Part shown: piece by piece, positions 1 to 64,000 of the stretch
How positions within the stretch are numbered: position 1 is the first letter of the stretch
Layout: every line of letters starts with the position of its first letter
NCBI RefSeq assembly: GCF_003545715.1
Contig: NZ_QVNU01000002.1
Span: 124,001-188,000 of the forward strand
Source of the DNA: Taibaiella koreensis
GTDB taxonomy: Bacteria; Bacteroidota; Bacteroidia; Chitinophagales; Chitinophagaceae
Direction of reading: 5' to 3'
DNA: 64,000 bases
Notes under the pieces: model-generated
Seen by the model: only the letters and a program-made list of their open reading frames with translations
Databases searched by the model: none
Told to the model about the DNA's origin: nothing
Position numbers and translations under genes: made by a program

Positions 1-1212
1 GGTCAGGTAATTGGTGGTATAAGTATTTCCGGTACCCAGGATGGCGCCGCCCGTGGCATTCTGGTACCAGCGTATAGTGGGGCTTCCTGCCGGAGGTGTT
101 ACGGCAAGCGCCACCACGCCGGGACCACAGCGGCTGCCGTTAATGGCAGTTGAAGAACCCGGATTGGTTACGTTGACCTGGATGCTGTTAGAAGTCCACA
201 CAGGTGTGGCGCCGCCGTTACAGAACACGCGGCAACGGAAATAACGGGTGCTGGTTACGCCCGTGGCCGTATAAGGCGGAGCAGTGAGCGAGGCACTGCT
301 GGCGCCCCAGTTGCTGGTGCCATTGGCCGAGGTATCCCATTGGTAAGTAAGACCGCTGACGATAGGCAACGTGCCAGCAGGCAGATCCAGGCTCACAACG
401 CCGCTGGATATGCATACGGGGTTAGGGCTGGCAGTGGGCGTTACGGCTACTGGCCAGGTGGTTATGGTGGTACAGGGTGGCGGCGGGGTAAACCGGTAGA
501 TCTGTCCCGTAGCCGGCCTGGTTTGGATATCCGTGGTAAATATAGTGGCGGAAGCAGTAGGCGTGGCGCCCGCGTTGTTCAGGGACAGGTAAGTAGGCGT
601 AGCTGCACCGTCGCCAATACCGATGGTACAGCCGCCGGTGCCTCCGGGTGTGCCGGCGCTGGCTTCCTGGCGGTACACGTATTCGATCACATTAGTGGTC
701 TCATATAGCTTTACCTGATACGAAATATTAACGGCCCCGTTCCAGTACCATTTCCAGTTTTTCCACTGAAAGGTAAAGACCCTGTTGGGCGAAGCGCCGG
801 ACACCAGATAGCTGGCATTACCCGCATTACCGTTCAGATCGTCCCAAAGGGGCATCAGTAAGGGCTTCAGGGTGGCCATATTGGCGGTGGAATTTTCCCG
901 CATGGCTACGGGATCGGTGGTCCCGCCGCCAAAAGTGATCCAGCCATTGGAATTGGTCCGGAAGCTGGTATAGACATTACCGCAATAAGTAAAGTTAAAC
1001 CCGATATTGATCACCGCACTTTGCACATCATCATCCTGGATGGCAGTTACGGCGGTACCGCCGGTGATCTCGGTAAAGGTCCCTGCCTGTGCCGAAAAAA
1101 TATAGGAGCTTGCCGGGATCTGGGCATGTAAGGGTAAATGTATGCCCAAAAGAAGAGAGAGGATAAGCGGAACCATCGACTGGCGCCACCTTACTGTAAA
1201 CATTTTTTTCAT
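1..1212 (-). CDS. Secreted Ig-like domain protein, 3' part outside window
   Basis: An open frame of 404 codons starts at ATG 1212 and runs off the left edge without a stop. It begins MKKMF and has a signal peptide ending near LPLHAQ, so it is exported. Residues about 25-220 form a nidogen-like beta domain (a 'GWITFGGG' segment, then 'LMPLWDDLNG' and 'IEYVYRQ'). A Pro-rich linker and at least two Ig-like repeats of the kind found in Bacteroidota surface proteins follow ('GLTYQWDTSANG', 'SPTIRWYQN'). Its build resembles the neighbouring 1533-aa protein, so it is probably also a type IX secretion cargo, but the C-terminal sorting domain that would show this is not visible. Role unknown, perhaps adhesion or cell-surface function (inference). 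Confidence 0.85.
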   Translation of the reverse strand, partial: MKKMFTVRWRQSMVPLILSLLLGIHLPLHAQIPASSYIFSAQAGTFTEITGGTAVTAIQDDDVQSAVINIGFNFTYCGNVYTSFRTNSNGWITFGGGTTDPVAMRENSTANMATLKPLLMPLWDDLNGNAGNASYLVSGASPNRVFTFQWKNWKWYWNGAVNISYQVKLYETTNVIEYVYRQEASAGTPGGTGGCTIGIGDGAATPTYLSLNNAGATPTASATIFTTDIQTRPATGQIYRFTPPPPCTTITTWPVAVTPTASPNPVCISSGVVSLDLPAGTLPIVSGLTYQWDTSANGTSNWGASSASLTAPPYTATGVTSTRYFRCRVFCNGGATPVWTSNSIQVNVTNPGSSTAINGSRCGPGVVALAVTPPAGSPTIRWYQNATGGAILGTGNTYTTNYLT

Positions 1213-1373
1213 AGTAAAGGGTACACTTTAGGTCAATAAGAAGCAATCAAAAGCGGAGAACCGGGTAAGCATAGCTATCCCCGGCCGGTCAACCTCCACC
1301 TGTAAAAAAAGACAGGCTTTTATCTCATATCGTTGGTTAAGCGCTTGTTAATTTTAACTAAACTTTAAAAATA

Positions 1374-1405
1374 AAAAGTGTGCTCCTGTTCAGGAACACA
1401 CTTTT
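1374..1405 (-). terminator. Intrinsic terminator of the 1533-aa surface protein
   Basis: The arms AAAAGTGTG-C-TCCTG and CAGGA-A-CACACTTTT pair with one mismatch around a TT loop, 25 bp downstream of the stop at 1430. Read leftward, the stem ends in T residues. Confidence 0.75.
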
Positions 1406-1429
1406 AAGAACATAAAAAAATAATTTATG

Positions 1430-4400
1430 CTAGCGTAGAATTTCTATTTTTCTGACGATCACACCCTTATCGGTCCTGATCTGTACCTGGTATATTCCCG
1501 GTGCAAAGGCCGACAGGTCAATATCGTGCGCCGTCCTGCTTTGCGCCCTGGTTTCATAAAGGGTTTGTCCCAGCATAGAGCTTACATTAACCTGCTCCAT
1601 TACCAGGTTGCTCTGGTTGCGGATATGGATGGTATGTTGCGCCGGGTTGGGATACAACGACACCATATCCTGGCCGATCGCTATTTTCCCGATGCCGACG
1701 GTATTGGCCGACTGGGTATCTACGATCGAACCGCAGCTGCTGAATAGCTCAAGGGTAACCAGGTAAACGCCCTGGCCGGCGTAGGTATGCGTAGGCTCCG
1801 GATCGGTCGATTCCGGCATACCATCCCCAAAGTTCCAGCGATAAGCCACCACGTTTACCGGTTCTATAGCAGAAAAGGTATAGGTGAGCAGGCCGTCGTT
1901 ATGCGCGCTGATACCCTCATAGGAGGGGAGCAGCCCGCTCATGCTCACCGTAATTGTATCCCTTACAGAACAGCCATCGCCATTGGTTACGATCACCGCG
2001 TAGGTTCCCGCTTCTTCTACCAGCAATTGCTGGTCATCGGCGCCCGTGTTCCAAAAGTAATCGGCGCCCGTGTTGCCCGCATCCAGCATTAAGGTCGCCT
2101 CTTCGCAAATGGTAGTATCATTGCCCAACTCGACTACAGGCGAGTGCAGCAAAGTAATATTGACGGTATCCGACTGGCTGCAGCCGAAGCTATTGGTAGC
2201 GGTTACATGGTAGGTTCCCGATTCGTCGATCTCACGCGTTTGCGCTGTAGAGGCATCGTCCCACAGGTAGCTGCTGCCGGGATTGCCGGCATCCAGGGTG
2301 GCTGTTTGCTCAGCATCGCCACAGATCGAGGCGTCGCTGCCCAGGTTCACATCCGGCACAGGGTAGATCATAGCCACCACTTCTTCCCGGCCGCTCTCGC
2401 AGGGAGAGCGCATTCCAAACTGGATATTGGGCCGCGCGGTGGACGTATAGCCTGTGCCCGGGCTGGAACAATTATTCGCAGTATTGGAATAAAGATAATG
2501 GACCGCCGTAAAGGGAAGACCGGAAGTATAGCGTATGGTATTGGTCCCGGTAGGCGGCGCCGTATTCTGATAACAGGTTTCGACAATAATATCGTCGATG
2601 CCATTCCAGGGGAAAGGCGTAGGCAGCACAAACTGGTTGACGGCAAGCGGCGTGATCACATAGCCGGTATTAGTATATACCGGCGTCATGGCCGTTTCCC
2701 AGGTGGTGGTCAGCCCGCTGAAAGTACCGGTCTTCAGCCTGATCGTGAAGTCGGTGAGGGGTGTAGTGGTCGCTGCGGCGAGCACGTCGAAGCCGATCGA
2801 CGTGATAAGGCCGGCGTTGAAGCCCAGCGCCTGCAGCTCCGATGCCTTGACGAGATATTGCACCTTCTGCGATTGGTAAGAAGCATAAAAGGGAGAATAA
2901 GTGGTCGAGGTAGTTGTGGTGCCCGACCCTACGAAGCTTGGCTGGGGTTGCGCCGAGCCGATGTCGGCGGCAACATAATAGCTGGTATTGGTGCTGAGAA
3001 AGGGTGTATGAAAGGGACTACCCGTCGCTACCGGCACCGTAGCCACAGGACTGTTATACCACTTGACATTGGCATTGGCCGATGCTGTAGCATACAGGGC
3101 TACAGAACCCGGACCGCAATTGCCGGTATCCGGCGCAGCGATCACCTGCGGATTTGCGACCGATATTTTCAGGGAATCGGTGTAGCAATAGTCGACGCCA
3201 CCGCCGATTCTTACCCGGTACCAGACATCCGAGCTAAGGCCCGCACCTACATAACGGGCGGTATCGGTATTGGCGATATCGCTCCAGCTGGTACCATTCG
3301 AAGCGCTTTGCCATATCAACTGGCCCGGCTGGTAACCCGAACCGGGCGCAAGCGACATATAGGCATTGCCACCCATACAGATCGTATCCAGGTTGGAAGC
3401 AAGACTAAAAGCGGCAGGTTGCAAGCTTGCCGCCAGGGTATCGTTGCCGTTCTCAGTATCTCCTGCGCCATTGGGCAAATAGGTCCATGCCTTTACTGTA
3501 GCAGGAACACCCGCCGGGAAGCCGGCAATACCCAGGGTAACTGTATCGATGCTGGGGCCTGCCGGATTGGTCAGCGGTACCAGCAAGGTGTTGTGGGTGA
3601 CCGGGGGCTGGGCTACTCCGTTTACTTCCCAATATACCTGTACGGTATTAATATTATTGGAACCGCCATTGGTGATGGCCACTTTTACCTCCTGCTGGCC
3701 GGCACAAAAGCTACCGGAAGGCGTCACGAGGGCTATGGTACCGGCATTGTTGATACCGGTCACGGGTATCTCAAAGGCGCCTACCATGGGCGCCGGCGGG
3801 CGCGGCTGATGCAAGATGTCCTCGGGTACTACTGCCGTCAGGTTTTCACCCGATGCAAATAACGCATAATTACCCGGCGTAAGATCGCCGGCCGCAGGAT
3901 TGGCAAACTGCGGATCGGCCGACGGCGATCCCGTTTCCAGAGCAGGATAAGCGGCCTGGAATGCAGCCCGGGTAAGATAAGCCGTGGTGTAATAGCCGTA
4001 ATTCTGCACCCCGGCCTGGCTCGAGTTCACATAAATATTGTTACGCTGTGCATCGGTGATACTGGGCGCCGTGCTGTAATAAAAGCCGTACTTGATCCCA
4101 CCGGAACCGGCCGTAATATTCACCAGGTTATTCTTGATCAGCACATCGGTATTGGTACCGGTTGCATACATCCCATAATTGGCCGAAGTCCCGGTTAATA
4201 CCTTATCTATGCTGACCGTATTGTGGTATACCTTGGTATAAGTGGCCGAGCTTAGGTAGATACCATAGATAATGCCGCTGGCATTGAGGTTGTACACCGC
4301 ATTGTTATAAACCAGATTGTTGTTGCCGGCCGTAGCATCACCCAGCAGGTATAGCGCATAAGTGCTGCCGGTGCCGGCACTGCCTGCAGCTGCGGGGTCG

Positions 4401-6031
4401 TGCACACGATTTCCGGCGATAATGGTGCCGGGCGCCGTACCGGTAGTATAAATGCCGTAAAAGGTAGTCGTGCTCGTTTTCGTGGCCCGGTTGAAGTCAT
4501 TACCGATGATACGCGTTCCGGTAGCGCCGTTCAGGTAAACACCGTAATAGTAGAAGTTCTCGATCCGGTTCCCCTCAAACGTATTGCTGTCTGAAGCACC
4601 TGCCACAGGCAGCGCATAATAAGGTCCACCGGCGCCGGTGGGCCCTTTCAGGTAGTTGTATCCTATGTAGCAATGGGAGCCGTTGTTGCCGGTGCTGGTG
4701 GCCGATGTATTGGAGGTGGAAAAGCAGATACCGCTCGAATTGGCCGACGCAGTGGTTGTTAAGCCGCTCAGATCGAAAACACAGCGGGTGATGCTGTCCC
4801 AGGCTGCACCCTGCGTAATGAGTGCCGCCCAGCCATAATCGGCGGCCAGGGTCTTAAAGTTAATGCTGTCGATGGTAACGTAACGGCTGCCCGACAAAGT
4901 AAGCATCTGGCGGTTGGCCGAAGTATTGGCAAACTGCACCGTGGCGCCATTGCCATTGAAACGGACAGTGTTTACGGTGCTGGCGCCACCGATGGTACCT
5001 ATTGATATGGTTTCCCCATAAGGTGTTGCCGGATTGACATTAAAGACCACCGGGCCCGCAATGCCGCAACTTAGTGCGGCAATGGCATCGGCAAAAGAGT
5101 TAAAGTTGGCGCCTGCGGTGGGCAAAGCATTATTAATCGTATAAGTACCACCTGCAAATGCCGGATTCACCACCACCTGCACCGGTGCGCTGTACACAGG
5201 AACATTGGTCCCGCAAACGACTTTGGCCCGGTACCAGGCCGTAGCCGTAACCGTGGTGGTCAGGTTGGAAGAAGTGCCGGCAGGCGCTACGCTGGTCGGC
5301 ACAAAAGGCGTATTGGTAGGTGAACGTTCCCATTCGTACGTTTGTCCCGAGCCGGTAGAGTTGCCGCTAAGCGATAGCTGGATGCCGGCTCCGGTGCAAA
5401 GGCTGCCGGAAGGCGCTACCAAGGCAGTACCTGGCGTGGGCGGGTTGACGCAAGGCGGTGCGGGCGTTATTTCCAGCCCCAGGTCGCTCCAGGAGCTGGA
5501 TAGGGTTCCTGTAGCAGCTATGTTGGATACAGTGGTGTACAGTCTTTTGTTGGTGCTTGTAGTATAATTGCCGGTCAGTCCACCCGTTTTGGACGAGTAA
5601 GAGATCTCTACCACCAGGCTTTGTGTATTGTCGTACGGAAAAGGGGTGGGCAGCACGATCTCGTACCAGCCGCCGGAAGTGGCGCTCCCGGTTACGGTAA
5701 ATGAAGGCGCCGACAAGGCAGAAACGGCGCCGGTAAGGAAAGTAGAATTGGGAAAAACAGTGAGGTTATTCTGAAGAAAAGCGACGTTGAAATTGGAAAA
5801 GGTACCGGTGGGCGCTGCAGTGGCATTTCTCAGGTATATTTTGGAAATCAGCCCCGGTGGCGGGAGGGTATTAAAATCGCCGGGCAGGTAGAGCTGCTGC
5901 GATCGCATTGCCGTGCTGTTCATAGGGATGGTGCTGGTGGTGGTCCCGGTTCCCTTGTAGTAAGGTGGTGTTTGTGCAAAAGAAAAAAGCGTGCACGTGA
6001 CCAGAAGAGAAAGGAGTAGCCATTTTTTCAT
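1430..6031 (-). CDS. Large T9SS-secreted beta-helix/Ig/PKD surface protein
   Basis: 1533 residues from ATG 6031. A longer frame from 6103 adds 24 residues with no signal peptide, so MKKWLLLSLLV is the better start (cleavage near FSFAQ). In order: a beta-sandwich domain (about 25-190), an Ig-like domain, a right-handed beta-helix region (about 310-720) with repeated 'NxxxYGIY' rungs, CARDB/Ig-like domains with paired Cys, two short 'LGND..IC' gliding-type repeats, a PKD domain ('WNFGDG') and a C-terminal type A sorting domain ('SLYPNPA' through 'IVRKIEIL'). The tail indicates export by the type IX system and anchoring or release at the surface. The beta-helix suggests polysaccharide contact, but I see no catalytic signature. 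Confidence 0.9.
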   Translation of the reverse strand: MKKWLLLSLLVTCTLFSFAQTPPYYKGTGTTTSTIPMNSTAMRSQQLYLPGDFNTLPPPGLISKIYLRNATAAPTGTFSNFNVAFLQNNLTVFPNSTFLTGAVSALSAPSFTVTGSATSGGWYEIVLPTPFPYDNTQSLVVEISYSSKTGGLTGNYTTSTNKRLYTTVSNIAATGTLSSSWSDLGLEITPAPPCVNPPTPGTALVAPSGSLCTGAGIQLSLSGNSTGSGQTYEWERSPTNTPFVPTSVAPAGTSSNLTTTVTATAWYRAKVVCGTNVPVYSAPVQVVVNPAFAGGTYTINNALPTAGANFNSFADAIAALSCGIAGPVVFNVNPATPYGETISIGTIGGASTVNTVRFNGNGATVQFANTSANRQMLTLSGSRYVTIDSINFKTLAADYGWAALITQGAAWDSITRCVFDLSGLTTTASANSSGICFSTSNTSATSTGNNGSHCYIGYNYLKGPTGAGGPYYALPVAGASDSNTFEGNRIENFYYYGVYLNGATGTRIIGNDFNRATKTSTTTFYGIYTTGTAPGTIIAGNRVHDPAAAGSAGTGSTYALYLLGDATAGNNNLVYNNAVYNLNASGIIYGIYLSSATYTKVYHNTVSIDKVLTGTSANYGMYATGTNTDVLIKNNLVNITAGSGGIKYGFYYSTAPSITDAQRNNIYVNSSQAGVQNYGYYTTAYLTRAAFQAAYPALETGSPSADPQFANPAAGDLTPGNYALFASGENLTAVVPEDILHQPRPPAPMVGAFEIPVTGINNAGTIALVTPSGSFCAGQQEVKVAITNGGSNNINTVQVYWEVNGVAQPPVTHNTLLVPLTNPAGPSIDTVTLGIAGFPAGVPATVKAWTYLPNGAGDTENGNDTLAASLQPAAFSLASNLDTICMGGNAYMSLAPGSGYQPGQLIWQSASNGTSWSDIANTDTARYVGAGLSSDVWYRVRIGGGVDYCYTDSLKISVANPQVIAAPDTGNCGPGSVALYATASANANVKWYNSPVATVPVATGSPFHTPFLSTNTSYYVAADIGSAQPQPSFVGSGTTTTSTTYSPFYASYQSQKVQYLVKASELQALGFNAGLITSIGFDVLAAATTTPLTDFTIRLKTGTFSGLTTTWETAMTPVYTNTGYVITPLAVNQFVLPTPFPWNGIDDIIVETCYQNTAPPTGTNTIRYTSGLPFTAVHYLYSNTANNCSSPGTGYTSTARPNIQFGMRSPCESGREEVVAMIYPVPDVNLGSDASICGDAEQTATLDAGNPGSSYLWDDASTAQTREIDESGTYHVTATNSFGCSQSDTVNITLLHSPVVELGNDTTICEEATLMLDAGNTGADYFWNTGADDQQLLVEEAGTYAVIVTNGDGCSVRDTITVSMSGLLPSYEGISAHNDGLLTYTFSAIEPVNVVAYRWNFGDGMPESTDPEPTHTYAGQGVYLVTLELFSSCGSIVDTQSANTVGIGKIAIGQDMVSLYPNPAQHTIHIRNQSNLVMEQVNVSSMLGQTLYETRAQSRTAHDIDLSAFAPGIYQVQIRTDKGVIVRKIEILR

Positions 6032-6199
6032 AAGCTTGTTGGTTTTAGGCGGCCGGGGACCACGAAAGCGCCGGCCTGGTGAGCAGAAAAAAATGTCGCA
6101 CATCCCCCTAAGAGAGGGAGATATATTTGAAATTACATTAAAAAGTGTGGGGAAACGAATAGGGAAACAGCCTATCTATTAACGAGTACTTTACAATAC

Positions 6200-6511
6200 T
6201 CAATAGATTAAATCTTCATATACACTGCGTAATTCGCTAAGGGCGTGATTGTCGCCTGCTGCCGAGGCCTGTTCTATACCCAGCTGATAGATATGAATGG
6301 CGCCTTCAGTATCGCTGGCACGCTCCAGCAGCTTACCGAGATGGTAGTAGGTAGCGACGTATTGGGGTGCGCGCTGCAGGTTTTGCTCAAAGCAGGCTTT
6401 TGCTGCAGCTTCATCTCCCGCCTTGATATGTTCCAGGGCCAATGCATGCAGGAGGAAGCTATCCTCCGGGCTGTCCTTTAAAAATGCCTGCAGCTGTTCT
6501 ATCCTGCTCAT
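6200..6511 (-). CDS. Small tetratricopeptide-repeat protein
   Basis: 103 residues from ATG 6511 (MSRIEQLQAF). An upstream in-frame ATG at 6529 would add only six residues. It has two to three TPR-like helical pairs ('DSFLLHALALEHIKAGD', then 'YVATYYHLGKLLERAS'), which points to a cytosolic protein-protein interaction module. It lacks a signal peptide and membrane segments. It is divergent from the YfhO gene about 115 bp away. Partner unknown. Confidence 0.8.
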   Translation of the reverse strand: MSRIEQLQAFLKDSPEDSFLLHALALEHIKAGDEAAAKACFEQNLQRAPQYVATYYHLGKLLERASDTEGAIHIYQLGIEQASAAGDNHALSELRSVYEDLIY

Positions 6512-6591
6512 GCCGCCAAAAGTAAACAATTATCATTTTATCAAGGCCGCGGAATATACCGCAAGGCTTACCAAGCAATAGTTAAAAAAGC

Positions 6592-6599
6592 TATTTTTG
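6592..6599 (+). promoter_or_regulatory. Bacteroidota -7 element before the YfhO gene
   Basis: TATTTTTG matches TAnnTTTG and overlaps the candidate TTG start at 6597. That argues for the ATG at 6627 as the true start. No convincing -33 TTG is seen. Confidence 0.45.
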
Positions 6600-6626
6600 T
6601 CCGCATTAAACTATCAACAGCGCTTT

Positions 6627-9167
6627 ATGCTACAACAGGAAGGTTTTAAGAAGTATTTGCCGCACTTATGGGCTATTGGTATTTTTCTGGTGATCAGCTG
6701 TATCTTTTGCTACCCTGCCTTACAGGGAAAGATCCTGGACCAGCACGATACCAAATCCTGGATGTGGAGCTCTAAGGAATCCCGCGATATCTATGAAAAG
6801 ACAGGCCACTGGCCCCAGTGGACCAATAGTACTTTCAGCGGTATGTTCCAGGCGGGCCATTCGCCGTTAAACCTGTATGGTAAAGTGCTTGAAGTTATTT
6901 TTGCCTGCGTGGAAAAAACCCCGGTTTCCTTCTTTATGCTGGCAATGCTCTGCTTCTACCTGCTGGCAAGTGTCTTGGGCATCAACCGATGGCTTGCCAT
7001 TATAGGTGCAGTCGCCTTTGCGTTCAGCAGCTACAATCCCACCGCCATCGCCGCAGGACATAATACCAAAATAATCGACCTGGCTCTTTTGCCAGGCATC
7101 GTAGCAGGTGTGATCCTGGCTTACAGGGGAAAATACTGGCAGGGTGCGGCTATTACCGGCATCTTCCTCTTCCTGTACATCATGGCCAATCACTTGCAGA
7201 TCATTTATTATTCTATTTTTCTCGTATTGGCGCTATCGGCCGCAGCGCTCGCCGGTGCTTTGCGCAGAAAAGAAACCGGCAGCTGGATCAAAGCATCCCT
7301 GGTGTTGGCGCTGGCTGCGGGAGCAGCCTGCCTGGCCAACGCCTCAACCTTGCTGCAAACGGAAGAATACAGTCATTATTCCATTCGTGGCGGCACAAGT
7401 GAGCTGAGCGGCGGAAAAGACGCAGCTGGCCAGCAGAAATCCACCGGCCTGGACAAAGATTATGCTTTTTCCTGGAGCAACGGACGCGCAGAGGTATTGA
7501 GTATATTGGTTCCCGGCATTTACGGTGGCTCCAGCAATGAAAATATCGGCGAAGATTCTCACTTCGGCAAAAAACTATCCGACCTGGGTGCAGCCCCCGA
7601 CGCTATCGAGACGATGACCCGGCATGCCAATCTTTATTGGGGGCCACAGCCGATGCTTGCCGGCTCTGCCTACTTTGGTGCTGTTGTTTGCTTCCTGTTT
7701 GTACTGTCACTGTTTGTCATCCGCAGCCAGTACAAATGGTGGCTGGTAGGTGCAGCCCTCTTCTTCATGCTGCTTTCCATGGGAAAAAACTTCGCAACGC
7801 TGAATTATTTCCTTTTTGATCATTTCCCGTTGTTCAATAAATTCCGTTCGCCTAATATGGCCATCAGCCTCAGCTCGCTGATCTTTCCGTTGATGGCTGT
7901 GTGGGCGCTCCGCGACATTTTTGCAGGCCAGATCAGTAAAGAAGAGGTATTAAAAAAGCTGAAGCTATCCCTGCTGATAACAGGGGGATTGTGTCTTGTG
8001 ATACTGATCGCCTCGCAAACCATGATGGATTACAAGGGAGAGCGCGACGACCAGATGGCGCAACAATATGGTGGAGAAGCCGGCAAAGAGCTGGTTAAAG
8101 CATTGCGGGAAGACCGTTCGGCTGAGACTACCGGCGATGCCTTCCGTAGCCTTATCTTCGTATTGCTGGCAGGCGGCGTGCTTTGGGCCTATAGCAAAGA
8201 CAAAGCCGGGCGCAATACCACTATCGCCATTCTGGGTGTGCTTATTGTTATTGATCTGCTGCCCGTGGGCTACCGCTGGATGGACACCGACAACTACACC
8301 GACCCCGAGGAATACCAGGCTCAGAATTTTGCCCCAAGCCCGGCAGACGCACAGATACTGCAAGACAAAGATCCCTACTACCGCGTATTCGACATCTCCG
8401 GTGGCGACCCTTTCTCGGATGCCAAACCTTCTTACTTTCACAAATCCGTAGGCGGTTACTCCGCTTTGAAGATGCGTATCTATCAGGACCTGATCGAGCA
8501 CCAACTCGGCAAACTGAACCATGCGGTACTCAATATGCTCAATACCAAATACCTGATCGTACCGGCACAGGCCCAAAACCAGCCTCCGGGTGTTATTCCC
8601 AATCCCGGCGCCCTGGGCAATGCCTGGTTTGTATCCGACGTACAGTGGGTAAAAACGGCAGATGAGGAGATGAATGCGCTCGATGCGCCGCCAATCAATA
8701 ATCCCGGCGATACAGCAGCCGGATCATTTAACCCCGGTCAAACCGCCGTGCTGCGGGAAACGCACAAGGATGTGCTGGGCAGCTACGCCTTCGGCAGGGA
8801 TTCGGCAGCCTATATCAGGCTCCAGCCCGATGGTTATGCTCCCGATCATCTGAAATTTGAATCGAACAACAACAAAGACGGCCTGGCCATCTTCTCAGAT
8901 ATTTATTATCCCCTGGGCTGGAAAGCAACGGTCGATGGTAAAGAAACACCGATCGTACAGGCCGACTATGTGCTTAGAGCCATTAAAGTGCCCGCGGGTA
9001 AACATGCGATCGAGTTTAGCCTTGAAGCTACTCCGGCAACAAAATCCGGCAACCGTCTTGCGCTTGCCGGCACCATACTATTAACCCTGCTGTTCGGCGC
9101 CGGCATCTATTTTGGCCTCGTGCGAAAAACAGCACAGCCGGCAGCGGCCCCGGGCAATAAAGCCTGA
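6627..9167 (+). CDS. YfhO family polytopic membrane protein
   Basis: 846 residues from ATG 6627; a TTG at 6597 would add ten. About a dozen hydrophobic segments lie in the first two thirds and one more at the extreme C-terminus, with a soluble extracytoplasmic region between. The conserved YfhO features are present: 'GKILDQHDTK' after the first helix, 'FSSYNPTAIAAGHNTK', and a late 'YYPLGWKATVDGKETPI' segment. Family members resemble GT-C glycosyltransferases acting on lipid-linked donors in the envelope, but the acceptor here is unknown. It is monocistronic, followed by a strong hairpin at 9192. Confidence 0.9.
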   Translation: MLQQEGFKKYLPHLWAIGIFLVISCIFCYPALQGKILDQHDTKSWMWSSKESRDIYEKTGHWPQWTNSTFSGMFQAGHSPLNLYGKVLEVIFACVEKTPVSFFMLAMLCFYLLASVLGINRWLAIIGAVAFAFSSYNPTAIAAGHNTKIIDLALLPGIVAGVILAYRGKYWQGAAITGIFLFLYIMANHLQIIYYSIFLVLALSAAALAGALRRKETGSWIKASLVLALAAGAACLANASTLLQTEEYSHYSIRGGTSELSGGKDAAGQQKSTGLDKDYAFSWSNGRAEVLSILVPGIYGGSSNENIGEDSHFGKKLSDLGAAPDAIETMTRHANLYWGPQPMLAGSAYFGAVVCFLFVLSLFVIRSQYKWWLVGAALFFMLLSMGKNFATLNYFLFDHFPLFNKFRSPNMAISLSSLIFPLMAVWALRDIFAGQISKEEVLKKLKLSLLITGGLCLVILIASQTMMDYKGERDDQMAQQYGGEAGKELVKALREDRSAETTGDAFRSLIFVLLAGGVLWAYSKDKAGRNTTIAILGVLIVIDLLPVGYRWMDTDNYTDPEEYQAQNFAPSPADAQILQDKDPYYRVFDISGGDPFSDAKPSYFHKSVGGYSALKMRIYQDLIEHQLGKLNHAVLNMLNTKYLIVPAQAQNQPPGVIPNPGALGNAWFVSDVQWVKTADEEMNALDAPPINNPGDTAAGSFNPGQTAVLRETHKDVLGSYAFGRDSAAYIRLQPDGYAPDHLKFESNNNKDGLAIFSDIYYPLGWKATVDGKETPIVQADYVLRAIKVPAGKHAIEFSLEATPATKSGNRLALAGTILLTLLFGAGIYFGLVRKTAQPAAAPGNKA

Positions 9168-9191
9168 TCCTGTTATACACATTTTCATTGG

Positions 9192-9227
9192 TTCCCCGGG
9201 ATGTATTGCATTCCGGGGAATCTTTTT
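9192..9227 (+). terminator. Intrinsic terminator after the YfhO gene
   Basis: TTCCCCGG-G-ATG and CAT-T-CCGGGGAA form a stem with one G-T pair around a TATTG loop, followed by TCTTTTT. Confidence 0.8.
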
Positions 9228-9369
9228 AGCACCACCCTTCTCCCGCGAAACCCTTGTAGATAAAGGTTGAAGCCACCATGCTTAACCACCTGTTTACCTT
9301 ATAATTATTTCTTTGTTACCTATAGACAGATGTTGATAACTTGCCGGATCAGGAATAGGTTTATTCCCT

Positions 9370-9377
9370 TATATTTG
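9370..9377 (+). promoter_or_regulatory. -7 promoter element of the 474-aa TPR gene
   Basis: TATATTTG matches TAnnTTTG 16 bp before ATG 9394. No well-spaced -33 TTG is present. The rest of the gap 9228-9369 shows nothing recognisable. Confidence 0.5.
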
Positions 9378-9393
9378 TATAAACCGTACGCTT

Positions 9394-10818
9394 ATGTTTA
9401 ACGATGATTCCTGGGACGACGAAGAGGAAAACGGCTCAATTGAAGATCTGCTTCGGGATTATGAGCTGATAAAGAATGGGAACAAAAGCCGCTTTTTAGA
9501 CGAAGAAGATTACGAATATATTATTGAGTATTTCTTTCAGAACAATAATGAGGCCGAGGCGGTAGCCGCCTGTGAACTGGCCCAGTCTTACTATCCCTAC
9601 TCCACTTCCATACTGCTGTCCAAAGCCGAGATCCTTTTCCAGGCGCAAAAGTATGGGCAGGCCCTGCATGCGTTGGATATATTGGATGGCCTGGACCAGG
9701 AGAATGTGGAAGCAGTGTTGTTGCGCTCCGATATATACCTGGCACAATATAAATATGACCAGGCGGCACTCCTGCTCGAAGCAAAATGTACGCATTTCGA
9801 AGGCCGGGATAAGATAGAGCTGATGCTGGAGCTGTCGGATGTCTATGATGAATGCGAAGATTTCGAAGCGGTATTCAATATCCTGAAAAAAATACTGGAG
9901 CTCGATTACCGTAATGAGGAAGCCCTGCACAAGATCAGCTTCTGGGCCGATTTTGCGGACATGCAGGAACAAAGCGTGGCGTTGCATACCCGTATTATCG
10001 ACGAAGACCCTTACAATGCACTGGCCTGGTTCAACCTGGGTGCGGCGTTGCAGGGCTTGAAAAAGCACGAGGAGGCCATCGATGCTTACGAATACTGCGT
10101 CGCTATCGACGAGAAGTTTGAGTTTGCCTACCGTAATATGGCAGATGCCTATATGCGCCTGCACTGGTACGACAAGGCTATAGAATCGCTGGAAAAGAAC
10201 CTTGAGCTGGGCAAGCCCGAAGATGTGATCTTCGAGGCCATGGGCCATTGCTTCGAAAAACAGAAGAATTTTGACCGTGCGCGGTATTACTATCGCCAGG
10301 CCGTGCAACTGAATCCTGCCGACGATGGCATCTTTTACCGGATAGGCGAAACCTACTCCCGTGAAAAGCAATGGGAGAAGGCTATGAAAGCCTACTCCGT
10401 TGCACTCAATCTCAACAAGGACAACGCTGCATATTCGCTGGCCATCGGCAATTGCCTTATGGAACTGGAAGCTTATAACGAAGCGCTGGTATGCTTTATT
10501 AACGCGGTCCGGCTTAAACCCAACAATAAATCGTACTGGATCGCCCTGGTAAAAGGTCTGTACAGGAGTGGCGATTTCAAAGAAGCGCAAATACAGGTAC
10601 AGTTGGCCAAGGAGACGCTGGGCAATAAACCCGACCTGAATTATTATCATGCCGGCATTTTATTTGCACTTGGAAAATCCAAAGAAGCGCTGCTTTACCT
10701 TGAGCAGGCCCTTGACGAAGCGCCGTCCCGCCTCAAGCTGCTTACCGAGATTAATCCCGAGATACTGCAGCGCAAGGCCGTGGCCGACCTGCTGGCCCGT
10801 AGCAAACGCAAGAAATAA
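9394..10818 (+). CDS. Cytosolic tetratricopeptide-repeat protein
   Basis: 474 residues with an acidic N-terminus (MFNDDSWDDEEENG) and then roughly ten consecutive TPR units to the C-terminus, for example 'ALAWFNLGAALQGLKKHEEAIDAYEY' around residues 210-235. It has no signal peptide or transmembrane segment. It is probably a scaffold. Conserved long TPR proteins of this type are common in Bacteroidota, but I cannot assign a partner. It is a single gene between a -7 element at 9370 and a hairpin terminator at 10835. Confidence 0.85.
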   Translation: MFNDDSWDDEEENGSIEDLLRDYELIKNGNKSRFLDEEDYEYIIEYFFQNNNEAEAVAACELAQSYYPYSTSILLSKAEILFQAQKYGQALHALDILDGLDQENVEAVLLRSDIYLAQYKYDQAALLLEAKCTHFEGRDKIELMLELSDVYDECEDFEAVFNILKKILELDYRNEEALHKISFWADFADMQEQSVALHTRIIDEDPYNALAWFNLGAALQGLKKHEEAIDAYEYCVAIDEKFEFAYRNMADAYMRLHWYDKAIESLEKNLELGKPEDVIFEAMGHCFEKQKNFDRARYYYRQAVQLNPADDGIFYRIGETYSREKQWEKAMKAYSVALNLNKDNAAYSLAIGNCLMELEAYNEALVCFINAVRLKPNNKSYWIALVKGLYRSGDFKEAQIQVQLAKETLGNKPDLNYYHAGILFALGKSKEALLYLEQALDEAPSRLKLLTEINPEILQRKAVADLLARSKRKK

Positions 10819-10834
10819 GACATGCGAACACGTA

Positions 10835-10870
10835 AAAAGCGCTGCCTCTCTACAAAAGGGCAGCGCTTTT
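10835..10870. terminator. Bidirectional intrinsic terminator
   Basis: A perfect 12-bp stem, AAAAGCGCTGCC / GGCAGCGCTTTT, lies between the convergent TPR and methyltransferase genes. The flanking A and T runs let it act in both directions. Confidence 0.85.
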
Positions 10871-10893
10871 CTTATACCTGTGACCGGCACCGG

Positions 10894-11691
10894 TTACTTT
10901 GCGCCAACGGAATAATACATACAAGTAGTCACGAAATTGCGAAAAAAAGGTAACCAGGTAAGAGGTTTCCATTGCTTGCGCGGTTTCAGGCCGAATTTGT
11001 ACCGGTATATAGGATTAATAAGATAGGCCTGCCGTTTCAATATTTGCAACCCGCTGCGCCTGATAATGCGCTCAAAGCGCTCGATGCTGATGCGTGTATC
11101 ATAGATCTCCAACAGCTCCTGGATAGTGCCTTCAGACTCTCCCGCCCATTTCAGGATGCTGTGATACATAGGTCTGGGTAAGATATGATACCAGGGCAGC
11201 TTGCTGGCCCATTTGTTGTGGCACAGCTGCTGGTGACCGCCAAATGGCATATACCAGGGTGGGAAGCCGAAGAATATCTGCCCACCGGGGGCCAGCAAAG
11301 TGGCCAGGTAAGGGATAAAGGATTCCTGTTCAGGCACATGCTCGATCACATCTTTCAGGATGATTACATCAAAGAAGCCAAGGTATTGCGCCTTAAAATC
11401 ATCGTCGTAGATATTTTTGGTCTGCAGCACCACCTGTCCCTGTTCCAGCTCGTCAGCCAGGTATTCCCTTGCCAGCACAATACGTATATCGTTGAGGTCC
11501 ACGCCTACACAAAAGGCCCCCTTATCCAGGAAAGGCTTTAACACGCCGCCCTCGCCGGTTCCCACCTCGAGCACGTTTGTCTGCTTGCCTATTTCTGTAT
11601 GAACTGCTATAAACGGAAGCACATACGCTTTCGAATTATCGACCTGCTGCTGATAACGTACCTTTGGATTGACATGCTGCTCCAGTGACAT
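10894..11691 (-). CDS. Class I SAM-dependent methyltransferase
   Basis: 265 residues from ATG 11691 (MSLEQHVNPK). An upstream ATG at 11751 lies beyond the promoter at 11723-11754 and is unlikely. Motif I is 'VLEVGTGEGGVL' (about 40-51), followed by an acidic 'GVDLND' loop and 'DVIILKDVIEHV', a Methyltransf_11/UbiE-like layout binding S-adenosylmethionine. The C-terminal 100 residues are rich in aromatic and basic residues ('FFGFPPWYMPFGGH') and may sit at the membrane or recognise a lipid or glycan acceptor. The substrate is unknown. No neighbouring biosynthetic genes give a hint. Confidence 0.85.
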   Translation of the reverse strand: MSLEQHVNPKVRYQQQVDNSKAYVLPFIAVHTEIGKQTNVLEVGTGEGGVLKPFLDKGAFCVGVDLNDIRIVLAREYLADELEQGQVVLQTKNIYDDDFKAQYLGFFDVIILKDVIEHVPEQESFIPYLATLLAPGGQIFFGFPPWYMPFGGHQQLCHNKWASKLPWYHILPRPMYHSILKWAGESEGTIQELLEIYDTRISIERFERIIRRSGLQILKRQAYLINPIYRYKFGLKPRKQWKPLTWLPFFRNFVTTCMYYSVGAK

Positions 11692-11722
11692 GAATTCTTG
11701 ATATCTCTTTAATGCGAGAAAG

Positions 11723-11754
11723 CAAATATAATCAGGGTTTCCTATTATCAAAAA
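11723..11754 (-). promoter_or_regulatory. Bacteroidota-type promoter of the methyltransferase gene
   Basis: On the minus strand TTTTTG (11754-11749) lies 18 bp before TATATTTG (11730-11723). This fits the TTTG / TAnnTTTG primary sigma promoter and fixes the start at 11691. Confidence 0.65.
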
Positions 11755-11810
11755 TGCATTATTTCCCTATATCTGAGCTATAAATGGAAACAGCAGCCAG
11801 GCAATGCCCA

Positions 11811-12536
11811 TTATTGATACAACACAGGCGCCGGCCCCCGCTCCTGCTGTAGCACTTTTCCTGATATACCATCGAGCAGGTAGGATTGCTGGTAAGTTTC
11901 TTTCTTATAATCTACCACCCAGCTTAGCAGCCATACATATTGTTTCAACGCCGAATCGTAACGGCGTTTCACCGTCCCGGTTGTCCTGAGATCGGCGCCC
12001 TTTTGCCGGGCAAAATCCAATACCTGCGGCAATGCAAAAGGATAGGACTTATCCTTATCTGTCTCCGTTACCAGTTGTCCCCGCTCATTCCATCGGCGCC
12101 ATATACCGATTTCCAGGCTGGTAGAAAAGTATGTGGCGGTACTCTGTAAGCGTCCTTCCCGGTCAAATTGAAAAACCTCCTTTATAGCCTCTTTCCGATC
12201 TTCGTTTGCTTGTACATAGCCTGCCACCAGCGCTTTGTCATAGCCTTCATCCAGGTAATCGGGATCGAGGCGGTAGTGCTCCCATACATAATGGTCCTTA
12301 TCCGGCGCAAAACCCTCGTAATGAGGATCTGCCTTGATCTGTTGCTCATACCGGGCAATATCAAAATGTTTCATAGATATTGGTTGTATAGGAACGGTAT
12401 CCTGTGGCTTTCCCGGCCTGTTTGCATCAGAAGCAGGCACGCCTGCCGGGTTACCGCTGCAGGCCAGCAGCCAACAGCATAGCCCGATCGCAGCGATAGC
12501 GTTCAAAGCATTTTTTTGAGCTGGTCCCATTGCCAT
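11811..12536 (-). CDS. Uncharacterised lipoprotein downstream of the metzincin gene
   Basis: 241 residues with an N-terminal hydrophobic helix and a lipobox, 'CWLLACSG' (Cys at about residue 26), so a lipid-anchored periplasmic or outer-membrane protein. The remainder is soluble, with an 'FDREGRLQSTATYF...W.RWNERGQLV' stretch resembling MORN-like antitoxin or toxin-immunity repeats, although I cannot name the family. Its start overlaps the end of the upstream protease gene by 34 bp, so the two are translationally coupled. As the partner of a possible effector it could be a periplasmic immunity or inhibitor protein (inference only). Confidence 0.75.
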   Translation of the reverse strand: MAMGPAQKNALNAIAAIGLCCWLLACSGNPAGVPASDANRPGKPQDTVPIQPISMKHFDIARYEQQIKADPHYEGFAPDKDHYVWEHYRLDPDYLDEGYDKALVAGYVQANEDRKEAIKEVFQFDREGRLQSTATYFSTSLEIGIWRRWNERGQLVTETDKDKSYPFALPQVLDFARQKGADLRTTGTVKRRYDSALKQYVWLLSWVVDYKKETYQQSYLLDGISGKVLQQERGPAPVLYQ

Positions 12537-13924
12537 TTGAAAAGTTGTATACCCTTTATTCTTGTCGTATGCCGGTTATAATAATCCATGATATTATCGG
12601 TGCTGTATTGTTTGAATACATATTTGCTGCCATTGACAAAGGAATGCTGAAACCCTGATGCATGCAGCAATTCATGCGTCACAGTATTCCCCCCCGAATC
12701 GGCGCTGGTACCTGTTGCCTTGCAGGTAGCCTGTATATCCAGTATGATGACAGCAGGCTTCTTAGCGCTTTTCCGTTGCGGAATATCCGCTGCTTGCCCC
12801 AGCAGGTAGCCTTCGCTGCCACATTGATGCAGTGTCAGCGTTTCCGGCAGAAAATAGACCCTTAGATAGCCGTCGAAAGTACTGCCCACCGCCTTTCCTC
12901 CTGCCGTTTTCTTACCGGCTAAGGTCTGATCCAGCTCGCGGAATAAGTTCCAGGTTTCCTTTTCCAGCAACTGCCGTAGCCTGGCATGGTTCTCAAATAC
13001 CATATTCGCATATTGCACTTCGACGGTCACATAAGCCTGGCTAAGGTATTTTTTCAACCGTTGCTCTTCACCAGTCGAACGGCCCTGGCGTCCATCTGAG
13101 CTCACCCGTACAAAAAGCACTTTCATTTTACGATGATACTTAGGCGCATTCCTTACTACGGTCAACCTGCCCGCCAGGCTTCGTTCTTCTCCTTTAACAG
13201 CATATACTTCTATAAACTCATCGGTATCGAAATAATCCAGGCAGCGGATAGAAAGCGTATTAGCCAGTTCCGTTTTCCCCGGAGTGAGCGGTAGCCCCTC
13301 ATATCCCGACAACGTAAATTTATCTTCGCTATACACCCATTCAAAACGATCGGGCGCTTCCTCGATCTCGAGCTTCAGTGTGAGTAATGCATCGTTTTCG
13401 GGGAGCAACGAAAGATAAGGCACACAGTAAAGATAAGGCTTCCCGCCGCCATACTGCTTCCAGGGGACATTGAAGGTCTTGAATTCCCGTTGCACCAATG
13501 CATCATATTCCTTTGTCGACTGATGAAACTGCTCATTGCAGAAATCAGGCATGCCATTCTTTTCCGGATAGGTATAATAGCCAATGATATCGTGATACCA
13601 GGTATCGCCCTTCATCCCGGTATCGCCCGTCCTCAGCCAGTCAAAGCCGAATGCTCCGTTCCAGCGGCTATGGGGCCTGAAGGAGATCAGGCAACGGGCC
13701 GCCAGCTCTTCCGGCGGCCGCAGCGGCGTATCCCCGATCAGCAGATCCACACCATTCTCGCCTTTACTATTGACCTTGCCGGCCGCCTGCAGCTGAGCAT
13801 CGCCTTCTTCGGCGATCCAGGTAACTGCCGGCGCCTGCTCCGTTATTCTCTTTGCTTTGAAAATGATATTGCCCAATTCCGGGTTAATTTCCTTAAAAGT
13901 AGGCCAGCTACCCGCGCGGCACAT
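12503..13924 (-). CDS. Metzincin-type zinc metalloprotease, possible secreted effector
   Basis: 473 residues. The C-terminal region has HELLHASGFQH (417-427), an exact HExxHxxGxxH zinc site, followed about 20 residues later by 'NIMDYY', which fits the metzincin Met-turn. The N-terminal 250 residues are of no family I recognise ('NGVDLLIGDTPLRPPEEL', 'FGFDWLRTGD'). There is no signal peptide, so if it acts outside the cytosol it must use a non-Sec route or be a toxin-like effector. It overlaps a lipoprotein gene downstream, which would fit an effector/immunity pair, but nothing in the window encodes a type VI apparatus. Zinc protease: confident. Biological role: open. Confidence 0.8.
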   Translation of the reverse strand: MCRAGSWPTFKEINPELGNIIFKAKRITEQAPAVTWIAEEGDAQLQAAGKVNSKGENGVDLLIGDTPLRPPEELAARCLISFRPHSRWNGAFGFDWLRTGDTGMKGDTWYHDIIGYYTYPEKNGMPDFCNEQFHQSTKEYDALVQREFKTFNVPWKQYGGGKPYLYCVPYLSLLPENDALLTLKLEIEEAPDRFEWVYSEDKFTLSGYEGLPLTPGKTELANTLSIRCLDYFDTDEFIEVYAVKGEERSLAGRLTVVRNAPKYHRKMKVLFVRVSSDGRQGRSTGEEQRLKKYLSQAYVTVEVQYANMVFENHARLRQLLEKETWNLFRELDQTLAGKKTAGGKAVGSTFDGYLRVYFLPETLTLHQCGSEGYLLGQAADIPQRKSAKKPAVIILDIQATCKATGTSADSGGNTVTHELLHASGFQHSFVNGSKYVFKQYSTDNIMDYYNRHTTRIKGIQLFKWQWDQLKKML

Positions 13925-14015
13925 GGAGGGATAAATAACCGCCGGGATAATTTTGATATCCGGGGTAGCACGCCGTTATTTTGAAAAAGATGGCACCCTC
14001 AGGAAACCCGGCGCA

Positions 14016-14045
14016 GCAAAAAGGGCCAACCTTACGGCCGGCCCT
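14016..14045 (-). terminator. Intrinsic terminator after the protease/anti-sigma gene
   Basis: On the minus strand AGGGCCGGCC pairs with GGTTGGCCCT (two G-T wobbles) around GTAA and is followed by a T run. It lies 25 bp past the stop at 14070. Confidence 0.7.
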
Positions 14046-14069
14046 GGATCACAATATTGTATTGTTGGG

Positions 14070-15155
14070 TTAGTTGACTTTGATCGAAAATACGTAATCT
14101 CTCATTTTCTTTACCTGCTCGGTGCGCTCCATCTTGTTCATCCGGCTATGCTCGGGAAGATGCAGGCCCGCCGATTTGGGCAAAGACTGTATCATTTCGA
14201 TCAGGGCTTCGGCATGTACGGCAAATGTTGTTCCGGTGGTATTACTCTGCTTGCCGGTAACAAGACCAATCACCGATCCGTATTTATCCAATACCGGAGA
14301 GCCGCTTTGGCCCGGGTTGGCTGTCATTTCCAGTTGATAAGACTGCATATCGCCGTCGTAGCCATTCTCACAGCTCACGTAGCCTTCATTGTACACCACC
14401 TCGTCTTTGGGATATCCTATGGTAAATACCCGCTGTCCCAGGCCGGCGACTGGCTTAACGATATTGTAAGGCAACGGCGTTTTGCCAAAACGATAATTTT
14501 TATCTTCCAGCTTCAGGATGGCGATATCGGCATTGGGCTCCCAGGCCACTTTATACGCCTTCATGTCGCCCTTTCTCGTTTGCACATAGATGGCGTTGGC
14601 ATCCTTCACTACATGATAGTTGGTAGCGATATAGCCATCGTTGGAGAGCGCAAATCCGGTACCACCATAAATGGCCACGTCCTCTTCGGTAGCTTCAGCA
14701 GGTTTGTTCTTGTTGAGGCTGTCGATGATCTTGGATTGAGAATGCTTGATGTTATTGATCTCGCGGCGCAGCTCGCGGTAGGTATTCTGTTCCGTCTTAT
14801 TATCCTTCTTGTTCAGGAAGAACATGGTACCCAGGGAGGAGAAAAGCACCAGCGCCGCCGCTGCCGATACCGTACGCAGATATTTGCCAAAGGGGATCAC
14901 ACGACCAGGTCTGGCTTCGGGAACAATATTCTGCCATTCTGCAGGATGCGCGGCCACGGAGCCAATGAGGTTACGGATCTCCTGCCGTTGGGTATGCGTT
15001 TCAAAGGTCCTTAAAATATCAAGGGTCTGGGCCCAGTGCCGGTACAGCAATGGATCGGCGTCCAGCGCCCGGTTCATTTGCGCCAGTTCGGCCTCACTCA
15101 GCTCCTGCTTCAGGTAGCGTTCGGCCCACTCGCTTATGTTATGCTCGGTGATCAT
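14070..15155 (-). CDS. Anti-sigma-like N-terminus fused to a membrane-anchored S1C serine protease
   Basis: 361 residues. Residues 1-90 are helical and cytosolic with the look of an anti-sigma N-terminus ('WAERYLKQELSEAELAQMNRAL'), without the HxxxCxxC zinc motif. A single membrane helix lies at about 94-114, then a short coiled linker, then a DegP/HtrA-like trypsin domain. The triad is complete: His181 in 'TNYHVV', Asp210 in 'NADIAILK', Ser284 in 'GQSGSP'. No PDZ domain follows. It is 54 bp behind a sigma factor gene in the same direction, so the cytosolic part probably binds that sigma and the periplasmic protease may sense or process an envelope signal (inference). Confidence 0.85.
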   Translation of the reverse strand: MITEHNISEWAERYLKQELSEAELAQMNRALDADPLLYRHWAQTLDILRTFETHTQRQEIRNLIGSVAAHPAEWQNIVPEARPGRVIPFGKYLRTVSAAAALVLFSSLGTMFFLNKKDNKTEQNTYRELRREINNIKHSQSKIIDSLNKNKPAEATEEDVAIYGGTGFALSNDGYIATNYHVVKDANAIYVQTRKGDMKAYKVAWEPNADIAILKLEDKNYRFGKTPLPYNIVKPVAGLGQRVFTIGYPKDEVVYNEGYVSCENGYDGDMQSYQLEMTANPGQSGSPVLDKYGSVIGLVTGKQSNTTGTTFAVHAEALIEMIQSLPKSAGLHLPEHSRMNKMERTEQVKKMRDYVFSIKVN

Positions 15156-15209
15156 GTTCTTATCTTCCTTGTATCCCGCAGTAATAAAAATAACGGCGGT
15201 AGGTTCAGG

Positions 15210-15788
15210 TTAATTTTTCACCTTTACACCGGCAGCGAAAAAGATCTTTCGCAGGCGGGTAAGGCATTTGTACTTCTGGGTCTTCGCATTTTCAGCATTC
15301 GTATAGTGGAATGCCGTCGCGATTTCCTGCATATTCTTTTTTTCTTCGTAGAAGGCTTTCAGCAGGGCGGCGCAGGGTTCGCCCAATTGGGTCATGGCCT
15401 GAGCCAGCTGCTCGTACTGCTCTTCCTTTTCCAGGAACAATTGCAGGTCCTCATCATAAGTACCTGGTTCCTGGCTCTCATCATCCTCCACCAATTGATA
15501 ATAATTAGCGGAGCGTTCCATCTTTTTGAACCACAATCGTTTGCATATAGCAAAAAGGTAGGTGCTCAATTTGCAGGTGAGGCAGAATTCGGGTGAGCGG
15601 GCCTTTTCATATAGTACAACCAGTGCCTCCTGGAATACGTCTTCCGCGTCGGCTTCCAGGCCGCCACGGCTCAGTATCCACTTGGTCAGCACGGAATGAT
15701 ATAGCTTATATATCGCCGCTACCGACTCCCGGTTACCTGCCGCCAGGCCCGTCAATAATTCCGTATCCGTATAAAACACCTTCGTCAC
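15210..15788 (-). CDS. Sigma-70 family RNA polymerase sigma factor (ECF-like)
   Basis: 192 residues with a region 2-like segment ('YHSVLTKWILSRGGLEADAEDVFQEALVVLYEKA', about 30-62) and a C-terminal region 4 helix-turn-helix ('MQEIATAFHYTNAENAKTQKYKCLTRLRK'). The region between is acidic and rich in Glu. It is the first gene of a two-gene operon with the anti-sigma/protease fusion. It is divergent from a Thr-rich lipoprotein, and both genes have a GGGTTAC element upstream, which may be its own recognition site. Confidence 0.85.
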   Translation of the reverse strand: MTKVFYTDTELLTGLAAGNRESVAAIYKLYHSVLTKWILSRGGLEADAEDVFQEALVVLYEKARSPEFCLTCKLSTYLFAICKRLWFKKMERSANYYQLVEDDESQEPGTYDEDLQLFLEKEEQYEQLAQAMTQLGEPCAALLKAFYEEKKNMQEIATAFHYTNAENAKTQKYKCLTRLRKIFFAAGVKVKN

Positions 15789-15813
15789 TTATTAATCCGG
15801 TTAATATGGAAAA

Positions 15814-15860
15814 GTAACCCAAAATTGCGATAAAAATATTTTTTTAAAAAATCGGGTTAC
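15814..15860. promoter_or_regulatory. Paired inverted GGGTTAC elements between divergent genes
   Basis: GTAACCC at 15814-15820 (reads GGGTTAC toward the sigma gene) and GGGTTAC at 15854-15860 (toward the lipoprotein) share a T-rich flank and face outward. They may be -35 boxes of the adjacent sigma factor. The candidate -10 regions (TATAA, TTAATAA) differ, so this is tentative. Confidence 0.35.
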
Positions 15861-15920
15861 CTTTTTTCAAAACAGGTATAAATGGGCAAATAACTTTTCA
15901 AAAAACTAAAAATTCAACAA

Positions 15921-16148
15921 ATGAAAGCTATTAAATTGGGCGTTTTTGCTCTGGCTCTGGGTTTCTTCGCTGCTTCTTGCGGTAATTCTACTGAAAATAA
16001 CGCTAACGCTACTGATTCTACTGCTACAGAAGCTACTCAGCCTGAAACTACTACTCCTCAGCCTGAAACAACTGCTCCTACTACAGATACTTCTGCTAAG
16101 ACTACCACCACAACAACAACTACTACTGATACTACAGTAAAAAAATAA
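15921..16148 (+). CDS. Small Thr/Glu-rich lipoprotein
   Basis: 75 residues: a signal helix and lipobox 'FFAASCGN' (Cys20), then a tail made almost only of Thr, Glu, Pro, Asn and Ala, ending in a run of nine Thr and TTVKK. It is likely an extended, possibly O-glycosylated spacer on the envelope (the glycosylation is inference). It is divergent from the sigma factor gene and followed at once by a strong terminator, so it is a one-gene unit. The codons are uniform and AT-rich (mostly ACT and GCT) compared with neighbouring genes, which fits high expression. Confidence 0.8.
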   Translation: MKAIKLGVFALALGFFAASCGNSTENNANATDSTATEATQPETTTPQPETTAPTTDTSAKTTTTTTTTTDTTVKK

Positions 16149-16178
16149 TTAAAACGGCCAATTGTTTTAATTTTACTA

Positions 16179-16203
16179 CAAGCCGCTTTTTATAAGCGGC
16201 TTG
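16179..16203 (+). terminator. Intrinsic terminator of the Thr-rich lipoprotein
   Basis: A perfect 10-bp stem CAAGCCGCTT / AAGCGGCTTG encloses the loop TTTAT. Confidence 0.85.
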
Positions 16204-16351
16204 TTACTTCCCCCCTTTTCCGTTTCCGCCTTTCGTCTACAGGAAACCATTTTTCTTCTATTTCAAGGTCTCTTTTCCTATTCCGGCTATTCACCCGGCC
16301 GTTGCTTTGTGCGTCTATTGATCCATTAGAAAATATCTAAAATTAATAAAC

Positions 16352-17248
16352 ATGAAGACCCTTCCCATCATGGCTGCAGTAGCCATCACCCTTCTTATGT
16401 CCGGCTGTGCCCGGTACGAATCCAATAGCGAATCGGTTCCTGCAACCGGCAGCGCCGATCCCCAAGCCACTCAAACCACAGACAGCGCCATGGCAATTCC
16501 GGGGCGGCAGTTCATCCGCACCTCCGACATGAAATTCCGGGTAAAGGATGTGGCCACAACCACTTACCAGATCGAAGCGCTGACACGCAATGCCGGCGGC
16601 TTCGTTACCTATACCCACCTGGAGAGCACCACGGACGAGCGGAATGTAAAGGCTCTGAGTAGCGATTCCGCTCTCGAGACCCTCCATTATACCGTGATCA
16701 ACACGATGACGCTGCGGGTACCCAACAACCGGCTCGACAGCACACTCAACGCCATCGCAGCATTGGTCGACTATCTCGATTACCGCACCATTAAGGCCGA
16801 TGACGTAGCACTGCAGTTCAAAGCCAATCAGCTGACACAGGCCAGGACTGCCGATTATGGCAGCAGGACCAGGCGTGCCATCGACAACCGGGGACACAAG
16901 CTGCAGGAGACCGTTGCCGCAGAGGAAGCCGCGACCGACCGGCGTAAGGAAGCAGACGAAGCGGCGCTGGCCAATCTTTCGCTCCATGACCAGGTCAGCT
17001 TCAGCACGGTAAGCCTTTCGCTTTACCAACGCAGCCAGACAAAGCGCTGGATCATCCCCAACAATGACAATGCCGACGATTACCGTCCGGGCTTTGGTCT
17101 CCGGATCGCAGAATCGCTGCAATCGGGCTGGCGCCTGGTGCAGGACGTCATTGTCCTGCTTACCCGGTTATGGCTTGTTTTGTTATTGGCTATACTGGGT
17201 TATGTGCTGTACCGGCGGTACCGCCCACGGAAGGTTTTGGCCAAATAG
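16352..17248 (+). CDS. DUF4349 domain lipoprotein
   Basis: 298 residues with a lipobox 'LLMSGCAR' (Cys19). The DUF4349 region spans about 50-275: a 'RQFIRTSDMKFRVKD' beta start, 'TMTLRVPNNRLDSTLNAI', a long charged coiled-coil (about 165-210), then 'FSTVSLSLYQ'. A C-terminal membrane helix (about 267-287) is followed by basic residues. The protein therefore has a lipid anchor and a transmembrane segment, as is usual in this family. Molecular function is unknown. It is convergent with the small gene at 17254, six bases away. Confidence 0.88.
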   Translation: MKTLPIMAAVAITLLMSGCARYESNSESVPATGSADPQATQTTDSAMAIPGRQFIRTSDMKFRVKDVATTTYQIEALTRNAGGFVTYTHLESTTDERNVKALSSDSALETLHYTVINTMTLRVPNNRLDSTLNAIAALVDYLDYRTIKADDVALQFKANQLTQARTADYGSRTRRAIDNRGHKLQETVAAEEAATDRRKEADEAALANLSLHDQVSFSTVSLSLYQRSQTKRWIIPNNDNADDYRPGFGLRIAESLQSGWRLVQDVIVLLTRLWLVLLLAILGYVLYRRYRPRKVLAK

Positions 17249-17253
17249 GCCAC

Positions 17254-17553
17254 TCAAGGCTTTTGCGCATTGGGCTTTTGTTCCAGGTAGTCGGTTTGCT
17301 GCAGGGAGCCCAGACGCAGGCGCAAAGGCAGCTTAGTGGCTCGTTCCAGCTTCCATTCTACCTTGCAGGCGGCTCCCAGTTCCTGGTAATAGCTATATTT
17401 TAAAGCGGAAGGTCGTGGCGGAAGAACAGGCTTTACAGCAGACGAATCGGCAGGCTTCACCGGCGGAACAAATTGCGCGTTCCCTTTATGGGAAGAGCCC
17501 GTGCACAGGAGAAAGAATAAAATAAGGGCAAGAATGGACCGGCGCGGCATCAT
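17254..17553 (-). CDS. Small secreted protein of unknown function
   Basis: 99 residues with a clear N-terminal signal sequence (MMPRRSILALILFFLLC, cleavage near GNAQ) followed by a Pro/Lys-rich segment and a short soluble tail with 'YYQELGAACKVEWKLERATKLPLRLRLGSL'. It reads like a short periplasmic protein. Coding status rests on the signal peptide and the good fit between flanking signals: a terminator at 17580 ends the preceding transcript, so it must have its own promoter in the 27 bp before the start, where TATCTTCA is the only candidate. Confidence 0.6.
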   Translation of the reverse strand: MMPRRSILALILFFLLCTGSSHKGNAQFVPPVKPADSSAVKPVLPPRPSALKYSYYQELGAACKVEWKLERATKLPLRLRLGSLQQTDYLEQKPNAQKP

Positions 17554-17579
17554 AGCTGTTTTTCCTACCCTGAAGATAC

Positions 17580-17612
17580 GAAAAAAAAGCGCCGCAGGTT
17601 TGCTGCGGTGCT
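17580..17612 (-). terminator. Intrinsic terminator of the precursor peptide transcript
   Basis: On the minus strand AGCACCGCAG / CTGCGGCGCT (one G-T pair) around CAAAC is followed by eight T. It lies downstream of the peptide gene at 17776-17964. Confidence 0.85.
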
Positions 17613-17639
17613 GTGATGGTCCTGATTAACATTTGCTGG

Positions 17640-17771
17640 CTATCCCGATATAGGAAACATGAGTCAAATTCGTCTTGATAACGGTGGCTGAGCCCGTCGA
17701 AGCACCATCTATAGCTGTCCTTTCGACGTGCTCAAGGACCGGAGATTATTTTGTTTCCTATATGGGGATAG
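17640..17771. repeat. 132-bp MITE/REP-like element with nested inverted repeats
   Basis: The ends CTATCCCGATATAGGAAAC (17640-17658) and GTTTCCTATATGGGGATAG (17753-17771) are inverted copies matching at 18 of 19 positions. Inside lies a second inverted pair, TGAGCCCGTCGAAG and CTTTCGACGTGCTCA, of the kind seen in REP/BIME elements. It carries no ORF of its own and abuts the stop codon of the precursor peptide. A related arm (TTTCCTATAT, then GATAGTC) occurs at 53841-53860. Confidence 0.6.
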
Positions 17772-17775
17772 TCCG

Positions 17776-17964
17776 TTAACATTTTTCGGAAACGCAGTCC
17801 TTCGTTTGCGGACCACAGGGTATAATGGTGCAATGGCTGCTGCCGACACAACCGGGATCGGCAGTAGCGCCACCCTGTATGGCTTGTTGGCGGTTTTGAT
17901 CCAGTGTAGCGATCATGTCCTTGTTCAAAAGGAGTTTTTTTCCGAGCGAGATCTTCTTTTTCAT
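17776..17964 (-). CDS. Lanthipeptide-type RiPP precursor peptide (peptide 1)
   Basis: 62 residues. The leader has the Bacteroidota pattern 'MKKKISLGKKLLLNKDMIATL', broken by 'QQAIQGG', and the GG at 31-32 is the probable cleavage site. The 30-residue core has five Cys and several Thr/Ser ('CVGSSHCTIIPCGPQTKDC...C'), suitable for thioether or disulfide crosslinks. This leader type is annotated as class I lanthipeptide or 'natural product precursor' in Bacteroidota. No LanB/LanC-like enzyme, radical SAM or exporter is encoded in the window. It has its own promoter, a palindrome and a terminator. Confidence 0.75.
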   Translation of the reverse strand: MKKKISLGKKLLLNKDMIATLDQNRQQAIQGGATADPGCVGSSHCTIIPCGPQTKDCVSEKC

Positions 17965-17988
17965 CAGTGTTTGATTGTTACATGCGTA

Positions 17989-18007
17989 AAGAGATAAATT
18001 ATCTCTT
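17989..18007. promoter_or_regulatory. 19-bp perfect palindrome at the peptide 1 start site
   Basis: AAGAGATAA-A-TTATCTCTT begins directly after the -7 element of the minus-strand promoter, where RNA polymerase would open or leave. It is placed like a repressor operator, or could form a 5' RNA hairpin. Confidence 0.55.
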
Positions 18008-18038
18008 CAAAAGTAACTGTGCTATCTGTTCATACCAA
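18008..18038 (-). promoter_or_regulatory. Promoter of peptide 1
   Basis: On the minus strand TTG (18038-18036), 20 bp, then TACTTTTG (18015-18008), an exact TAnnTTTG. The start codon lies 43 bp downstream. Confidence 0.7.
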
Positions 18039-18061
18039 TCCCACCTTAACGGTAATTATTA

Positions 18062-18517
18062 CTACCGTCTTTCCCTGAAAAAATCTTTCATCAATTGCGC
18101 GCATTCATCGGCCAGCACGCCCCAGCTCAACTGTGTTTTGGGATGAAAGACATGCTGCGGCTCCTGTTCCGCATTTTCCTTTACATAGCGGCGATAGCCG
18201 TTCTTATCGTCGCGCGCACCGTAGACAATGCGCCCTATTTTGCTCCAGTGGAGCGCACCACAGCACATGAGGCAGGGCTCTACCGTAACATAGAGCGTGC
18301 CATCGGGCAGGTACTTGCTACCCAGCTCACTGAAGGCGGCAGTAAGCGCGATCATCTCGGCATGGGCCGTACAGTCGTTCAACAGCTCGACCTGGTTATG
18401 TCCCCGGGCGATCACCCGGTCGTTCCATACCACTACGGCGCCTACTGGCACTTCGCCTATATCATAGGCCTTTTGCGCTTCCCGCAGCGCCAGCTTCATA
18501 TAGTGTTCGTCGGTCAT
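18062..18517 (-). CDS. tadA: tRNA-specific adenosine deaminase
   Basis: 151 residues, normal for TadA. It deaminates A34 of tRNA to inosine in the cytosol so that the anticodon reads more than one codon. The zinc and catalytic residues are present: His52 and Glu54 in 'AHAEMIAL', Cys82 and Cys85 in 'EPCLMCCGAL'. 'GEVPVGAVVV' and 'LNDCTAHAE' are typical of TadA rather than cytidine or guanine deaminases. It lies downstream of yidC on the same strand, separated by a strong terminator at 18536. Confidence 0.93.
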   Translation of the reverse strand: MTDEHYMKLALREAQKAYDIGEVPVGAVVVWNDRVIARGHNQVELLNDCTAHAEMIALTAAFSELGSKYLPDGTLYVTVEPCLMCCGALHWSKIGRIVYGARDDKNGYRRYVKENAEQEPQHVFHPKTQLSWGVLADECAQLMKDFFRERR

Positions 18518-18535
18518 CGTTGCTTCCGGAAAAAG

Positions 18536-18560
18536 AAAGGCCGGCAGCGGGCCGGCCTTT
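18536..18560 (-). terminator. Intrinsic terminator of yidC
   Basis: A perfect 10-bp stem AAAGGCCGGC / GCCGGCCTTT lies between yidC and tadA. On the minus strand it runs into CTTTTT. Confidence 0.85.
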
Positions 18561-18576
18561 CGTTAGGAATAGATTC

Positions 18577-20403
18577 TTATTTCTTTTGCTTCAGCCGCTG
18601 GGTCTGTGCCTTCTGCATTTCTTCCAGGCGCTGCTGCCATTTCGAAGTACCGGCAGGCTTATTACGGTTTTCCTGTATTTTCTTATGGATCTTCTCCTCG
18701 TTGATCACAAACTTCTGGATGATGAACTGCTGCAGGATGCTGACCAGGTTGGAGAAAGTATAGTAGAATGTAAGTCCCGATGCCATGCTGTTGAACCAGC
18801 CCAGGAACAGGATGGGCATGATATAGGGCATATACTTCAGCATTTGCGCATTGGCATCGCTGGCACCTGGCGCACCGGCCGTCATGTTCTTATTGTAAAT
18901 GGCCAGGAACAGGCTGGAGGCTGTCATCAGCAGGGTAAACAAGCTCACGTGATCGCCATACCAGGGAATGTTAAAGCCCAGGTTCAGGATGGAATCGTAG
19001 GTGGAAAGGTCGTTGGACCACAGGAAATGCGATTGCCGCAGCTGGATCGCCGTGGGAATAAAATAGTAAACGGCCAGCAGGAAGGGCATTTGCAGCACCA
19101 TGGGCAGACAGCCGCCCAGCGGGTTCACACCGGCAGTGCGATAAAGCTTCATCTGCTCCATACCCATTTGCTGCTGGTTATCGCCATACTTGGCCCGCAA
19201 TTGGTCCAGCTCCGGCTTCAGCACCCGCATCTTGGCCGACGACAGGTAGCTCTTATAGGTAAAGAAAGAAGTAAGCAGCCGTATGATGAGGGTAAGGCAG
19301 ATAATGATGAGGCCAAAGCTGCTGATAAAGCGGCTCAGAATGTCAAAGATGGGAATGATCATCCATTTGCTGATGTATTTCACGAAGAAGAAGATACCAA
19401 AGCCTAGGGGGATCATCTCTTCCATATCGATCTTATACGACTTCAGCACTTTGTAATCATTAGGCCCCATATACCAGCGAAATCCGAAAGAGAAGTCGTT
19501 GGAGGCTTTTACCGGGATGGTAAATGCACTGGCATTGGTGGCTACGATGTTGGAATCGGCCGGCTCCTTGCCGTCGAAGCTCCCGGTCTTAAAGCCCTCG
19601 TCGGCGATAAGCACCGAACTGAAGAAGTGGCTGCGTACCGCCATCCATTGCACCGGCTGATCGAGGCTCTTGCTGGGAGTACGGGATACGGTGAAATAGT
19701 CGTGCTCACCGTCCTTCATGCGATAATGCACCTGCAGGTTCAGCCGCTCGTTCTTCATGTCCTTTTCGGTATGCAGCATTTCGGTATGCCAGCTTACCGA
19801 GATGTTCTGTATGCCCGCCAGGTCTTGCTGCAGCCCGATCAGGCGCAGGTTGGCGGTCATCATATAACCTTTGGCGGGCAGCGCATAATCCAGCACAATG
19901 CTTTGACCAGCAGCTACGGTAGCTGTCATCCGCAATTGCTTACCACCATCCGGCAAGGTAGTGACCTGCGGTGTAAAATAAAGCTGATCGGAGATGAGGG
20001 TCTTTCCGTTGACCGGAATACTGAAGGAGAGCTTATTTCCTTTATTGCCTTTGAAAATGGACAGCAAGGCGCCGTTGTATGTTTTGAAGCTATCCAGGCT
20101 AGCTTCCACCGGGTAACCGCCCTTAGTGCTGAACTGCAGGCTCAGGTCGCCGTTGGACAAAGTAACCAGCGATTCGCTACCCCTGAAAGCAGCCGGCAGG
20201 GTGCTGTCGCCGATGCGGGATGCACTGTCGGCTACTGCAGCCTGGGCCGGCACCGGGGTTACCGGCTTACGATTGGCCGCCATCGCTACCGAGTCGGCAT
20301 GTTTTTGTTCGAGGTATAATTTCTGCTCGTGGTTGTTCCAGAAGATGTAACCGGCTCCCAGGACGACCAATAACACAAACCCTATAATTGAATTACGATC
20401 CAT
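18577..20403 (-). CDS. yidC: Membrane protein insertase YidC
   Basis: 608 residues. An N-terminal membrane helix (about 5-20) is followed by a large periplasmic beta domain (about 65-350), then the conserved core of about five helices. The core shows 'YKSYLSSAKMRVLKPELDQLRAKYGDN', 'GCLPMVLQMPFLLAVYYFI' and 'GLTFYYTFSNLVSILQQFII'. The C-terminus is basic ('QKAQTQRLKQKK'), as expected for ribosome contact. It inserts and folds inner-membrane proteins alone or with SecYEG. Length and domain order are normal for Gram-negative YidC. Confidence 0.96.
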   Translation of the reverse strand: MDRNSIIGFVLLVVLGAGYIFWNNHEQKLYLEQKHADSVAMAANRKPVTPVPAQAAVADSASRIGDSTLPAAFRGSESLVTLSNGDLSLQFSTKGGYPVEASLDSFKTYNGALLSIFKGNKGNKLSFSIPVNGKTLISDQLYFTPQVTTLPDGGKQLRMTATVAAGQSIVLDYALPAKGYMMTANLRLIGLQQDLAGIQNISVSWHTEMLHTEKDMKNERLNLQVHYRMKDGEHDYFTVSRTPSKSLDQPVQWMAVRSHFFSSVLIADEGFKTGSFDGKEPADSNIVATNASAFTIPVKASNDFSFGFRWYMGPNDYKVLKSYKIDMEEMIPLGFGIFFFVKYISKWMIIPIFDILSRFISSFGLIIICLTLIIRLLTSFFTYKSYLSSAKMRVLKPELDQLRAKYGDNQQQMGMEQMKLYRTAGVNPLGGCLPMVLQMPFLLAVYYFIPTAIQLRQSHFLWSNDLSTYDSILNLGFNIPWYGDHVSLFTLLMTASSLFLAIYNKNMTAGAPGASDANAQMLKYMPYIMPILFLGWFNSMASGLTFYYTFSNLVSILQQFIIQKFVINEEKIHKKIQENRNKPAGTSKWQQRLEEMQKAQTQRLKQKK

Positions 20404-20660
20404 GAAATATTTTACTGAAAATTTGTGCGCAAAGGTAGGTAATATTCATCAGGCATATTGTATTTTTCGGTGACCGGCAGGCACATAGAGGCGGACGCTG
20501 CTTATGACCCGGCAAAAAATACCCCATATTGTTTGCAATCATGGTTTTGTCAACCTAAAAGAAGCTTGCAAGGGTTTACATTTTTTGCGTGTGTCGGCAA
20601 TACCCCGTGCATATATCAAATCGACGTAGTACCTTTGACGCCGCAACCAAAATAAAATTA

Positions 20661-21656
20661 ATGGGAAAGATTCATGCAGCCATTACAGCTGTGGGAGGCT
20701 ATGTGCCGGAGTACATTTTAACCAACCAGGAATTAGAATCTATTGTGGACACCTCCGACGAGTGGATCACCGCCCGTACCGGAATCAAAGAGCGCCGTAT
20801 TCTTAAAGGCGAAGGACTGGGTACTTCCTACATGGCCAGCGAAGCCGTAAAAGACCTGTTGCAAAAGAAAAATATTGATCCTGCTTCTATCGACCTGCTG
20901 ATTTGCGCGACAACAACTCCCGACATGCAATTTCCGGCTACGGCCAACCTCGTAGCAGCCAATTGCGGACTGACCAATTCTTTCAGCTACGATATCAGCG
21001 CTGCCTGCAGCGGCTTTCTCTATGCCGTTAATACCGGCGCTCAATTTATCGAAAGCGGAAAACACAAAAGGGTAATTGTGGTGGGCGCCGACAAGATGAG
21101 CTCTATCGTCGATTACCAGGACCGTTCTACCTGTATCATTTTTGGCGACGGCGCGGGCGCCATATTGCTGGAACCCAATGAAGAAGATTACGGTGTGCTG
21201 GACGCGATACTGAAAAGCGACGGTAACGGCTGGGTGCACCTGCATCAAAAGGCTGGCGGCTCGGCAAAGCCGGCCAGCATTGAGACCGTTACCGCGCGTG
21301 AGCATTTCATATACCAGGAAGGACAAACCGTATTCAAATTTGCGGTAAAAAACATGGCAGATGTATCGGCGCAGATCATGGAACGCAACGGCCTTACCGG
21401 CGACGACATTGCCTGGCTGGTACCCCACCAGGCCAACCTGCGTATCATCAGCGCAACCGCCGACAGGATGAACCTGCCTTCGGAAAAGGTAATGCTGAAC
21501 ATACAGCGCTACGGCAATACCACCAGCGGCACCATTCCCCTGTGCCTGTGGGAATGGGAAAGCCAGCTCAAAAAGGGCGACAACCTGATTCTGGCGGCCT
21601 TTGGTGGCGGTTTCACCTGGGGCGCAACCTATATCAAATGGGCCTATAACAGCTAA
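20661..21656 (+). CDS. fabH: 3-oxoacyl-ACP synthase III
   Basis: 331 residues from ATG 20661. An upstream start at 20589 adds 24 residues of no family character. It condenses an acyl-CoA primer with malonyl-ACP to begin fatty acid synthesis. The triad is Cys116 in 'ISAACSGFL', His256 in 'PHQANLRI' and Asn286 in '[10 protein letters not shown]'. '[16 protein letters not shown]' near residue 35 is diagnostic. It is transcribed alone, divergent from yidC, with a clear terminator at 21677. Whether it is the housekeeping copy or one of several paralogues cannot be told here. Confidence 0.94.
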
Positions 21657-21676
21657 AAGTATCTAAATGTATACCT

Positions 21677-21709
21677 AAAAGCGGCATTGATCAGATCAGT
21701 GCCGCTTTT
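21677..21709 (+). terminator. Intrinsic terminator of fabH
   Basis: A perfect 10-bp stem AAAAGCGGCA / TGCCGCTTTT is separated by a GATC-rich loop. Confidence 0.85.
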
Positions 21710-21765
21710 GATTTGTAAGGACTAAAGTCTTGACGATTTGTAAGGACTAAAGTCTTGACGATTTG
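21710..21765. repeat. 25-bp tandem direct repeat with internal dyad
   Basis: Two identical 25-bp units start at 21710 and 21735, and six bases of a third follow at 21760. Each contains GACTAAAGTC, a short inverted repeat. It lies between the fabH terminator and the start of an unknown gene at 21812, where its promoter should be. Confidence 0.75.
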
Positions 21766-21811
21766 TGCCAAAATGAATAATTTAGATGGACAATGTCAAC
21801 CCTGATTTATT

Positions 21812-23023
21812 ATGGTCTCAGAACAGTTCAAGGCGGATCTCTTCAGTAGATATGTCTCCGCCTGTGAAGAATTAAGCCGCGTTAATGAAAAAAATCGTCT
21901 GGCGGTAAGGAAGGTATACGCCGAAACAGCAAAATATGATGTCGAAAAATATGAATCCGGCCTTATCCCACCGGGAGGGCGCATTTGGGAAAGCCCACCT
22001 GTGAGCGATTCCTATATCTATGGCCTGGATACCTCCGGGAGGCCTTGCTATAGCTATTCGGAACATTCCTGGAATAAACGTTATTGGGAAGGATACTACG
22101 ACTTCACCGATGACTTGATTGAGTACGTGGAATACGATCTGGCCTCAGGAAAGCCTGTAATGTTGGAACGTTTGTTTCTGAAGAATGGGCAAAAAACGGG
22201 TTTCCAGTCGCTGGCTTTGAACGGAAAAGGGTTGAGTAAGTTTTATGCTGGCCTGAGCAACCAGGAGACAGCAGATAGGTTACAAGCCAATCCTAATGAA
22301 TTTCTTTGTCGTATCGAACAATACCGATATGAGGAAGGTCGCATTGCCGAAGCAGACTGCTGGTCTTCCTTTCCCGGCCTGGGGCCTCAAACCTACAAGA
22401 AAAAATATATTTACGATGATTCCGGTGTGCTGGAGGAAATCCGGGAAATTTTTCCTGATGCCGCAGAACGGTATGCTTATGTTAAAGCGCCCGATCATCT
22501 GTCCCTGGAATCACTTGCCGATCGGCTTGCTGCGGAAATCGCTTCCACTGTCGCCGATGCGCTTCAGTCCCATTGCTTCGCGTCCCCCCTCGCATTCATA
22601 CAGTTGGGTTACCAGGAGATCGGGGACTATCGTCCTTATGTCACTGTTGTAACCCTTGAGGAGCAGGAGGAGACTCTAAGGAACTCGTCAAAGGAAGATC
22701 TGTTGATAAATCTCTTCATCAGCCCGGAGAACGTACATGTCCCGGTTGCAGAAGAGACTTATGAACGGCTGTATACGGCATTTATGAATAAGGTAGAAGA
22801 AGAGGAGCATTACGAGCTGGCTACTGCTATGATCCGCAAAGTTGCGCATTGGCTTACTACCGAGAAGTTATGGGGCAAAGTAGCGGTTGTTCCTGACTTC
22901 ATCGCCTATGCTGTTGACTGGAGCATGACTCCGGACGATGAAGAACTCTCTATATTGATGAAGGATTGCGGCATGTCTGCTGCCGCTTTAAAAAAATGGC
23001 AGGCATTGGGCGTCTTGTCCTAA
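21812..23023 (+). CDS. Protein of unknown function, cytosolic
   Basis: 403 residues with no signal peptide, membrane helix or motif I can assign. The N-terminal 60 residues are charged and helical. The middle is rich in Tyr, Trp and acidic residues ('YIYGLDTSGRPCYSYSEHSW', 'YYDFTDDLIEYVEYDL', 'YRYEEGRIAEADCW'), reminiscent of YD-type or immunity-like antiparallel sheets. The C-terminal half is alpha-helical and acidic. A repeat array lies just upstream, and it ends convergent with the S9 peptidase gene. Codon use resembles the neighbours, so it does not look recently acquired. Confidence 0.75.
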   Translation: MVSEQFKADLFSRYVSACEELSRVNEKNRLAVRKVYAETAKYDVEKYESGLIPPGGRIWESPPVSDSYIYGLDTSGRPCYSYSEHSWNKRYWEGYYDFTDDLIEYVEYDLASGKPVMLERLFLKNGQKTGFQSLALNGKGLSKFYAGLSNQETADRLQANPNEFLCRIEQYRYEEGRIAEADCWSSFPGLGPQTYKKKYIYDDSGVLEEIREIFPDAAERYAYVKAPDHLSLESLADRLAAEIASTVADALQSHCFASPLAFIQLGYQEIGDYRPYVTVVTLEEQEETLRNSSKEDLLINLFISPENVHVPVAEETYERLYTAFMNKVEEEEHYELATAMIRKVAHWLTTEKLWGKVAVVPDFIAYAVDWSMTPDDEELSILMKDCGMSAAALKKWQALGVLS

Positions 23024-23075
23024 GCGGGCACGATCGGCGACATGTTAGCGTAACCGCGTTGACTCCAGGTTACAC

Positions 23076-23108
23076 AACAGTAGCCATTCTTTCGGAATGG
23101 CTACTGTT
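23076..23108. terminator. Bidirectional intrinsic terminator
   Basis: A perfect 14-bp stem AACAGTAGCCATTC / GAATGGCTACTGTT encloses TTTCG between two convergent genes. The T run is weak on both sides. Confidence 0.7.
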
Positions 23109-23166
23109 ACTGTGCTACCAGCGATCTCATGACACCGCACCCCTACACAGGTCATGCGAAATCATC

Positions 23167-25323
23167 TTATTGTTTTTCTATAATCCCTTCCAGTGCGCAA
23201 TAAAAAGCATACCGCAGGGCAACATCCTTCAGGTAATCGAAGCGGCCGCTGGCGCCGCCATGGCCAAAGTCCATATTGGTCTTGAGCATAATCACGTGCT
23301 TACCGGTATTGTTGACGCGGAGCTTGGCTACCCATTTGGCCGGCTCGAAATACTGGACCTGGCTGTCGTGCAGTCCCGTAGTGACCAGCAGGTTGGGGTA
23401 ATCCCGGCGCGTTACATTATCCACCGGTGAATAGCTTTTCATATAATCGTAGGCTGCCTTGTCTTTCGGGTTGCCCCATTCGTCAAATTCATTAGTGGTC
23501 AGGGGAATGCTCTCATCCAGCATGGTAGTCACCACATCGACAAAGGGCACATCGGCGACAACGCCATTGAACAGGTCGGGGCGCATATTGACCACCGAAC
23601 CCATCAGCAGGCCGCCGGCACTGCCACCATTGGCATACAAATGTTCTTTAGCAGTATAGCCTTGCGCGATCAGGTATTCGGCGCAATCAATAAAGTCGGT
23701 GAAGGTATTTATCTTCTTCATCAACTTCCCATCTTCGTACCATTGCCGTCCCATTTCCTGGCCGCCCCTGACGTGGGCTATAGCATAGGCAAAGCCCCGG
23801 TCGAGCAGGCTGAGACGGCCGCTGTTGAAGGTGGCGTCCTCGCTGTTGCCATAGCTGCCGTAGCCGTACAGGAGCAAAGGTTGGCTGCCGTCTTTTTTAA
23901 ATCCTTTTTTATACACGATAGAGATAGGGACTTTGGTTCCGTCTTTAGCGGTAGCCATCAGGCGCTCGGTCACATATTGTGTTTTATCGTAGCCTCCTAC
24001 AACTTCCTGTTGTTTCAACAATTTCTTTTGCCGGGTATTCATGTCATAGTCAAAAGTGCTGCTGGGCGTAGTTAAAGAAGTATAGCCATAGCGCAACACT
24101 TCGCTGTTGTATTCAGGGTTTGCGCTGGCATAGGCGGTATAGGCAGGCTCGCCAAAATCCAGGTAGTGGCTGTCGTTGTTCTTCAGGTTGCGGATATTAA
24201 GCTGTGCCAGGCCGCCTTTTCGCTCGCTGATGACCAGGAAATTCCGGAAAGGCTCCACGTCTTCCAGCAACACATCTTTCCGGTGAGGGATCAGCTCCTT
24301 CCAATGACTTACATCGGTCTGATCGAGAGAAGTTTCCATCAACCTGAAGTTCTGCGCGTCTTTATTGGTCCTTACCAGGAATCGGTCGCCCTGGTGGCTC
24401 ACATCATACAATACATCTTTCATCCTGGGTGCAAATACTTTAAATACCGGCCGGGGTGCATCCGCTTCGGCATAGCGTACTTCAGACGAGATCGTCGCCT
24501 CCGAAGTAATGAAGATATACCGCTCCGATTTGCTTTTGTCCACATTGATATAATTGCTCTTGTCCTTTTCTTCATATACCAGCTCGTCGGGCGCCGTGTT
24601 GCCCAGTGTATGCCGCATGATCTTTTCAGACAGCAGCGTTACCGGGTGCTTGGCCACGTAGTAAATGGTGCGGTTGTCATTGGCCCATACCCCGTAACCC
24701 TCGGTGTTGGGTATCACGTCGGTGTACAGCGCTCCCGTCTCAAGGTTTTTTACATGCAAGGTATATTGCCGCCGGCTTACCGTATCTACACCATACAGCA
24801 GCAGCTTATTATCGGGGCTTACCGCAGTGCCGCCTATCGCGTAGTAGGCATGGCCTTTGGCCAGCTCGTTCACATTGAGCAATATTTCCTCGGGGGCATC
24901 CATGGCGCCTTTTTTCCGGCAGGCGATATAATACTGCTGGCCTTCTTCAAAGCGGGTATAGTAGAAGTAGCCATTCTTGAATACAGGAACGCTCTCGTCT
25001 TTTTCCTTGATCCGCCCTTTCATTTCATTAAAGAGCTTTTCCTGGAAATCCCTGGTACCGGCCATCATGGTATCGGTATAGGCATTTTCTCCTTTCAGAT
25101 AATCTACGACTTTGGTACTATCGGGGCCTTTAAAAAAATAGTCGCCCATCCAGTAATAATCATCGATACGCTTGTCGCCAAACATACCAACGTCTTTGGG
25201 TTTCTTTTCGGCTACAGGTGGCTGGACCGAAGGCCATTGATAAGGTTCTTTATGCACAGCTGTGGTATTTTGACAGGATGAAAAAAACAACGCCGCAGCG
25301 CCGGCCAGGATTAGAGCTCTCAT
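23167..25323 (-). CDS. S9 family prolyl oligopeptidase, lipoprotein
   Basis: 718 residues from ATG 25323 (MRALILAGAA), where a lipobox 'LFFSSCQN' gives a lipid-anchored envelope protein; a start at 25365 would bury it. The N-terminal seven-bladed propeller (about 75-440) caps a C-terminal alpha/beta hydrolase. The catalytic residues fit: Ser568 in 'GGSAGGLL', Asp653 in 'GLHDSQV', His688 in 'DFGHGG'. The segment 'HVRGGQEMGRQWYEDGK' and the overall order are those of oligopeptidase B/PtrB-like enzymes, which cleave short peptides after basic residues. It probably degrades peptides in the periplasm. Single gene. Confidence 0.9.
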   Translation of the reverse strand: MRALILAGAAALFFSSCQNTTAVHKEPYQWPSVQPPVAEKKPKDVGMFGDKRIDDYYWMGDYFFKGPDSTKVVDYLKGENAYTDTMMAGTRDFQEKLFNEMKGRIKEKDESVPVFKNGYFYYTRFEEGQQYYIACRKKGAMDAPEEILLNVNELAKGHAYYAIGGTAVSPDNKLLLYGVDTVSRRQYTLHVKNLETGALYTDVIPNTEGYGVWANDNRTIYYVAKHPVTLLSEKIMRHTLGNTAPDELVYEEKDKSNYINVDKSKSERYIFITSEATISSEVRYAEADAPRPVFKVFAPRMKDVLYDVSHQGDRFLVRTNKDAQNFRLMETSLDQTDVSHWKELIPHRKDVLLEDVEPFRNFLVISERKGGLAQLNIRNLKNNDSHYLDFGEPAYTAYASANPEYNSEVLRYGYTSLTTPSSTFDYDMNTRQKKLLKQQEVVGGYDKTQYVTERLMATAKDGTKVPISIVYKKGFKKDGSQPLLLYGYGSYGNSEDATFNSGRLSLLDRGFAYAIAHVRGGQEMGRQWYEDGKLMKKINTFTDFIDCAEYLIAQGYTAKEHLYANGGSAGGLLMGSVVNMRPDLFNGVVADVPFVDVVTTMLDESIPLTTNEFDEWGNPKDKAAYDYMKSYSPVDNVTRRDYPNLLVTTGLHDSQVQYFEPAKWVAKLRVNNTGKHVIMLKTNMDFGHGGASGRFDYLKDVALRYAFYCALEGIIEKQ

Positions 25324-25456
25324 AGTTGTGGTTTGAAAGTGATAACGGCATGATGATACAGACAATGAGGTTAAAACTGAAAATTAGATAAACAACATGA
25401 GAAAGGCGGGTACCATTAGGGGGAAAATCAGGGGGAATTTATATGCCGGAAGGCTT

Positions 25457-25501
25457 CATAGCAACAAGCTCGCCCTTCGAAGGGGCGGGCTTGTTGCTAT
25501 G
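25457..25501. terminator. Long hairpin downstream of sufD
   Basis: The 13-base arms CATAGCAACAAGC and GCTTGTTGCTATG continue into a GC-rich inner stem with a TTCGAA centre. It lies just past the sufD stop at 25516, at the end of the suf operon. Confidence 0.75.
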
Positions 25502-25515
25502 CTATAATGATCACA

Positions 25516-26877
25516 CTATGCTTTTTCCATCTCGGCAGCAATGAGCTTTTCAAGATAGGTACGCAAGGCGGGTATCTTTACTTTTTCGGTAACGTCGAAA
25601 GCGAAGGCATTGACCATCATATTTTTTGCCATTTGCTCGCCGATGCCCCGGGTTTGCAGGTAAAACAGGGCATCTTTGTTGATCTGCCCAATGGTGGTAC
25701 CGTGGCTGCATTTTACATCATCGGCAAAAATCTCCAGCTGCGGCTTGGCATTTACCGAAGCCTTTTCGCTGAAGAGAATATTGTTGCTCTGCTGGAAAGC
25801 GTTGGTCTTTTGGGCGTCCTGATAAACGAAGATCTTACCGTTGAACACAGCCTTGGAGTTATCGAGCAATACGCCTTTATACAGCTGGTTGCTTTCGCCA
25901 TGCGGCTGCTTGTGATGTACTTCGGTATGATTGTCTACCAGCTGCTGGCCGGCGGTAAGATACAAGCCATACAGGTGGCTCTCCAGCTCCGGTGCGTTGA
26001 GATGCAGGACCAGGTTGTTGCGCACCAGGTCGGTACCGGGAAGCGTAAAGGTATAGTTGCTGTAATTGCTATGCTTCTCCTGGGTAGCCTCTACGCGCTG
26101 TACAAAACGCATGCCTTTACGGCCGGTCTGTATATCGTAATGGTGGAAATGAGCATTTTCGCCTACGGCGATCTCCGTAACACCGTTTACAAAAAGCGGC
26201 TGCGCCTCGTTGTCGGAGATAGTCGTTTCGATTACTTCGAGCGAAGCATTGGGATGCACCACAATCAGGTGACGGGGCTGTACAAAGGCGGGTCCGCCGG
26301 CCAGCAACACATTTACCAGATGCAGGGGCTTATCCAGTACACAGCCTTTCGGCGCTTCGATGTATAATCCTTCATTGTACAAGGCTGTATTCAGCGCCAC
26401 AAAGGCATTATCCTTCAGCGTAGCGATCTTACCGAAATGTTTTTGGAAAGAAGGATCTTGTTCCGCACCGGCAAATGACCGTATCTGCAGCTGCTCCTGC
26501 GCCGGCAATACCGAAAGGCCCGCGTTAATCTTGCCATTCACAGTAACCAGGCGATAAGCGCCCTTTTGCTCGCCCTTGAGCGATTGCTGCAATGCCTCCA
26601 GATGATGGGCGACCAGCGCTGCTGTTGTGCTGAACTCCTCGGGGCTGAGCTCCTGGAGGATCACATCCAGCTCATAATCTTCCTTCAGGAAGGGCAATAT
26701 ATTGGTATACTTCCATTCTTCTTCACGGATAGAAGGGAAGCCTGTAGATTTGAATATATCGAAAGCCTCCCGGCGCAAAGCCTGTAAAGCTTCGCTCCCG
26801 CTCTGCAACGAAGCGATCTCAAACTTCGCTGCGATGCTTTCGTATAAAGGCGTTTCCAATTGATTGATCATTATCAT
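25516..26877 (-). CDS. sufD: Fe-S cluster assembly protein SufD
   Basis: 453 residues; ATGs at 26877 and 26871 are both possible. SufD pairs with SufB in the SufBC2D scaffold that builds iron-sulfur clusters in the cytosol. The C-terminal beta-helix carries the family features 'NNLVLHLNAPELESHLYGLYL', 'DNHTEVHHKQPHGESNQLYKGVL', 'DDVKCSHGTTIGQINKDALFYLQTRGI'. The 'VKCSHG' and 'EEWKYTN' motifs are typical. It is third in the order sufB-sufC-sufD. No sufS or sufE follows: a hairpin closes the operon, so the cysteine desulfurase must be elsewhere. Confidence 0.94.
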   Translation of the reverse strand: MIMINQLETPLYESIAAKFEIASLQSGSEALQALRREAFDIFKSTGFPSIREEEWKYTNILPFLKEDYELDVILQELSPEEFSTTAALVAHHLEALQQSLKGEQKGAYRLVTVNGKINAGLSVLPAQEQLQIRSFAGAEQDPSFQKHFGKIATLKDNAFVALNTALYNEGLYIEAPKGCVLDKPLHLVNVLLAGGPAFVQPRHLIVVHPNASLEVIETTISDNEAQPLFVNGVTEIAVGENAHFHHYDIQTGRKGMRFVQRVEATQEKHSNYSNYTFTLPGTDLVRNNLVLHLNAPELESHLYGLYLTAGQQLVDNHTEVHHKQPHGESNQLYKGVLLDNSKAVFNGKIFVYQDAQKTNAFQQSNNILFSEKASVNAKPQLEIFADDVKCSHGTTIGQINKDALFYLQTRGIGEQMAKNMMVNAFAFDVTEKVKIPALRTYLEKLIAAEMEKA

Positions 26878-26943
26878 TATTGAAATTTTTCAGTGCTACA
26901 CTAATGTTCCGCACGGAAGCGGCACATTCTGCAAACGCCGCAT

Positions 26944-27696
26944 TTAGTGGATGGCCTCTTCGCGGATCCAGTCGTATCCTTTTTCTTCCAGCTCCAGGGC
27001 CAGGTTCTTATCGCCGGTCTTGACGATCTTACCATCGCTCAGCACGTGTACAAAATCGGGGACGATGTAGTCGAGCAGGCGCTGGTAGTGGGTAATGATG
27101 ATAAAGGCATTCTTATCGCTGCGCAGCTTGTTCACACCACGGGATACAATACGCAGGGCGTCGATGTCCAGACCCGAGTCGGTTTCGTCGAGAATAGCCA
27201 GCTTGGGTTCCAGCATAGCCAGCTGGAAGATCTCGTTGCGTTTTTTCTCGCCGCCGGAGAATCCTTCATTCAGTGAACGGTTCACCAGCTTGGCGTCAAA
27301 CTCCACCAGCTTCTGCCTTTCCCGGGACAGGGCCAGAAACTCTTTGGCGCTCAATGGCTCAAGACCCTTATAGGTGCGGATCTCGTTCATTGCTGTCTTC
27401 AGGAAGTTGATATTGGATACACCGGGTATCTCGATCGGGTATTGGAACGCCAGGAATACGCCTTCGCGGGCGCGATCTTCGGGCGACATGTCGAGCAGGT
27501 CTTTCCCATCAAGGGTAACGCTGCCCTGGGTCACCTCGTAGTTGGGCCGGCCGGAAAGCACTGATGCCAGCGAGCTTTTGCCTGCGCCGTTGGGCCCCAT
27601 GATCGCATGCACTTCGCCTGGTTTCACTTCCAGGTTCAGACCTTTTAAGATTTCTTTTTCTTCTACTCCGGCGTGAAGGTTTTTAATCGATAGCAC
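26944..27696 (-). CDS. sufC: Fe-S cluster assembly ATPase SufC
   Basis: 250 residues, the normal size. It is an ABC-type ATPase that drives conformational change in SufBCD. Walker A is 'GPNGAGKSSLA' (about 35-45), the signature is 'FSGGEKKRNEI', and Walker B 'LAILDETDSGLDIDAL' has the SufC-specific D-E-T-D-S-G-L-D run. It lies between sufB and sufD, with 66 bp to sufD and 83 bp to sufB. The latter gap is mostly a heptamer repeat. Confidence 0.96.
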   Translation of the reverse strand: MLSIKNLHAGVEEKEILKGLNLEVKPGEVHAIMGPNGAGKSSLASVLSGRPNYEVTQGSVTLDGKDLLDMSPEDRAREGVFLAFQYPIEIPGVSNINFLKTAMNEIRTYKGLEPLSAKEFLALSRERQKLVEFDAKLVNRSLNEGFSGGEKKRNEIFQLAMLEPKLAILDETDSGLDIDALRIVSRGVNKLRSDKNAFIIITHYQRLLDYIVPDFVHVLSDGKIVKTGDKNLALELEEKGYDWIREEAIH

Positions 27697-27713
27697 TACT
27701 GAATTTTATTTTA

Positions 27714-27769
27714 AGGTATCAGGTATTGAGTACTGGGTATTGAGTATTGGGTATTGGGTACTGGGTATT
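27714..27769. repeat. Heptamer tandem repeat inside the suf operon
   Basis: Eight consecutive 7-bp units (AGGTATC, AGGTATT, GAGTACT, GGGTATT, GAGTATT, GGGTATT, GGGTACT, GGGTATT) fill most of the gap between the sufB stop (27780) and the sufC start (27696). The ribosome site of sufC lies in the remaining 17 bp. Confidence 0.85.
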
Positions 27770-27779
27770 GAACTTTTCT

Positions 27780-29225
27780 TTATCCTACACTGCCTTCCAG
27801 CGATATTGCCAGCAGCTTCTGCGCTTCTACGGCAAATTCCATGGGCAGCTTGTTCAGCACTTCTTTGGCAAAGCCATTTACAATCAGCTCTACTGCTTTT
27901 TCAGTATCGATGCCCCTGGCATTAAGATAGAATATCTGGTCTTCACCTATCTTGGAGGTGGTGGCCTCATGCTCCAGGGTCGCCGTATTGTTTTTTGATT
28001 CGATATAAGGGAAGGTATGCGCACCGCAACGATCACCGATCAGCATGGAATCGCATTGGGTAAAGTTCCGGGCATTGGCCGCCTTTGCCCCTATCTGCAC
28101 CAGTCCGCGGTAGCTATTCTGGCCATTGCCGGCCGAGATGCCCTTGGATATAATGCGGCTGCGGGTATTGGCGCCCAGGTGATACATTTTAGTACCGGTA
28201 TCGGCGATCTGCTTGCCTTTGGTTACAGCCACACTATAGAATTCACCATAGCTGTTGTCGCCCTGCAGGATCACGCTGGGATATTTCCAGGTAATGGCCG
28301 AACCGGTCTCTACCTGTGTCCAGGAAATATGTGCATTGGCGCCTTTGCATATGCCGCGCTTAGTTACGAAGTTGTATACGCCACCTTTACCATCCTTATC
28401 GCCGGGGTACCAATTCTGAACGGTCGAGTATTTTACTTCGGCATTATCCAGCGCAACGATCTCCACCACTGCGGCATGAAGCTGGTGCTCGTCCCGCATG
28501 GGTGCGGTACAACCTTCCAGGTAGCTTACATAGGCATCCTTGTCGGCAATGATCAGCGTCCGTTCAAACTGTCCGGTATTGGCGGCATTGATCCGGAAAT
28601 AGGTGCTCAGCTCCATAGGAGAGCGCACTCCCGGCGGGATATAAACAAATGAGCCATCGGAAAATACCGCGGCATTCAGCGCAGCAAAAACGTTATCGGA
28701 ATGGGGCACTACAGTACCCAGGTATTTCTTTACCAGCTCGGGATGTTCCTGTACGGCTTCACCAAAAGAGCAAAAGATGATCCCCAGCTTTTTCAGTTCT
28801 TCCTTATAGGTGGTTGCTACCGATACACTGTCAAAAACCGCATCTACAGCTACGCCGGCGAGTGTTTTTTGTTCGGAAAGCGGGATGCCCAGCTTTTTGA
28901 ACGTTTCCAGCAGTTCGGGATCGACCTGGTCCAGGCTTTCGTATTTGACCTTCTGTTTGGGCGCAGCATAATAGGAAATGGCTTGAAAATCCATTTCCGG
29001 CATTTTAAAGTTTTGCCAGGAGGGCAGCTCCATTTTCTGGAATGCACGGAAAGCTTTCAAACGCCATTCGAGCAGCCACTCGGGCTCATTCTTCTTTTTG
29101 GAGATAAAATGAATGGTTTCTTCGTTTAATCCTGGAGGCAGGATATCCATCTCAATGTCGGTAACGAAGCCATGCTCATACTCTTTACCGGCAATTTCCT
29201 CTAAAAAATCAGTACTGTTTTCCAT
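27780..29225 (-). CDS. sufB: Fe-S cluster assembly protein SufB
   Basis: 481 residues, the normal size. It is the scaffold subunit on which the cluster forms. It shows '[19 protein letters not shown]', '[43 protein letters not shown]', '[19 protein letters not shown]' and the C-terminal '[20 protein letters not shown]', with the conserved Cys and Glu residues of the family. It is first gene of sufBCD. A TACCTTTG -7 element lies 42 bp before the start codon. I see no iron- or IscR-type operator that I can support. Confidence 0.96.
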
Positions 29226-29266
29226 AATTACTAACCCCGAATCAGGGAGTCCCCCGATTTAGTCTG

Positions 29267-29274
29267 CAAAGGTA
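29267..29274 (-). promoter_or_regulatory. -7 promoter element of sufBCD
   Basis: Minus-strand TACCTTTG, an exact TAnnTTTG. No -33 TTG at the usual spacing. Confidence 0.5.
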
Positions 29275-29445
29275 CGATCAAAAAGCCGCAATGCGAAGGA
29301 CTAATGATAAAAGGTTTCTATGTAGGGATTAAAAGCACCGGGAGATCAAAAAGCCGCTCATGCAGCATCGAAAGGCCTTTTACAGACATTTTTGTGACAA
29401 AAGAATGTCTTTAGCCACCAGCTATCTCCCCGGCCGGCCTTATGC

Positions 29446-30960
29446 TCAACCAGCGGCATTGAACGGGGCCGGCAGATTGTCGGGAAAATACTGATCGGAG
29501 AGCCGGACGAACTCGTCGCCACGCATAAAAATGCTCATATCCACCTCTTCAAAGCTTTTCTTGCCGCAGGCGGCCAGCAGTTCCATCGCCGCATGCAGGG
29601 TATTGTGATGAAAATGCCGGACGCGGTCTTTCTTTTCGCCGACCACCAGGCCTTTCATCAGCATTTTATCCTGGGTAGCCACACCGGTGGGGCATACATT
29701 GGTATTGCAACGCAGCGCCTGGATACATCCGAGGGAGAACATGAAGCCCCGTGCGCTATTGCACATATCGGCGCCCAGGGCCAGCGCCCGGAGCAAAGAA
29801 ACGGCACTGAGTATTTTACCGCTGCAGATCAACCGCAGCTTTTCCCGTATCCCCAGCCGGACCAGGGTTTGCTGCACAAAAATGAGCGCAGGCTCCAGCG
29901 GCATGCCTACGGCATCCGAAAACTCAAGCGGCGCTGCACCGGTACCGCCTTCAGCCCCATCAATAGTAATAAAATCGGGATAAATACCGGTACGGTTCAT
30001 CTCTTCACACAGCTCGGTAAATTCGCTGGCCTTACCGATGCAAAGCTTGAAGCCTACCGGCTTACCGCCACTCAGTTCGCGCAACTTACCGATAAAGGCT
30101 ATAAAACCGGCTGCATCGGAGAATGCCGAATGCCCGGGAGGCGACAATACGTCCACATGCGGATCGATGCCCCGTATGCGCGCGATCGCTTCTGTATTTT
30201 TGGCAGCGGGCAATACGCCGCCATGCCCTGGTTTGGCGCCTTGCGAGATCTTGAGCTCGATCATTTTTACCTGTGGCAATGCCGCCTTCTGCCGGAATTT
30301 TTCGGCGTCGAAATTGCCTTCAGGTGTACGGCAGCCGAAATACCCGGTACCGATCTGCCACACCACATCTCCTCCGCCGAGGTGATAGTCGGTAAGCCCT
30401 CCTTCGCCGGTATTCTGATAAAAGCCGCCTTCCTGCGCACCTTTATTAACCGCCATTACCGCATGAGCGCTCAGGGAGCCAAAGCTCATCGCGGAAACAT
30501 TGAACAGGGAAGCGGAATAGGGCTGGCTACACTGCGGACCGCCCACAACGATGCGAGGCAGCTCTTTCAATACAGGTGCGGGATAGATCGAATGACGCAG
30601 GCCTTCATAGTCGGCCGCATTTACCTCCAGCTGGGTACCAAACGGTGTGGTGGCATCTATATTTTTGGCGCGCTGATAAGCCAGGGCCCTTTGCTGACGG
30701 GAAAAAGGCCGCCCATCGGTATTGCGCTCAATAAAGTACTGTTGGAGCTCGGGAGAAATGAATTCGAAGAAATAACGAAAATAACCCAGCACCGGGAAGT
30801 TGCGCAGGATAGTGTGGCTACCCTGCGAAGCATTGGCAAGCCCTATGATAAGCAGGATGGCCAGTACCACCGGCAACCACAGCCAAACAGGATAAAACCA
30901 GGCCAACACTGTTGCAGCCAGGAAAAGGGGAACAAGCAGACGGAAGAAAAGCGTCCTCAT
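29446..30960 (-). CDS. FMN-binding glutamate synthase family protein
   Basis: 504 residues. Two N-terminal hydrophobic helices (about 5-50) are followed by the FMN-binding TIM barrel of the glutamate synthase large subunit ('MSFGSLSAHAVMAVNKGAQEGGFYQNTGEGGL', 'SQGAKPGHGGVLPA', 'DGAEGGTGAAPLEFSDAVGMPL'). The cluster 'CIQALRCNTNVCPTG' has the Cys spacing of the 3Fe-4S site. It lacks the glutaminase and C-terminal domains of GltB, so it is a stand-alone membrane-associated homologue. The substrate of such short forms is not established. Single gene. Confidence 0.9.
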   Translation of the reverse strand: MRTLFFRLLVPLFLAATVLAWFYPVWLWLPVVLAILLIIGLANASQGSHTILRNFPVLGYFRYFFEFISPELQQYFIERNTDGRPFSRQQRALAYQRAKNIDATTPFGTQLEVNAADYEGLRHSIYPAPVLKELPRIVVGGPQCSQPYSASLFNVSAMSFGSLSAHAVMAVNKGAQEGGFYQNTGEGGLTDYHLGGGDVVWQIGTGYFGCRTPEGNFDAEKFRQKAALPQVKMIELKISQGAKPGHGGVLPAAKNTEAIARIRGIDPHVDVLSPPGHSAFSDAAGFIAFIGKLRELSGGKPVGFKLCIGKASEFTELCEEMNRTGIYPDFITIDGAEGGTGAAPLEFSDAVGMPLEPALIFVQQTLVRLGIREKLRLICSGKILSAVSLLRALALGADMCNSARGFMFSLGCIQALRCNTNVCPTGVATQDKMLMKGLVVGEKKDRVRHFHHNTLHAAMELLAACGKKSFEEVDMSIFMRGDEFVRLSDQYFPDNLPAPFNAAG

Positions 30961-31126
30961 AGACCATATGTTTGATTAAAGATAGACAAAGCATTTGCTA
31001 ATAAAATGTGATGCAACATTTCCTATAGATTTAAATACCGGGTTACGGGTATTGTTTTGCAGCCAGCCCCTGAATTACCTTCGTCATACACGGAGATGCT
31101 CCGGATAAACCAAACCCAAAATAAAG

Positions 31127-31327
31127 ATGAAAAAGAAACAGATCCACTTGCCGCAGAAGCTTGTGATCCGAAAAGAGCAGCTGGGCCCGCTGGAAAAGGG
31201 AAAATAATTTGCGGTTGCGGGAGGCATCCCTCCTACTGCCCACCCTTATGATGCCCGTTGCCAGACCTACCTCGACACTTGCGCTACGATCCCGTACGAG
31301 GGGCATATGTGCAATATTTTCTGTTAA
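31127..31327 (+). pseudogene. Precursor peptide 2, interrupted by an in-frame TAA
   Basis: Reading from ATG 31127 gives the leader MKKKQIHLPQKLVIRKEQLG and onward to codon 26. TAA at 31205-31207 follows. The same frame then continues as FAVAGG and a Cys-rich core ('CQTYLDTCATIPYEGHMC', then 'NIFC') to a normal stop at 31327, 67 codons in all. Length, GG site and core match the intact neighbours, so a single base change (for example CAA to TAA) would restore it. It is either a fresh pseudogene, a read-through gene or a sequencing error. Confidence 0.7.
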
Positions 31328-31411
31328 CACCTAACCTCATTCAGAAGCACTTATCTTCAGTCGCGCCAGCATAAACAAACCGGCGTTTCTGATGATATCA
31401 AAACCGAATTT

Positions 31412-31603
31412 ATGAAAAAGACAAAAACCGCGTTAGTAAAACAGCTATCGCTGCAAAAGAAAACAATCACCATATTGGAAAGCCCTCAGCGCATTTCGGG
31501 CGGGGCGGTCACACAAGGTGTGCGTTGCCTTACCCAAACGCCCACTTGCGGCGAAAGCTGCAATACCTTCCAACCAGGCAGGGAATATTGCATCTACTGC
31601 TGA
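31412..31603 (+). CDS. Lanthipeptide-type RiPP precursor peptide (peptide 3)
   Basis: 63 residues. The leader MKKTKTALVKQLSLQKKTI, then ISGG at 28-31, is a predicted double-Gly cleavage site. The 32-residue core has five Cys and five Thr/Ser before the last pair ('CLTQTPTCGESCNTFQPG', 'YCIYC'). It shares the C-[AN]-T-[FI] core motif with peptides 2 and 4. It is the second of three tandem copies, 84 bp before peptide 4. No modification enzyme is adjacent: the neighbours are the glutamate synthase-like gene and RNase G. Confidence 0.72.
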   Translation: MKKTKTALVKQLSLQKKTITILESPQRISGGAVTQGVRCLTQTPTCGESCNTFQPGREYCIYC

Positions 31604-31686
31604 CACTCCCTGGTTATATAACATCATTTGACGGTAGGAGAACAGATAAAACAATAATTTCTTCATTCTTAATCCCCTCAAATTGT

Positions 31687-31887
31687 ATGAAAAAGCAACA
31701 GATCCGGCTGGGCAAAAAGCTGCAGCTGACCAAAGAAACGCTTCTTGTCCTGGAAAGCCAAAGACAAATCGCCGGCGGAGCGCTCACACGGCTCCCCGCG
31801 GCTTGCGGTGCTACACGTAACGGCGAAACCTGCGCCACTTTCCGGCCCAATTCACCGTATTGCCGGCTATGTGAAATAGAGCCTTAG
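31687..31887 (+). CDS. Lanthipeptide-type RiPP precursor peptide (peptide 4)
   Basis: 66 residues from ATG 31687. A longer frame begins at 31525 inside peptide 3 in another phase and is not the natural start. The leader MKKQQIRLGKKLQLTKETLL is followed by 'IAGG' (cleavage after residue 31). The core has 'ACGATRNGETCATFRPN' and 'YCRLCEIEP', with four Cys. It is nearly the same length as peptides 2 and 3, consistent with tandem duplication and divergence of the core. A terminator follows at 31906. Confidence 0.72.
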   Translation: MKKQQIRLGKKLQLTKETLLVLESQRQIAGGALTRLPAACGATRNGETCATFRPNSPYCRLCEIEP

Positions 31888-31905
31888 GCAAACTACATTA
31901 CAACA

Positions 31906-31934
31906 AAATGCCCGGGCCTATTTCCCGGGCATTT
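31906..31934. terminator. Bidirectional intrinsic terminator
   Basis: A perfect 11-bp stem AAATGCCCGGG / CCCGGGCATTT lies between peptide 4 and the convergent RNase G gene. Confidence 0.85.
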
Positions 31935-31956
31935 CCAATTTCTTTCCAGATGCGGA

Positions 31957-33513
31957 TCAGAGCTTGATCACCTCATCGGTCTTCTTATCAAAGAAGTAAT
32001 ATTCGGTAAGCTGGTAATTGTTGTCGATATGCAATTCCAGCCATACGCCGTGCTTACGGTACCATTTCCATTGCAGCGAACGCCAGAAGCCTTTGTCTTT
32101 CAGGTAGGCGATCAGCATCGGGTGTGCGCTCAGGCGCAGCTTGCGATGGCCCTGGTTAATGAGGTACTGGAAATCTTTTTCCAGCTCATCGGTGATGAGG
32201 ATAGAAGGCCCTATCTTACCGGTGCCTTTACAGCTGGGGCATACTTCAGCCGTGCTGATGTGGATCTCGGGACGCAGCCTTTGGCGGGTGATCTGCATCA
32301 GGCCAAATTTCGATACCGGTAGTATGGTATGCCTGGCCCGGTCGTTGACCATAAGCTCGCTCATCGCGTCAAACAACTTGCGTTTGTTATCGGGCAGCTT
32401 CATATCGATGAAATCGATGATGATGATGCCGCCGATATCGCGCAGCCGTAGCTGGCGGGCGATCTCTTCGGCCGCTTCCAGGTTGGTTTTCAGGGCGCTC
32501 TCTTCCTGGTTGCCATCAGCAGCACGGGTACCGCTGTTCACGTCGATCACGTGCATGGCTTCGGTATGCTCGATAATGAGGTAGGCGCCGCTGTTCAGGT
32601 TCACGGTCTTGCCAAAGGCCGCTTTTACCTGGCGGGTAATGCCATAATGGTCAAAAATAGGTTGACCGTTATGATAAAGATTGACGATTTCTTCTTTTTC
32701 CGGGGCAATGCGGGAAACATATTCTTTGGTTTCCTGCAGGATACCTTTTTCGTTGACTACAATACGCTGAAAACTTTCGTTCAGCAGGTCGCGGAGGATG
32801 GAGGTGGTTTTTGCCTGCTCGCTCATGATGCGTTTCGGCGGCTTGGCTTCTTTAAGATTGTGCTGGATAGATTTCCATTGGTTGGCCAGGTCGGTCAGGT
32901 CGGCGTGCAGCTCGGCTGTATTTTTCCCTTCGGCGGCGGTCCTTACGATCACGCCGAAATTTTTGGGCTTGATGCTTTCCACGATCTTTTGCAGGCGTTT
33001 GCGTTCCTCACCGGAATGTATTTTACGCGACACCGATACAAAATTGTTAAAGGGGGTAAGCACCACGAATCTTCCCGGGAAGGAAAGCTCGCAGCTGAGG
33101 CGGGGGCCTTTGGAAGAGATGGGCTCTTTCAGGATCTGGACCACGATCTCGGGCTTTTGGTTCAGCACATCGGTGATCTTTCCTGTTTTGAGTATCTCAG
33201 GCTCGTTTTGAAATTTACCAAAATCAAAGCCATCAGGATTATTGTTCTTAATGGCGGTTTGGGTAAACTTCAACAACGACTTGATATAGGGACTCAGGTC
33301 GGTATAATGTAGAAAAGCATCTTTTTCGTATCCAACGTCTACGAAAGCAGCGTTGAGACCTGGCATCAGTTTTTTCACCTTGCCCAGGTACAGGTCGCCG
33401 ACAGCAAATGCCGAATTATTATGTTCGTAATGAAGCTCTACGAGTTTTTTATCTTCAAGAAGCGCAATTTCCACACCATCAGCCGACGCATTGATTATCA
33501 TTTCTTTGTTCAT
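31957..33513 (-). CDS. rng: Ribonuclease E/G family protein (RNase G)
   Basis: 518 residues. An N-terminal S1-like RNA-binding domain ('GDLYLGKVKKLMPGLNAAFVDVGYEKDAFLHY', about 35-110) precedes the RNase H-like and DNase I-like catalytic parts. 'MHVIDVNSGT' and 'GIIIIDFIDMKLPDNK' hold the two Mg-binding Asp residues. The zinc-link 'CPSCKGTGKIG' near residue 430 permits dimerisation. It processes rRNA and decays mRNA from the 5' end in the cytosol. It has no long C-terminal scaffold, so it is RNase G type. It is followed upstream by the small ribosomal protein gene and a TPR gene on the same strand. Confidence 0.94.
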   Translation of the reverse strand: MNKEMIINASADGVEIALLEDKKLVELHYEHNNSAFAVGDLYLGKVKKLMPGLNAAFVDVGYEKDAFLHYTDLSPYIKSLLKFTQTAIKNNNPDGFDFGKFQNEPEILKTGKITDVLNQKPEIVVQILKEPISSKGPRLSCELSFPGRFVVLTPFNNFVSVSRKIHSGEERKRLQKIVESIKPKNFGVIVRTAAEGKNTAELHADLTDLANQWKSIQHNLKEAKPPKRIMSEQAKTTSILRDLLNESFQRIVVNEKGILQETKEYVSRIAPEKEEIVNLYHNGQPIFDHYGITRQVKAAFGKTVNLNSGAYLIIEHTEAMHVIDVNSGTRAADGNQEESALKTNLEAAEEIARQLRLRDIGGIIIIDFIDMKLPDNKRKLFDAMSELMVNDRARHTILPVSKFGLMQITRQRLRPEIHISTAEVCPSCKGTGKIGPSILITDELEKDFQYLINQGHRKLRLSAHPMLIAYLKDKGFWRSLQWKWYRKHGVWLELHIDNNYQLTEYYFFDKKTDEVIKL

Positions 33514-33803
33514 GACATCTTTTTTGTCGTTCTGTCAAAATACTGTCGCCCTTGGTCTTTGAAAAAGGCGGGGCACAGTTTACCTATCGGTACGCTACTG
33601 CATAACCATTCGGACTGCCGGTCCTGAGACGGCTCCAGAAGAGGCATGATCCGAAGTATCGGGACATGCAGGTTATGACTAAAAAAATGTAAACCCGACA
33701 TCAGGCCCAAGAGAGCCGGAAATCCGGGTTAGCATTTTTATATTCAGCATAAAACCAAAGCTGGCAACAAGTTCTATTCCCAACGATGGCTTATCAAGCG
33801 TAC

Positions 33804-33899
33804 TTATTTCTTCTTGCTCTTATGGCGATTTTTTCTCAGGCGCTTCTTACGTTTGTGCGTTGCAATCTTATGACGTTTCCTCTTTTTACCACTTGGCAT
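33804..33899 (-). CDS. AURKAIP1/COX24-type small ribosomal protein
   Basis: 31 residues, MPSGKKRKRHKIATHKRKKR and onward to SKKK, almost wholly Lys, Arg and His. This is the short AURKAIP1/COX24 domain protein that Bacteroidota encode, related to mitochondrial mS38, which threads into the small ribosomal subunit (family knowledge). It lies 87 bp behind the TPR gene at 33986 on the same strand. It is too short for most gene finders. Confidence 0.85.
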   Translation of the reverse strand: MPSGKKRKRHKIATHKRKKRLRKNRHKSKKK

Positions 33900-33985
33900 A
33901 GTTCAAATAATTTTGTTGTTAAAAAAAATGATTTTATTCAAAGTACTTTTTACAGTCTTTCCACTTTCATGCTTTCAGGACAAGC

Positions 33986-34852
33986 CTAAAAGGTTTTCAT
34001 ATAATCATCCACTTCCTTCGTGAAGGCCGGATTGTTGACAATACGCTTGGCCTCGTTCAACAGTGCTTTCGCTTTGGCTACATCGCCTTTACGACGATAA
34101 GCTTCGGCCATGAACCAGTAGGCTTCCACATTTTCCTTATCTACACTAAGAATAGTGTTGCCTCTTTGTATGGCCTTATCCAGCTGTCCCGACTCTACCG
34201 CCATACGGCCCAGGATCAGGTTAACCTGGATATTGGTCGAATCTTTCCTTACAACGGTCAGCAGTTGCTCAATGCCTTTCATCGTTTCTCCGGTCCCGGC
34301 GATGTAAATCTCAGCAAGGTCAATACGCGTGGTATCATTGTCGGGATTCAGCGTTATCGATTGCTGGTAGCAGGCGATTGCTTCCTCGGCCATCCATTGC
34401 CTTACATGTGGATCACGCTCTTCGTGCAGTTCCTCTGAAAACAAATGGGCGGCAAAGTTCAGCTTTTTCTGCGAATTTTCCAATTTTCCCGATTTTCCGA
34501 AGTAATAGGCCGCAATCGAGCGGTTTTTATATTGCTGCCAGAGCTTGCCCAGGGTCTCGTAGGCCAGTATCTGCTGTTCCTTCACATCGCCCCGGGTTAT
34601 GGTATTTTCCTGGCGGCTGATCTCGGCTTGTGCTACCGGCGAGAGCTTACGTTTCGCAACGGTAAGCAAGCTGTCAAAGCGCGCTGGGGTGGGGATATTC
34701 AGCCCTGCCGCCTGACGCTCACCAGGCGTACCGCCGCCAGCCATCGGTGCTGCCGGCATTTCTTTTTTGGGGGCGACGGTGTTACCTCCGAAGTAAAGCA
34801 ATCCCGTAAGTGCCAGGGCAACTGCTATAACGATATAATGTACAGGTTTCAA
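33986..34852 (-). CDS. Membrane-anchored TPR protein
   Basis: 288 residues. One N-terminal helix (about 5-23) anchors it, and a Pro/Gly/Ala linker leads to a periplasmic TPR solenoid ('IACYQQSITLNPDNDTTRIDLAEIYIAG', 'IQVNLILGRMAVESGQLDKAIQRGNTIL', 'VEAYWFMAEAYRRKGDVAKAKALLNEAK'). It is a probable scaffold for envelope proteins with no catalytic motif. It lies upstream of the COX24-like gene and rng on the same strand. Confidence 0.85.
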   Translation of the reverse strand: MKPVHYIVIAVALALTGLLYFGGNTVAPKKEMPAAPMAGGGTPGERQAAGLNIPTPARFDSLLTVAKRKLSPVAQAEISRQENTITRGDVKEQQILAYETLGKLWQQYKNRSIAAYYFGKSGKLENSQKKLNFAAHLFSEELHEERDPHVRQWMAEEAIACYQQSITLNPDNDTTRIDLAEIYIAGTGETMKGIEQLLTVVRKDSTNIQVNLILGRMAVESGQLDKAIQRGNTILSVDKENVEAYWFMAEAYRRKGDVAKAKALLNEAKRIVNNPAFTKEVDDYMKTF

Positions 34853-34966
34853 ATGCAGAAATTTGCCGCGAAGTTACGGAAGCAAATCGGTAGGCGCTCC
34901 GGCCAAAATGGCTTTAGCGAATTATTTACGGCTAGCCGTCCCGACTCTACTAAAGGTTTGACGCCC

Positions 34967-35725
34967 TTATAGAGTTATAGGCGCTTCTTTAGCAGCCAGG
35001 CTCATTTCTCTTATCAGGGAGAGATCTTTTTCGATAGCGTTGCCTACGACGACTACCTGGGCGCCGGCCTGGCAGTTCTCATATACTTTTTCGGGTGTGC
35101 GGATACCGCCGCCGACAATGAGCGGAATATCGATATTGCCGCTCACGCGACGTATCATCTCACTGCTGATGGGATACTGGGCGCCGCTGCCCGCATCCAT
35201 ATAGATCACATGCTTGCCCTGCAGCTCACCAGCCCAGGCCGTGCACAAAGCCACATCGGGCTTATTGGCTGGTATGGGCGCCGAATGGCTCATATAGGAA
35301 ACGGTGGTGGGTACGCCGCCATCGATCACCATATAACCGGTCGAGATCACCTCAAGGCCGCTGGCCTTAATGCTGGGCGCCGAAACCACATGCTGACCGA
35401 TCAGAAGATCAGGATTCCGGCCCGAGATAAGGGAGAGGTACAGAAGGGCATCGGCACAGGGCGACACCTGGGAAGGACTGCCCGGAAACAGGACTACAGG
35501 GATGTCGCTTTCCTGCTTGAATTGGCTGATGCATTGGTCCACATGCGCCGTAACCATAATGCTGCCGCCTACAAAAATAAAGTCGACAGCGGCATCATTA
35601 CATTTTTCCGCAAGGCGTTTAACGCCTTCAGGGCTAATGCTATCAGGGTCGATCAGTACGGCAAAGGCATGACGGCCTTCGGCTTTTAGTTGTTTCAGTT
35701 GGGGGTAAACCGTACCTGGACGCAT
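34967..35725 (-). CDS. Geranylgeranylglyceryl phosphate synthase-like TIM barrel
   Basis: 252 residues from ATG 35725 (MRPGTVY); ATG 35731 would add two. Family members join a polyprenyl diphosphate to sn-glycerol 1-phosphate. 'AFAVLIDPDS', 'DFIFVGGSIMV', 'VVLFPGSPSQVS', 'STGYMVIDGG', 'IYMDAGSGA' and 'PLIVGGGIRTPEK' follow the GGGPS/PcrB order with the phosphate-binding glycine loops. Bacteroidota homologues are known, but the exact isoprenoid donor cannot be read from sequence. It is followed upstream by mscL on the same strand behind a hairpin. Confidence 0.9.
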   Translation of the reverse strand: MRPGTVYPQLKQLKAEGRHAFAVLIDPDSISPEGVKRLAEKCNDAAVDFIFVGGSIMVTAHVDQCISQFKQESDIPVVLFPGSPSQVSPCADALLYLSLISGRNPDLLIGQHVVSAPSIKASGLEVISTGYMVIDGGVPTTVSYMSHSAPIPANKPDVALCTAWAGELQGKHVIYMDAGSGAQYPISSEMIRRVSGNIDIPLIVGGGIRTPEKVYENCQAGAQVVVVGNAIEKDLSLIREMSLAAKEAPITL

Positions 35726-35744
35726 GATCATAATATATTGAACA

Positions 35745-35770
35745 GACCCCGAAGATAAATCCTCGGGGTC
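35745..35770 (-). terminator. Hairpin between mscL and the GGGP synthase gene
   Basis: An 8-bp stem GACCCCGA / TCGGGGTC. There is no strong T run, so termination may be partial. Confidence 0.45.
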
Positions 35771-35793
35771 ATATGTAAAGATTTATTGCAAAC

Positions 35794-36237
35794 TTAGTTT
35801 TTCTTTTTCAACTCATCCCGTATTTCTGCCAGCAGCACATCGGTAGGCGATGGCGCAGCGGGCGCGGCAGGCTTGGCTTCTTCTTTGCGCTTAAGGCTAT
35901 TGATCCCTTTTACCATAAGAAAGATAACGAAGGCCAGGAGCAGGAAATTGATCGCTACGGTAATGAAGTTGCCATAGGCAAAAATAGACGCATCGGCAAC
36001 CTTGCGGGCGTCGGCAAGCGCCATACCTGGCTTCACATCGACAGCACCTTTACCAAAGGCGAGATACATATTGCTGAAATCGGGCTTGCCGATAACCGTC
36101 GCGACCAGCGGCATGACCAGATCATTGACCACGCTGTCGATGATCTTTCCGAAGGCGCCGCCGATGATCACACCTACGGCCAGGTCCATAACGTTGCCCT
36201 TTACGGCAAATTCTCTAAACTCTTTGAAGAATCCCAT
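35794..36237 (-). CDS. mscL: Large-conductance mechanosensitive channel
   Basis: 147 residues, the usual size. The N-terminal '[35 protein letters not shown]' holds the amphipathic helix and pore helix TM1, and TM2 ('[22 protein letters not shown]') lies at about 90-111. A charged C-terminal bundle helix ('[19 protein letters not shown]') closes the protein. It forms a pentameric inner-membrane valve opened by membrane tension on osmotic downshift. Confidence 0.95.
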
Positions 36238-36383
36238 AGTTTTTGCTTTTAAAGATCAAAAATAAAAGGTAATATGAAGATAATATATTCTCAATGAATA
36301 AATTATTCTTAAAAAATAAATGACCTGCTCTTTCCTTTCCCCGGACCTAAAGGTAAAAAAATATATCTTTTTTAGCGTTTATA

Positions 36384-36410
36384 GGGGTAAGAGAATCGAA
36401 AGTTGTCTTA
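36384..36410 (+). promoter_or_regulatory. ECF-type promoter element A, before the sigma gene
   Basis: GGGGTA (36384-36389), 13 bp, TTGTCTTA (36403-36410). The same element with the same 13-bp gap occurs at 40450 and 44374. A start at 36417 would be only six bases past it, so the start codon is downstream. A standard TATCTTTG -7 element at 36440-36447 may be a second promoter. Confidence 0.65.
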
Positions 36411-36464
36411 GAATAAATGCAAACATTAACGCAAGCGGCTATCTTTGAGGGGCAAAGCGCTCAA

Positions 36465-37046
36465 ATGTACATGGACAGCAATAGTACCGGAATTTCAGAG
36501 ACGGAGTTTGAACAGGTTTTTAAATCTCATTTTAAGGCCCTACATGCCTATGCCTGCACCATACTCCAGGAAGAAGCTATGGCAGAGGAGATCGTGCAGC
36601 AGGTCTTTTTTAAGCTATGGGAAAAAAGAGACCAGGTCAATATACAGCAATCGCTCAATGCCTACCTCTATCGCTCGGTGTATAACGAATGCCTGAATTA
36701 CCTGAAACATAAGAAAGTGAGAAAAGCACATCAATCGCATACCCTGTATACTGCCGGCACAGCTTCGGACCAGGTATCGCGTAAGGTGATCGCCCGCGAG
36801 CTGGAAGAAAAGATCGCCGATGCGTTGAACCAACTGCCCGAACAATGCCGCACGATATTCCAGATGAGCCGTTTCGAGGAGCTGAAATACCGGGAGATCG
36901 CCGACAAGCTGAACCTTTCGGTAAAGACCGTGGAAAACCAGATGGGAAAAGCGCTTAAGATCATGCGCATGCAGCTGGTAGAATACCTGCCGGTGCTGCT
37001 GCCGCTTATTACCGGCATTACGATAATGATCAAAAACATAATATAA
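36465..37046 (+). CDS. ECF sigma-70 factor of a FecI-like system
   Basis: 193 residues from ATG 36465; ATG 36471 is also possible, and 36417 would lie at the transcript start. Region 2 is 'FEQVFKSHFKALHAYACTILQEEAMAEEIVQQVFFKLWEKRDQ' (about residues 12-55), and region 4 is 'FQMSRFEELKYREIADKLNLSVKTVENQMGKALKIMR', the LuxR-like helix-turn-helix of Bacteroidota FecI-type sigmas. It is followed after about 60 bp by a FecR anti-sigma gene. The bipartite element upstream recurs before two downstream operons, which suggests autoregulation (inference). Confidence 0.9.
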   Translation: MYMDSNSTGISETEFEQVFKSHFKALHAYACTILQEEAMAEEIVQQVFFKLWEKRDQVNIQQSLNAYLYRSVYNECLNYLKHKKVRKAHQSHTLYTAGTASDQVSRKVIARELEEKIADALNQLPEQCRTIFQMSRFEELKYREIADKLNLSVKTVENQMGKALKIMRMQLVEYLPVLLPLITGITIMIKNII

Positions 37047-37105
37047 TTGCCTTATAAGCGTGATAAGGATCAAAAATAACTGTGAAGGCTGATAACAATA
37101 ATAAC

Positions 37106-38104
37106 ATGGATGAGCTATTAGTAAAATACCTTTTGGGTGAAGCTTCAGCCGATGAAGAGCGGATGGTGCTGGAGTGGACTCATGCAAAAGAGGAACATAG
37201 ACGATACTACGATCATTTTAAAGTGATATGGGAACAGAGCAGGGCGCTTGCCGCTACAAGCACCGTCGACGAGGAACAGGCCTGGGATCGCTTCAAAGCT
37301 AAAAGGGACGGTCTGCAGCACAGCGACGATCATTTAGTGGATAGCGACGACAATAATAGCGACGACAATACCGTTGTCTTTATACCAGCTAAGAAACGCC
37401 GCTGGACCAGTATGGCTGCCGCAATAGCCCTGCTGATCACCGGTAGCCTGGTCGCCTATTATTTCATGGCGCTCAACCGGCAGGATATCGTGCTGGCCTC
37501 GGCCGGTGAAGTGCTCACAGACACCCTGCCCGATGGCTCGGTGGTAACGCTTAATAAAAACTCGACATTAGCCTATGCAAAGGATTTCAACAAGCACACA
37601 AGGGCTGTAAAGCTGACCGGCGAGGCATTCTTTAATGTGGCGCCCAATAAGCAAAAGCCTTTCGAGATCAGTGTAGACGAAGTGAAAGTACAGGTGGTAG
37701 GCACCTCGTTCAATGTGAAAAATGGCGCCGAACAAACGGAAGTGATCGTGGAAACCGGCATCGTCAATGTAGGTGTTTCGGATAAAGCGGTAAGAGTGCT
37801 GCCGCAACAAAGAGTAGTCGTACATAAGAAGCAAAAAGCGCTGGACGTGCAAAAGAGCCAGGACGACCTGTACAACTACTACCGGACCAAGGAATTCGTT
37901 TGTTACAAAACGCCCTTATATAAGCTTGCCGAAGCGCTCAATATCGCTTATGATGTAAAGATCGTGATCCCTGAAGAACGGGTGCGCAACCTTACCTTGA
38001 GCACTACTTATAAAAACATGCCGCTGAACGGTATATTGAACCTGGTGACTAAACAGTTTAACCTAAGCATCGAACAAAAGGACGGTGAGATCATTCTGAA
38101 ATAG
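37106..38104 (+). CDS. FecR family anti-sigma factor
   Basis: 332 residues from ATG 37106; GTG 37082 would add eight. A cytosolic N-terminal zinc-finger-like helical domain binds the sigma ('MDELLVKYLLGEASADEERMVLEW'). A low-complexity acidic stretch with SDDNN repeats precedes the single membrane helix (about 104-124, 'MAAAIALLITGSLVAYYFMAL'). Then come the periplasmic FecR beta domain ('LPDGSVVTLNKNSTLAYAKDF') and a C-terminal DUF4974/STN-like domain ('YKNMPLNGILNLVTKQFNLSI'). It relays an outer-membrane signal from the STN protein downstream to the sigma factor (family knowledge). Confidence 0.92.
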   Translation: MDELLVKYLLGEASADEERMVLEWTHAKEEHRRYYDHFKVIWEQSRALAATSTVDEEQAWDRFKAKRDGLQHSDDHLVDSDDNNSDDNTVVFIPAKKRRWTSMAAAIALLITGSLVAYYFMALNRQDIVLASAGEVLTDTLPDGSVVTLNKNSTLAYAKDFNKHTRAVKLTGEAFFNVAPNKQKPFEISVDEVKVQVVGTSFNVKNGAEQTEVIVETGIVNVGVSDKAVRVLPQQRVVVHKKQKALDVQKSQDDLYNYYRTKEFVCYKTPLYKLAEALNIAYDVKIVIPEERVRNLTLSTTYKNMPLNGILNLVTKQFNLSIEQKDGEIILK

Positions 38105-38135
38105 AACAAGATTTTTGTGACGAGAGAGAAGGATT

Positions 38136-38165
38136 GGCACGGCGTAAGCTGTGCCGGTCTTTTTG
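38136..38165 (+). terminator. Intrinsic terminator after the fecR gene
   Basis: An 8-bp stem GGCACGGC / GCTGTGCC (one G-T pair), then GGTCTTTTT. It separates the sigma/FecR genes from the STN protein gene. Confidence 0.7.
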
Positions 38166-38240
38166 TTGTTATACGGCGATTGTACCGGTCCTTTGCAGCG
38201 ATGTCCCGCCCGACGGGAAAATAATAATAGCTTTGCGTCC

Positions 38241-40034
38241 ATGAACCAACCCTACAATGCGTTATTACTCTTTTTGTTTCTTACTGTCCTTTCTGCAACG
38301 GCTTACAGCCAGAATATGTTGCAGCGCAGGATCAGCCTGCAGATGCGGGACAGGCCTGTGGCCGAGGTGCTGAAGCAGGCTGAGAAGCAAGCAGGTTTCT
38401 ACTTTTCCTATAGCAACGATATGGTGAAAAGCGACAGTATCGTCAGCGTATCGATGAAGAACAGACCTGTAGCAAACCTGCTTGAGAGCCTTTTCGGCAA
38501 CCGGTATCAATACATCGAAAGCAACGACCATGTGATCATACAACCGGCCCTTTCTTACCAGTACTGGTATGTGAGCGGCATGGTCGTAGATAAAAATACA
38601 GGTGAGCCCGTAAGCTATGCCACCGTCTATGAAAGACAGCAGCTGATCTCCACCATGACAGATGAGCACGGCCGCTTCCGGCTGCAGCTGAAAGAGCACA
38701 AGCCTGTCGCGAGCATCAATGTCAGCAAGGTTTCTTATGCCGATACAGTGGTATTGCTTTCCGGCGATCAGCCACAGGATATCCAGATCGGGATCCAGCA
38801 GATCCAGTATACCCTGGATTCGGTTGTCATTTCCGGCGTGGAAAAGAACTGGCTGGCCGGACTGATGCTTTCGTCCAAGCAGACGATGAATAGCCTTAAT
38901 CTCAACAATTTTTTTTCCAAGCAACCTTTCCAGTTTTCGCTCACCCCAGGCCTGGGCTCGCATGGACGCATGGGTGCACAAATGGTCAATAAGTTTTCGT
39001 TCAATGTGCTCGGGGGCTATACCGCCGGCGTCAATGGTTTCGAGATCGGCACCTTGTTCAATATCGTCAAGCACGACATGAAATATGTCGAGATCGCCGG
39101 CCTGTTTAATATTGTCGGCGGCAGGGCCTCCGGCGTCCAGGTAGCAGGCCTCTACAATTCGGTGCTGGACAGCCTTAGCGGCATCCAGGTAGCAGGCCTT
39201 ACCAATATCGTTGCCCATGATGCCAAAGGCATCCAGGTGGCCGGTATCTATAATCACGCGCTGAATACCAAAGGTATCCAGATCTCCGGCATCGGCAACA
39301 TTACCGTAAAGCACGCCAAGGGTGTGATGGTGGGCGGTATTTTCAATAGCACACGGAATATGGATGGCGTACAGATAGCCGGCATTGCCAATGTGAATGT
39401 CAAGCGGAGTTCCGGGGTGCAAATTGCGCCCATAGCCAATGTTACGGCCCGTGAAATGAAGGGCATCCAGATATCGGCTATGGTCAACCTGGCGCAACGG
39501 CTTAAGGGCACGCAGATCGGCCTTGTCAATATTGCCGATACTTCGGAGGGCTACAGCATCGGCTTCTTCAACTTCATTCTCCATGGCTACCATAAGCTAT
39601 CGATCTCTACCAGTGAGCTGCAGCATGTTACGCTAGCTTATAAGTCGGGCAACCGGAAGCTATACAGCATTCTTATCGGCGGCTTCCAGCTGGATGATAA
39701 GCAGCAGGCTTACTCTTTCGGCTATGGCCTGGGCAGCGATATGCCTTTGGGTAAAAAAGGATTTTTCTTCAATCCCGAGCTCACGAATCAATATATTTAC
39801 GCCGGCAACGAAGAGCAGCAAAACCTGCTGGTCAGGCTACAGCTGAATGTTAAATACCGCATCGGTAAGCTTTGCTACATTTATGCCGGCCCGGCCTTTT
39901 CAATATTGTATGCCAAGCAAGTCACTGTGCCCGAGGGTTACAGGTCAGACTTTATCAATGGCTACCCCTCTGTATCCTTTGGCAAAGAAGTGAAAGGATG
40001 GCTGGGCTGGAACATAGGCGTGGATCTTTTTTAG
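38241..40034 (+). CDS. STN and carboxypeptidase-like domain protein with LA_2272-type surface repeats
   Basis: 597 residues from ATG 38241, where a signal peptide begins (MNQPYNALLLFLF, cleavage near AYSQ); a frame from 38151 has no signal. Domain order: STN signalling domain (about 25-100, 'LQMRDRPVAEVLKQAEKQAGF'), carboxypeptidase regulatory-like beta-sandwich (about 110-195), about a dozen 20-residue repeats of the type 'GIQVAGLTNI' (about 260-465), and a C-terminal region of beta-strands. It has no TonB plug. It is the likely outer-membrane input of the FecI/FecR pair just upstream, in place of a TonB-dependent transporter. No GGGGTA element is seen before it, and a terminator separates it from fecR. 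Confidence 0.85.
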   Translation: MNQPYNALLLFLFLTVLSATAYSQNMLQRRISLQMRDRPVAEVLKQAEKQAGFYFSYSNDMVKSDSIVSVSMKNRPVANLLESLFGNRYQYIESNDHVIIQPALSYQYWYVSGMVVDKNTGEPVSYATVYERQQLISTMTDEHGRFRLQLKEHKPVASINVSKVSYADTVVLLSGDQPQDIQIGIQQIQYTLDSVVISGVEKNWLAGLMLSSKQTMNSLNLNNFFSKQPFQFSLTPGLGSHGRMGAQMVNKFSFNVLGGYTAGVNGFEIGTLFNIVKHDMKYVEIAGLFNIVGGRASGVQVAGLYNSVLDSLSGIQVAGLTNIVAHDAKGIQVAGIYNHALNTKGIQISGIGNITVKHAKGVMVGGIFNSTRNMDGVQIAGIANVNVKRSSGVQIAPIANVTAREMKGIQISAMVNLAQRLKGTQIGLVNIADTSEGYSIGFFNFILHGYHKLSISTSELQHVTLAYKSGNRKLYSILIGGFQLDDKQQAYSFGYGLGSDMPLGKKGFFFNPELTNQYIYAGNEEQQNLLVRLQLNVKYRIGKLCYIYAGPAFSILYAKQVTVPEGYRSDFINGYPSVSFGKEVKGWLGWNIGVDLF

Positions 40035-40449
40035 CACGGCCGGCATGCTGGCTCAGGTATGCGCCAGCCCCAGCTTGATGGCCCCTCCCACTCTCTCTTG
40101 GTAAGCAATAGCTGCGGATGACGCTGCACATTATCCATTAACGATGATTGCAGCACCAGTTGCTATTTTGAGCACATAGCTTTGACGCCTGCCGTGAATA
40201 TAGAGTGTTATAGTACGCATTATCCAGGTTGGTAAGCGCTATGATGCCAATACAGGGGAAATCCCTGGAAATAAGCCTGGCCAGGGTTTCCCATGAATGA
40301 CCGGGCAAATGAAAAGACCACAATTTTATTAAAGCAGAAAAGCTTATCAAGCGCGGGCAATCGCAACCAATAAGTCAGACGACTACGGGAGGCTACCTTG
40401 TCCATAGCGGCCTCTTACCTTTGGCAGCGGCTTTTAGAAAATTGCCGTA
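40035..40449. other. 415-bp gap with no clear gene
   Basis: A minus-strand frame of 70 codons (40138-40350) has a stretch reminiscent of a response-regulator receiver ('RDFPCIGIIALTNLDNAYYN'), but no intact domain or start. It may be a decayed fragment. Nothing else is recognisable. Confidence 0.3.
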
Positions 40450-40476
40450 GGGGTATTTTTCCCTATCGGTGTCCTA
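40450..40476 (+). promoter_or_regulatory. ECF-type promoter element B, before the repeat OM protein
   Basis: GGGGTA (40450-40455), 13 bp, GTGTCCTA (40469-40476). The upstream GTG start candidate at 40469 lies inside it, so ATG 40493 is the start. Confidence 0.65.
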
Positions 40477-40492
40477 TTCGAAAGCACCTTAT

Positions 40493-41632
40493 ATGACACG
40501 CAATTTCTTCAGCAGCTTAATTCTATGGATCCTCTGCAGTTTCCTGGTATTCTTTTGCTTTATCATCGCTGCATCTGCCCAGGGGACCAAAGCCCGTCCT
40601 GCCCACATCGGCTTTACGTATCCCTTAAGCACCAATGGCTCGGAAGCGCCGCAGCTAACCAATAACTTCTCTATGCATGTACTGGCGGGCGTTTCCTGGC
40701 AGGAAAACGCTTTTTGCCTCTCAGGGATCAGCAGCATCGTGCGGCATGAAGCCCATGGCGTTTTGATCTCCGGCATCCTTAACCGGGTACAGCACAAAGC
40801 CGACGGCGTACAAATAGCCGGCGTGCTTAACCAGATCAAAGGAGATGCGAAAGGCGCACAGCTGGCCGGTATCGCCAATATAAGCGGCAGCTCCGACGGT
40901 GCGCAGATAGCGGGTCTCACCAATATTACCAAAGAAGCGAATGGCTTGCAACTGGCGGGCTTTGCCAATAAAGCGGCCAACAGCGATGCGCAGGTGGCCG
41001 GCTTCGCCAACATCGCCAGGAATAGCAATGCCGCTCAGGTGGCAGGCTTTATCAACGTAGCCAAAGACGCGCATACGCAAGTGGCCGGCTTCATTAATGT
41101 GGCCAAAAAAGTAAGTGGCGTGCAGGTCGCCGGCTTCATCAATATTGCCGAGGAAAGCAATTATCCCATAGGGATCATCAACATTATTAAAAACGGGGAA
41201 AAGCAGATTGGTGTATCTGTCGACGAGACCAGCAGCACCTTGATCAACTTCCGCTCGGGTGGTAAGGTTCTGTATGGTATTGTAGGCGCCGGCTACAACT
41301 TCAAAGACGACGTAGCACGTTATGTACTGGAAGTAGGCCTGGGCGCGCATATAGCGATCAGCAAACCTTTCCGGATCAACCTAGAGACGGTGACCATGGC
41401 GATGAGCGACCTGCAGCACGACGTCTATATGAAATCTGCCATAAGGGTGCTGCCTGCCTATAAGATAGCTAACCGCCTCGAGTTCTTCGCCGGTCCCAGC
41501 TTCAATCACCTGAGCTACGAAAGAGGACAAACCGATATCCGCGACGATCATTATTTGTGGAAGAATAGGGGTAGAAACCATGTCAATGGTCTTTACTTCG
41601 GCGGTGTCGTTGGTGTACAGATCAACCTGTAA
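40493..41632 (+). CDS. LA_2272-type surface repeat outer-membrane protein
   Basis: 379 residues from ATG 40493, with a signal peptide ending near AASAQ. About ten repeats of roughly 20 residues ('AQLAGIANI', 'VQVAGFINIAE', about 75-235) match those of the STN protein upstream. Beta-strands follow in the C-terminal third ('YVLEVGLGAHIAI', 'LEFFAGPSFNHLSY'). Lacking STN, it may be the barrel or ligand-binding partner of that protein. Function unknown. The GGGGTA element 16 bp upstream links it to the ECF sigma. Confidence 0.8.
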   Translation: MTRNFFSSLILWILCSFLVFFCFIIAASAQGTKARPAHIGFTYPLSTNGSEAPQLTNNFSMHVLAGVSWQENAFCLSGISSIVRHEAHGVLISGILNRVQHKADGVQIAGVLNQIKGDAKGAQLAGIANISGSSDGAQIAGLTNITKEANGLQLAGFANKAANSDAQVAGFANIARNSNAAQVAGFINVAKDAHTQVAGFINVAKKVSGVQVAGFINIAEESNYPIGIINIIKNGEKQIGVSVDETSSTLINFRSGGKVLYGIVGAGYNFKDDVARYVLEVGLGAHIAISKPFRINLETVTMAMSDLQHDVYMKSAIRVLPAYKIANRLEFFAGPSFNHLSYERGQTDIRDDHYLWKNRGRNHVNGLYFGGVVGVQINL

Positions 41633-41760
41633 TTACCGGCGTTCCCTTATCAATTTATTAACCTAATGATTCCCTGCCGTTCGTCGTCTATATACAATGA
41701 AGTGGCAGAATACTAGAAAAAATAAGGTTCATCAGCACAGTCATTTAACCATTTCAGCAT

Positions 41761-42477
41761 ATGAAAAAGCTAAGTATTCTATTCATTTTCAGTTTATTAA
41801 TACTCGCTCTCATGCCTTCATGCCGCAAGGTGGATGGCCGGGGGCCTGTGGTTTCGGAGACCCGGAATATTTCCGGCTTCAGCGAGATCAAATCAGATTT
41901 TACGGGCGATGTGTATGTCACACAGGGAAGCATATCCAACATACGCATCGAGGCACAACAAAATATTATTGACGTACTGGAAACAGTACTTAATGACGGA
42001 ATCCTGACCATAAGGGTGAAAAGCAACACAGTTGTACGCCCCGATTCCAGGATAAGGGTATATGTTACGGCGCCGAATATTACGGGCTTACGCGTAAGCG
42101 GTTCGGGCAGCATGATGGTACAGGAGACATTAAATACTTCGAACCTGTATGTTAGGGTAAATGGTTCGGGAGACGTCAATATTACCAAATTGACGACAGG
42201 TAGCCTGGATGCGAATATCAGCGGCAGCGGAGAGATCAACGTTTTCAACGGCACCGCAGATGAAGAGTATATTGATATTGCGGGCAGCGGTTCGGCCGAT
42301 TGCTCAGGGCTGGCAGCCTACAGGTCCGATGTAAAGATATCCGGATCGGGCGACGCCAGGGTTTACGCCCTGGACCAGCTGAAAGTGCGGATAACCGGCA
42401 GCGGCAACGTATACTATAGAGGACAACCGTCGATCGATGTCGGTATCACCGGATCGGGAAAACTCCGGCCGATGTAG
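41761..42477 (+). CDS. Head GIN domain (DUF2807) lipoprotein
   Basis: 238 residues with a lipobox 'LALMPSCRK' (Cys21). The mature part is a single beta-helix-like DUF2807/head GIN domain with repeated 'VSGSGS', 'VNGSGDV', 'ISGSGEI', 'IAGSGSA', 'ISGSGDA', 'ITGSGNV', one per coil. Such proteins are common in Bacteroidota and sit on the periplasmic face or outer surface, but no function is established. No GGGGTA element precedes it, and it follows the repeat protein by 128 bp. Confidence 0.9.
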   Translation: MKKLSILFIFSLLILALMPSCRKVDGRGPVVSETRNISGFSEIKSDFTGDVYVTQGSISNIRIEAQQNIIDVLETVLNDGILTIRVKSNTVVRPDSRIRVYVTAPNITGLRVSGSGSMMVQETLNTSNLYVRVNGSGDVNITKLTTGSLDANISGSGEINVFNGTADEEYIDIAGSGSADCSGLAAYRSDVKISGSGDARVYALDQLKVRITGSGNVYYRGQPSIDVGITGSGKLRPM

Positions 42478-42600
42478 CTGAGACTAAATGTTAAAAAAAC
42501 CGAAGGATATGCCCAGCGCTGAAAATAATTCATCAGACAGGCCGTTAATGGGTACGACAGACAGGTAGCGCGGGGCATATTTTTCCTTAATTATTTCTTT

Positions 42601-42963
42601 ATGCAACAATGTTGGTTCCTTACTGAATTGATCTATCGTATCCACGATAAAAATTGTCCCACTGTACATCAATTTGACAAACAAATGCGGCTGATCAAAG
42701 CCGATTCTGCACGTGAGGCTTACCAGGCTGCCCTGGTAATGGCATCACACGAGCTGGATAAGCGAAATACCTCTATTGAACAGGAGCTTACCTGGGAATT
42801 TGCCGGTATCGGTATCCTGCAAACGATCGACAAACCGGAAGAGAGTGTTGATAATATGGAATTGCATTATACGATCGATACTGCCGGCGCCGCGAAGGAA
42901 TACATGCGCTCCCTGCGCACACGCCACGCCAGCCTGCAGATGCAGATCGCGCTTACCGCCTGA
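42601..42963 (+). CDS. DUF4288 domain protein
   Basis: 120 residues, no signal peptide. The DUF4288 core covers most of the protein: 'WFLTELIYRI', 'QFDKQMRLIKADSAREAYQAALVMA' and 'WEFAGIGILQTI'. Function of the family is unknown. It is a single gene with a very strong terminator at 43019. Confidence 0.85.
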   Translation: MQQCWFLTELIYRIHDKNCPTVHQFDKQMRLIKADSAREAYQAALVMASHELDKRNTSIEQELTWEFAGIGILQTIDKPEESVDNMELHYTIDTAGAAKEYMRSLRTRHASLQMQIALTA

Positions 42964-43018
42964 AAAAAGCTTGTTTTCCGTGCAGCCTGAGCCCCTCGCG
43001 GGAGACATTTCTTTCCGG

Positions 43019-43046
43019 AGCTGTCCATAAGATGGACAGCTTTTTT
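43019..43046 (+). terminator. Intrinsic terminator of the DUF4288 gene
   Basis: A perfect 10-bp stem AGCTGTCCAT / ATGGACAGCT around AAG, followed by a T run. Confidence 0.9.
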
Positions 43047-43173
43047 CGTTGTCTGAAAGCCGGAGCCCCCACCTGCGAGGTCGGGCTTAACGATCATTTT
43101 CATTTTATTTCCTAAGTTCGCGCCTGGTATTACGGCAATGATCTCTTTCGGCGCCGGCTCATTTCCATTGCTT

Positions 43174-44190
43174 ATGCTGCAAACGCTCACTCACGTTTCC
43201 CTGCGTCCCCGCAATACCTTCGGCATGGAGGCTTTCGCAGAATATTATTCCGAACTGAACCGGGAAGAAGAATTGCGCTCGCTGAAGGATAACCCGGCCT
43301 ATGGCGCCGGCCTTTTCGTCCTGGGTGGCGGCAGCAATATCCTGCTTACCGGCGATGTGCCGCACTGGGTGCTGCACAACAAGATAGGAGGCATCGATCT
43401 GCTCCAAGAAGACGACGAATATGTGTGGCTCTGGGCCGGCGCGGGAGCTGTCTGGCATTCGTTTGTGTTGTATTGTGTGGAACGGGGTTATGCGGGCGTC
43501 GAAAACCTTTCGTTGATACCCGGGACAGTCGGTGCGGCGCCTATCCAGAATATCGGCGCTTATGGTGTGGAAGCAAAGGATGTTATAGAAGAAGTCCGTT
43601 TTTTTGACCTGGAGCAACAAACCTTCCGAAACTTTACGCAGGCGGACTGCCGGTTCGGCTACAGGGACAGTATTTTCAAAGGAACCCTTAAAGGCCGGGC
43701 CGTGATCACTTCCGTCGTATTCAGGCTAAATAAAATACCCCGGTTCCATACCAGCTATGGCAACATACGCCAGGAGCTGGATGTTATGGGCGTTACAGAA
43801 CTATCGATAAAACATATATCCGACGCTGTGATCCGGATTCGTTCCGCCAAGCTACCCGACCCGGAAAAGATCGGCAACGCCGGCAGCTTCTTTAAGAATC
43901 CGGAAGTGCCCAATGCCCGGTACGAGCAGCTGAAAGCGCAATATCCTACCATCCCCGGCTTTCCCCTGGAAGGGGATCATACCAAGATACCAGCCGGCTG
44001 GATGATCGAGCAATGCGGCTGGAAAGGCTATCGCGAGGACGATTATGGCGTACATAAAGACCAGGCGCTCGTGCTGGTAAATTACGGCAACGCCAAAGGC
44101 GCCGATATTGCCACACTTTCCGTGAAAATAATGGACTCTGTAAAACATCGCTTCGGCATTCAACTGGAAAGAGAAGTACAAATAATCTGA
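43174..44190 (+). CDS. murB: UDP-N-acetylmuramate dehydrogenase
   Basis: 338 residues from ATG 43174 (MLQTLTHVSLRPRNTFGME), close to the 342 of E. coli MurB; ATG 43138 adds twelve atypical residues. FAD enzyme that reduces UDP-GlcNAc-enolpyruvate to UDP-MurNAc for peptidoglycan. 'FVLGGGSNILL', 'NLSLIPGTVGAAPIQNIGAYGVE' and 'GNAGSFFKNPEV' (with the catalytic Ser) are present, and it is type I. It stands alone, away from other mur genes. Confidence 0.94.
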   Translation: MLQTLTHVSLRPRNTFGMEAFAEYYSELNREEELRSLKDNPAYGAGLFVLGGGSNILLTGDVPHWVLHNKIGGIDLLQEDDEYVWLWAGAGAVWHSFVLYCVERGYAGVENLSLIPGTVGAAPIQNIGAYGVEAKDVIEEVRFFDLEQQTFRNFTQADCRFGYRDSIFKGTLKGRAVITSVVFRLNKIPRFHTSYGNIRQELDVMGVTELSIKHISDAVIRIRSAKLPDPEKIGNAGSFFKNPEVPNARYEQLKAQYPTIPGFPLEGDHTKIPAGWMIEQCGWKGYREDDYGVHKDQALVLVNYGNAKGADIATLSVKIMDSVKHRFGIQLEREVQII

Positions 44191-44373
44191 TCCACATAAT
44201 AATAATGACCGCGCAACGTTCATTCCCGCGGAATACTGCCGGACCGATCGTTGCGCGTATCAAGCATTTAATAATCTTGCTATCAGAGATCAAGGGGATA
44301 TTGTAACGAGCCGCCGTATGATGCGCAGCCAACAGTGTTCCGGTAATCCGGTTTAACCAAAAAAATATCCGTA

Positions 44374-44400
44374 GGGGTATCTCTATTTACCGTTGTCTTA
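44374..44400 (+). promoter_or_regulatory. ECF-type promoter element C, before the TonB receptor
   Basis: GGGGTA (44374-44379), 13 bp, TTGTCTTA (44393-44400), with 43 bp to the start codon. The longer shared string with element B is CCGTAGGGGTAT. Confidence 0.65.
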
Positions 44401-44443
44401 TCATTCAGAACACAAATCGTATTCCTGATTTTTAAATTTTCTC

Positions 44444-46768
44444 ATGAAAAACTATTGCTTCATTCTGCTCCTTACCTGCAGCGCTTTCGTCGCAGCGGCA
44501 CAAAAGAAAGTTACCGTAGGCGGCATGGTTAAGTCTAAATCCAACGGCGAGACCGTGATTGGCGCATCCGTAAAGGTGGATTCCGTAGCCGGCACCCTGA
44601 GCAACGAGTATGGATTTTACTCGCTTACGCTGCCCGAGGGCGAGCACACGATCGAGATCACATCGGTAGGTATGCAGCCCCAATACTTCGACGTCGACCT
44701 TCACCGGGACACGACAATGAACCTCACGCTCGATGACGAAAGCCACGACCTGAAGGAAGTGACCATTACGGAGAGCACCGGCGGACGCAGCCTCAGCAGC
44801 GCGCAAACCAGCGTCGAAAAGCTCTCTATGAAAGAGATTTCCAATATCCCGGTGCTGTTTGGCGAAAGGGACGTGCTGAAAGCCATACAGCTGCTTCCCG
44901 GCATTAAATCGGCCGGCGATGGCAACAGCGGCATGTTTGTACGCGGCGGCGCTGCCGATCAGAACCTGATCCTGTTGGACGAGGCGCCCGTATACAATGC
45001 CTCCCATCTGCTCGGCTTCTTCTCCACCTTCAATTCCGATGCCGTTAAAGACATTACGGTATACAAGGGTGGTATGCCGGCACAGTACGGAGGCCGTTTG
45101 TCCTCGGTGCTCGACATTAAAATGAATGACGGCAATAACCAGGACTTTAATGTAAGCGGCGGCGTGGGCCTTATCTCCGCCAAGCTGAACGTGGAAGGTC
45201 CCATCCAGAAAGACAAATCCTCTTTTCTCATTACCGGCCGCCGCACCTATGCCGATGTATTCCTTAAAGCGTCCGATAAGTATAAGGACAATTCGCTTTA
45301 CTTCTACGACCTTAATGCCAAAGTAAATTATATATTGGGTGATAAAGACCGGCTCTACCTTTCGGGCTATTTCGGCAAAGACAAGCTGGGGGCCAGCCTG
45401 GGCGACGGCCAGGGCTTCGGTATGGATTGGGGCAATGCGACCGCTACCCTAAGGTGGAACCATATCTTCAACAATAAGCTGTTCTCCAATACTTCCTTTA
45501 TCTTCAGCAACTATAACTATAAGATATCGATCAAGACCGGCGCTTACGACTTCAGGATATTTTCCCAGATCCAGGATTTCAACTTCAAGGAAGAGCTGCA
45601 ATGGTATGCCGGCGACCGCAACACCTTGCGCATAGGTATCAACAGCATTTACCACACAATACGTCCTGGAGAAGTAACTTCCGGCGATGAAAGCACCATT
45701 GGCTCAACAGCGCTCCAGAAGCGTTATTCCTGGGAGAATGCTGCTTATATAACCAATAACTGGAAAGCGCTCGACAACCTGAACATTACCTATGGTGTGC
45801 GCCTGTCGGCTTTCACTATACTGGGCAAGGGCGACTTCTACGATTTGGCGCCCGACGGCAGCGTAGCAGACACCACGCACTACAACAGCGGCCAGGTGGT
45901 AAAAACATATATGAACCTGGAGCCCCGCGTCGCAGCCAGCTGGCAGTTTAACCGGAACTCCTCTGTTAAGGCTTCTTATGTAAGGAATGCACAGAACCTG
46001 CACCTTATCTCCAATTCCACATCTGCAAGTCCTACCGACAAATGGCTGGCCAGCACCAATATCATCAAGCCCGAATTATCTGATCAGGTATCACTGGGCT
46101 ATTACCGCAACATGAGCGGCAATAAATATGAGCTTACTGTGGAAGCTTATTACAAGACCATGCAAAACCAGGTGGATTACCGCGACGGTGCCAATGTTTA
46201 CTCCTCCAACAATGCCATCGAATCGGAACTGTTGTTCGGCAAGGGCAGGTCGTATGGCCTGGAAGTCCTGCTGAAGAAGAAAGTGGGCCGCCTCTCCGGC
46301 TGGGTCAGCTATACCTTGTCCAAAACAGAACGTCAGATCGACGGTATCAACAACGGCGATTGGTACAACGCCCGCCAGGACAGGACGCACGACATCGCTA
46401 TCGTAGCCACTTACCAATTGAATAAGAAATGGACTCTGAGCGCCAACTGGGTATACTACACCGGCGACGCCATTACTTTCCCGGCCGGCAAGTACCAGGT
46501 AGATGGACAAACTGTATACTACTACACCCAGCGTAACGCTTACCGCATGCCCGATTATCACCGCCTCGACCTGGGCGCTACCTGCAAACTGAAAGAAACG
46601 AAAAAATGGAGTCATGAGCTTGCTTTCAGCCTGTACAATGCCTATGGCCGTGAGAATGCTTACACGATCTATTTCCGTGACAACAAAGACGACGCCAGCA
46701 AGACCGAAGCCGTTAAGGTAGCCCTGTTCAAATTCATCCCTTCTATTTCCTATAACTTCAAATTCTGA
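44444..46768 (+). CDS. TonB-dependent outer-membrane receptor
   Basis: 774 residues. After the signal peptide (MKNYCFILLL, cleavage near AAAQ) comes a carboxypeptidase regulatory-like domain (about 25-105, 'VIGASVKVDSVAGTLSNEYGFYSLTLPEG'). A plug follows ('ERDVLKAIQLLPGIKSAGDGNSGMFVRGGAADQNLILLDEAPVYN', about 142-187), then the 22-strand barrel to the C-terminus, ending in Phe. There is no STN domain, so it does not signal directly to FecR. It takes up an unknown substrate with TonB energy. It is followed after eight bases by a DUF4249 lipoprotein, so the two form an operon. Confidence 0.93.
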   Translation: MKNYCFILLLTCSAFVAAAQKKVTVGGMVKSKSNGETVIGASVKVDSVAGTLSNEYGFYSLTLPEGEHTIEITSVGMQPQYFDVDLHRDTTMNLTLDDESHDLKEVTITESTGGRSLSSAQTSVEKLSMKEISNIPVLFGERDVLKAIQLLPGIKSAGDGNSGMFVRGGAADQNLILLDEAPVYNASHLLGFFSTFNSDAVKDITVYKGGMPAQYGGRLSSVLDIKMNDGNNQDFNVSGGVGLISAKLNVEGPIQKDKSSFLITGRRTYADVFLKASDKYKDNSLYFYDLNAKVNYILGDKDRLYLSGYFGKDKLGASLGDGQGFGMDWGNATATLRWNHIFNNKLFSNTSFIFSNYNYKISIKTGAYDFRIFSQIQDFNFKEELQWYAGDRNTLRIGINSIYHTIRPGEVTSGDESTIGSTALQKRYSWENAAYITNNWKALDNLNITYGVRLSAFTILGKGDFYDLAPDGSVADTTHYNSGQVVKTYMNLEPRVAASWQFNRNSSVKASYVRNAQNLHLISNSTSASPTDKWLASTNIIKPELSDQVSLGYYRNMSGNKYELTVEAYYKTMQNQVDYRDGANVYSSNNAIESELLFGKGRSYGLEVLLKKKVGRLSGWVSYTLSKTERQIDGINNGDWYNARQDRTHDIAIVATYQLNKKWTLSANWVYYTGDAITFPAGKYQVDGQTVYYYTQRNAYRMPDYHRLDLGATCKLKETKKWSHELAFSLYNAYGRENAYTIYFRDNKDDASKTEAVKVALFKFIPSISYNFKF

Positions 46769-46776
46769 TCCCGATC

Positions 46777-47601
46777 ATGTTCTCCTATAAAAAGAAAAAC
46801 AACAGCGCATTAAGCCTTCTTGCAGCCGGGCTCCTGCTGACCGGGCTAAGCTCCTGCGAAAAAGTAATTGATGTAAAGCTTAACGAAGCCGACAAAAAGA
46901 TCGTAGTGGACGCTGTACTTACCGACCAGGAAGGCGGCTGTATGGTCAAGCTCTCGAAGACCAAGAAGTTTGAAGAAGACAACAATTTTGCCGGCCTTGC
47001 GGGCGCTTCTGTAAGCATCAAAGATGAAACCGGCGCCGTAAGCCAGCTTACCGAAACCCAACCGGGCATCTACAAGCACAACACCCTTAAAGGGGCGCCG
47101 GGCAAACGTTATGAGCTTACCGTAGTTGTCGAGGGACAAACGATCACGGGCAGCTCTACTATGCCACAACCGGTACACCTGGATAGCGTCTATATCAAAA
47201 AGCAGAAATTCTTTGATGAAGATGAGATCTTCGCCAATATTATGTTTGTCGATCCGGGTGGCATTAAGAACTTCTATCGTGTAGTACAGTTTATCAATGG
47301 CGTTAAATCCAACTTTAATTTCCTCATGGACGATGACCTGAGCGATGGCAAGGATTTCAATTCCACACTCTACTTCCTTCCCGATGACGACAAGAAGAAG
47401 ATCAAGCCCGGCGATGCGGTGACCATCGAAATGCAGGGTATCGATGCCGCCGTATACAAATATTGGTTCAGCCTGGACCAAAGCGCCAGCGGCTCTTCTT
47501 CTTCCGCGGCGCCGTCCAACCCCGTAAGCAACCTGTCGGGCGGTGTGTTGGGCTACTTCAGCGCACAAGTCGTGCAACGGCAAACGGTTATTGCGCCTTA
47601 A
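46777..47601 (+). CDS. DUF4249 family lipoprotein
   Basis: 274 residues with a lipobox 'LTGLSSCEK' (Cys about residue 27). DUF4249 features: 'LSSCEKVIDVKLNEADKKIVVDAVLTDQEGGCMVKLSKTK', then beta-rich domains with a carboxypeptidase-like 'ASVSIKDETG'. These lipoproteins are regularly encoded beside TonB-dependent receptors in Bacteroidota and probably bind the substrate or a cofactor. It overlaps functionally with SusD-like proteins but is unrelated in sequence. The ribosome site lies in the eight-base gap. Confidence 0.9.
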   Translation: MFSYKKKNNSALSLLAAGLLLTGLSSCEKVIDVKLNEADKKIVVDAVLTDQEGGCMVKLSKTKKFEEDNNFAGLAGASVSIKDETGAVSQLTETQPGIYKHNTLKGAPGKRYELTVVVEGQTITGSSTMPQPVHLDSVYIKKQKFFDEDEIFANIMFVDPGGIKNFYRVVQFINGVKSNFNFLMDDDLSDGKDFNSTLYFLPDDDKKKIKPGDAVTIEMQGIDAAVYKYWFSLDQSASGSSSSAAPSNPVSNLSGGVLGYFSAQVVQRQTVIAP

Positions 47602-47634
47602 TGAATTTGTTTTTGTTTGTTTGTTATAGAAATG

Positions 47635-47667
47635 CCGCATCGCTTCTGCGATGCGGTTCTTTTTTTT
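47635..47667 (+). terminator. Intrinsic terminator of the TonB receptor operon
   Basis: A perfect 9-bp stem CCGCATCGC / GCGATGCGG around TTCT, then TTCTTTTTTTT. Confidence 0.92.
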
Positions 47668-47698
47668 CCAAAGCCTGTCTGCGATGGATAACTGTTTT

Positions 47699-47740
47699 TA
47701 TACAAGGATGGCCGCGAATCGTCGCGGCCATCCTTGTATA
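47699..47740 (-). terminator. 19-bp perfect hairpin before tryptophan dioxygenase end
   Basis: The arms TATACAAGGATGGCCGCGA and its exact complement enclose ATCG. It lies 16 bp past the stop of the leftward gene at 47756 and backs onto the terminator of the convergent operon. Confidence 0.85.
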
Positions 47741-47755
47741 TCTTAAATCGTTTTC

Positions 47756-48793
47756 TTACCGATTATACCCCAGCTCGGCTTTCAGCTGCTGTGGTAATTC
47801 CGGCAGTTCATGCCGCGGCAGCAGGAAAGATGTCAGTTCGGCAATTTCTTTAAAGATAGCATGGCTGTCTGCAGCTGCCTTCAGGTAACCGGCACCGGTG
47901 CTGCCTCCCGTGCCTACACGCTTACCGATAGTCCGCTGCACCATATGAATATGACGATGCCGCCACAGCGACAGCAGCTCATCTATCTCCAGCAAAGTGC
48001 TCAACAGCTCATAAGGCAGCTGCAGCAAAGGATAGTCCCGGTACAGCATAATGAAGAAAGCGCTGCGGCTGGCCTGGCTGCTCAGCCGCCTGTCGGCCGG
48101 GTATTCTGCCTCCTTTATAAAGATGCGATCGAAGGTCTCCAGGTTTTGCTGCTCCACAGGCGAAAGCCCGCCGGCATAAACCTTACGGTAAGCATCCCAG
48201 AAGGGATGAGCGCCTTCGGGTTGTCCCCAGTAAGCGCCTTCCTTGCTAAAGGGCATCCGTTCCAGCCAGCGGTTGAGCAGTACCAGCAGCGATTCCTCCG
48301 CTTCGGCCTGCTTCACCCGGTTGATATCGGTCTCATTAAGCTGCGACAAGTAGTATTCCTGTCCGAAGCGCTGCTCGTAAGTAAGGCCCAATGCCGCTTC
48401 GATCATTTTGAACTGAATACTCTGAAAACCGGACGCAGGCCGCAGCAGGTCCCTGAAATCAAGAAAATCCAACGGCGTCATGGTCTCGATCACGCTGATC
48501 TGATCGACCAGTACCTGCAGGATGCTGCAGATGCGTTTTAACCGGTGCACCGAATTGTAGATATCCGGGGAATTGTCCGGCACATTGGGCTGACGGAAAA
48601 CATTGCGCACAATATCCAGCTCGTGCAGCACCTGTTTGAACCAAAGCTCATAGGTCTGGTGAATAATCACAAACAGCATCTCGTCGTCGGCACGAATGCC
48701 CTCTTTGGCGCTTTCCGGCAACTGTGCATTCAATATCGTGTCGAGTTGCAGGTACTCGCTGTAATAAACAGGTGGTCTTTGTTTCTTTTCCAT
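47756..48793 (-). CDS. Tryptophan 2,3-dioxygenase family protein
   Basis: 345 residues, all-helical heme dioxygenase that opens the indole ring of tryptophan to N-formylkynurenine. 'VYYSEYLQLDTILNAQ', 'DEMLFVIIHQTYELWFKQVLHELD', 'LDFLDFRDLLRPASGFQSIQFK' and the C-terminal 'WRHRHIHMVQRTIGKRVGTGGSTG' (with the heme-ligand His) are diagnostic. No other kynurenine pathway gene is adjacent. It is the usual single-copy Bacteroidota form; I leave the symbol blank because orthologues are named both kynA and tdo. Confidence 0.93.
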   Translation of the reverse strand: MEKKQRPPVYYSEYLQLDTILNAQLPESAKEGIRADDEMLFVIIHQTYELWFKQVLHELDIVRNVFRQPNVPDNSPDIYNSVHRLKRICSILQVLVDQISVIETMTPLDFLDFRDLLRPASGFQSIQFKMIEAALGLTYEQRFGQEYYLSQLNETDINRVKQAEAEESLLVLLNRWLERMPFSKEGAYWGQPEGAHPFWDAYRKVYAGGLSPVEQQNLETFDRIFIKEAEYPADRRLSSQASRSAFFIMLYRDYPLLQLPYELLSTLLEIDELLSLWRHRHIHMVQRTIGKRVGTGGSTGAGYLKAAADSHAIFKEIAELTSFLLPRHELPELPQQLKAELGYNR

Positions 48794-48830
48794 ATCAATT
48801 CATTGTAGGCGGTGCTAGGGCACGCTTGGC

Positions 48831-50549
48831 TTACTGAGCATATTTTTTCTTCCGTACAAAGGAAAACACAGCGCCGAAAATAAGGATTGCTGCAATTGGC
48901 AAAGCAATATTGATGAACTGCCAGGTCCCTTTCTCCTTTTCCACAAGCTTGGGATCAAGGATACGGTTATCAAAGCTCTTCGTTCTTGCCGCCAGCAGGT
49001 TATCGTCGTCATTCATGTATTCCATGCTGTTCAGCAGGAAGCTTTTATTGTCGTAGCGGATGGAGCCGTCAAACCGGTAAAACCCCATCTCGGAAGGCCC
49101 GTTCTTCTCCGAAAATTCGTTCATCAGGATATCCGCATCTCCTGTAACGATCATCTTACCAGGGCGAACGGCCTGCGCTTTCACCGTAAGCTTCAGGGAA
49201 TCGATCATATTGGCCACTGGGACCGGTAAGCGTGCAGCATATGCCGAGCTGAAGGTCCCTTCCAGCAATACCGCTGCGATCAGGTTGGCTTTGGGAAACC
49301 CGGCGGGATTCGGCTGTTCTATCGCAGATTGCAGGATAACGGGCAAAGGCGCCGCTTCAGTCTTGCTGTATTTACCCGAAGCCAGCAGCACGGTTTTCCG
49401 GATACCAGGATCGTTGGTATTGGTATCGATGCTGCTCACAAAGCGCCCCAGAACACCGTTCAGGTGCTTGACCACCGGATGCTCGCTCCCAGCATTCAGC
49501 ACGGGGAAATATATCCAGGGTAACATGCTGGCTTCGGCATTGGGCCCGGATTGTACCGGTATATAAGCATAGCTTACCGCATCCTCGATCAGATTACTAT
49601 TGACCCGTACACCATAGTGGAACAAGAGATCGGCGAGGTTCAGGTCGAGGGGCATAGCATTGAAATGACCGTTCTGCAGGCTGTCCAGCGTGCCCGAGAC
49701 CATATTGATGCTCCAGAACACATTGCCCCCGTTCATGGCATACTGGTCGATCTTGAACTTATCCTGTTCGCTGAAGGGAACGATTGGCCTGTTGATGAGT
49801 ATCGTTTTAAAAGAAGCAGGAATGGCAGCCAGTTGGCCGAGGTTAATGGTATCTACCTGGTAAAACTGTTGCAAGGTTACCAACGCGGCCCCAATGTGCG
49901 GGTCGAACTGCTCGCCGTTACCCATAACATAGGCAATAGCAGGCCGTTCCTTCCGGGTAAGCTGGTGGACGCCATTGGCCAGGTTGTATTCCAGCAGCAT
50001 TTCCGACTTGAGCAGGATCTTCTTATTAAAGATCATTGAATTGACCTCCTGCAGGAATACCGGGTACCCGATAATCTTGCCATTGTCACCGGGCATGGTC
50101 ACCAACGCCCAGGGAAAGATCATTTTTTGAGACATCCCCTTCTTCCCTGCGCTGATATTGACCGGGATACCCTGCATCCGGTATTCCTTCAGGATCCCGA
50201 TAGCAGTACTGTCGTTCCCCAGGGGGTCGATCACGCGATAGGCCACCTTATTGTCGCTGATATCGCGGAATTGCCGCAGCATTTCCCGCGTGCTGTTGGA
50301 TAGCTGCTGAAAGGCCGCGGGCATATCATCTCCGTCCAGGAACACGAGCACCTCTATCTTTTTATCGAGATGCGTCAGCATATGGCGCGTAGCAGCAGTA
50401 ATGGTATACCGCTTGTCCTGGGTAAGGTCGGCCTGCGCATGAAAAAACCAGGCGGCAATGTTAGCGGCCACCAATATTGCGATCACCACTAAGAGCCTCC
50501 TGGCAGGTTGTTTACGGGTATTCTTTACTGTCGGTACGGTATCAGCCAT
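48831..50549 (-). CDS. gldG: Gliding motility ABC-type protein GldG
   Basis: 572 residues. An N-terminal helix (about 19-36), a large extracytoplasmic region with ABC_transp_aux/GldG-like domain ('QDKRYTITAATRHMLTHLDKKIEVLVFL', 'MSQKMIFPWALV', 'GGNVFWSINMV'), and a C-terminal helix ('INIALPIAAILIFGAVFSF') with basic tail. In Flavobacterium GldG works with GldA and GldF in an ABC complex needed for gliding. No gldF or gldA lies next to it here: the upstream neighbour begins 55 bp away and is a hydrolase ending at 50605. Confidence 0.88.
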   Translation of the reverse strand: MADTVPTVKNTRKQPARRLLVVIAILVAANIAAWFFHAQADLTQDKRYTITAATRHMLTHLDKKIEVLVFLDGDDMPAAFQQLSNSTREMLRQFRDISDNKVAYRVIDPLGNDSTAIGILKEYRMQGIPVNISAGKKGMSQKMIFPWALVTMPGDNGKIIGYPVFLQEVNSMIFNKKILLKSEMLLEYNLANGVHQLTRKERPAIAYVMGNGEQFDPHIGAALVTLQQFYQVDTINLGQLAAIPASFKTILINRPIVPFSEQDKFKIDQYAMNGGNVFWSINMVSGTLDSLQNGHFNAMPLDLNLADLLFHYGVRVNSNLIEDAVSYAYIPVQSGPNAEASMLPWIYFPVLNAGSEHPVVKHLNGVLGRFVSSIDTNTNDPGIRKTVLLASGKYSKTEAAPLPVILQSAIEQPNPAGFPKANLIAAVLLEGTFSSAYAARLPVPVANMIDSLKLTVKAQAVRPGKMIVTGDADILMNEFSEKNGPSEMGFYRFDGSIRYDNKSFLLNSMEYMNDDDNLLAARTKSFDNRILDPKLVEKEKGTWQFINIALPIAAILIFGAVFSFVRKKKYAQ

Positions 50550-50604
50550 TTTTTCAGGAACAATGACTGCAAAAATATTGAAACGTAAGGGTAAATGCTA
50601 ATTT

Positions 50605-51873
50605 TTACTTTGCTGCGAGGAAGCGGACCAGGGCGGCTGCGAGGTCGGGGTGCAGCGGCAGGTTGTCATGCGTATAGGTTACCTTATTGGCAGTAATGTC
50701 GGCAGGCGCCTGTTTCAGTACATGGTTCATTCCTTCTATCAACAGCAGCTCCGATTGCGGTGCGGCTTTTTTTAAGCGTTCCGCATCAGCCACCGGTACC
50801 TGCAGGTCGGTAGTGCCGCCAACAACCAGCATCGGGATCTTCAGCCTGGCAATTTCGGCTTCAGGCTCATATTTCATCCAGGATAGCAGGTAAGGCTGTA
50901 CCGAAGGCCTAAAAACGATCTGCAGGCTCGAGGGTACATTATTGGTCATATTGCCGCTTTTCAGCTCATCCAATATGGCGTTGGCTTCGGGATTGGCGAT
51001 CTGCCGCCGCAATACATTAGCAATATTCTCTCCGGCGCCACAAAGCGAAACCAAAGCGTCCACCTTGACCCGCTCGGCGGCCAGTATGCCGATAAGCGAT
51101 CCTTCGCTGTGACCGATGATAAATACTTTTTTATAGCCTCTTTCACGCAGGTAACGGATCAGCTGCACGGCATCGTCCACATAGGCATCGAAGCGCAATT
51201 TCGATTCATCGGGATCAAATCCGTTGCTTTCCCCAATAAGGCGCTTATCAAAACGCAGGCTGGCAATACCGCTTGCGGCAAGGGTTTCGGCGATCATCGT
51301 ATAAGCGTTGGTATGCAGCATCGCGCCGTCGTTACCATTGCGGTCGGTAGCACCGCTGCCGGCGAGGATGAGGGCTACGGCCGGTTGCGTAGCGGTTTGC
51401 TCCGGCAGCATGAGGTTCCCCTTGAGCGTCCCCCCGGTTACTGCTATGCTTTGCGCTTCGTCTCTGAAGCGGGATGCGGGCGTCTCCTTTTTTTCCTGTT
51501 TGGCAGCCGGCGCAGGCGCCAGTACAAAACTGGTCAGCTGATGCTTGTCGTTAAAGCTGCAGGAGAACCCCTGTGTGCTGTTGGCAAAACGGACGCCCGC
51601 CGGAATAGAGAAAGCATTTTGATCAACGCCTTCCGGGATATAATAAGATTGATAGACTCCGAACATACCGGTGATCTGTTTCCAGCCACCAGCCAGCACT
51701 TCGGGCGTAACCGAAGGAACAGCAGGATCAAACAGCTTTACCGCTTCGTCGTAGTGCTCCTGGCTCAAGGCGGTAATGAATTTTCCTGCGATCTCCGCAT
51801 TGGTGGATTGTGCCCGGCAGCTGCCGGAAAAAAGCAGCAACGCCGCAGCCAGCAGAAAGGAAAGTGATTTCAT
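50605..51873 (-). CDS. Secreted DUF3887 and alpha/beta hydrolase fusion
   Basis: 422 residues from ATG 51873 (MKSLSFLLAAALLLFSGSC). A frame reaching 52095 would overlap the upstream gene and has no signal. An N-terminal lipobox-like 'FSGSC' precedes a DUF3887 domain (about 25-135, 'FITALSQEHYDEAVKLFDPAV'), then a serine-aminopeptidase-type alpha/beta hydrolase with the nucleophile in 'IIGHSEGSLIG', 'GTTDLQVPVADAERLKK' for Asp and 'GMNHVLKQ' for His. The substrate is unknown. It is 27 bp behind the SdpI-like gene. Confidence 0.88.
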   Translation of the reverse strand: MKSLSFLLAAALLLFSGSCRAQSTNAEIAGKFITALSQEHYDEAVKLFDPAVPSVTPEVLAGGWKQITGMFGVYQSYYIPEGVDQNAFSIPAGVRFANSTQGFSCSFNDKHQLTSFVLAPAPAAKQEKKETPASRFRDEAQSIAVTGGTLKGNLMLPEQTATQPAVALILAGSGATDRNGNDGAMLHTNAYTMIAETLAASGIASLRFDKRLIGESNGFDPDESKLRFDAYVDDAVQLIRYLRERGYKKVFIIGHSEGSLIGILAAERVKVDALVSLCGAGENIANVLRRQIANPEANAILDELKSGNMTNNVPSSLQIVFRPSVQPYLLSWMKYEPEAEIARLKIPMLVVGGTTDLQVPVADAERLKKAAPQSELLLIEGMNHVLKQAPADITANKVTYTHDNLPLHPDLAAALVRFLAAK

Positions 51874-51899
51874 AGCGTATCGGTTTTGAGGCATATTTA

Positions 51900-52565
51900 T
51901 TAAGAAGTGGCGGTAGTTTTGATCCTGCGCCACAGGAAATAAGAATAAACGAAGGGAATAAAAGCCATGCATAGCACCAGCGGCAGGAAAACAAGATCGA
52001 AGGGCACAGACGGTGGCAGTACAAAGGCCAGCAGCAGGATCAACAAACCGCCGCCTACCCAAAGCTTTCCACCGAACTGATGTGTCTTTTTCCATACCAC
52101 CTCGTTCTCCAATGCCCAGGGCGAACGTATCCCGATAAAATAATTGGGCTTGAGCGCAGGAAAGAAGTTACCCAGCGCCGCAAAGAACAGGCCAAGGAAA
52201 GCAAACAACATTTTATCCAGGTGTTCCATACTTTGATTTTGGGCAGTATACAGCATAAAGCAAGCCAGGCCTATCATAAATAAAACAAGGATAAAGCGAA
52301 TGTGTTCAAAACGCCCTTGCTTGCGGCGTAATTTCTGCTTGGGATCGATCAACGGCAGCACAAGGAACAGCAAATAAGAGATCAGGGGCAAAGCAGCAGG
52401 TATCAGCCACAGGCTTTCCCGGCTGCTCCAGCCGTTTGCCTTCCCGTGAATGTTGAAATGCGTGGGGACTGTAGCAGAAAGTGTACTATAGGTCAGAGCA
52501 AGGTATCCGTAAGGAACCAGCGACAGGAGCACGTAAAGCAGTTCTTTGATCGTATTCTTTTTCAT
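51900..52565 (-). CDS. SdpI/DUF1648 family membrane immunity-like protein
   Basis: 221 residues with six probable membrane helices. An N-terminal DUF1648 part ('TYSTLSATVPTHFNIHGKANGWSS') is followed by the SdpI domain, with the hallmark 'FFPALKPNYFIGIRSPWALENEVVWKKTHQFGGKLWVGGG'. In Bacillus SdpI protects against the SdpC toxin and signals to SdpR. The SdpR-like repressor and a PH-like membrane protein lie upstream in the same operon. No sdpC-like toxin is present in the window, so the protein may sense another membrane-active agent (inference). Confidence 0.9.
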   Translation of the reverse strand: MKKNTIKELLYVLLSLVPYGYLALTYSTLSATVPTHFNIHGKANGWSSRESLWLIPAALPLISYLLFLVLPLIDPKQKLRRKQGRFEHIRFILVLFMIGLACFMLYTAQNQSMEHLDKMLFAFLGLFFAALGNFFPALKPNYFIGIRSPWALENEVVWKKTHQFGGKLWVGGGLLILLLAFVLPPSVPFDLVFLPLVLCMAFIPFVYSYFLWRRIKTTATS

Positions 52566-53074
52566 ATTGATGGTATATCGGGTTGATGAAGCTTTTCGAT
52601 GGGAATCGTATTGAGCACTGCGGACAACTCCGCGGGCCGCCGCGTACCGATCAATAGCTTATTGCCATTCTTCAGGATAAGCTGTAATCCCTGGTTACCT
52701 GAAACATTGAGCGCTTTGTTCTTGCCCAATCCCCTGATACCCCAGCCGCCGTACTCGGCCAAAGGTTCATATTGGCGTACAAAAACGTGGGTGATCTCTT
52801 CCCATAGATAGGGCCGGTACTGCCTTTGTACAGGAAAAAAACGGACATAGATACCGTCTGATCTCACCTCGGTGTCCAGCCGTAAACCGGCAAAGAGAAG
52901 GAGGAGCAATACAGGAACGAGGAATAGCAGCAGCCAGGGCCAATCGCGCGACAAATCGCTGTCCCAAAGACGCCACAATACCAATAGCATCGCGGCATTG
53001 GTAATGATAAGCACCATCCATATCCACCATTGGCGGAAGCGTTGGCGTTCCCTGAATACAGGCGCAGCTGCCAT
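52562..53074 (-). CDS. PH-like membrane protein in the sdpRI operon
   Basis: 170 residues with two N-terminal membrane helices (about 18-38 and 46-63) and a cytosolic C-terminal half resembling bacterial PH domains ('GIYVRFFPVQRQYRPYLWEEITHVFVRQYEPL', 'GLQLILKNGNKLLIGTRRPAELSAVL'). The final bases ATGA overlap the start of the SdpI gene by four bases, so translation is coupled. It starts five bases after the repressor gene. Exact family name not recognised. Confidence 0.75.
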   Translation of the reverse strand: MAAAPVFRERQRFRQWWIWMVLIITNAAMLLVLWRLWDSDLSRDWPWLLLFLVPVLLLLLFAGLRLDTEVRSDGIYVRFFPVQRQYRPYLWEEITHVFVRQYEPLAEYGGWGIRGLGKNKALNVSGNQGLQLILKNGNKLLIGTRRPAELSAVLNTIPIEKLHQPDIPSI

Positions 53075-53078
53075 TGTT

Positions 53079-53333
53079 TTATCGTTTTAAGGCAATGATC
53101 CATTCCAGCACTTCATCCAGAACGGTGGTATTGATACTATAGGTAATGAATTGCCCCTGCTTCTCCGAACTGACCAGCCCGGCATGGCGCAATATATCCA
53201 GGTGATGAGAGATACTGGGCTTGGAAATGTCGAACAAATCGGCAATCTCCCCTGCTGTAAGGTCTCTTTCCCGGAGATATTTCAGGATGTCCCTGCGTAT
53301 GGGATCGTTCAGCGCTTTAAAAAGGCTATTCAC
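53079..53333 (-). CDS. ArsR family repressor, SdpR-like
   Basis: 84 residues, a compact winged helix. 'MNSLFKALNDPIRRDILKYL', 'LTAGEIADLFDISKPSISHHLDILRHAGLVSSEKQGQFITYSIN' carries the recognition helix. No Cys-rich metal site, as in SdpR. It is first of three genes with the PH-like and SdpI proteins, and a 24-bp palindrome lies 13 bp before its start codon. It probably represses its own operon until SdpI sequesters it at the membrane (family knowledge). Confidence 0.92.
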   Translation of the reverse strand: MNSLFKALNDPIRRDILKYLRERDLTAGEIADLFDISKPSISHHLDILRHAGLVSSEKQGQFITYSINTTVLDEVLEWIIALKR

Positions 53334-53345
53334 CTATAGATTTAG

Positions 53346-53369
53346 ATATTTAGACAAATGTCTAAATAT
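53346..53369. promoter_or_regulatory. Operator of the sdpRI-like operon
   Basis: The perfect arms ATATTTAGACA and TGTCTAAATAT are separated by AA. It lies 13 bp before the start codon of the ArsR-type repressor, the natural autoregulation site. Confidence 0.8.
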
Positions 53370-53931
53370 TTTTTCAGAAAAACAAATCATTGCAGCTCGT
53401 TCATCCCAGGAGGAATAAAAATGCCATTTTAATTTTTCAGCAGGTCATCAGGGGAAACACATGCTTGCCGCTGAATAACGGCATTGGAATTACGTCTGAA
53501 ATTATTTTGTCTTGCCACAACGGCACAAAGACACTGAATGATGCCGCCGCACCGGGAGAAAACATAATCATCTCCATTTGCATCGCTGCGAGAACTAAAA
53601 GAATTTGAGTATCTGGATACAATGTCATTTAGTTAAGAAACAAGGTATCTATAGCATTTTAAAATTTCGTCCCGTGAATGCAATCTCTTGAGCAAAGGGA
53701 ATAACCTTTTTTAACCTATACACATATCCTTTTCAACAGAAAGAGATCCTTCATTCGCAAGCTGCGCAAGCGATTCAGGATGACAATAGCGAGTTAACGG
53801 TTACGTTAGCCCAAACCATAAACATAACATTGGCATCCTATTTCCTATATCCAGATAGTCACTTAAAAGAAAATGGCCAACAGCAACATACACCAGGTAC
53901 ACCGCTACCGGAGATAGCTAAGGTCAACAGG
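53370..53931. other. 562-bp intergenic region without a gene
   Basis: No frame has coding character. It contains the inverted pair TATCTGGATA (53610-53619) and TATCCAGATA (53848-53857). The right end includes TTTCCTATAT followed by GATAGTC, which resembles the terminal arm of the MITE-like element at 17640-17771, so a decayed relative is possible. The stretch around 53752-53790, ending AGGATGACAATAG, looks like a dispersed intergenic repeat but I cannot count copies. Confidence 0.4.
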
Positions 53932-54540
53932 TTACAGCTTATCGATACGGATATGCGCCATACCCGCGGCCATAGCGGCCTGTATACCCGGATCGCCGTC
54001 TTCGAATACCATACAGTGCTCCGGCGCAACATGGAGCTCGGCCGCCGCTTTAAGAAAGGGATCGGGAAATGGCTTTCCCCTGGGCGTTTCGCCGGCACAT
54101 ACAATTGTGTCGACCAGCCCGGCAATGCCTAGTATGCTTAATGTTCTTTCCACTGTTACGCGTCTTCCACCCGACACGACACCGATCTTTACCCGTCCGG
54201 CATGTTGTTTCAGATGATCGACCACATAAGGTATAGGGCGGGTATGGGTGATATATTCGTCAAAGAAGATACGCCCCTTCCGGGAACCGAAAGCTTCAGG
54301 ATCGAGAGCAACCTCGTAGCGCCTGCCAATCTCGTTGACTACCGCCACAGTAGGCCATCCGGCAAGCTCGTCGATAAGTGCGGGATCCAGGTTGAAGCCG
54401 TATTCCGCAGCGGTCTTCACATAGCTATCTTTGTGGGCCTGCATGTTATCGGCCAAGGTGCCGTCACAATCGTATAAAAAGGCTCGGAAGTCGCCGGCCG
54501 TCAGCAGATTTAGCTTATCCAGCTTATTCTTGTCCGTCAT
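53932..54540 (-). CDS. HAD superfamily hydrolase (phosphoglucomutase-like)
   Basis: 202 residues from ATG 54540. Motif I '[12 protein letters not shown]' has the nucleophile and acid Asp. A helical cap follows (about 35-105), then motif II '[10 protein letters not shown]', a Lys in 'RGKPFPDPF' and motif IV '[18 protein letters not shown]'. This is the beta-phosphoglucomutase/GPP type acting on small sugar phosphates or nucleotides; the exact substrate is unclear. It overlaps the 3' end of trhO by 17 bp, so the two are coupled. Confidence 0.88.
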
Positions 54541-55606
54541 TATCATTTGTTTGTCGCTCCTGCGCCCATTCCTGCCGGTGCTTGCGCAGGGGATGATCCT
54601 TGGATTTATTGAAGATCTTTATGCCATTCTCACGGCCGGCACGAAGCGACCGCTGCTCCTCTTCAGGCAAGCGATACTCGGTTACGCAGTCCTCGCTGCA
54701 ACAACCTTCATACCGGGCGGCACATTCTGTGCATTGAATAAACAGCAGGTGGCAGCCATCATTCTTGCAATTGGTATGCGCATCGCAGGGTTTACCACAT
54801 TGGTGGCAATGTGCGATCACATCATTGGTAATCCGTTCGCCAAGCCGCTCATCGAATACAAAGTTCTTACCGATGAATTTCAGCGGTAATCCCTGTTCTT
54901 TAGCTTTCTGCGCATATTCGATAATACCGCCTTCGACATGGAATACATTCTTAAACCCGTGGTGCAGCATATAGGCGCTGGCCTTCTCGCAGCGGATGCC
55001 GCCGGTACAATACATGACGATGTTCTTATCCTTTTGATCCTTCAGCATATCCAGGGCCATCGGCAGCTGGTCGCGAAAGGTGTCGGACGGCACTTCTATA
55101 GCGCCTTCGAAATGCCCTACCTCATACTCGTAATGGTTGCGCATATCGACGAATACCGTGCCGGGCTTATCGATCATATGATTTACCTCCTCTGCTTTCA
55201 GGTATTGCCCTACCCTGGCAGGGTCAAAAGAAGGATCGTCGATACCGTCGGCCACGATCTGCTTCCGCACTTTCATACGCAGCACCCAGAAGGATTTGCC
55301 ATCGTCGTCTACAGCGATATTGAGGCGAATATTATTCAGCTCGGGAGCGGCGGAGAACAAAGCTGCTTTGAAAGCTTCAAACAGGCTTTGGGGCACGCTG
55401 GCCTGTGCATTGATGCCCTCATGGGCAATGTAAATGCGGCCAAATACCTTTAATGGTTCAAAGCGGCGGTAAAGCTCATCGCGAAATGCCTGCGGATCGG
55501 CAATAGCGAAATACTTGTAGAAGGAAACTGTAATACGCGGCTCGGTTTCGGCCAGCATACGCGCTTTCAGCTCCTCGTTGGAAATACGGTTGTGTAACAC
55601 TGGCAT
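54524..55606 (-). CDS. trhO: tRNA uridine(34) hydroxylase, rhodanese-like
   Basis: 360 residues from ATG 55606 ([10 protein letters not shown]); a frame from 55747 runs into the repeat region upstream. An N-terminal acylphosphatase-like domain (about 25-115, '[17 protein letters not shown]') precedes a rhodanese domain (about 140-240) with Cys in '[18 protein letters not shown]', then a Cys-rich zinc-binding tail ('[14 protein letters not shown]', '[16 protein letters not shown]'). It makes 5-hydroxyuridine at position 34 of some tRNAs. It is first in a two-gene unit with the HAD hydrolase. Confidence 0.93.
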
Positions 55607-55696
55607 GGTGTACCTTCCTTTTCTTTTTGAGGTTTTAAAAAAATGCGCTGCAAAGCTACGACAATAAAGGGAAACAGCCCAGGCCACGCGTCTTTT

Positions 55697-55822
55697 TGCA
55701 GGTACGCAGCAATGTCTTTTTGTAGCCTTCTTGCAGGTATGTAGCAATGTCCTTGCCTAGCCTTCTGGTAGATACGTATCAATGCTACGTATCTACCAGA
55801 AGGCGTTGCTGTATACCTACAA
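55697..55822. repeat. Array of 20-bp intergenic repeat units with a large dyad
   Basis: Three direct units (55697-55716, 55732-55751, 55766-55785) follow TGCAGGTA.G.AGCAATGTC at a 34-35 bp period. An inverted fourth unit lies at 55802-55821. Unit 3 and its complement form an 18-bp perfect stem (CCTTCTGGTAGATACGTA, 55761-55778, and 55786-55803). It lies between the trhO start and the end of the TPR gene; no other copies in this window. Confidence 0.8.
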
Positions 55823-55916
55823 GAAGGAGCAACATCACGATTACATAAGCACAACAATGCTACAGCTATACGGAATCGCTACATCCCCGTGGAATCGCTT
55901 TTTTTCAACAATATTG

Positions 55917-56912
55917 TTATTTCTTCAGGCGCTTCAGCCCTTCGACAGCGGCCTCTTGCCCCGGATCGAAAATCAATGCCTGGCGGTAGGCAGCTTGTGC
56001 GCTATCGGGCTGATGCAGTTTTTCCCAGGCAATCCCTTTCTGGCTATATGCAGCAGCATCGCCAGGGCTGGTGATTACAGCAAGGTCAAAATGCCGCAGC
56101 GCCTTTTCGGCCGAATCCTGCCGTAGCAATATCTGCCCGATACGCAGGTAAGCCTCGCTGAAATCGCGGTCTTTGGAAAGGCACAGGCGATAGGCCTCTT
56201 TTGCTTTTTGTACCTCGTGCCGCTGCTCGTAAAGATCGCCGATCTCAAACAGCGGGTCGGCGTAACTGGTATCGAGCATATAAGTATATTGATATTGGGC
56301 AATCGCTTCCGGCAAACCGGAAGCTTTGTACCAATCGGCCAGCTGGTAAGCAGCATCGTAGTTACGCGGCTCAGCCACGAGCACTTCCTTTAGCGTAGCA
56401 ATAGCTGCCGTAGTATCCTTAAGCTCGGCCCTGATGCGGGCCTGCATCATCATAGCCCCGGTATGGCCGGGCGCTGCGGCCAGCACTTTGTTGACCTGTT
56501 CCTGGGCCGCACCGGTATTGTGCGCCGCCAGGTAAGCCCTGCACAGTAGTATACGGGTGTTGACATTTCCCGGCGACTCTTCCAGGTTGCGCAGCAGCGC
56601 TTTTGCAGCTTCCTGCGGCTTGTTCATTTTAAGCAGCAGGTAACCTATCGTAAAATTGTACTTCGGGTTTTTGCTATCCAATTGCTGCGCCGTTTTCACA
56701 TCCTCCAGCGCGAGGCTGTCCTTATCCATATTCGACAAGGCTTCAGCACGCTGAAAATAATAGATGGATTGGCCGGGATAGGCTGCTATGGAATCGCTCA
56801 ATGCCTGTGTAGCAGGCATGTGGTAAGCCGGATGGTCTGCCGGCTTATTGCCCGGGCCACAGGCAGCGAATAGTAAAACCAGGGGGACAAAGTGTATTGC
56901 GTATCGGATCAT
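55917..56912 (-). CDS. TPR lipoprotein
   Basis: 331 residues from ATG 56912; ATG 56918 would add two. A lipobox 'LLFAACGPG' (Cys about 18) anchors it. Seven to eight TPR units follow from residue 50 to the end ('YYFQRAEALSNMDKDSLALEDVKTAQQLD', 'NTRILLCRAYLAAHNTGAAQEQVNKVLA', 'AAAYSQKGIAWEKLHQPDSAQAAYRQAL'). It is a periplasmic or OM scaffold. It is divergent from the small lipoprotein gene at 57002. Function unknown. Confidence 0.88.
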   Translation of the reverse strand: MIRYAIHFVPLVLLFAACGPGNKPADHPAYHMPATQALSDSIAAYPGQSIYYFQRAEALSNMDKDSLALEDVKTAQQLDSKNPKYNFTIGYLLLKMNKPQEAAKALLRNLEESPGNVNTRILLCRAYLAAHNTGAAQEQVNKVLAAAPGHTGAMMMQARIRAELKDTTAAIATLKEVLVAEPRNYDAAYQLADWYKASGLPEAIAQYQYTYMLDTSYADPLFEIGDLYEQRHEVQKAKEAYRLCLSKDRDFSEAYLRIGQILLRQDSAEKALRHFDLAVITSPGDAAAYSQKGIAWEKLHQPDSAQAAYRQALIFDPGQEAAVEGLKRLKK

Positions 56913-57001
56913 GTACAAATGCCGCAGCTGCGGTTAAATAAAGTTTTTTTCCAAAGCAAAAATAAGGGAACTCCGTCTTTATAATAAACGATCTGCGCGC
57001 C

Positions 57002-57601
57002 ATGAAAAAAATCGTCGCATTTATATGCTGCTTCACCGGGGGAAGTCTGTTCTTCTTCGTGCTAAGCCTGGCGGGCTGTCGCCAGCAACAGACAAATATG
57101 ATTTACCAGTCTGTGACCAGCGTGGTCAGGGAAGGCAGGGACAATGAAGAGGGCAATGAAGTGATGCCCGGCGCTACCTCCCGTTACGACCGTTGCTCGG
57201 TATGGCTATACTTCAGCACTACAAAACTACTGGGCACACATTTCCCCTCCTTTACCAATACGGCTGCTGCGCGGGGCCAAACTTTCCGTAACCTGGAAAA
57301 AATAACAGATATCCGCATCATTACCTGCCGCGATTACAACGCGCAATTCCCGGCCGGCAGCGACATCTCTGCGTCGGCAGCTTTTCTTGAAGAAGGGGGT
57401 ATTCTTACCGGCAAAGCAAAAATGCTGGAGCGGATCAATAAAAATTACGAGGTATCTGAAGCCGAACCCGTAAGCCGCTTCTCTTTTCGCCCCGCCAGTG
57501 CCCCCGCGACTACATCGCTGCAACAATTCGCCATCGAACTGCGCACCGAACAAAATGCGGTGCTGAGAGATACCACTATTGCCTTCATCCTGCAACCCTG
57601 A
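57002..57601 (+). CDS. Lipoprotein of unknown function
   Basis: 199 residues. A signal helix with lipobox 'VLSLAGCRQQ' (Cys26) is followed by a soluble domain I do not recognise ('RYDRCSVWLYFSTTKLLGTHF', 'NAQFPAGSDISASAAFLEEGG', 'LQQFAIELRTEQN'). Two Cys in the mature part may pair. It is five bases before the next gene, so it is the first of a two-gene operon with a beta-barrel-like protein and probably acts with it at the outer membrane (inference). Confidence 0.75.
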   Translation: MKKIVAFICCFTGGSLFFFVLSLAGCRQQQTNMIYQSVTSVVREGRDNEEGNEVMPGATSRYDRCSVWLYFSTTKLLGTHFPSFTNTAAARGQTFRNLEKITDIRIITCRDYNAQFPAGSDISASAAFLEEGGILTGKAKMLERINKNYEVSEAEPVSRFSFRPASAPATTSLQQFAIELRTEQNAVLRDTTIAFILQP

Positions 57602-57606
57602 CCTCC

Positions 57607-58392
57607 ATGAAGAATGTTTTACTCATCCTATTTGCTTTATTTATTGCTGACCGGACACAAGCTCAACGACGCTGGGAATTCAACCTGATGCCGGAACTTT
57701 CGGGCTATGCCAACCTGAACCAGTCGGACATAAGCCGGGAAAAAGCCACTCAGGTCATGCGATCGGCCTTCGGTATCGGCGGCGGCATCGGTATCGCTTT
57801 CCGGCTCGACCAACGCAGAAGCTTCTTTTATATGATGCCCTCGCTGGGTTACCGGCTCGACCCCCAACGGCTCGACATCAGCTATGGCGACGGCCGTACC
57901 GACATTCAAAAAGCGAACAATGTATATATCTATCTTAAGCCGGTCTTCGGCATCTCCATTCCTGCGGGCAACAGCAATGGCATCGATGTAGGTCTGGGCT
58001 TCAGTCTCAACTATTCCATGAAAAGCGTTGCTACTCCTTACAACCTCCAATACCTGGAGTACACAGATCCTTCGACCGGCGAGGTCCTGCGGCGGCCTGC
58101 CGCTGGCTATTATGCCAGCTGGGGCGATCACCGGGACAACAGCGTTTTCTTCGTTCCCTCTATCGTACAGCTGGTTTTCCAAACCGCCTATATCGACCGC
58201 AGCCTGCTTCCCAGTCATAAGCCGTTGCGCATCGGTCTGGAGTTTGCCACCCGTCTTGGCAGTAAGCAATACAATTGCGCAGGCAACGAGGCCCGTGTTG
58301 CGCTCATTGATGAGCAGCGCAGGGTTACCGCTTCCGAATCGTACTGGGACCGTTATACTTCCCTGGCGCTTAGCCTGGGCATCGGTCTATGA
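57607..58392 (+). CDS. Secreted beta-strand-rich protein, probable OM barrel
   Basis: 261 residues with a signal peptide (MKNVLLILFALFIADRTQAQ). The mature part alternates amphipathic strands and turns ('WEFNLMPELSGYANLN', 'AFGIGGGIGIAFRLD', 'NNVYIYLKPVFGISIPAG', 'SLALSLGIGL'), as in small Bacteroidota outer-membrane barrels. It ends in Leu rather than Phe. No family name recognised. It is second gene of the pair with the lipoprotein at 57002. The gap 58393-58569 holds nothing I can identify. Confidence 0.75.
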   Translation: MKNVLLILFALFIADRTQAQRRWEFNLMPELSGYANLNQSDISREKATQVMRSAFGIGGGIGIAFRLDQRRSFFYMMPSLGYRLDPQRLDISYGDGRTDIQKANNVYIYLKPVFGISIPAGNSNGIDVGLGFSLNYSMKSVATPYNLQYLEYTDPSTGEVLRRPAAGYYASWGDHRDNSVFFVPSIVQLVFQTAYIDRSLLPSHKPLRIGLEFATRLGSKQYNCAGNEARVALIDEQRRVTASESYWDRYTSLALSLGIGL

Positions 58393-58569
58393 CATATGAA
58401 AAATATGAATGCAGATGCGGGATGAACTTATCTGCTGCGAATAACGTATTACTAAGAACGAAGCGGGCGCATGCACTAAAACCGGAAACGCGGAGTGTGG
58501 AATTTAGGCTTTCATTGTGCATCGTTTCCCCTTCTTAATTAATACCTTAGCACGATAAATCGATAAAGA

Positions 58570-59547
58570 ATGGAAAGGGTAAAAAATGTCCTGCAGCGGT
58601 TGCAGGAAGTATATCAGGGCAGGCATCAAAAGTCGGCTATTGATGTGGACCTGATGCTCGACTATACAAGAGTAATGTATGCCGACCTGCTGGAATGGCG
58701 CAAAACCTTTGGCGAAGCGCCGCCTACAGATGAAAAAGCAACGCCCAACGAGACTGTTACAGCGCAGTCAAAAGCACCGGAAGACAAGCCTGCGGCACAA
58801 CAACAGGAGGCCAAGGCGCCAACAGTTGAACCCGAGGCAAAAGCAGAAGAGGCACCCGCCATAGCTGCTACAATTGAAGACCAACCGGTTGCCTCCGCTC
58901 AAGCCACGATAACACCCGAAGACGAGGAGCTGCCAAAAGACGAAGAGCCGCCGAAAGGCGAAGAGCAACCGAAAGACAAAGCCTATCAGCCTGTTGTTCA
59001 CGATGAGCCCGCGCCCAAACCGGCACCGGAACCAGAGGCGGAGCCTGTGGTCAGAAAGGAACCCGAAAAGGAATATCTGAATGCCCTGCAAAAAGATGCT
59101 TCCGGCATCAGTTTCGAACCACCATCGGCGCCGGATGTGCGGAACGAGATCAAAGAAGAGTTACTGGTAGCAGAACCTACCGTAAACGTACAAGTAGAAG
59201 AAATACCGGCGCCACCACCCGCAGCAATTCCCCTGCCCGACGCGCCGCCTCAGAAAGATACCCGGTCAACCGTGCCTCAGGCCAGTCTGTTCCATGCGGA
59301 AAAAGCGCCCAGGGATATCCGTAGTGTGATCGGCATTAATGACAAGTATTTATTCCTGAATGAGCTGTTCGGCAACCATAAAAGCAATTATGAAGAGACG
59401 CTCGACCAGCTAAACCAATTCGCTACCGGGCAGCAAGCCGAAGACTGGATCAGGACCAAGGTAGCACCGGCCCACAAATGGGATAAGGAAGATGCCACTG
59501 TAGATAGTTTTTACACCTTAGTACGGAGACACTTTTCAGAAAGGTAA
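58570..59547 (+). CDS. Pro/Glu/Lys-rich protein with conserved C-terminus
   Basis: 325 residues, cytosolic by sequence. The first 60 residues are helical ('MERVKNVLQRLQEVYQGR', 'LDYTRVMYADLLEWR'). The middle (about 60-240) is disordered, made of Pro, Ala, Glu and Lys with short repeats such as 'KDEEPPKGEEQPKDK'. The last 80 residues fold and look conserved ('RDIRSVIGINDKYLFLNELFGNHKSNYEETLDQLNQF', 'WIRTKVAPAHKWDKED'). The architecture suits a linker between two binding domains. Its 3' end overlaps that of waaA by 37 bp on the opposite strand. Confidence 0.8.
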   Translation: MERVKNVLQRLQEVYQGRHQKSAIDVDLMLDYTRVMYADLLEWRKTFGEAPPTDEKATPNETVTAQSKAPEDKPAAQQQEAKAPTVEPEAKAEEAPAIAATIEDQPVASAQATITPEDEELPKDEEPPKGEEQPKDKAYQPVVHDEPAPKPAPEPEAEPVVRKEPEKEYLNALQKDASGISFEPPSAPDVRNEIKEELLVAEPTVNVQVEEIPAPPPAAIPLPDAPPQKDTRSTVPQASLFHAEKAPRDIRSVIGINDKYLFLNELFGNHKSNYEETLDQLNQFATGQQAEDWIRTKVAPAHKWDKEDATVDSFYTLVRRHFSER

Positions 59548-60725
59548 TTCATTACTTTTCGGGTTGCTCCCAACTGACCGTGCACGTATTCTACCGCCCT
59601 GCTACCCATTTGTAGCAGGGCTTTTTCGTCGCCCAGCACCTGTTGCAGCGCTTTAGCGCTATCCAGGCTTCGCGCGGCGCCTGCAGCGATCAGTTCCGTC
59701 GCTTCACGATAGCGTTCATAGGTTGGGCCCCAAAATAGCGGCTTGCCAAACACTGCCGGCTCTATGGCATTGTGAATACCGCTGCGGGTAAACCCACCGC
59801 CGACCCACACCGCATAGGCATACCGGTAGAGATAAGCTAGCTGTCCAACCGTGTGTACGATAGCAACGCGACTTTGCGCCAGCAGCTCCGGGGCATCGGT
59901 CCACAGGCAATGTTTACCCGGGAAAAGTTCTTTTATCTTTTGAATATCGCCTTCACTTGTATTGTGCGGCGCGATTAATAATTTGTATACAGGCGGCAGG
60001 CCATCCAATGCCTGCGCCAGCAATGCGGCATCCTCGTGCCAGGCGCTTCCGGCAACGATAAGCCGGCTATCCCTGCCGAAAGCTTCTACCGCCGGGAAAT
60101 GCTTGTTTTGTTCCAGTACCCTGGCAGCCCTGTCAAAGCGGGTATCGCCTGCGATCTGCACGTTTCGTACCTGCAGCCGTTCCAGCAAAGCTACGGACGC
60201 CTCATCCTGCACAAAAAGCTGTTGGTAAAACAGCAGCATTTTCCGGTACAAACCGCCATACCATTTGAAGAAAGGTTGCCGTGGCTGGAAAATGGCGGAG
60301 AACAGGATGGTGGGAATGCCCATCCTGTGCAGCGTAGCAAGATAGTGGTACCAGAACTCATATTTCACAAACAGGGCGCAATGCGGCTGCACCAGGTTGA
60401 GGAAGCGTTTGGCATGGCGCCTGCTATCAAGGGGCAGGTAAAAGATATGATCGGCGCTTTCATCATTTTTCCTCACCTCATAACCTGAGGGAGAAAAGAA
60501 AGTAAGCACCAGGCTAAAAGACGGATATTGCCGGCGGAGTGCTTCCATTACGGGCCGCCCCTGTTCAAATTCGCCCAGGGATGCACAATGGATCCATATC
60601 CTGGGCCGGGGATCAGTAGCCAGCTGATCCCGCATCTTATTGAAAAGCTGCTTCCTTCCGGAGATAAACAACCGCGCTTTGGCATGAAAAGGTGCGGCGA
60701 TGCGCAGCGCAAGGCCGTAAAGCAA
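59511..60725 (-). CDS. waaA: 3-deoxy-D-manno-octulosonic acid (Kdo) transferase
   Basis: 404 residues. GT-B glycosyltransferase that adds Kdo to lipid A precursor at the inner membrane. An N-terminal membrane helix is followed by 'RIWIHCASLGEFEQGRPVMEALRRQYP', 'KRFLNLVQPHCALFVKYEFWYHYL' and 'DTRFDRAARVLE', with the nucleotide-binding C-terminal half ('WVGGGFTRSGIHNAIEPAVFGKPLFWGPTYERYREATEL'). It indicates LPS with a Kdo core. Length is normal. It overlaps the 3' end of the Pro/Glu-rich gene. Confidence 0.95.
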   Translation of the reverse strand: MLYGLALRIAAPFHAKARLFISGRKQLFNKMRDQLATDPRPRIWIHCASLGEFEQGRPVMEALRRQYPSFSLVLTFFSPSGYEVRKNDESADHIFYLPLDSRRHAKRFLNLVQPHCALFVKYEFWYHYLATLHRMGIPTILFSAIFQPRQPFFKWYGGLYRKMLLFYQQLFVQDEASVALLERLQVRNVQIAGDTRFDRAARVLEQNKHFPAVEAFGRDSRLIVAGSAWHEDAALLAQALDGLPPVYKLLIAPHNTSEGDIQKIKELFPGKHCLWTDAPELLAQSRVAIVHTVGQLAYLYRYAYAVWVGGGFTRSGIHNAIEPAVFGKPLFWGPTYERYREATELIAAGAARSLDSAKALQQVLGDEKALLQMGSRAVEYVHGQLGATRKVMNYLSEKCLRTKV

Positions 60726-60775
60726 TAAGCCGGTATTGTAAAGCAGCAGGTTGATGATGTTCTTGTATTTTTATT

Positions 60776-61546
60776 TCAGTAACGGGTCTCTACCACCAGG
60801 CCATCGTAGGCCATATGTATGCCTTCGGGCAGCTCTTGTTCCAGCTCTTCATGTAATCCCAGCTGGTGGCTCGCATGCGTCAGGAAAGTTTGTTCGGCGC
60901 CAATCTCTTTTGCCAACGCCACCGCCTCCGAAAAGCTGAAATGGGAAATGTGCGGTTCGTGTCGCAGGGCATTCAGCACCAGCGTACGGCTGCCTTTGAT
61001 CTTCTCCAGTTCTTCCGGCGCGATATAATTGGCATCGGTAATATAAGTAAAGTCGCCGATACGGTAACCGTAGATCGGTAGCTTATAATGCATCACTTTA
61101 ATGGGTACAAAGGGGATATCACCGATCTTGAACGGTTGTCCGTCCAGCGGAATAATATTGAGCACCGGGATACCCGGATAAGGTGTATCGCTAAATGCAT
61201 AGCGGAATTCCCGTCTTAGTACTTCTTCGGTAAAAGCATCGGCGTACAGATCAATCGCACTGTTTTGCCAGTAATTATAAGCCCGCACATCGTCCAGCCC
61301 GGCCACATGATCTTTGTGCCCGTGGGTATACACTACACTATTCAGTGTGGGCACCTGGGCACGAAGCATCTGGTAACGGAAATCGGGACCTGTATCTATC
61401 ACAACGCTGGTGGTTTCGCTTTGTACCCAGATGGCAGTGCGTAACCGTTTATCCCTGCTGTCGGTCGAAGTACATACCCGGCAGCTGCAACCGATAAAAG
61501 GAACGCCCTGCGAAGTACCGGTGCCCAGGAAAGTAATTGTCGCCAC
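60776..61546 (-). CDS. MBL-fold metallo-hydrolase
   Basis: 256 residues of the metallo-beta-lactamase fold, with 'FLGTGTSQGVPFIGCSCRVC' at the start and the metal motif 'THGHKDHVAGLDD' (about 75-87, HxHxDH). Later 'YITDANYI' and 'FLTHASHQLGLHEEL' give the remaining ligands. It belongs to the PhnP/RNase Z-like branch of MBL phosphodiesterases; the substrate is unknown. The short Cys pair near residue 21 is typical of PhnP-like proteins. It follows the 102-aa gene by three bases in one operon. Confidence 0.9.
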   Translation of the reverse strand: MATITFLGTGTSQGVPFIGCSCRVCTSTDSRDKRLRTAIWVQSETTSVVIDTGPDFRYQMLRAQVPTLNSVVYTHGHKDHVAGLDDVRAYNYWQNSAIDLYADAFTEEVLRREFRYAFSDTPYPGIPVLNIIPLDGQPFKIGDIPFVPIKVMHYKLPIYGYRIGDFTYITDANYIAPEELEKIKGSRTLVLNALRHEPHISHFSFSEAVALAKEIGAEQTFLTHASHQLGLHEELEQELPEGIHMAYDGLVVETRY

Positions 61547-61549
61547 GTG

Positions 61550-61858
61550 CTATAGGTCCATTTGGGTTTGAACGGATTGATTGCCTTCGCCTCCCGGGTT
61601 TTCCAGAAGCTGCTTATACCACTTCAGCATATCGCCACTCAGCTCCTCCTCTTTCACAGATAAGGTGGGCAATATTTCCAGCAAAGCATTGATGCGGCCT
61701 TCTACGTTGAGGAAACGGTTGATCACAGCAATGCGTTTATCTTCCAGAACACAGAAACCGGAATTGAAGTTCCCTTTTTCATAGCGAACCCTGTAACGTG
61801 CCTCTTCAAAGAGCTGTTCCAGTTTTTTTAGCGTGTTTGGTGTATATTTGAAGCTCAT
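61550..61858 (-). CDS. Small conserved Bacteroidota protein
   Basis: 102 residues from ATG 61858 (MSFKYTPNTLKKLEQLFEEA); a frame from 62125 overlaps the beta-barrel gene and its control region. No signal peptide. 'RYRVRYEKGNFNSGFCVLEDKRIAVINRFLNVEGRINALLEIL' is a small alpha/beta domain that I know from other Bacteroidota as a conserved hypothetical next to MBL-fold genes. It is first in the operon with the metallo-hydrolase, which may be its partner (inference). Confidence 0.85.
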   Translation of the reverse strand: MSFKYTPNTLKKLEQLFEEARYRVRYEKGNFNSGFCVLEDKRIAVINRFLNVEGRINALLEILPTLSVKEEELSGDMLKWYKQLLENPGGEGNQSVQTQMDL

Positions 61859-61888
61859 TTTAACGTTATCAATTGGATATTCTGCGGG

Positions 61889-61896
61889 CAAAGGTA
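61889..61896 (-). promoter_or_regulatory. -7 promoter element of the small gene/MBL operon
   Basis: Minus-strand TACCTTTG, an exact TAnnTTTG, 30 bp before ATG 61858. Confidence 0.55.
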
Positions 61897-61994
61897 CCGG
61901 GTTACACAGACATTCCGATTTAGAAAATTCTCTCAGCTGTAAAACTATGATGTTGTGCTCCTCAAAGCGCGGTCGGATCGTGCTTGGCCGGTCA

Positions 61995-62675
61995 ATGCCG
62001 GCTAAAGTTAAGCAAATCGTCCCAATCCTTATAGGACTGTTGTCTGTATGGTCGTTAAAAGCGGACGCACAGGAGTACAACGACGAATTCCATGTGCTTA
62101 CCGGCGGGCTGGTGGGCGGAATCAACTTTTCGCAGGTCGACGGCGATGGCTACAAAGGCTACGATAAGATGGGCTATGGCGGCGGTGGCGTGCTGTTTCT
62201 GCCTTTCGGCGACATGGAAATGCCGATCAAAGATGCGACCATTGCCCTGAGCATGGAAGTGTTGTTTACCCAAAAAGGCTCAAAGGGCCGCGGCGATCTC
62301 GGCGGCCTGGTAAGCCAGGACATGAAGCTGCAGTATGGCGAAGTGCCCATCCAGATCAACCTTTACCGTGGCACCCGCAAAAGTGGCTTTGGCGCCGGGT
62401 TTTCGATCGGCTACCTGGCTTCCAGCGAGGAAACGATCGACTACGGCAATGGCACGCCGGTGCTGAAAAATGGGTATCCGTTCAAAAAATTCGACCTTAA
62501 TTTTGTACTTACCGGCAACCTGCATCTCTGGAACGGCTTTTTCCTCAGTCCCCGCTTCCAGTACTCTATGTTGTCGATCAGGGACAATAACAGCCGTTTC
62601 GGCGGGCGTGACCAGCAGTTCAACAACGTCGTTTCCCTACGGCTGATGTACCTGTTCCGGAGAACAATGCGGTAG
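61995..62675 (+). CDS. Outer-membrane beta-barrel protein (PorT-like)
   Basis: 226 residues from ATG 61995 (MPAKVKQIVPILIGLLSVW, cleavage near KADAQ). ATG 61947 or 61833 give longer forms without a better signal. Eight amphipathic strands follow: 'HVLTGGLVGGINFSQVDGDGY', 'ATIALSMEVLFTQKGS', 'GFGAGFSIGYLAS', 'FNNVVSLRLMYLFRRTMR', with the C-terminal strand close to the end. This is the PorT/outer membrane protein beta-barrel type of Bacteroidota; whether it is the type IX component PorT itself cannot be decided. It is divergent from the small gene at 61858. Confidence 0.78.
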   Translation: MPAKVKQIVPILIGLLSVWSLKADAQEYNDEFHVLTGGLVGGINFSQVDGDGYKGYDKMGYGGGGVLFLPFGDMEMPIKDATIALSMEVLFTQKGSKGRGDLGGLVSQDMKLQYGEVPIQINLYRGTRKSGFGAGFSIGYLASSEETIDYGNGTPVLKNGYPFKKFDLNFVLTGNLHLWNGFFLSPRFQYSMLSIRDNNSRFGGRDQQFNNVVSLRLMYLFRRTMR

Positions 62676-62768
62676 GTACCGTTTGTTAAGCGTTTGCTGT
62701 TTTCCATTTCTTTAAGAATACAGGGATTTAATTTTAGGTATTCGTAACGCCTAAAACAAACCAAACTA

Positions 62769-62969
62769 ATGAAAAAGCTACAAGGCACCCGCAAGCTATT
62801 ATTGAAAAAAACGGCTATTACGCCATTGGACAGCGCCCTGGTCAAAGGCGGCGTCAATACGCTTATCGGCTGTGCGCAACCCACCTCCACCGTACAGCAT
62901 ACTTATATCTGTCCTTCGATACGTATGGTTTGCCTGACGACGCAAACCCTGCGCTGCACAACAGAATAA
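62769..62969 (+). CDS. Lanthipeptide-type RiPP precursor peptide (peptide 5)
   Basis: 66 residues. The leader MKKLQGTRKLLLKKTAITPL ends in 'LVKGG' (cleavage after residue 28). The 38-residue core has four Cys and many Thr/Ser ('CAQPTSTVQHTYICPS', 'CLTTQTLRCTTE'). It lacks the C-[AN]-[TS]-F motif of peptides 3, 4 and 6, so it may give a different ring pattern. It is separated from peptide 6 by a hairpin. No maturation enzyme is adjacent up to the window edge. Confidence 0.7.
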   Translation: MKKLQGTRKLLLKKTAITPLDSALVKGGVNTLIGCAQPTSTVQHTYICPSIRMVCLTTQTLRCTTE

Positions 62970-62994
62970 AGCGCGGTCCCAATACTGCTATTTT

Positions 62995-63027
62995 GAGGTT
63001 ATCCACAACGGGTAGCCTCTTTTATTT
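62995..63027 (+). terminator. Intrinsic terminator after peptide 5
   Basis: GAGGTTATCC / GGGTAGCCTC (two G-T pairs) around ACAAC, then TTTTATTT. Confidence 0.7.
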
Positions 63028-63130
63028 AGCCGGCGATTGTTAAACTCTTTGCAAGGGCAGATAGCAGCCCCGGGGATGGCTTAATTTTAATTAACCAAAA
63101 CCATTTCTCATTTTTAAAAGCATTGTTTTT

Positions 63131-63301
63131 ATGAAACAGAAAAACGGGAAACAAAAGCTGTCGTTGCGCAAAACAGCGATCAGCAGGCTAAGCACCGAAG
63201 CCTCAGGACAGATCAAAGGCGGCGTAACTACCTTTAATAAGGGCTGCCCCACAGGGCCCCAAACGCTTCATACCTGCGCCAGTTTTGATCGCAGCTGCTA
63301 A
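63131..63301 (+). CDS. Lanthipeptide-type RiPP precursor peptide (peptide 6)
   Basis: 56 residues from ATG 63131. The leader MKQKNGKQKLSLRKTAISRL ends in 'QIKGG' (cleavage after residue 31). The 25-residue core has three Cys, four Thr and two Ser ('CPTGPQTLHTCASFDRSC'). 'TCASF' is the same motif as 'TCATF' in peptide 4. It has its own terminator. Confidence 0.72.
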   Translation: MKQKNGKQKLSLRKTAISRLSTEASGQIKGGVTTFNKGCPTGPQTLHTCASFDRSC

Positions 63302-63314
63302 CGAAGGCCGTCAT

Positions 63315-63354
63315 AAAAGAACGAAAGGACCAGGCCGGCCCTTCCGTTCTTTTT
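63315..63354 (+). terminator. Intrinsic terminator after peptide 6
   Basis: The arms AAAAGAACGAAAGGACC and GGCCCTTCCGTTCTTTT pair with two mismatches or wobbles and end in T residues, 13 bp past the stop. Confidence 0.7.
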
Positions 63355-63449
63355 GATGCTATGCCTGTTACAACAAGTTTAATAACGGTTTTTATCCATT
63401 TGCCTAACTTTGTCCCGTCTTTCTGTAAGAAAGCTTAAACGGAGAAGAA

Positions 63450-64000
63450 ATGCAAGACTACGCGGCATCACTGACGCAATATAAACGACTGAAGACAAGA
63501 GAGGTAAATGTAGGCGGACTGCTGATCGGCAATTACCAGCCCATCAGGCTGCAAACGATGACCACCACCGATACCATGGATACCGAGGCTACAGTAGCCC
63601 AAACCATACGCTGTATCGAGGCCGGCGCCGAATTGGTCCGCATTACGGCCCCCTCAAAAAAAGAGGCGGAAAACCTGCTCCATATCAAAAACGAGCTGAA
63701 CCGCCGCGGCTATCATGTGCCGCTGGTTGCCGATATCCACTTTACACCCAATGCTGCCGAGATTGCCGCGCGCATTATCGAAAAGGTGCGGGTAAATCCC
63801 GGCAACTATGTCGACAAGAAAAAATTTGAGCAGATCGACTATACAGATGCCGAATACCTGGAGGAGATCGACCGCATCAGGGAACGCTTTACGCCCTTGA
63901 TCAGGATCTGTAAAGAATATGGCACTGCGATGCGGATAGGCACCAATCATGGCTCGCTCAGCGACCGTATCATGAGCCGCTACGGCGATACGCCGATCGG
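63450..64000 (+). CDS. ispG: HMB-PP synthase IspG, 3' part outside window
   Basis: 183 codons from ATG 63450, open at the right edge. IspG is the iron-sulfur enzyme of the MEP isoprenoid pathway that reduces MEcPP to HMBPP. 'KRLKTREVNVGGLLIGNYQPIRLQTMTTTDTMDTEATVAQ', 'CIEAGAELVRITAPSKKEAENL' and 'PLVADIHFTPNAAEIAA' form the start of the TIM barrel. 'KVRVNPGNYVDKK', 'RIGTNHGSLSDRIM' follow. The C-terminal cluster-binding Cys lie outside. A ribosome site GGAGAAG precedes the start by a few bases. Confidence 0.94.
   Translation, partial: MQDYAASLTQYKRLKTREVNVGGLLIGNYQPIRLQTMTTTDTMDTEATVAQTIRCIEAGAELVRITAPSKKEAENLLHIKNELNRRGYHVPLVADIHFTPNAAEIAARIIEKVRVNPGNYVDKKKFEQIDYTDAEYLEEIDRIRERFTPLIRICKEYGTAMRIGTNHGSLSDRIMSRYGDTPI

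Follow-up and report, generated by a model that had tools for sequence, protein, structure and literature searches.

To our knowledge, few promoters of ECF sigma factors have been described in Bacteroidota. Genomes of Bacteroidota may be rich in ECF sigmas, 50 being encoded in Bacteroides thetaiotaomicron (excerpts of PMC12596196). In the Escherichia coli FecI-FecR-FecA system, sigma-70 is responsible for the transcription of fecIR, and FecI for that of fecA (excerpts of PMC9249621). The PUMA3 system of Pseudomonas aeruginosa (VreA-VreR-VreI) is also a cell-surface signalling system, the receptor of which is not a normal TonB-dependent receptor; VreA is presented in the excerpts of PMC2729926 as a small protein lacking a beta-barrel. 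In Phocaeicola vulgatus, the toxin BcpT induces a sigma gene, likely via envelope stress; there the anti-sigma protein is itself predicted to extend to a barrel in the outer membrane, as is Dma1 of the Bacteroides Das1/Dma1 pair (excerpts of PMC9308784; for Dma1, of PMC12596196). SM6 of Flavobacterium psychrophilum is an ECF-type motif that has a CGT box and whose targets belong to type IX secretion (excerpts of PMC9723704).

The locus studied here lies in a 64-kb stretch of Taibaiella DNA (the window). Like E. coli Fec, it comprises an ECF sigma and a FecR-type regulator next to a presumed outer-membrane partner, in which an STN-like match below threshold points to a possible N-terminal signalling domain; unlike Fec, its sigma gene bears the target motif, and no plug domain was detected in the linked outer-membrane partner. 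A receptor of unusual type is shared with PUMA3, but unlike VreA the partner retains a region, predicted to be rich in beta-strands, that contains LA_2272-type repeats. As in the P. vulgatus pair and Das1/Dma1, a Bacteroidota ECF system joins the outer membrane and an anti-sigma, whereas here the anti-sigma and the outer-membrane protein are encoded by separate genes. As with SM6, a sigma/anti-sigma gene pair is among the targets of the motif; SM6 differs in the two points compared, its CGT box and its targets in type IX secretion. We regard the circuit as a novel form of cell-surface signalling of the FecI/FecR type. Among the matches listed in the open PMC literature (titles and beginnings of abstracts), no description of the motif or the cassette was found, and an earlier listing is possible. 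The features of the locus are given in Table 1.

Table 1. Features of the locus (positions in the window).
Feature	Coordinates	Strand	Evidence or remark
Promoter site 1, TAGGGGTA-N13-TTGTCTTA, proposed autoregulatory ECF promoter before the sigma gene	36382..36410	+	Exact match, conservation
TATCTTTG, probable housekeeping sigma-A -7 box (TAnnTTTG)	36440..36447	+	Between site 1 and sigma start
ECF sigma factor, TIGR02985 subfamily, 193 aa	36465..37046	+	Profile match
FecR-type anti-sigma	37082..38104	+	FecR and FecR_C; start GTG 37082 or ATG 37106
Intrinsic-terminator-like hairpin after fecR	38127..38164	+	Fold z -6.15
TAGCTTTG, probable housekeeping -7 box for the sensor gene	38228..38235	+	Same letters in 3/4 genus genomes
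Presumed outer-membrane transducer (sensor)	38241..40034	+	STN-like, CarboxypepD_reg_2, LA_2272-type repeats, C-terminal beta-strand region
Promoter site 2, TAGGGGTA-N13-GTGTCCTA	40448..40476	+	Exact match, conservation
Repeat protein REP, LA_2272-like	40493..41632	+	Homologue of the C-terminal part of the transducer
DUF2807 (head GIN) protein	41761..42477	+	Profile match
DUF4288 protein	42601..42963	+	Terminator-like hairpin downstream, 43017-43043
Promoter site 3, TAGGGGTA-N13-TTGTCTTA	44372..44400	+	Exact match
TonB-dependent receptor: CarboxypepD_reg_2, plug, and barrel domains	44444..46768	+	Profile matches
DUF4249 protein, 8 bp past the receptor	46777..47601	+	Terminator-like hairpin 47634-47657

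An earlier note on this DNA had proposed that the motif is the target of the sigma encoded at 36465 and that the sigma gene is autoregulated. Sequence comparison supported the proposal through footprinting, fixed spacing, orientation, unlinked homologous targets, and a promoter/helix co-change in one clade, and we assign a probability of roughly 0.8 to the motif being the promoter of this sigma in an autoregulated FecI/FecR-type circuit. RNA polymerase carrying the sigma would read the three sites through the -35 box TAGGGGTA and the -10 box TGTCYTA. At the inner membrane, FecR would keep the sigma in an inactive state, and the outer-membrane protein, a presumed transducer, would presumably signal to FecR via its STN-like domain. 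The freed sigma would boost its own gene and fecR, a positive loop that includes its own brake, and switch on the REP unit and the TonB receptor/DUF4249 operon. Basal amounts of sigma and FecR would probably depend on a promoter of the housekeeping type immediately 3' of site 1, with TATCTTTG as its -7 box. In Taibaiella, the sensor gene probably stands outside the feedback, having a terminator before it and a housekeeping promoter of its own.

The gene assignments were based on profile scores. The sigma scored 183.6 bits against TIGR02985 (NCBIfam cut-off 126.4), and the anti-sigma 69.1 bits against FecR (Pfam cut-off 24) and 29.6 bits against FecR_C (cut-off 24.4), all above the cut-offs. 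The sigma (36465) and FecR (37082) genes are adjacent, which is the FecI/FecR-type arrangement; in the named loci, a sigma gene was found upstream of the sensor gene in 77/80 and fecR in 79/80. Hairpins after fecR were also seen, by eye, in the three congeners. The DUF2807 gene is possibly co-transcribed with REP, and the DUF4288 gene is a possible last gene of that unit; the DUF4249 gene probably belongs to the TonB receptor operon.

The motif GGGGTA-N13-KTGTCYTA was matched exactly in the window at 36384-36410, 40450-40476, and 44374-44400, all on the + strand, which bears out the three identically spaced copies claimed in the earlier note and the lack of any further intergenic copy in the window. 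The genome-wide scan with exact spacing suggested there as a check returned these same three sites in 5.94 Mb, all inside one 8-kb stretch, while the reversed pattern had no exact match in the 5.94-Mb genome, and no exact match occurred in 100 dinucleotide-preserving shuffles. The copies do lie close before start codons: from box to start, 54 nt were counted for the sigma (ATG 36465), 16 nt for the repeat protein (ATG 40493), and 43 nt for the TonB receptor (ATG 44444). The longest sigma ORF begins at ATG 36417, only 6 nt past the box, which makes 36465 the more probable start codon except in the case of a leaderless message. In the set of 44 orthologous loci, the conserved element was longer than the initial pattern, reading TAGGGGTA-N13-(K)TGTC(H)TA.

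When one mismatch was allowed, 10 extra genomic sites were obtained, against 9 for the reversed pattern at ≤1 mismatch. This count is about the background level, so that it is the exact matches, and where they lie, that carry the signal; widening the regulon by mismatches inside the genome was rejected, and consideration was limited to sites with a counterpart in a congener. The sites at an outer-membrane barrel gene (L013/L054; OMP_b-brl_2) and an lpxA-like gene (L005/L057; Hexapep, Acetyltransf_11) had such a counterpart, and both genes are weak candidates for extra regulon members. The 27-bp core of the lpxA-like site was identical in both genomes, but the site was left uncounted because its surroundings were also very similar.

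Among the three congeners, site 1 was present in 3/3 at 1-2 mismatches and site 2 in 3/3 at 0-1 mismatch; site 3 was exact in 2/3 and missing from congener G003 at up to 2 mismatches. The locus set was then taken as the window, the three congeners, and 40 family loci (n = 44; 86 distinct sites; ≤2 mismatches, N13). The motif was located upstream of the sigma gene in 38/42, REP in 28/32, the DUF2807 gene in 11/30 (as a site of its own), and a TonB-receptor-like gene in 9/17, and under the same settings upstream of fecR in 0/42 and of the sensor gene in 0/44. Other spacers gave 0-6 loci in this set, the antisense orientation at most 2, and the reversed pattern at N13 none. At further loci, the motif preceded five TonB receptor homologues (42-71% identity to the window receptor) and five REP homologues (40-45% identity).

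In the family scan, 77 exact places were found in 52/394 genomes, compared with 10 for the reversed pattern. Exact matches were present in 39/103 sensor-bearing genomes versus 13/291 lacking the sensor gene (Fisher p 1.6e-15); for the control pattern, the figures were 3/103 and 7/291. The 64/103 sensor-bearing genomes with no exact match are partly explained by the scan permitting no mismatch. The scan of the class Bacteroidia yielded 58 places in 35/395 genomes, the window genome included (reversed pattern, 11), and 19 of 40 loci fetched from it contained sigma, FecR, and sensor homologues. In these 19, the site was placed between sigma and fecR in 4 and at neither place in 2. Among 76 named sigma upstream regions, 57 were within 2 mismatches and 19 beyond, 11 of the latter from Dyadobacter/Emticicia; three Mucilaginibacter loci had no motif near the sigma gene.

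In Dyadobacter/Emticicia, the -35 box reads YTAGGGTA at the sigma gene (11 loci) and at REP in 3/6, no variant site being found at REP in L265, L270, and L275. Position 152 of the sigma, in the recognition helix, is Pro in 11/11 of these and Ser in 100/102 users of TRGGGGTA, making it a candidate specificity residue. Other sigma residues also differ in this group, and the co-change counts as one event because it is confined to a single clade (11 members, support 0.998).

The sites might be promoters of ECF type and yet be used by a different sigma of this class, or by several whose specificities overlap, instead of the adjacent one. Seven FecR genes are present in the genome, a count that covers ECF sigmas with a FecR partner, and overlapping ECF regulons are discussed for F. 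psychrophilum (excerpts of PMC9723704). The sigma genes beside the other six FecR genes, however, have no comparable upstream site (5-7 mismatches), and the motif tracks the orthologues of this sigma across genera and shifts with their recognition helix; we consider this explanation unlikely. A classical activator or repressor site conserved at these genes seems highly improbable: the element is indeed long and strongly conserved, and the position of the transcript start is putative, but it is non-palindromic and consists of two gene-directed boxes with a rigid spacer, 16-54 nt before the window start codons. No regulator gene besides the sigma/FecR pair was seen among the conserved genes compared, namely those of the window block. 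The TGTC of the -10 box resembles ECF promoters.

The autoregulation itself could be doubted on account of the TAnnTTTG box, which was found in 31/38 sigma promoters versus 0/48 target promoters, mostly 26-31 nt past the ECF box. If this box drove the sigma gene, site 1 could be weak or a relic. Yet site 1 is retained at 38/42 loci with its spacing unchanged, inspection by eye shows no clear -33 partner for TAnnTTTG, and the conservation of this box could be partly coding (Ile-Phe in an N-terminal extension), so that a sigma gene outside its own control appears quite unlikely. A reading as (M/L)..EA.IF fits many sigma leaders, a coding origin was therefore considered, and the -7 box is probable, not proven.

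The STN match of the sensor reached 22.4 bits, below the Pfam cut-off of 28.4, and its LA_2272 repeat match 32.7 bits, above the NCBIfam cut-off of 25. No Plug or TonB-barrel match was obtained for it at E ≤0.001 in the Pfam scan from GTG 38151; the TonB receptor at 44444 has both plug and barrel and no STN match. The structure model from a 58-sequence alignment had pLDDT 83.7, the single-sequence model (pLDDT 40) being useless. Foldseek returned no match at E ≤0.001 with the sensor; the fold search lists PilQ N0 (E 0.005) and the PupB signalling domain (E 0.098) at probability 1.00, with no aligned ranges. By sequence, the sensor profile found two chains only, one a SusC homologue and the other a TonB-linked receptor, for the most part through the carboxypeptidase-like domain.

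REP is 30-34% identical to the transducer and showed no LA_2272 match of its own and no Pfam domain. As it corresponds to the outer-membrane part of the transducer lacking the signalling domain, it could serve as a decoy that closes the loop. We tentatively suggest a circuit spread across the class Bacteroidia, in which the plugless, repeat-bearing transducer may sense the state of the outer membrane and not an imported substrate, with REP as the possible decoy. REP is also the most constant target of the circuit.

With a motif this long and specific, which many genera keep both at the sigma gene and at outer-membrane targets, regulons can be predicted from sequence; its retention at corresponding genes of numerous relatives also makes the circuit legible and testable at the sequence level. 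What such systems sense is a question prompted by the plugless partner. A second cassette of this genome, paralogous to the first, has a variant motif of its own at the genes for its sigma and its receptor and, together with the Dyadobacter/Emticicia variant, offers natural cases of promoter re-specification.

The earlier note had proposed that GGGGTA-N13-KTGTCYTA, lying before the ECF sigma gene (36384), the repeat-protein gene REP (40450) and the TonB receptor gene (44374), is the target sequence of that sigma factor. The three exact copies were recovered, all on the + strand of the window (0 in 100 shuffles), and an exact-spacing scan of the whole genome (5,940,849 bases, 24 contigs) returned only these, with 0 exact matches to the reversed pattern used as background. 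When one mismatch was allowed, 13 motif sites were found genome-wide vs 9 for the reversed control, and with two mismatches 77 vs 118; since these counts are near or below the control, weaker matches within a single genome are uninformative by themselves.

The sensor, a presumed outer-membrane transducer whose C-terminal part is 30–34% identical to REP, had its closest named relatives, among the best 80 of 325 matches, in Taibaiella helva (91% identity) and T. lutea (61%). The order of the surrounding block, in which murB is taken as a bystander, was preserved in three congeners with two exceptions: DUF2807 was not detected in the G003 block, and ~4.5 kb separates the sensor from REP in G002. 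The motif was present at sigma, REP and the TonB receptor in G001 and G002 (0–2 mismatches), whereas in G003 it was seen at two of these genes, sigma and REP.

Features of the conserved block (window coordinates) and of the paralogous cassette in the same genome
Feature	Position	Remark
Conserved block		Order: ECF sigma, FecR, sensor, REP, DUF2807, DUF4288, murB, TonB receptor, DUF4249
ECF sigma gene	36465-37046	TIGR02985 match above cut-off
Sensor gene	38241-40034	
REP gene	40493-41632	
TAnnTTTG box, window copy	36440-36447	
Hairpin and T-run between fecR and sensor	38127-38164	z -6.15
Terminator-like hairpin after DUF4288	43017-43043	
Terminator-like hairpin after DUF4249	47634-47657	
Paralogous cassette (L296)	G000:C20:51000-61000, about 52-59 kb	Reverse strand

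For the family footprint, the window genome, the three congeners and 40 further genomes, picked mostly from the top of the list of 99 non-congeners in which the sensor has a homologue (E up to 1e-60), were searched from 300 bp before to 60 bp after each projected gene start, allowing two mismatches to the original pattern. Sites were found at 38 of 42 sigma starts (no sigma was obtained at L095 and L121, so the count rests on 42 of 44 loci), 28/32 REP, 11/30 DUF2807 and 9/17 TonB-receptor-like gene starts, and at none of the fecR (0/42) or sensor (0/44) starts. The sigma genes without a site were those of L091, L101, L118 and L124. Spacers of N9–N12 and N14–N17 gave 0–6 loci only, the antisense motif at most 2, and the reversed pattern at N13 none. 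From the 86 sites, all distinct from one another, the consensus was (C)(R)TAGGGGTA-N13-(T)TGTC(W)TA. Judged from sequence, the target-sequence proposal is the best reading: the motif would serve as promoter for the ECF sigma encoded beside it, and this sigma would activate both its own gene and a group of genes for outer-membrane proteins.

The pattern TRGGGGTA-N13-KTGTCHTA occurred exactly at 77 places in 52 of 394 family genomes (reversed control, 10), namely in 39/103 genomes bearing the sensor gene vs 13/291 without it (Fisher p 1.6e-15); the reversed control showed no association with the sensor gene (3/103 and 7/291). Around these places 40 stretches were fetched, a mix of core-locus and other sites. 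The likely next gene was a homologue of the window sigma in eight (47–63% identity; a ninth sigma, at 24%, is a different ECF sigma), of REP in seven, of the TonB receptor in five (71, 58, 42, 43 and 43%) and of DUF2807 in three. Further next genes encode small secreted-looking proteins and a barrel protein of the outer membrane (OMP_b-brl_2). Judged by position, the three DUF2807 sites and two REP sites belong, or probably belong, to the core locus. The remaining five REP sites, including one on a short contig, and four receptor sites were away from it, and therefore the motif also precedes target homologues unlinked to sigma. The fifth receptor site was in G258, where no core locus was found at the sensor threshold of E up to 1e-60.

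Across 395 genomes of the Bacteroidia, among them the window genome, the same pattern gave 58 places in 35 genomes (reversed control, 11). Homologues of sigma, FecR and sensor occurred together in 19 of 40 fetched stretches; a site (0–1 mismatch) preceded sigma in 13 of these, lay between sigma and fecR in four and was at other genes only in two. At L203, one of these loci, a TonB receptor (54%) and DUF4249 (32%) were found downstream of a site. Among class-level loci, the motif was between sigma and fecR at L195, L197, L201, L204, L206 and L207; this placement suggests that fecR could be induced there without sigma.

In the named loci (the best 80 of 325 sensor matches, several shared with the family genomes and so not independent), sigma and FecR were upstream of the sensor in 77/80 and 79/80, respectively. 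The best match to the longer pattern had 0–2 mismatches in 57 of 76 usable sigma upstream regions and in 33/40 at REP; in the sigma regions the reversed control never had fewer than 3, and composition shuffles averaged 5.6. Eleven of the 19 sigma regions missing the motif were from Dyadobacter and Emticicia, which have YTAGGGTA as the -35 box at unchanged spacing; this variant was also 5′ of REP in L239, L271 and L278, and was not found before REP in L265, L270 and L275. In Mucilaginibacter L288, L293 and L295, sigma had no adjacent motif, and a one-mismatch site was ~0.8 kb upstream.

Among 142 distinct sigma sequences, 102 had a TRGGGGTA site (≤2 mismatches), and of these 100 had Ser at position 152 (the remainder one Ala, one gap). 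All 11 sigmas with a YTAGGGTA site had Pro; the 29 with neither site type had Ser in 28 and a gap in one. As far as these alignments indicate, sigma and the promoter -35 box change together. The co-change counts as one event because all 11 fall in one clade (support 0.998), in which residues besides 152 also differ. Position 152 is presumably the start of the sigma4 recognition helix, by residue-to-residue alignment to SigW and SigE. The SigW and SigE contacts in PMC6713349 were the reference for placing it.

According to PMC9249621, E. coli fecIR is transcribed by sigma-70, whereas here the sigma gene itself bears the target motif. TAnnTTTG, the housekeeping -7 consensus reported for Flavobacterium psychrophilum in PMC9723704, was found ≤90 nt after the sigma promoter in 31/38 loci, mostly 26–31 nt past the -10 box; composition shuffles gave 0.9 on average and 4 at most. 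The box was found at 0/28 REP, 0/11 DUF2807 and 0/9 TonB receptor promoters. No clear -33 element partnering it was seen by eye, and part of its conservation may be coding. The fecR–sensor gap was short (median 15.5 bp in 34 named loci), so the two genes look like one operon in most of these. In the window this gap holds the hairpin at 38127-38164; hairpins were also seen by eye in the gap of the three congeners, and TAGCTTTG is ahead of the sensor start in three of the four genus genomes. Each terminator-like hairpin is weak taken alone, since the region has 19 patterns of this kind against an expectation of 12.1. At L091 (~8540) and L092 (~8359, both in sensor-gene orientation), an inverted repeat (e.g. 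GTTGT...ACAAC) was seen by eye after the REP -10 box and could form a hairpin.

The sensor structure, predicted from 58 sequences (mean pLDDT 83.7, pTM 0.54), had N-terminal helices and strands, then mainly strands, and ended in ...GVDLF. A fold search with it gave nothing at E up to 0.001; the best sub-threshold matches were carboxypeptidase D transthyretin-like domains, an outer-membrane porin and secretin N0, and the PupB signalling domain ranked 28, above E 0.001. Pfam returned CarboxypepD_reg_2, STN below threshold and no plug domain, and NCBIfam an LA_2272 repeat. The circuit is rated a variant of FecI/FecR-type signalling and is denied full membership in the TonB-receptor type, since no plug domain was detected in its linked partner; the signal, and the role of this partner in signalling, we infer.

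The window genome has seven FecR genes, and a window-type site was at none of the six sigma genes beside the others (5–7 mismatches). These include a paralogous cassette with sigma (43% identity to the window protein), FecR (34%), a sensor-like protein (23–27%; CarboxypepD_reg found, no STN match), TonB receptor (34%) and DUF4249. Both its sigma and its receptor gene are preceded by GGTAGGGTA-N14-CGTC, the geometry of the window motif (GGGGTA-N14-TGTC), and two of the three exact places genome-wide are these. With up to one mismatch, the reversed control gave 10 places vs 7 for this pattern, and only the exact pair at these genes is therefore telling.

One-mismatch motifs were also observed 5′ of an OMP_b-brl_2 barrel gene in the window genome (L013, 1501-1527) and G002 (L054, 1501-1527), a possible fourth regulon member; at L142, an exact site is likewise followed by a gene of this family. 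In two congeners (L005 and L057, 1501-1527), an identical one-mismatch 27-bp site is before an lpxA-like gene; it is not counted in the regulon, as its flanks are similar too. An exact TGGGGGTA-type site is ahead of a MarR-family gene in G001 (L162, 993), exact within the genus only there.
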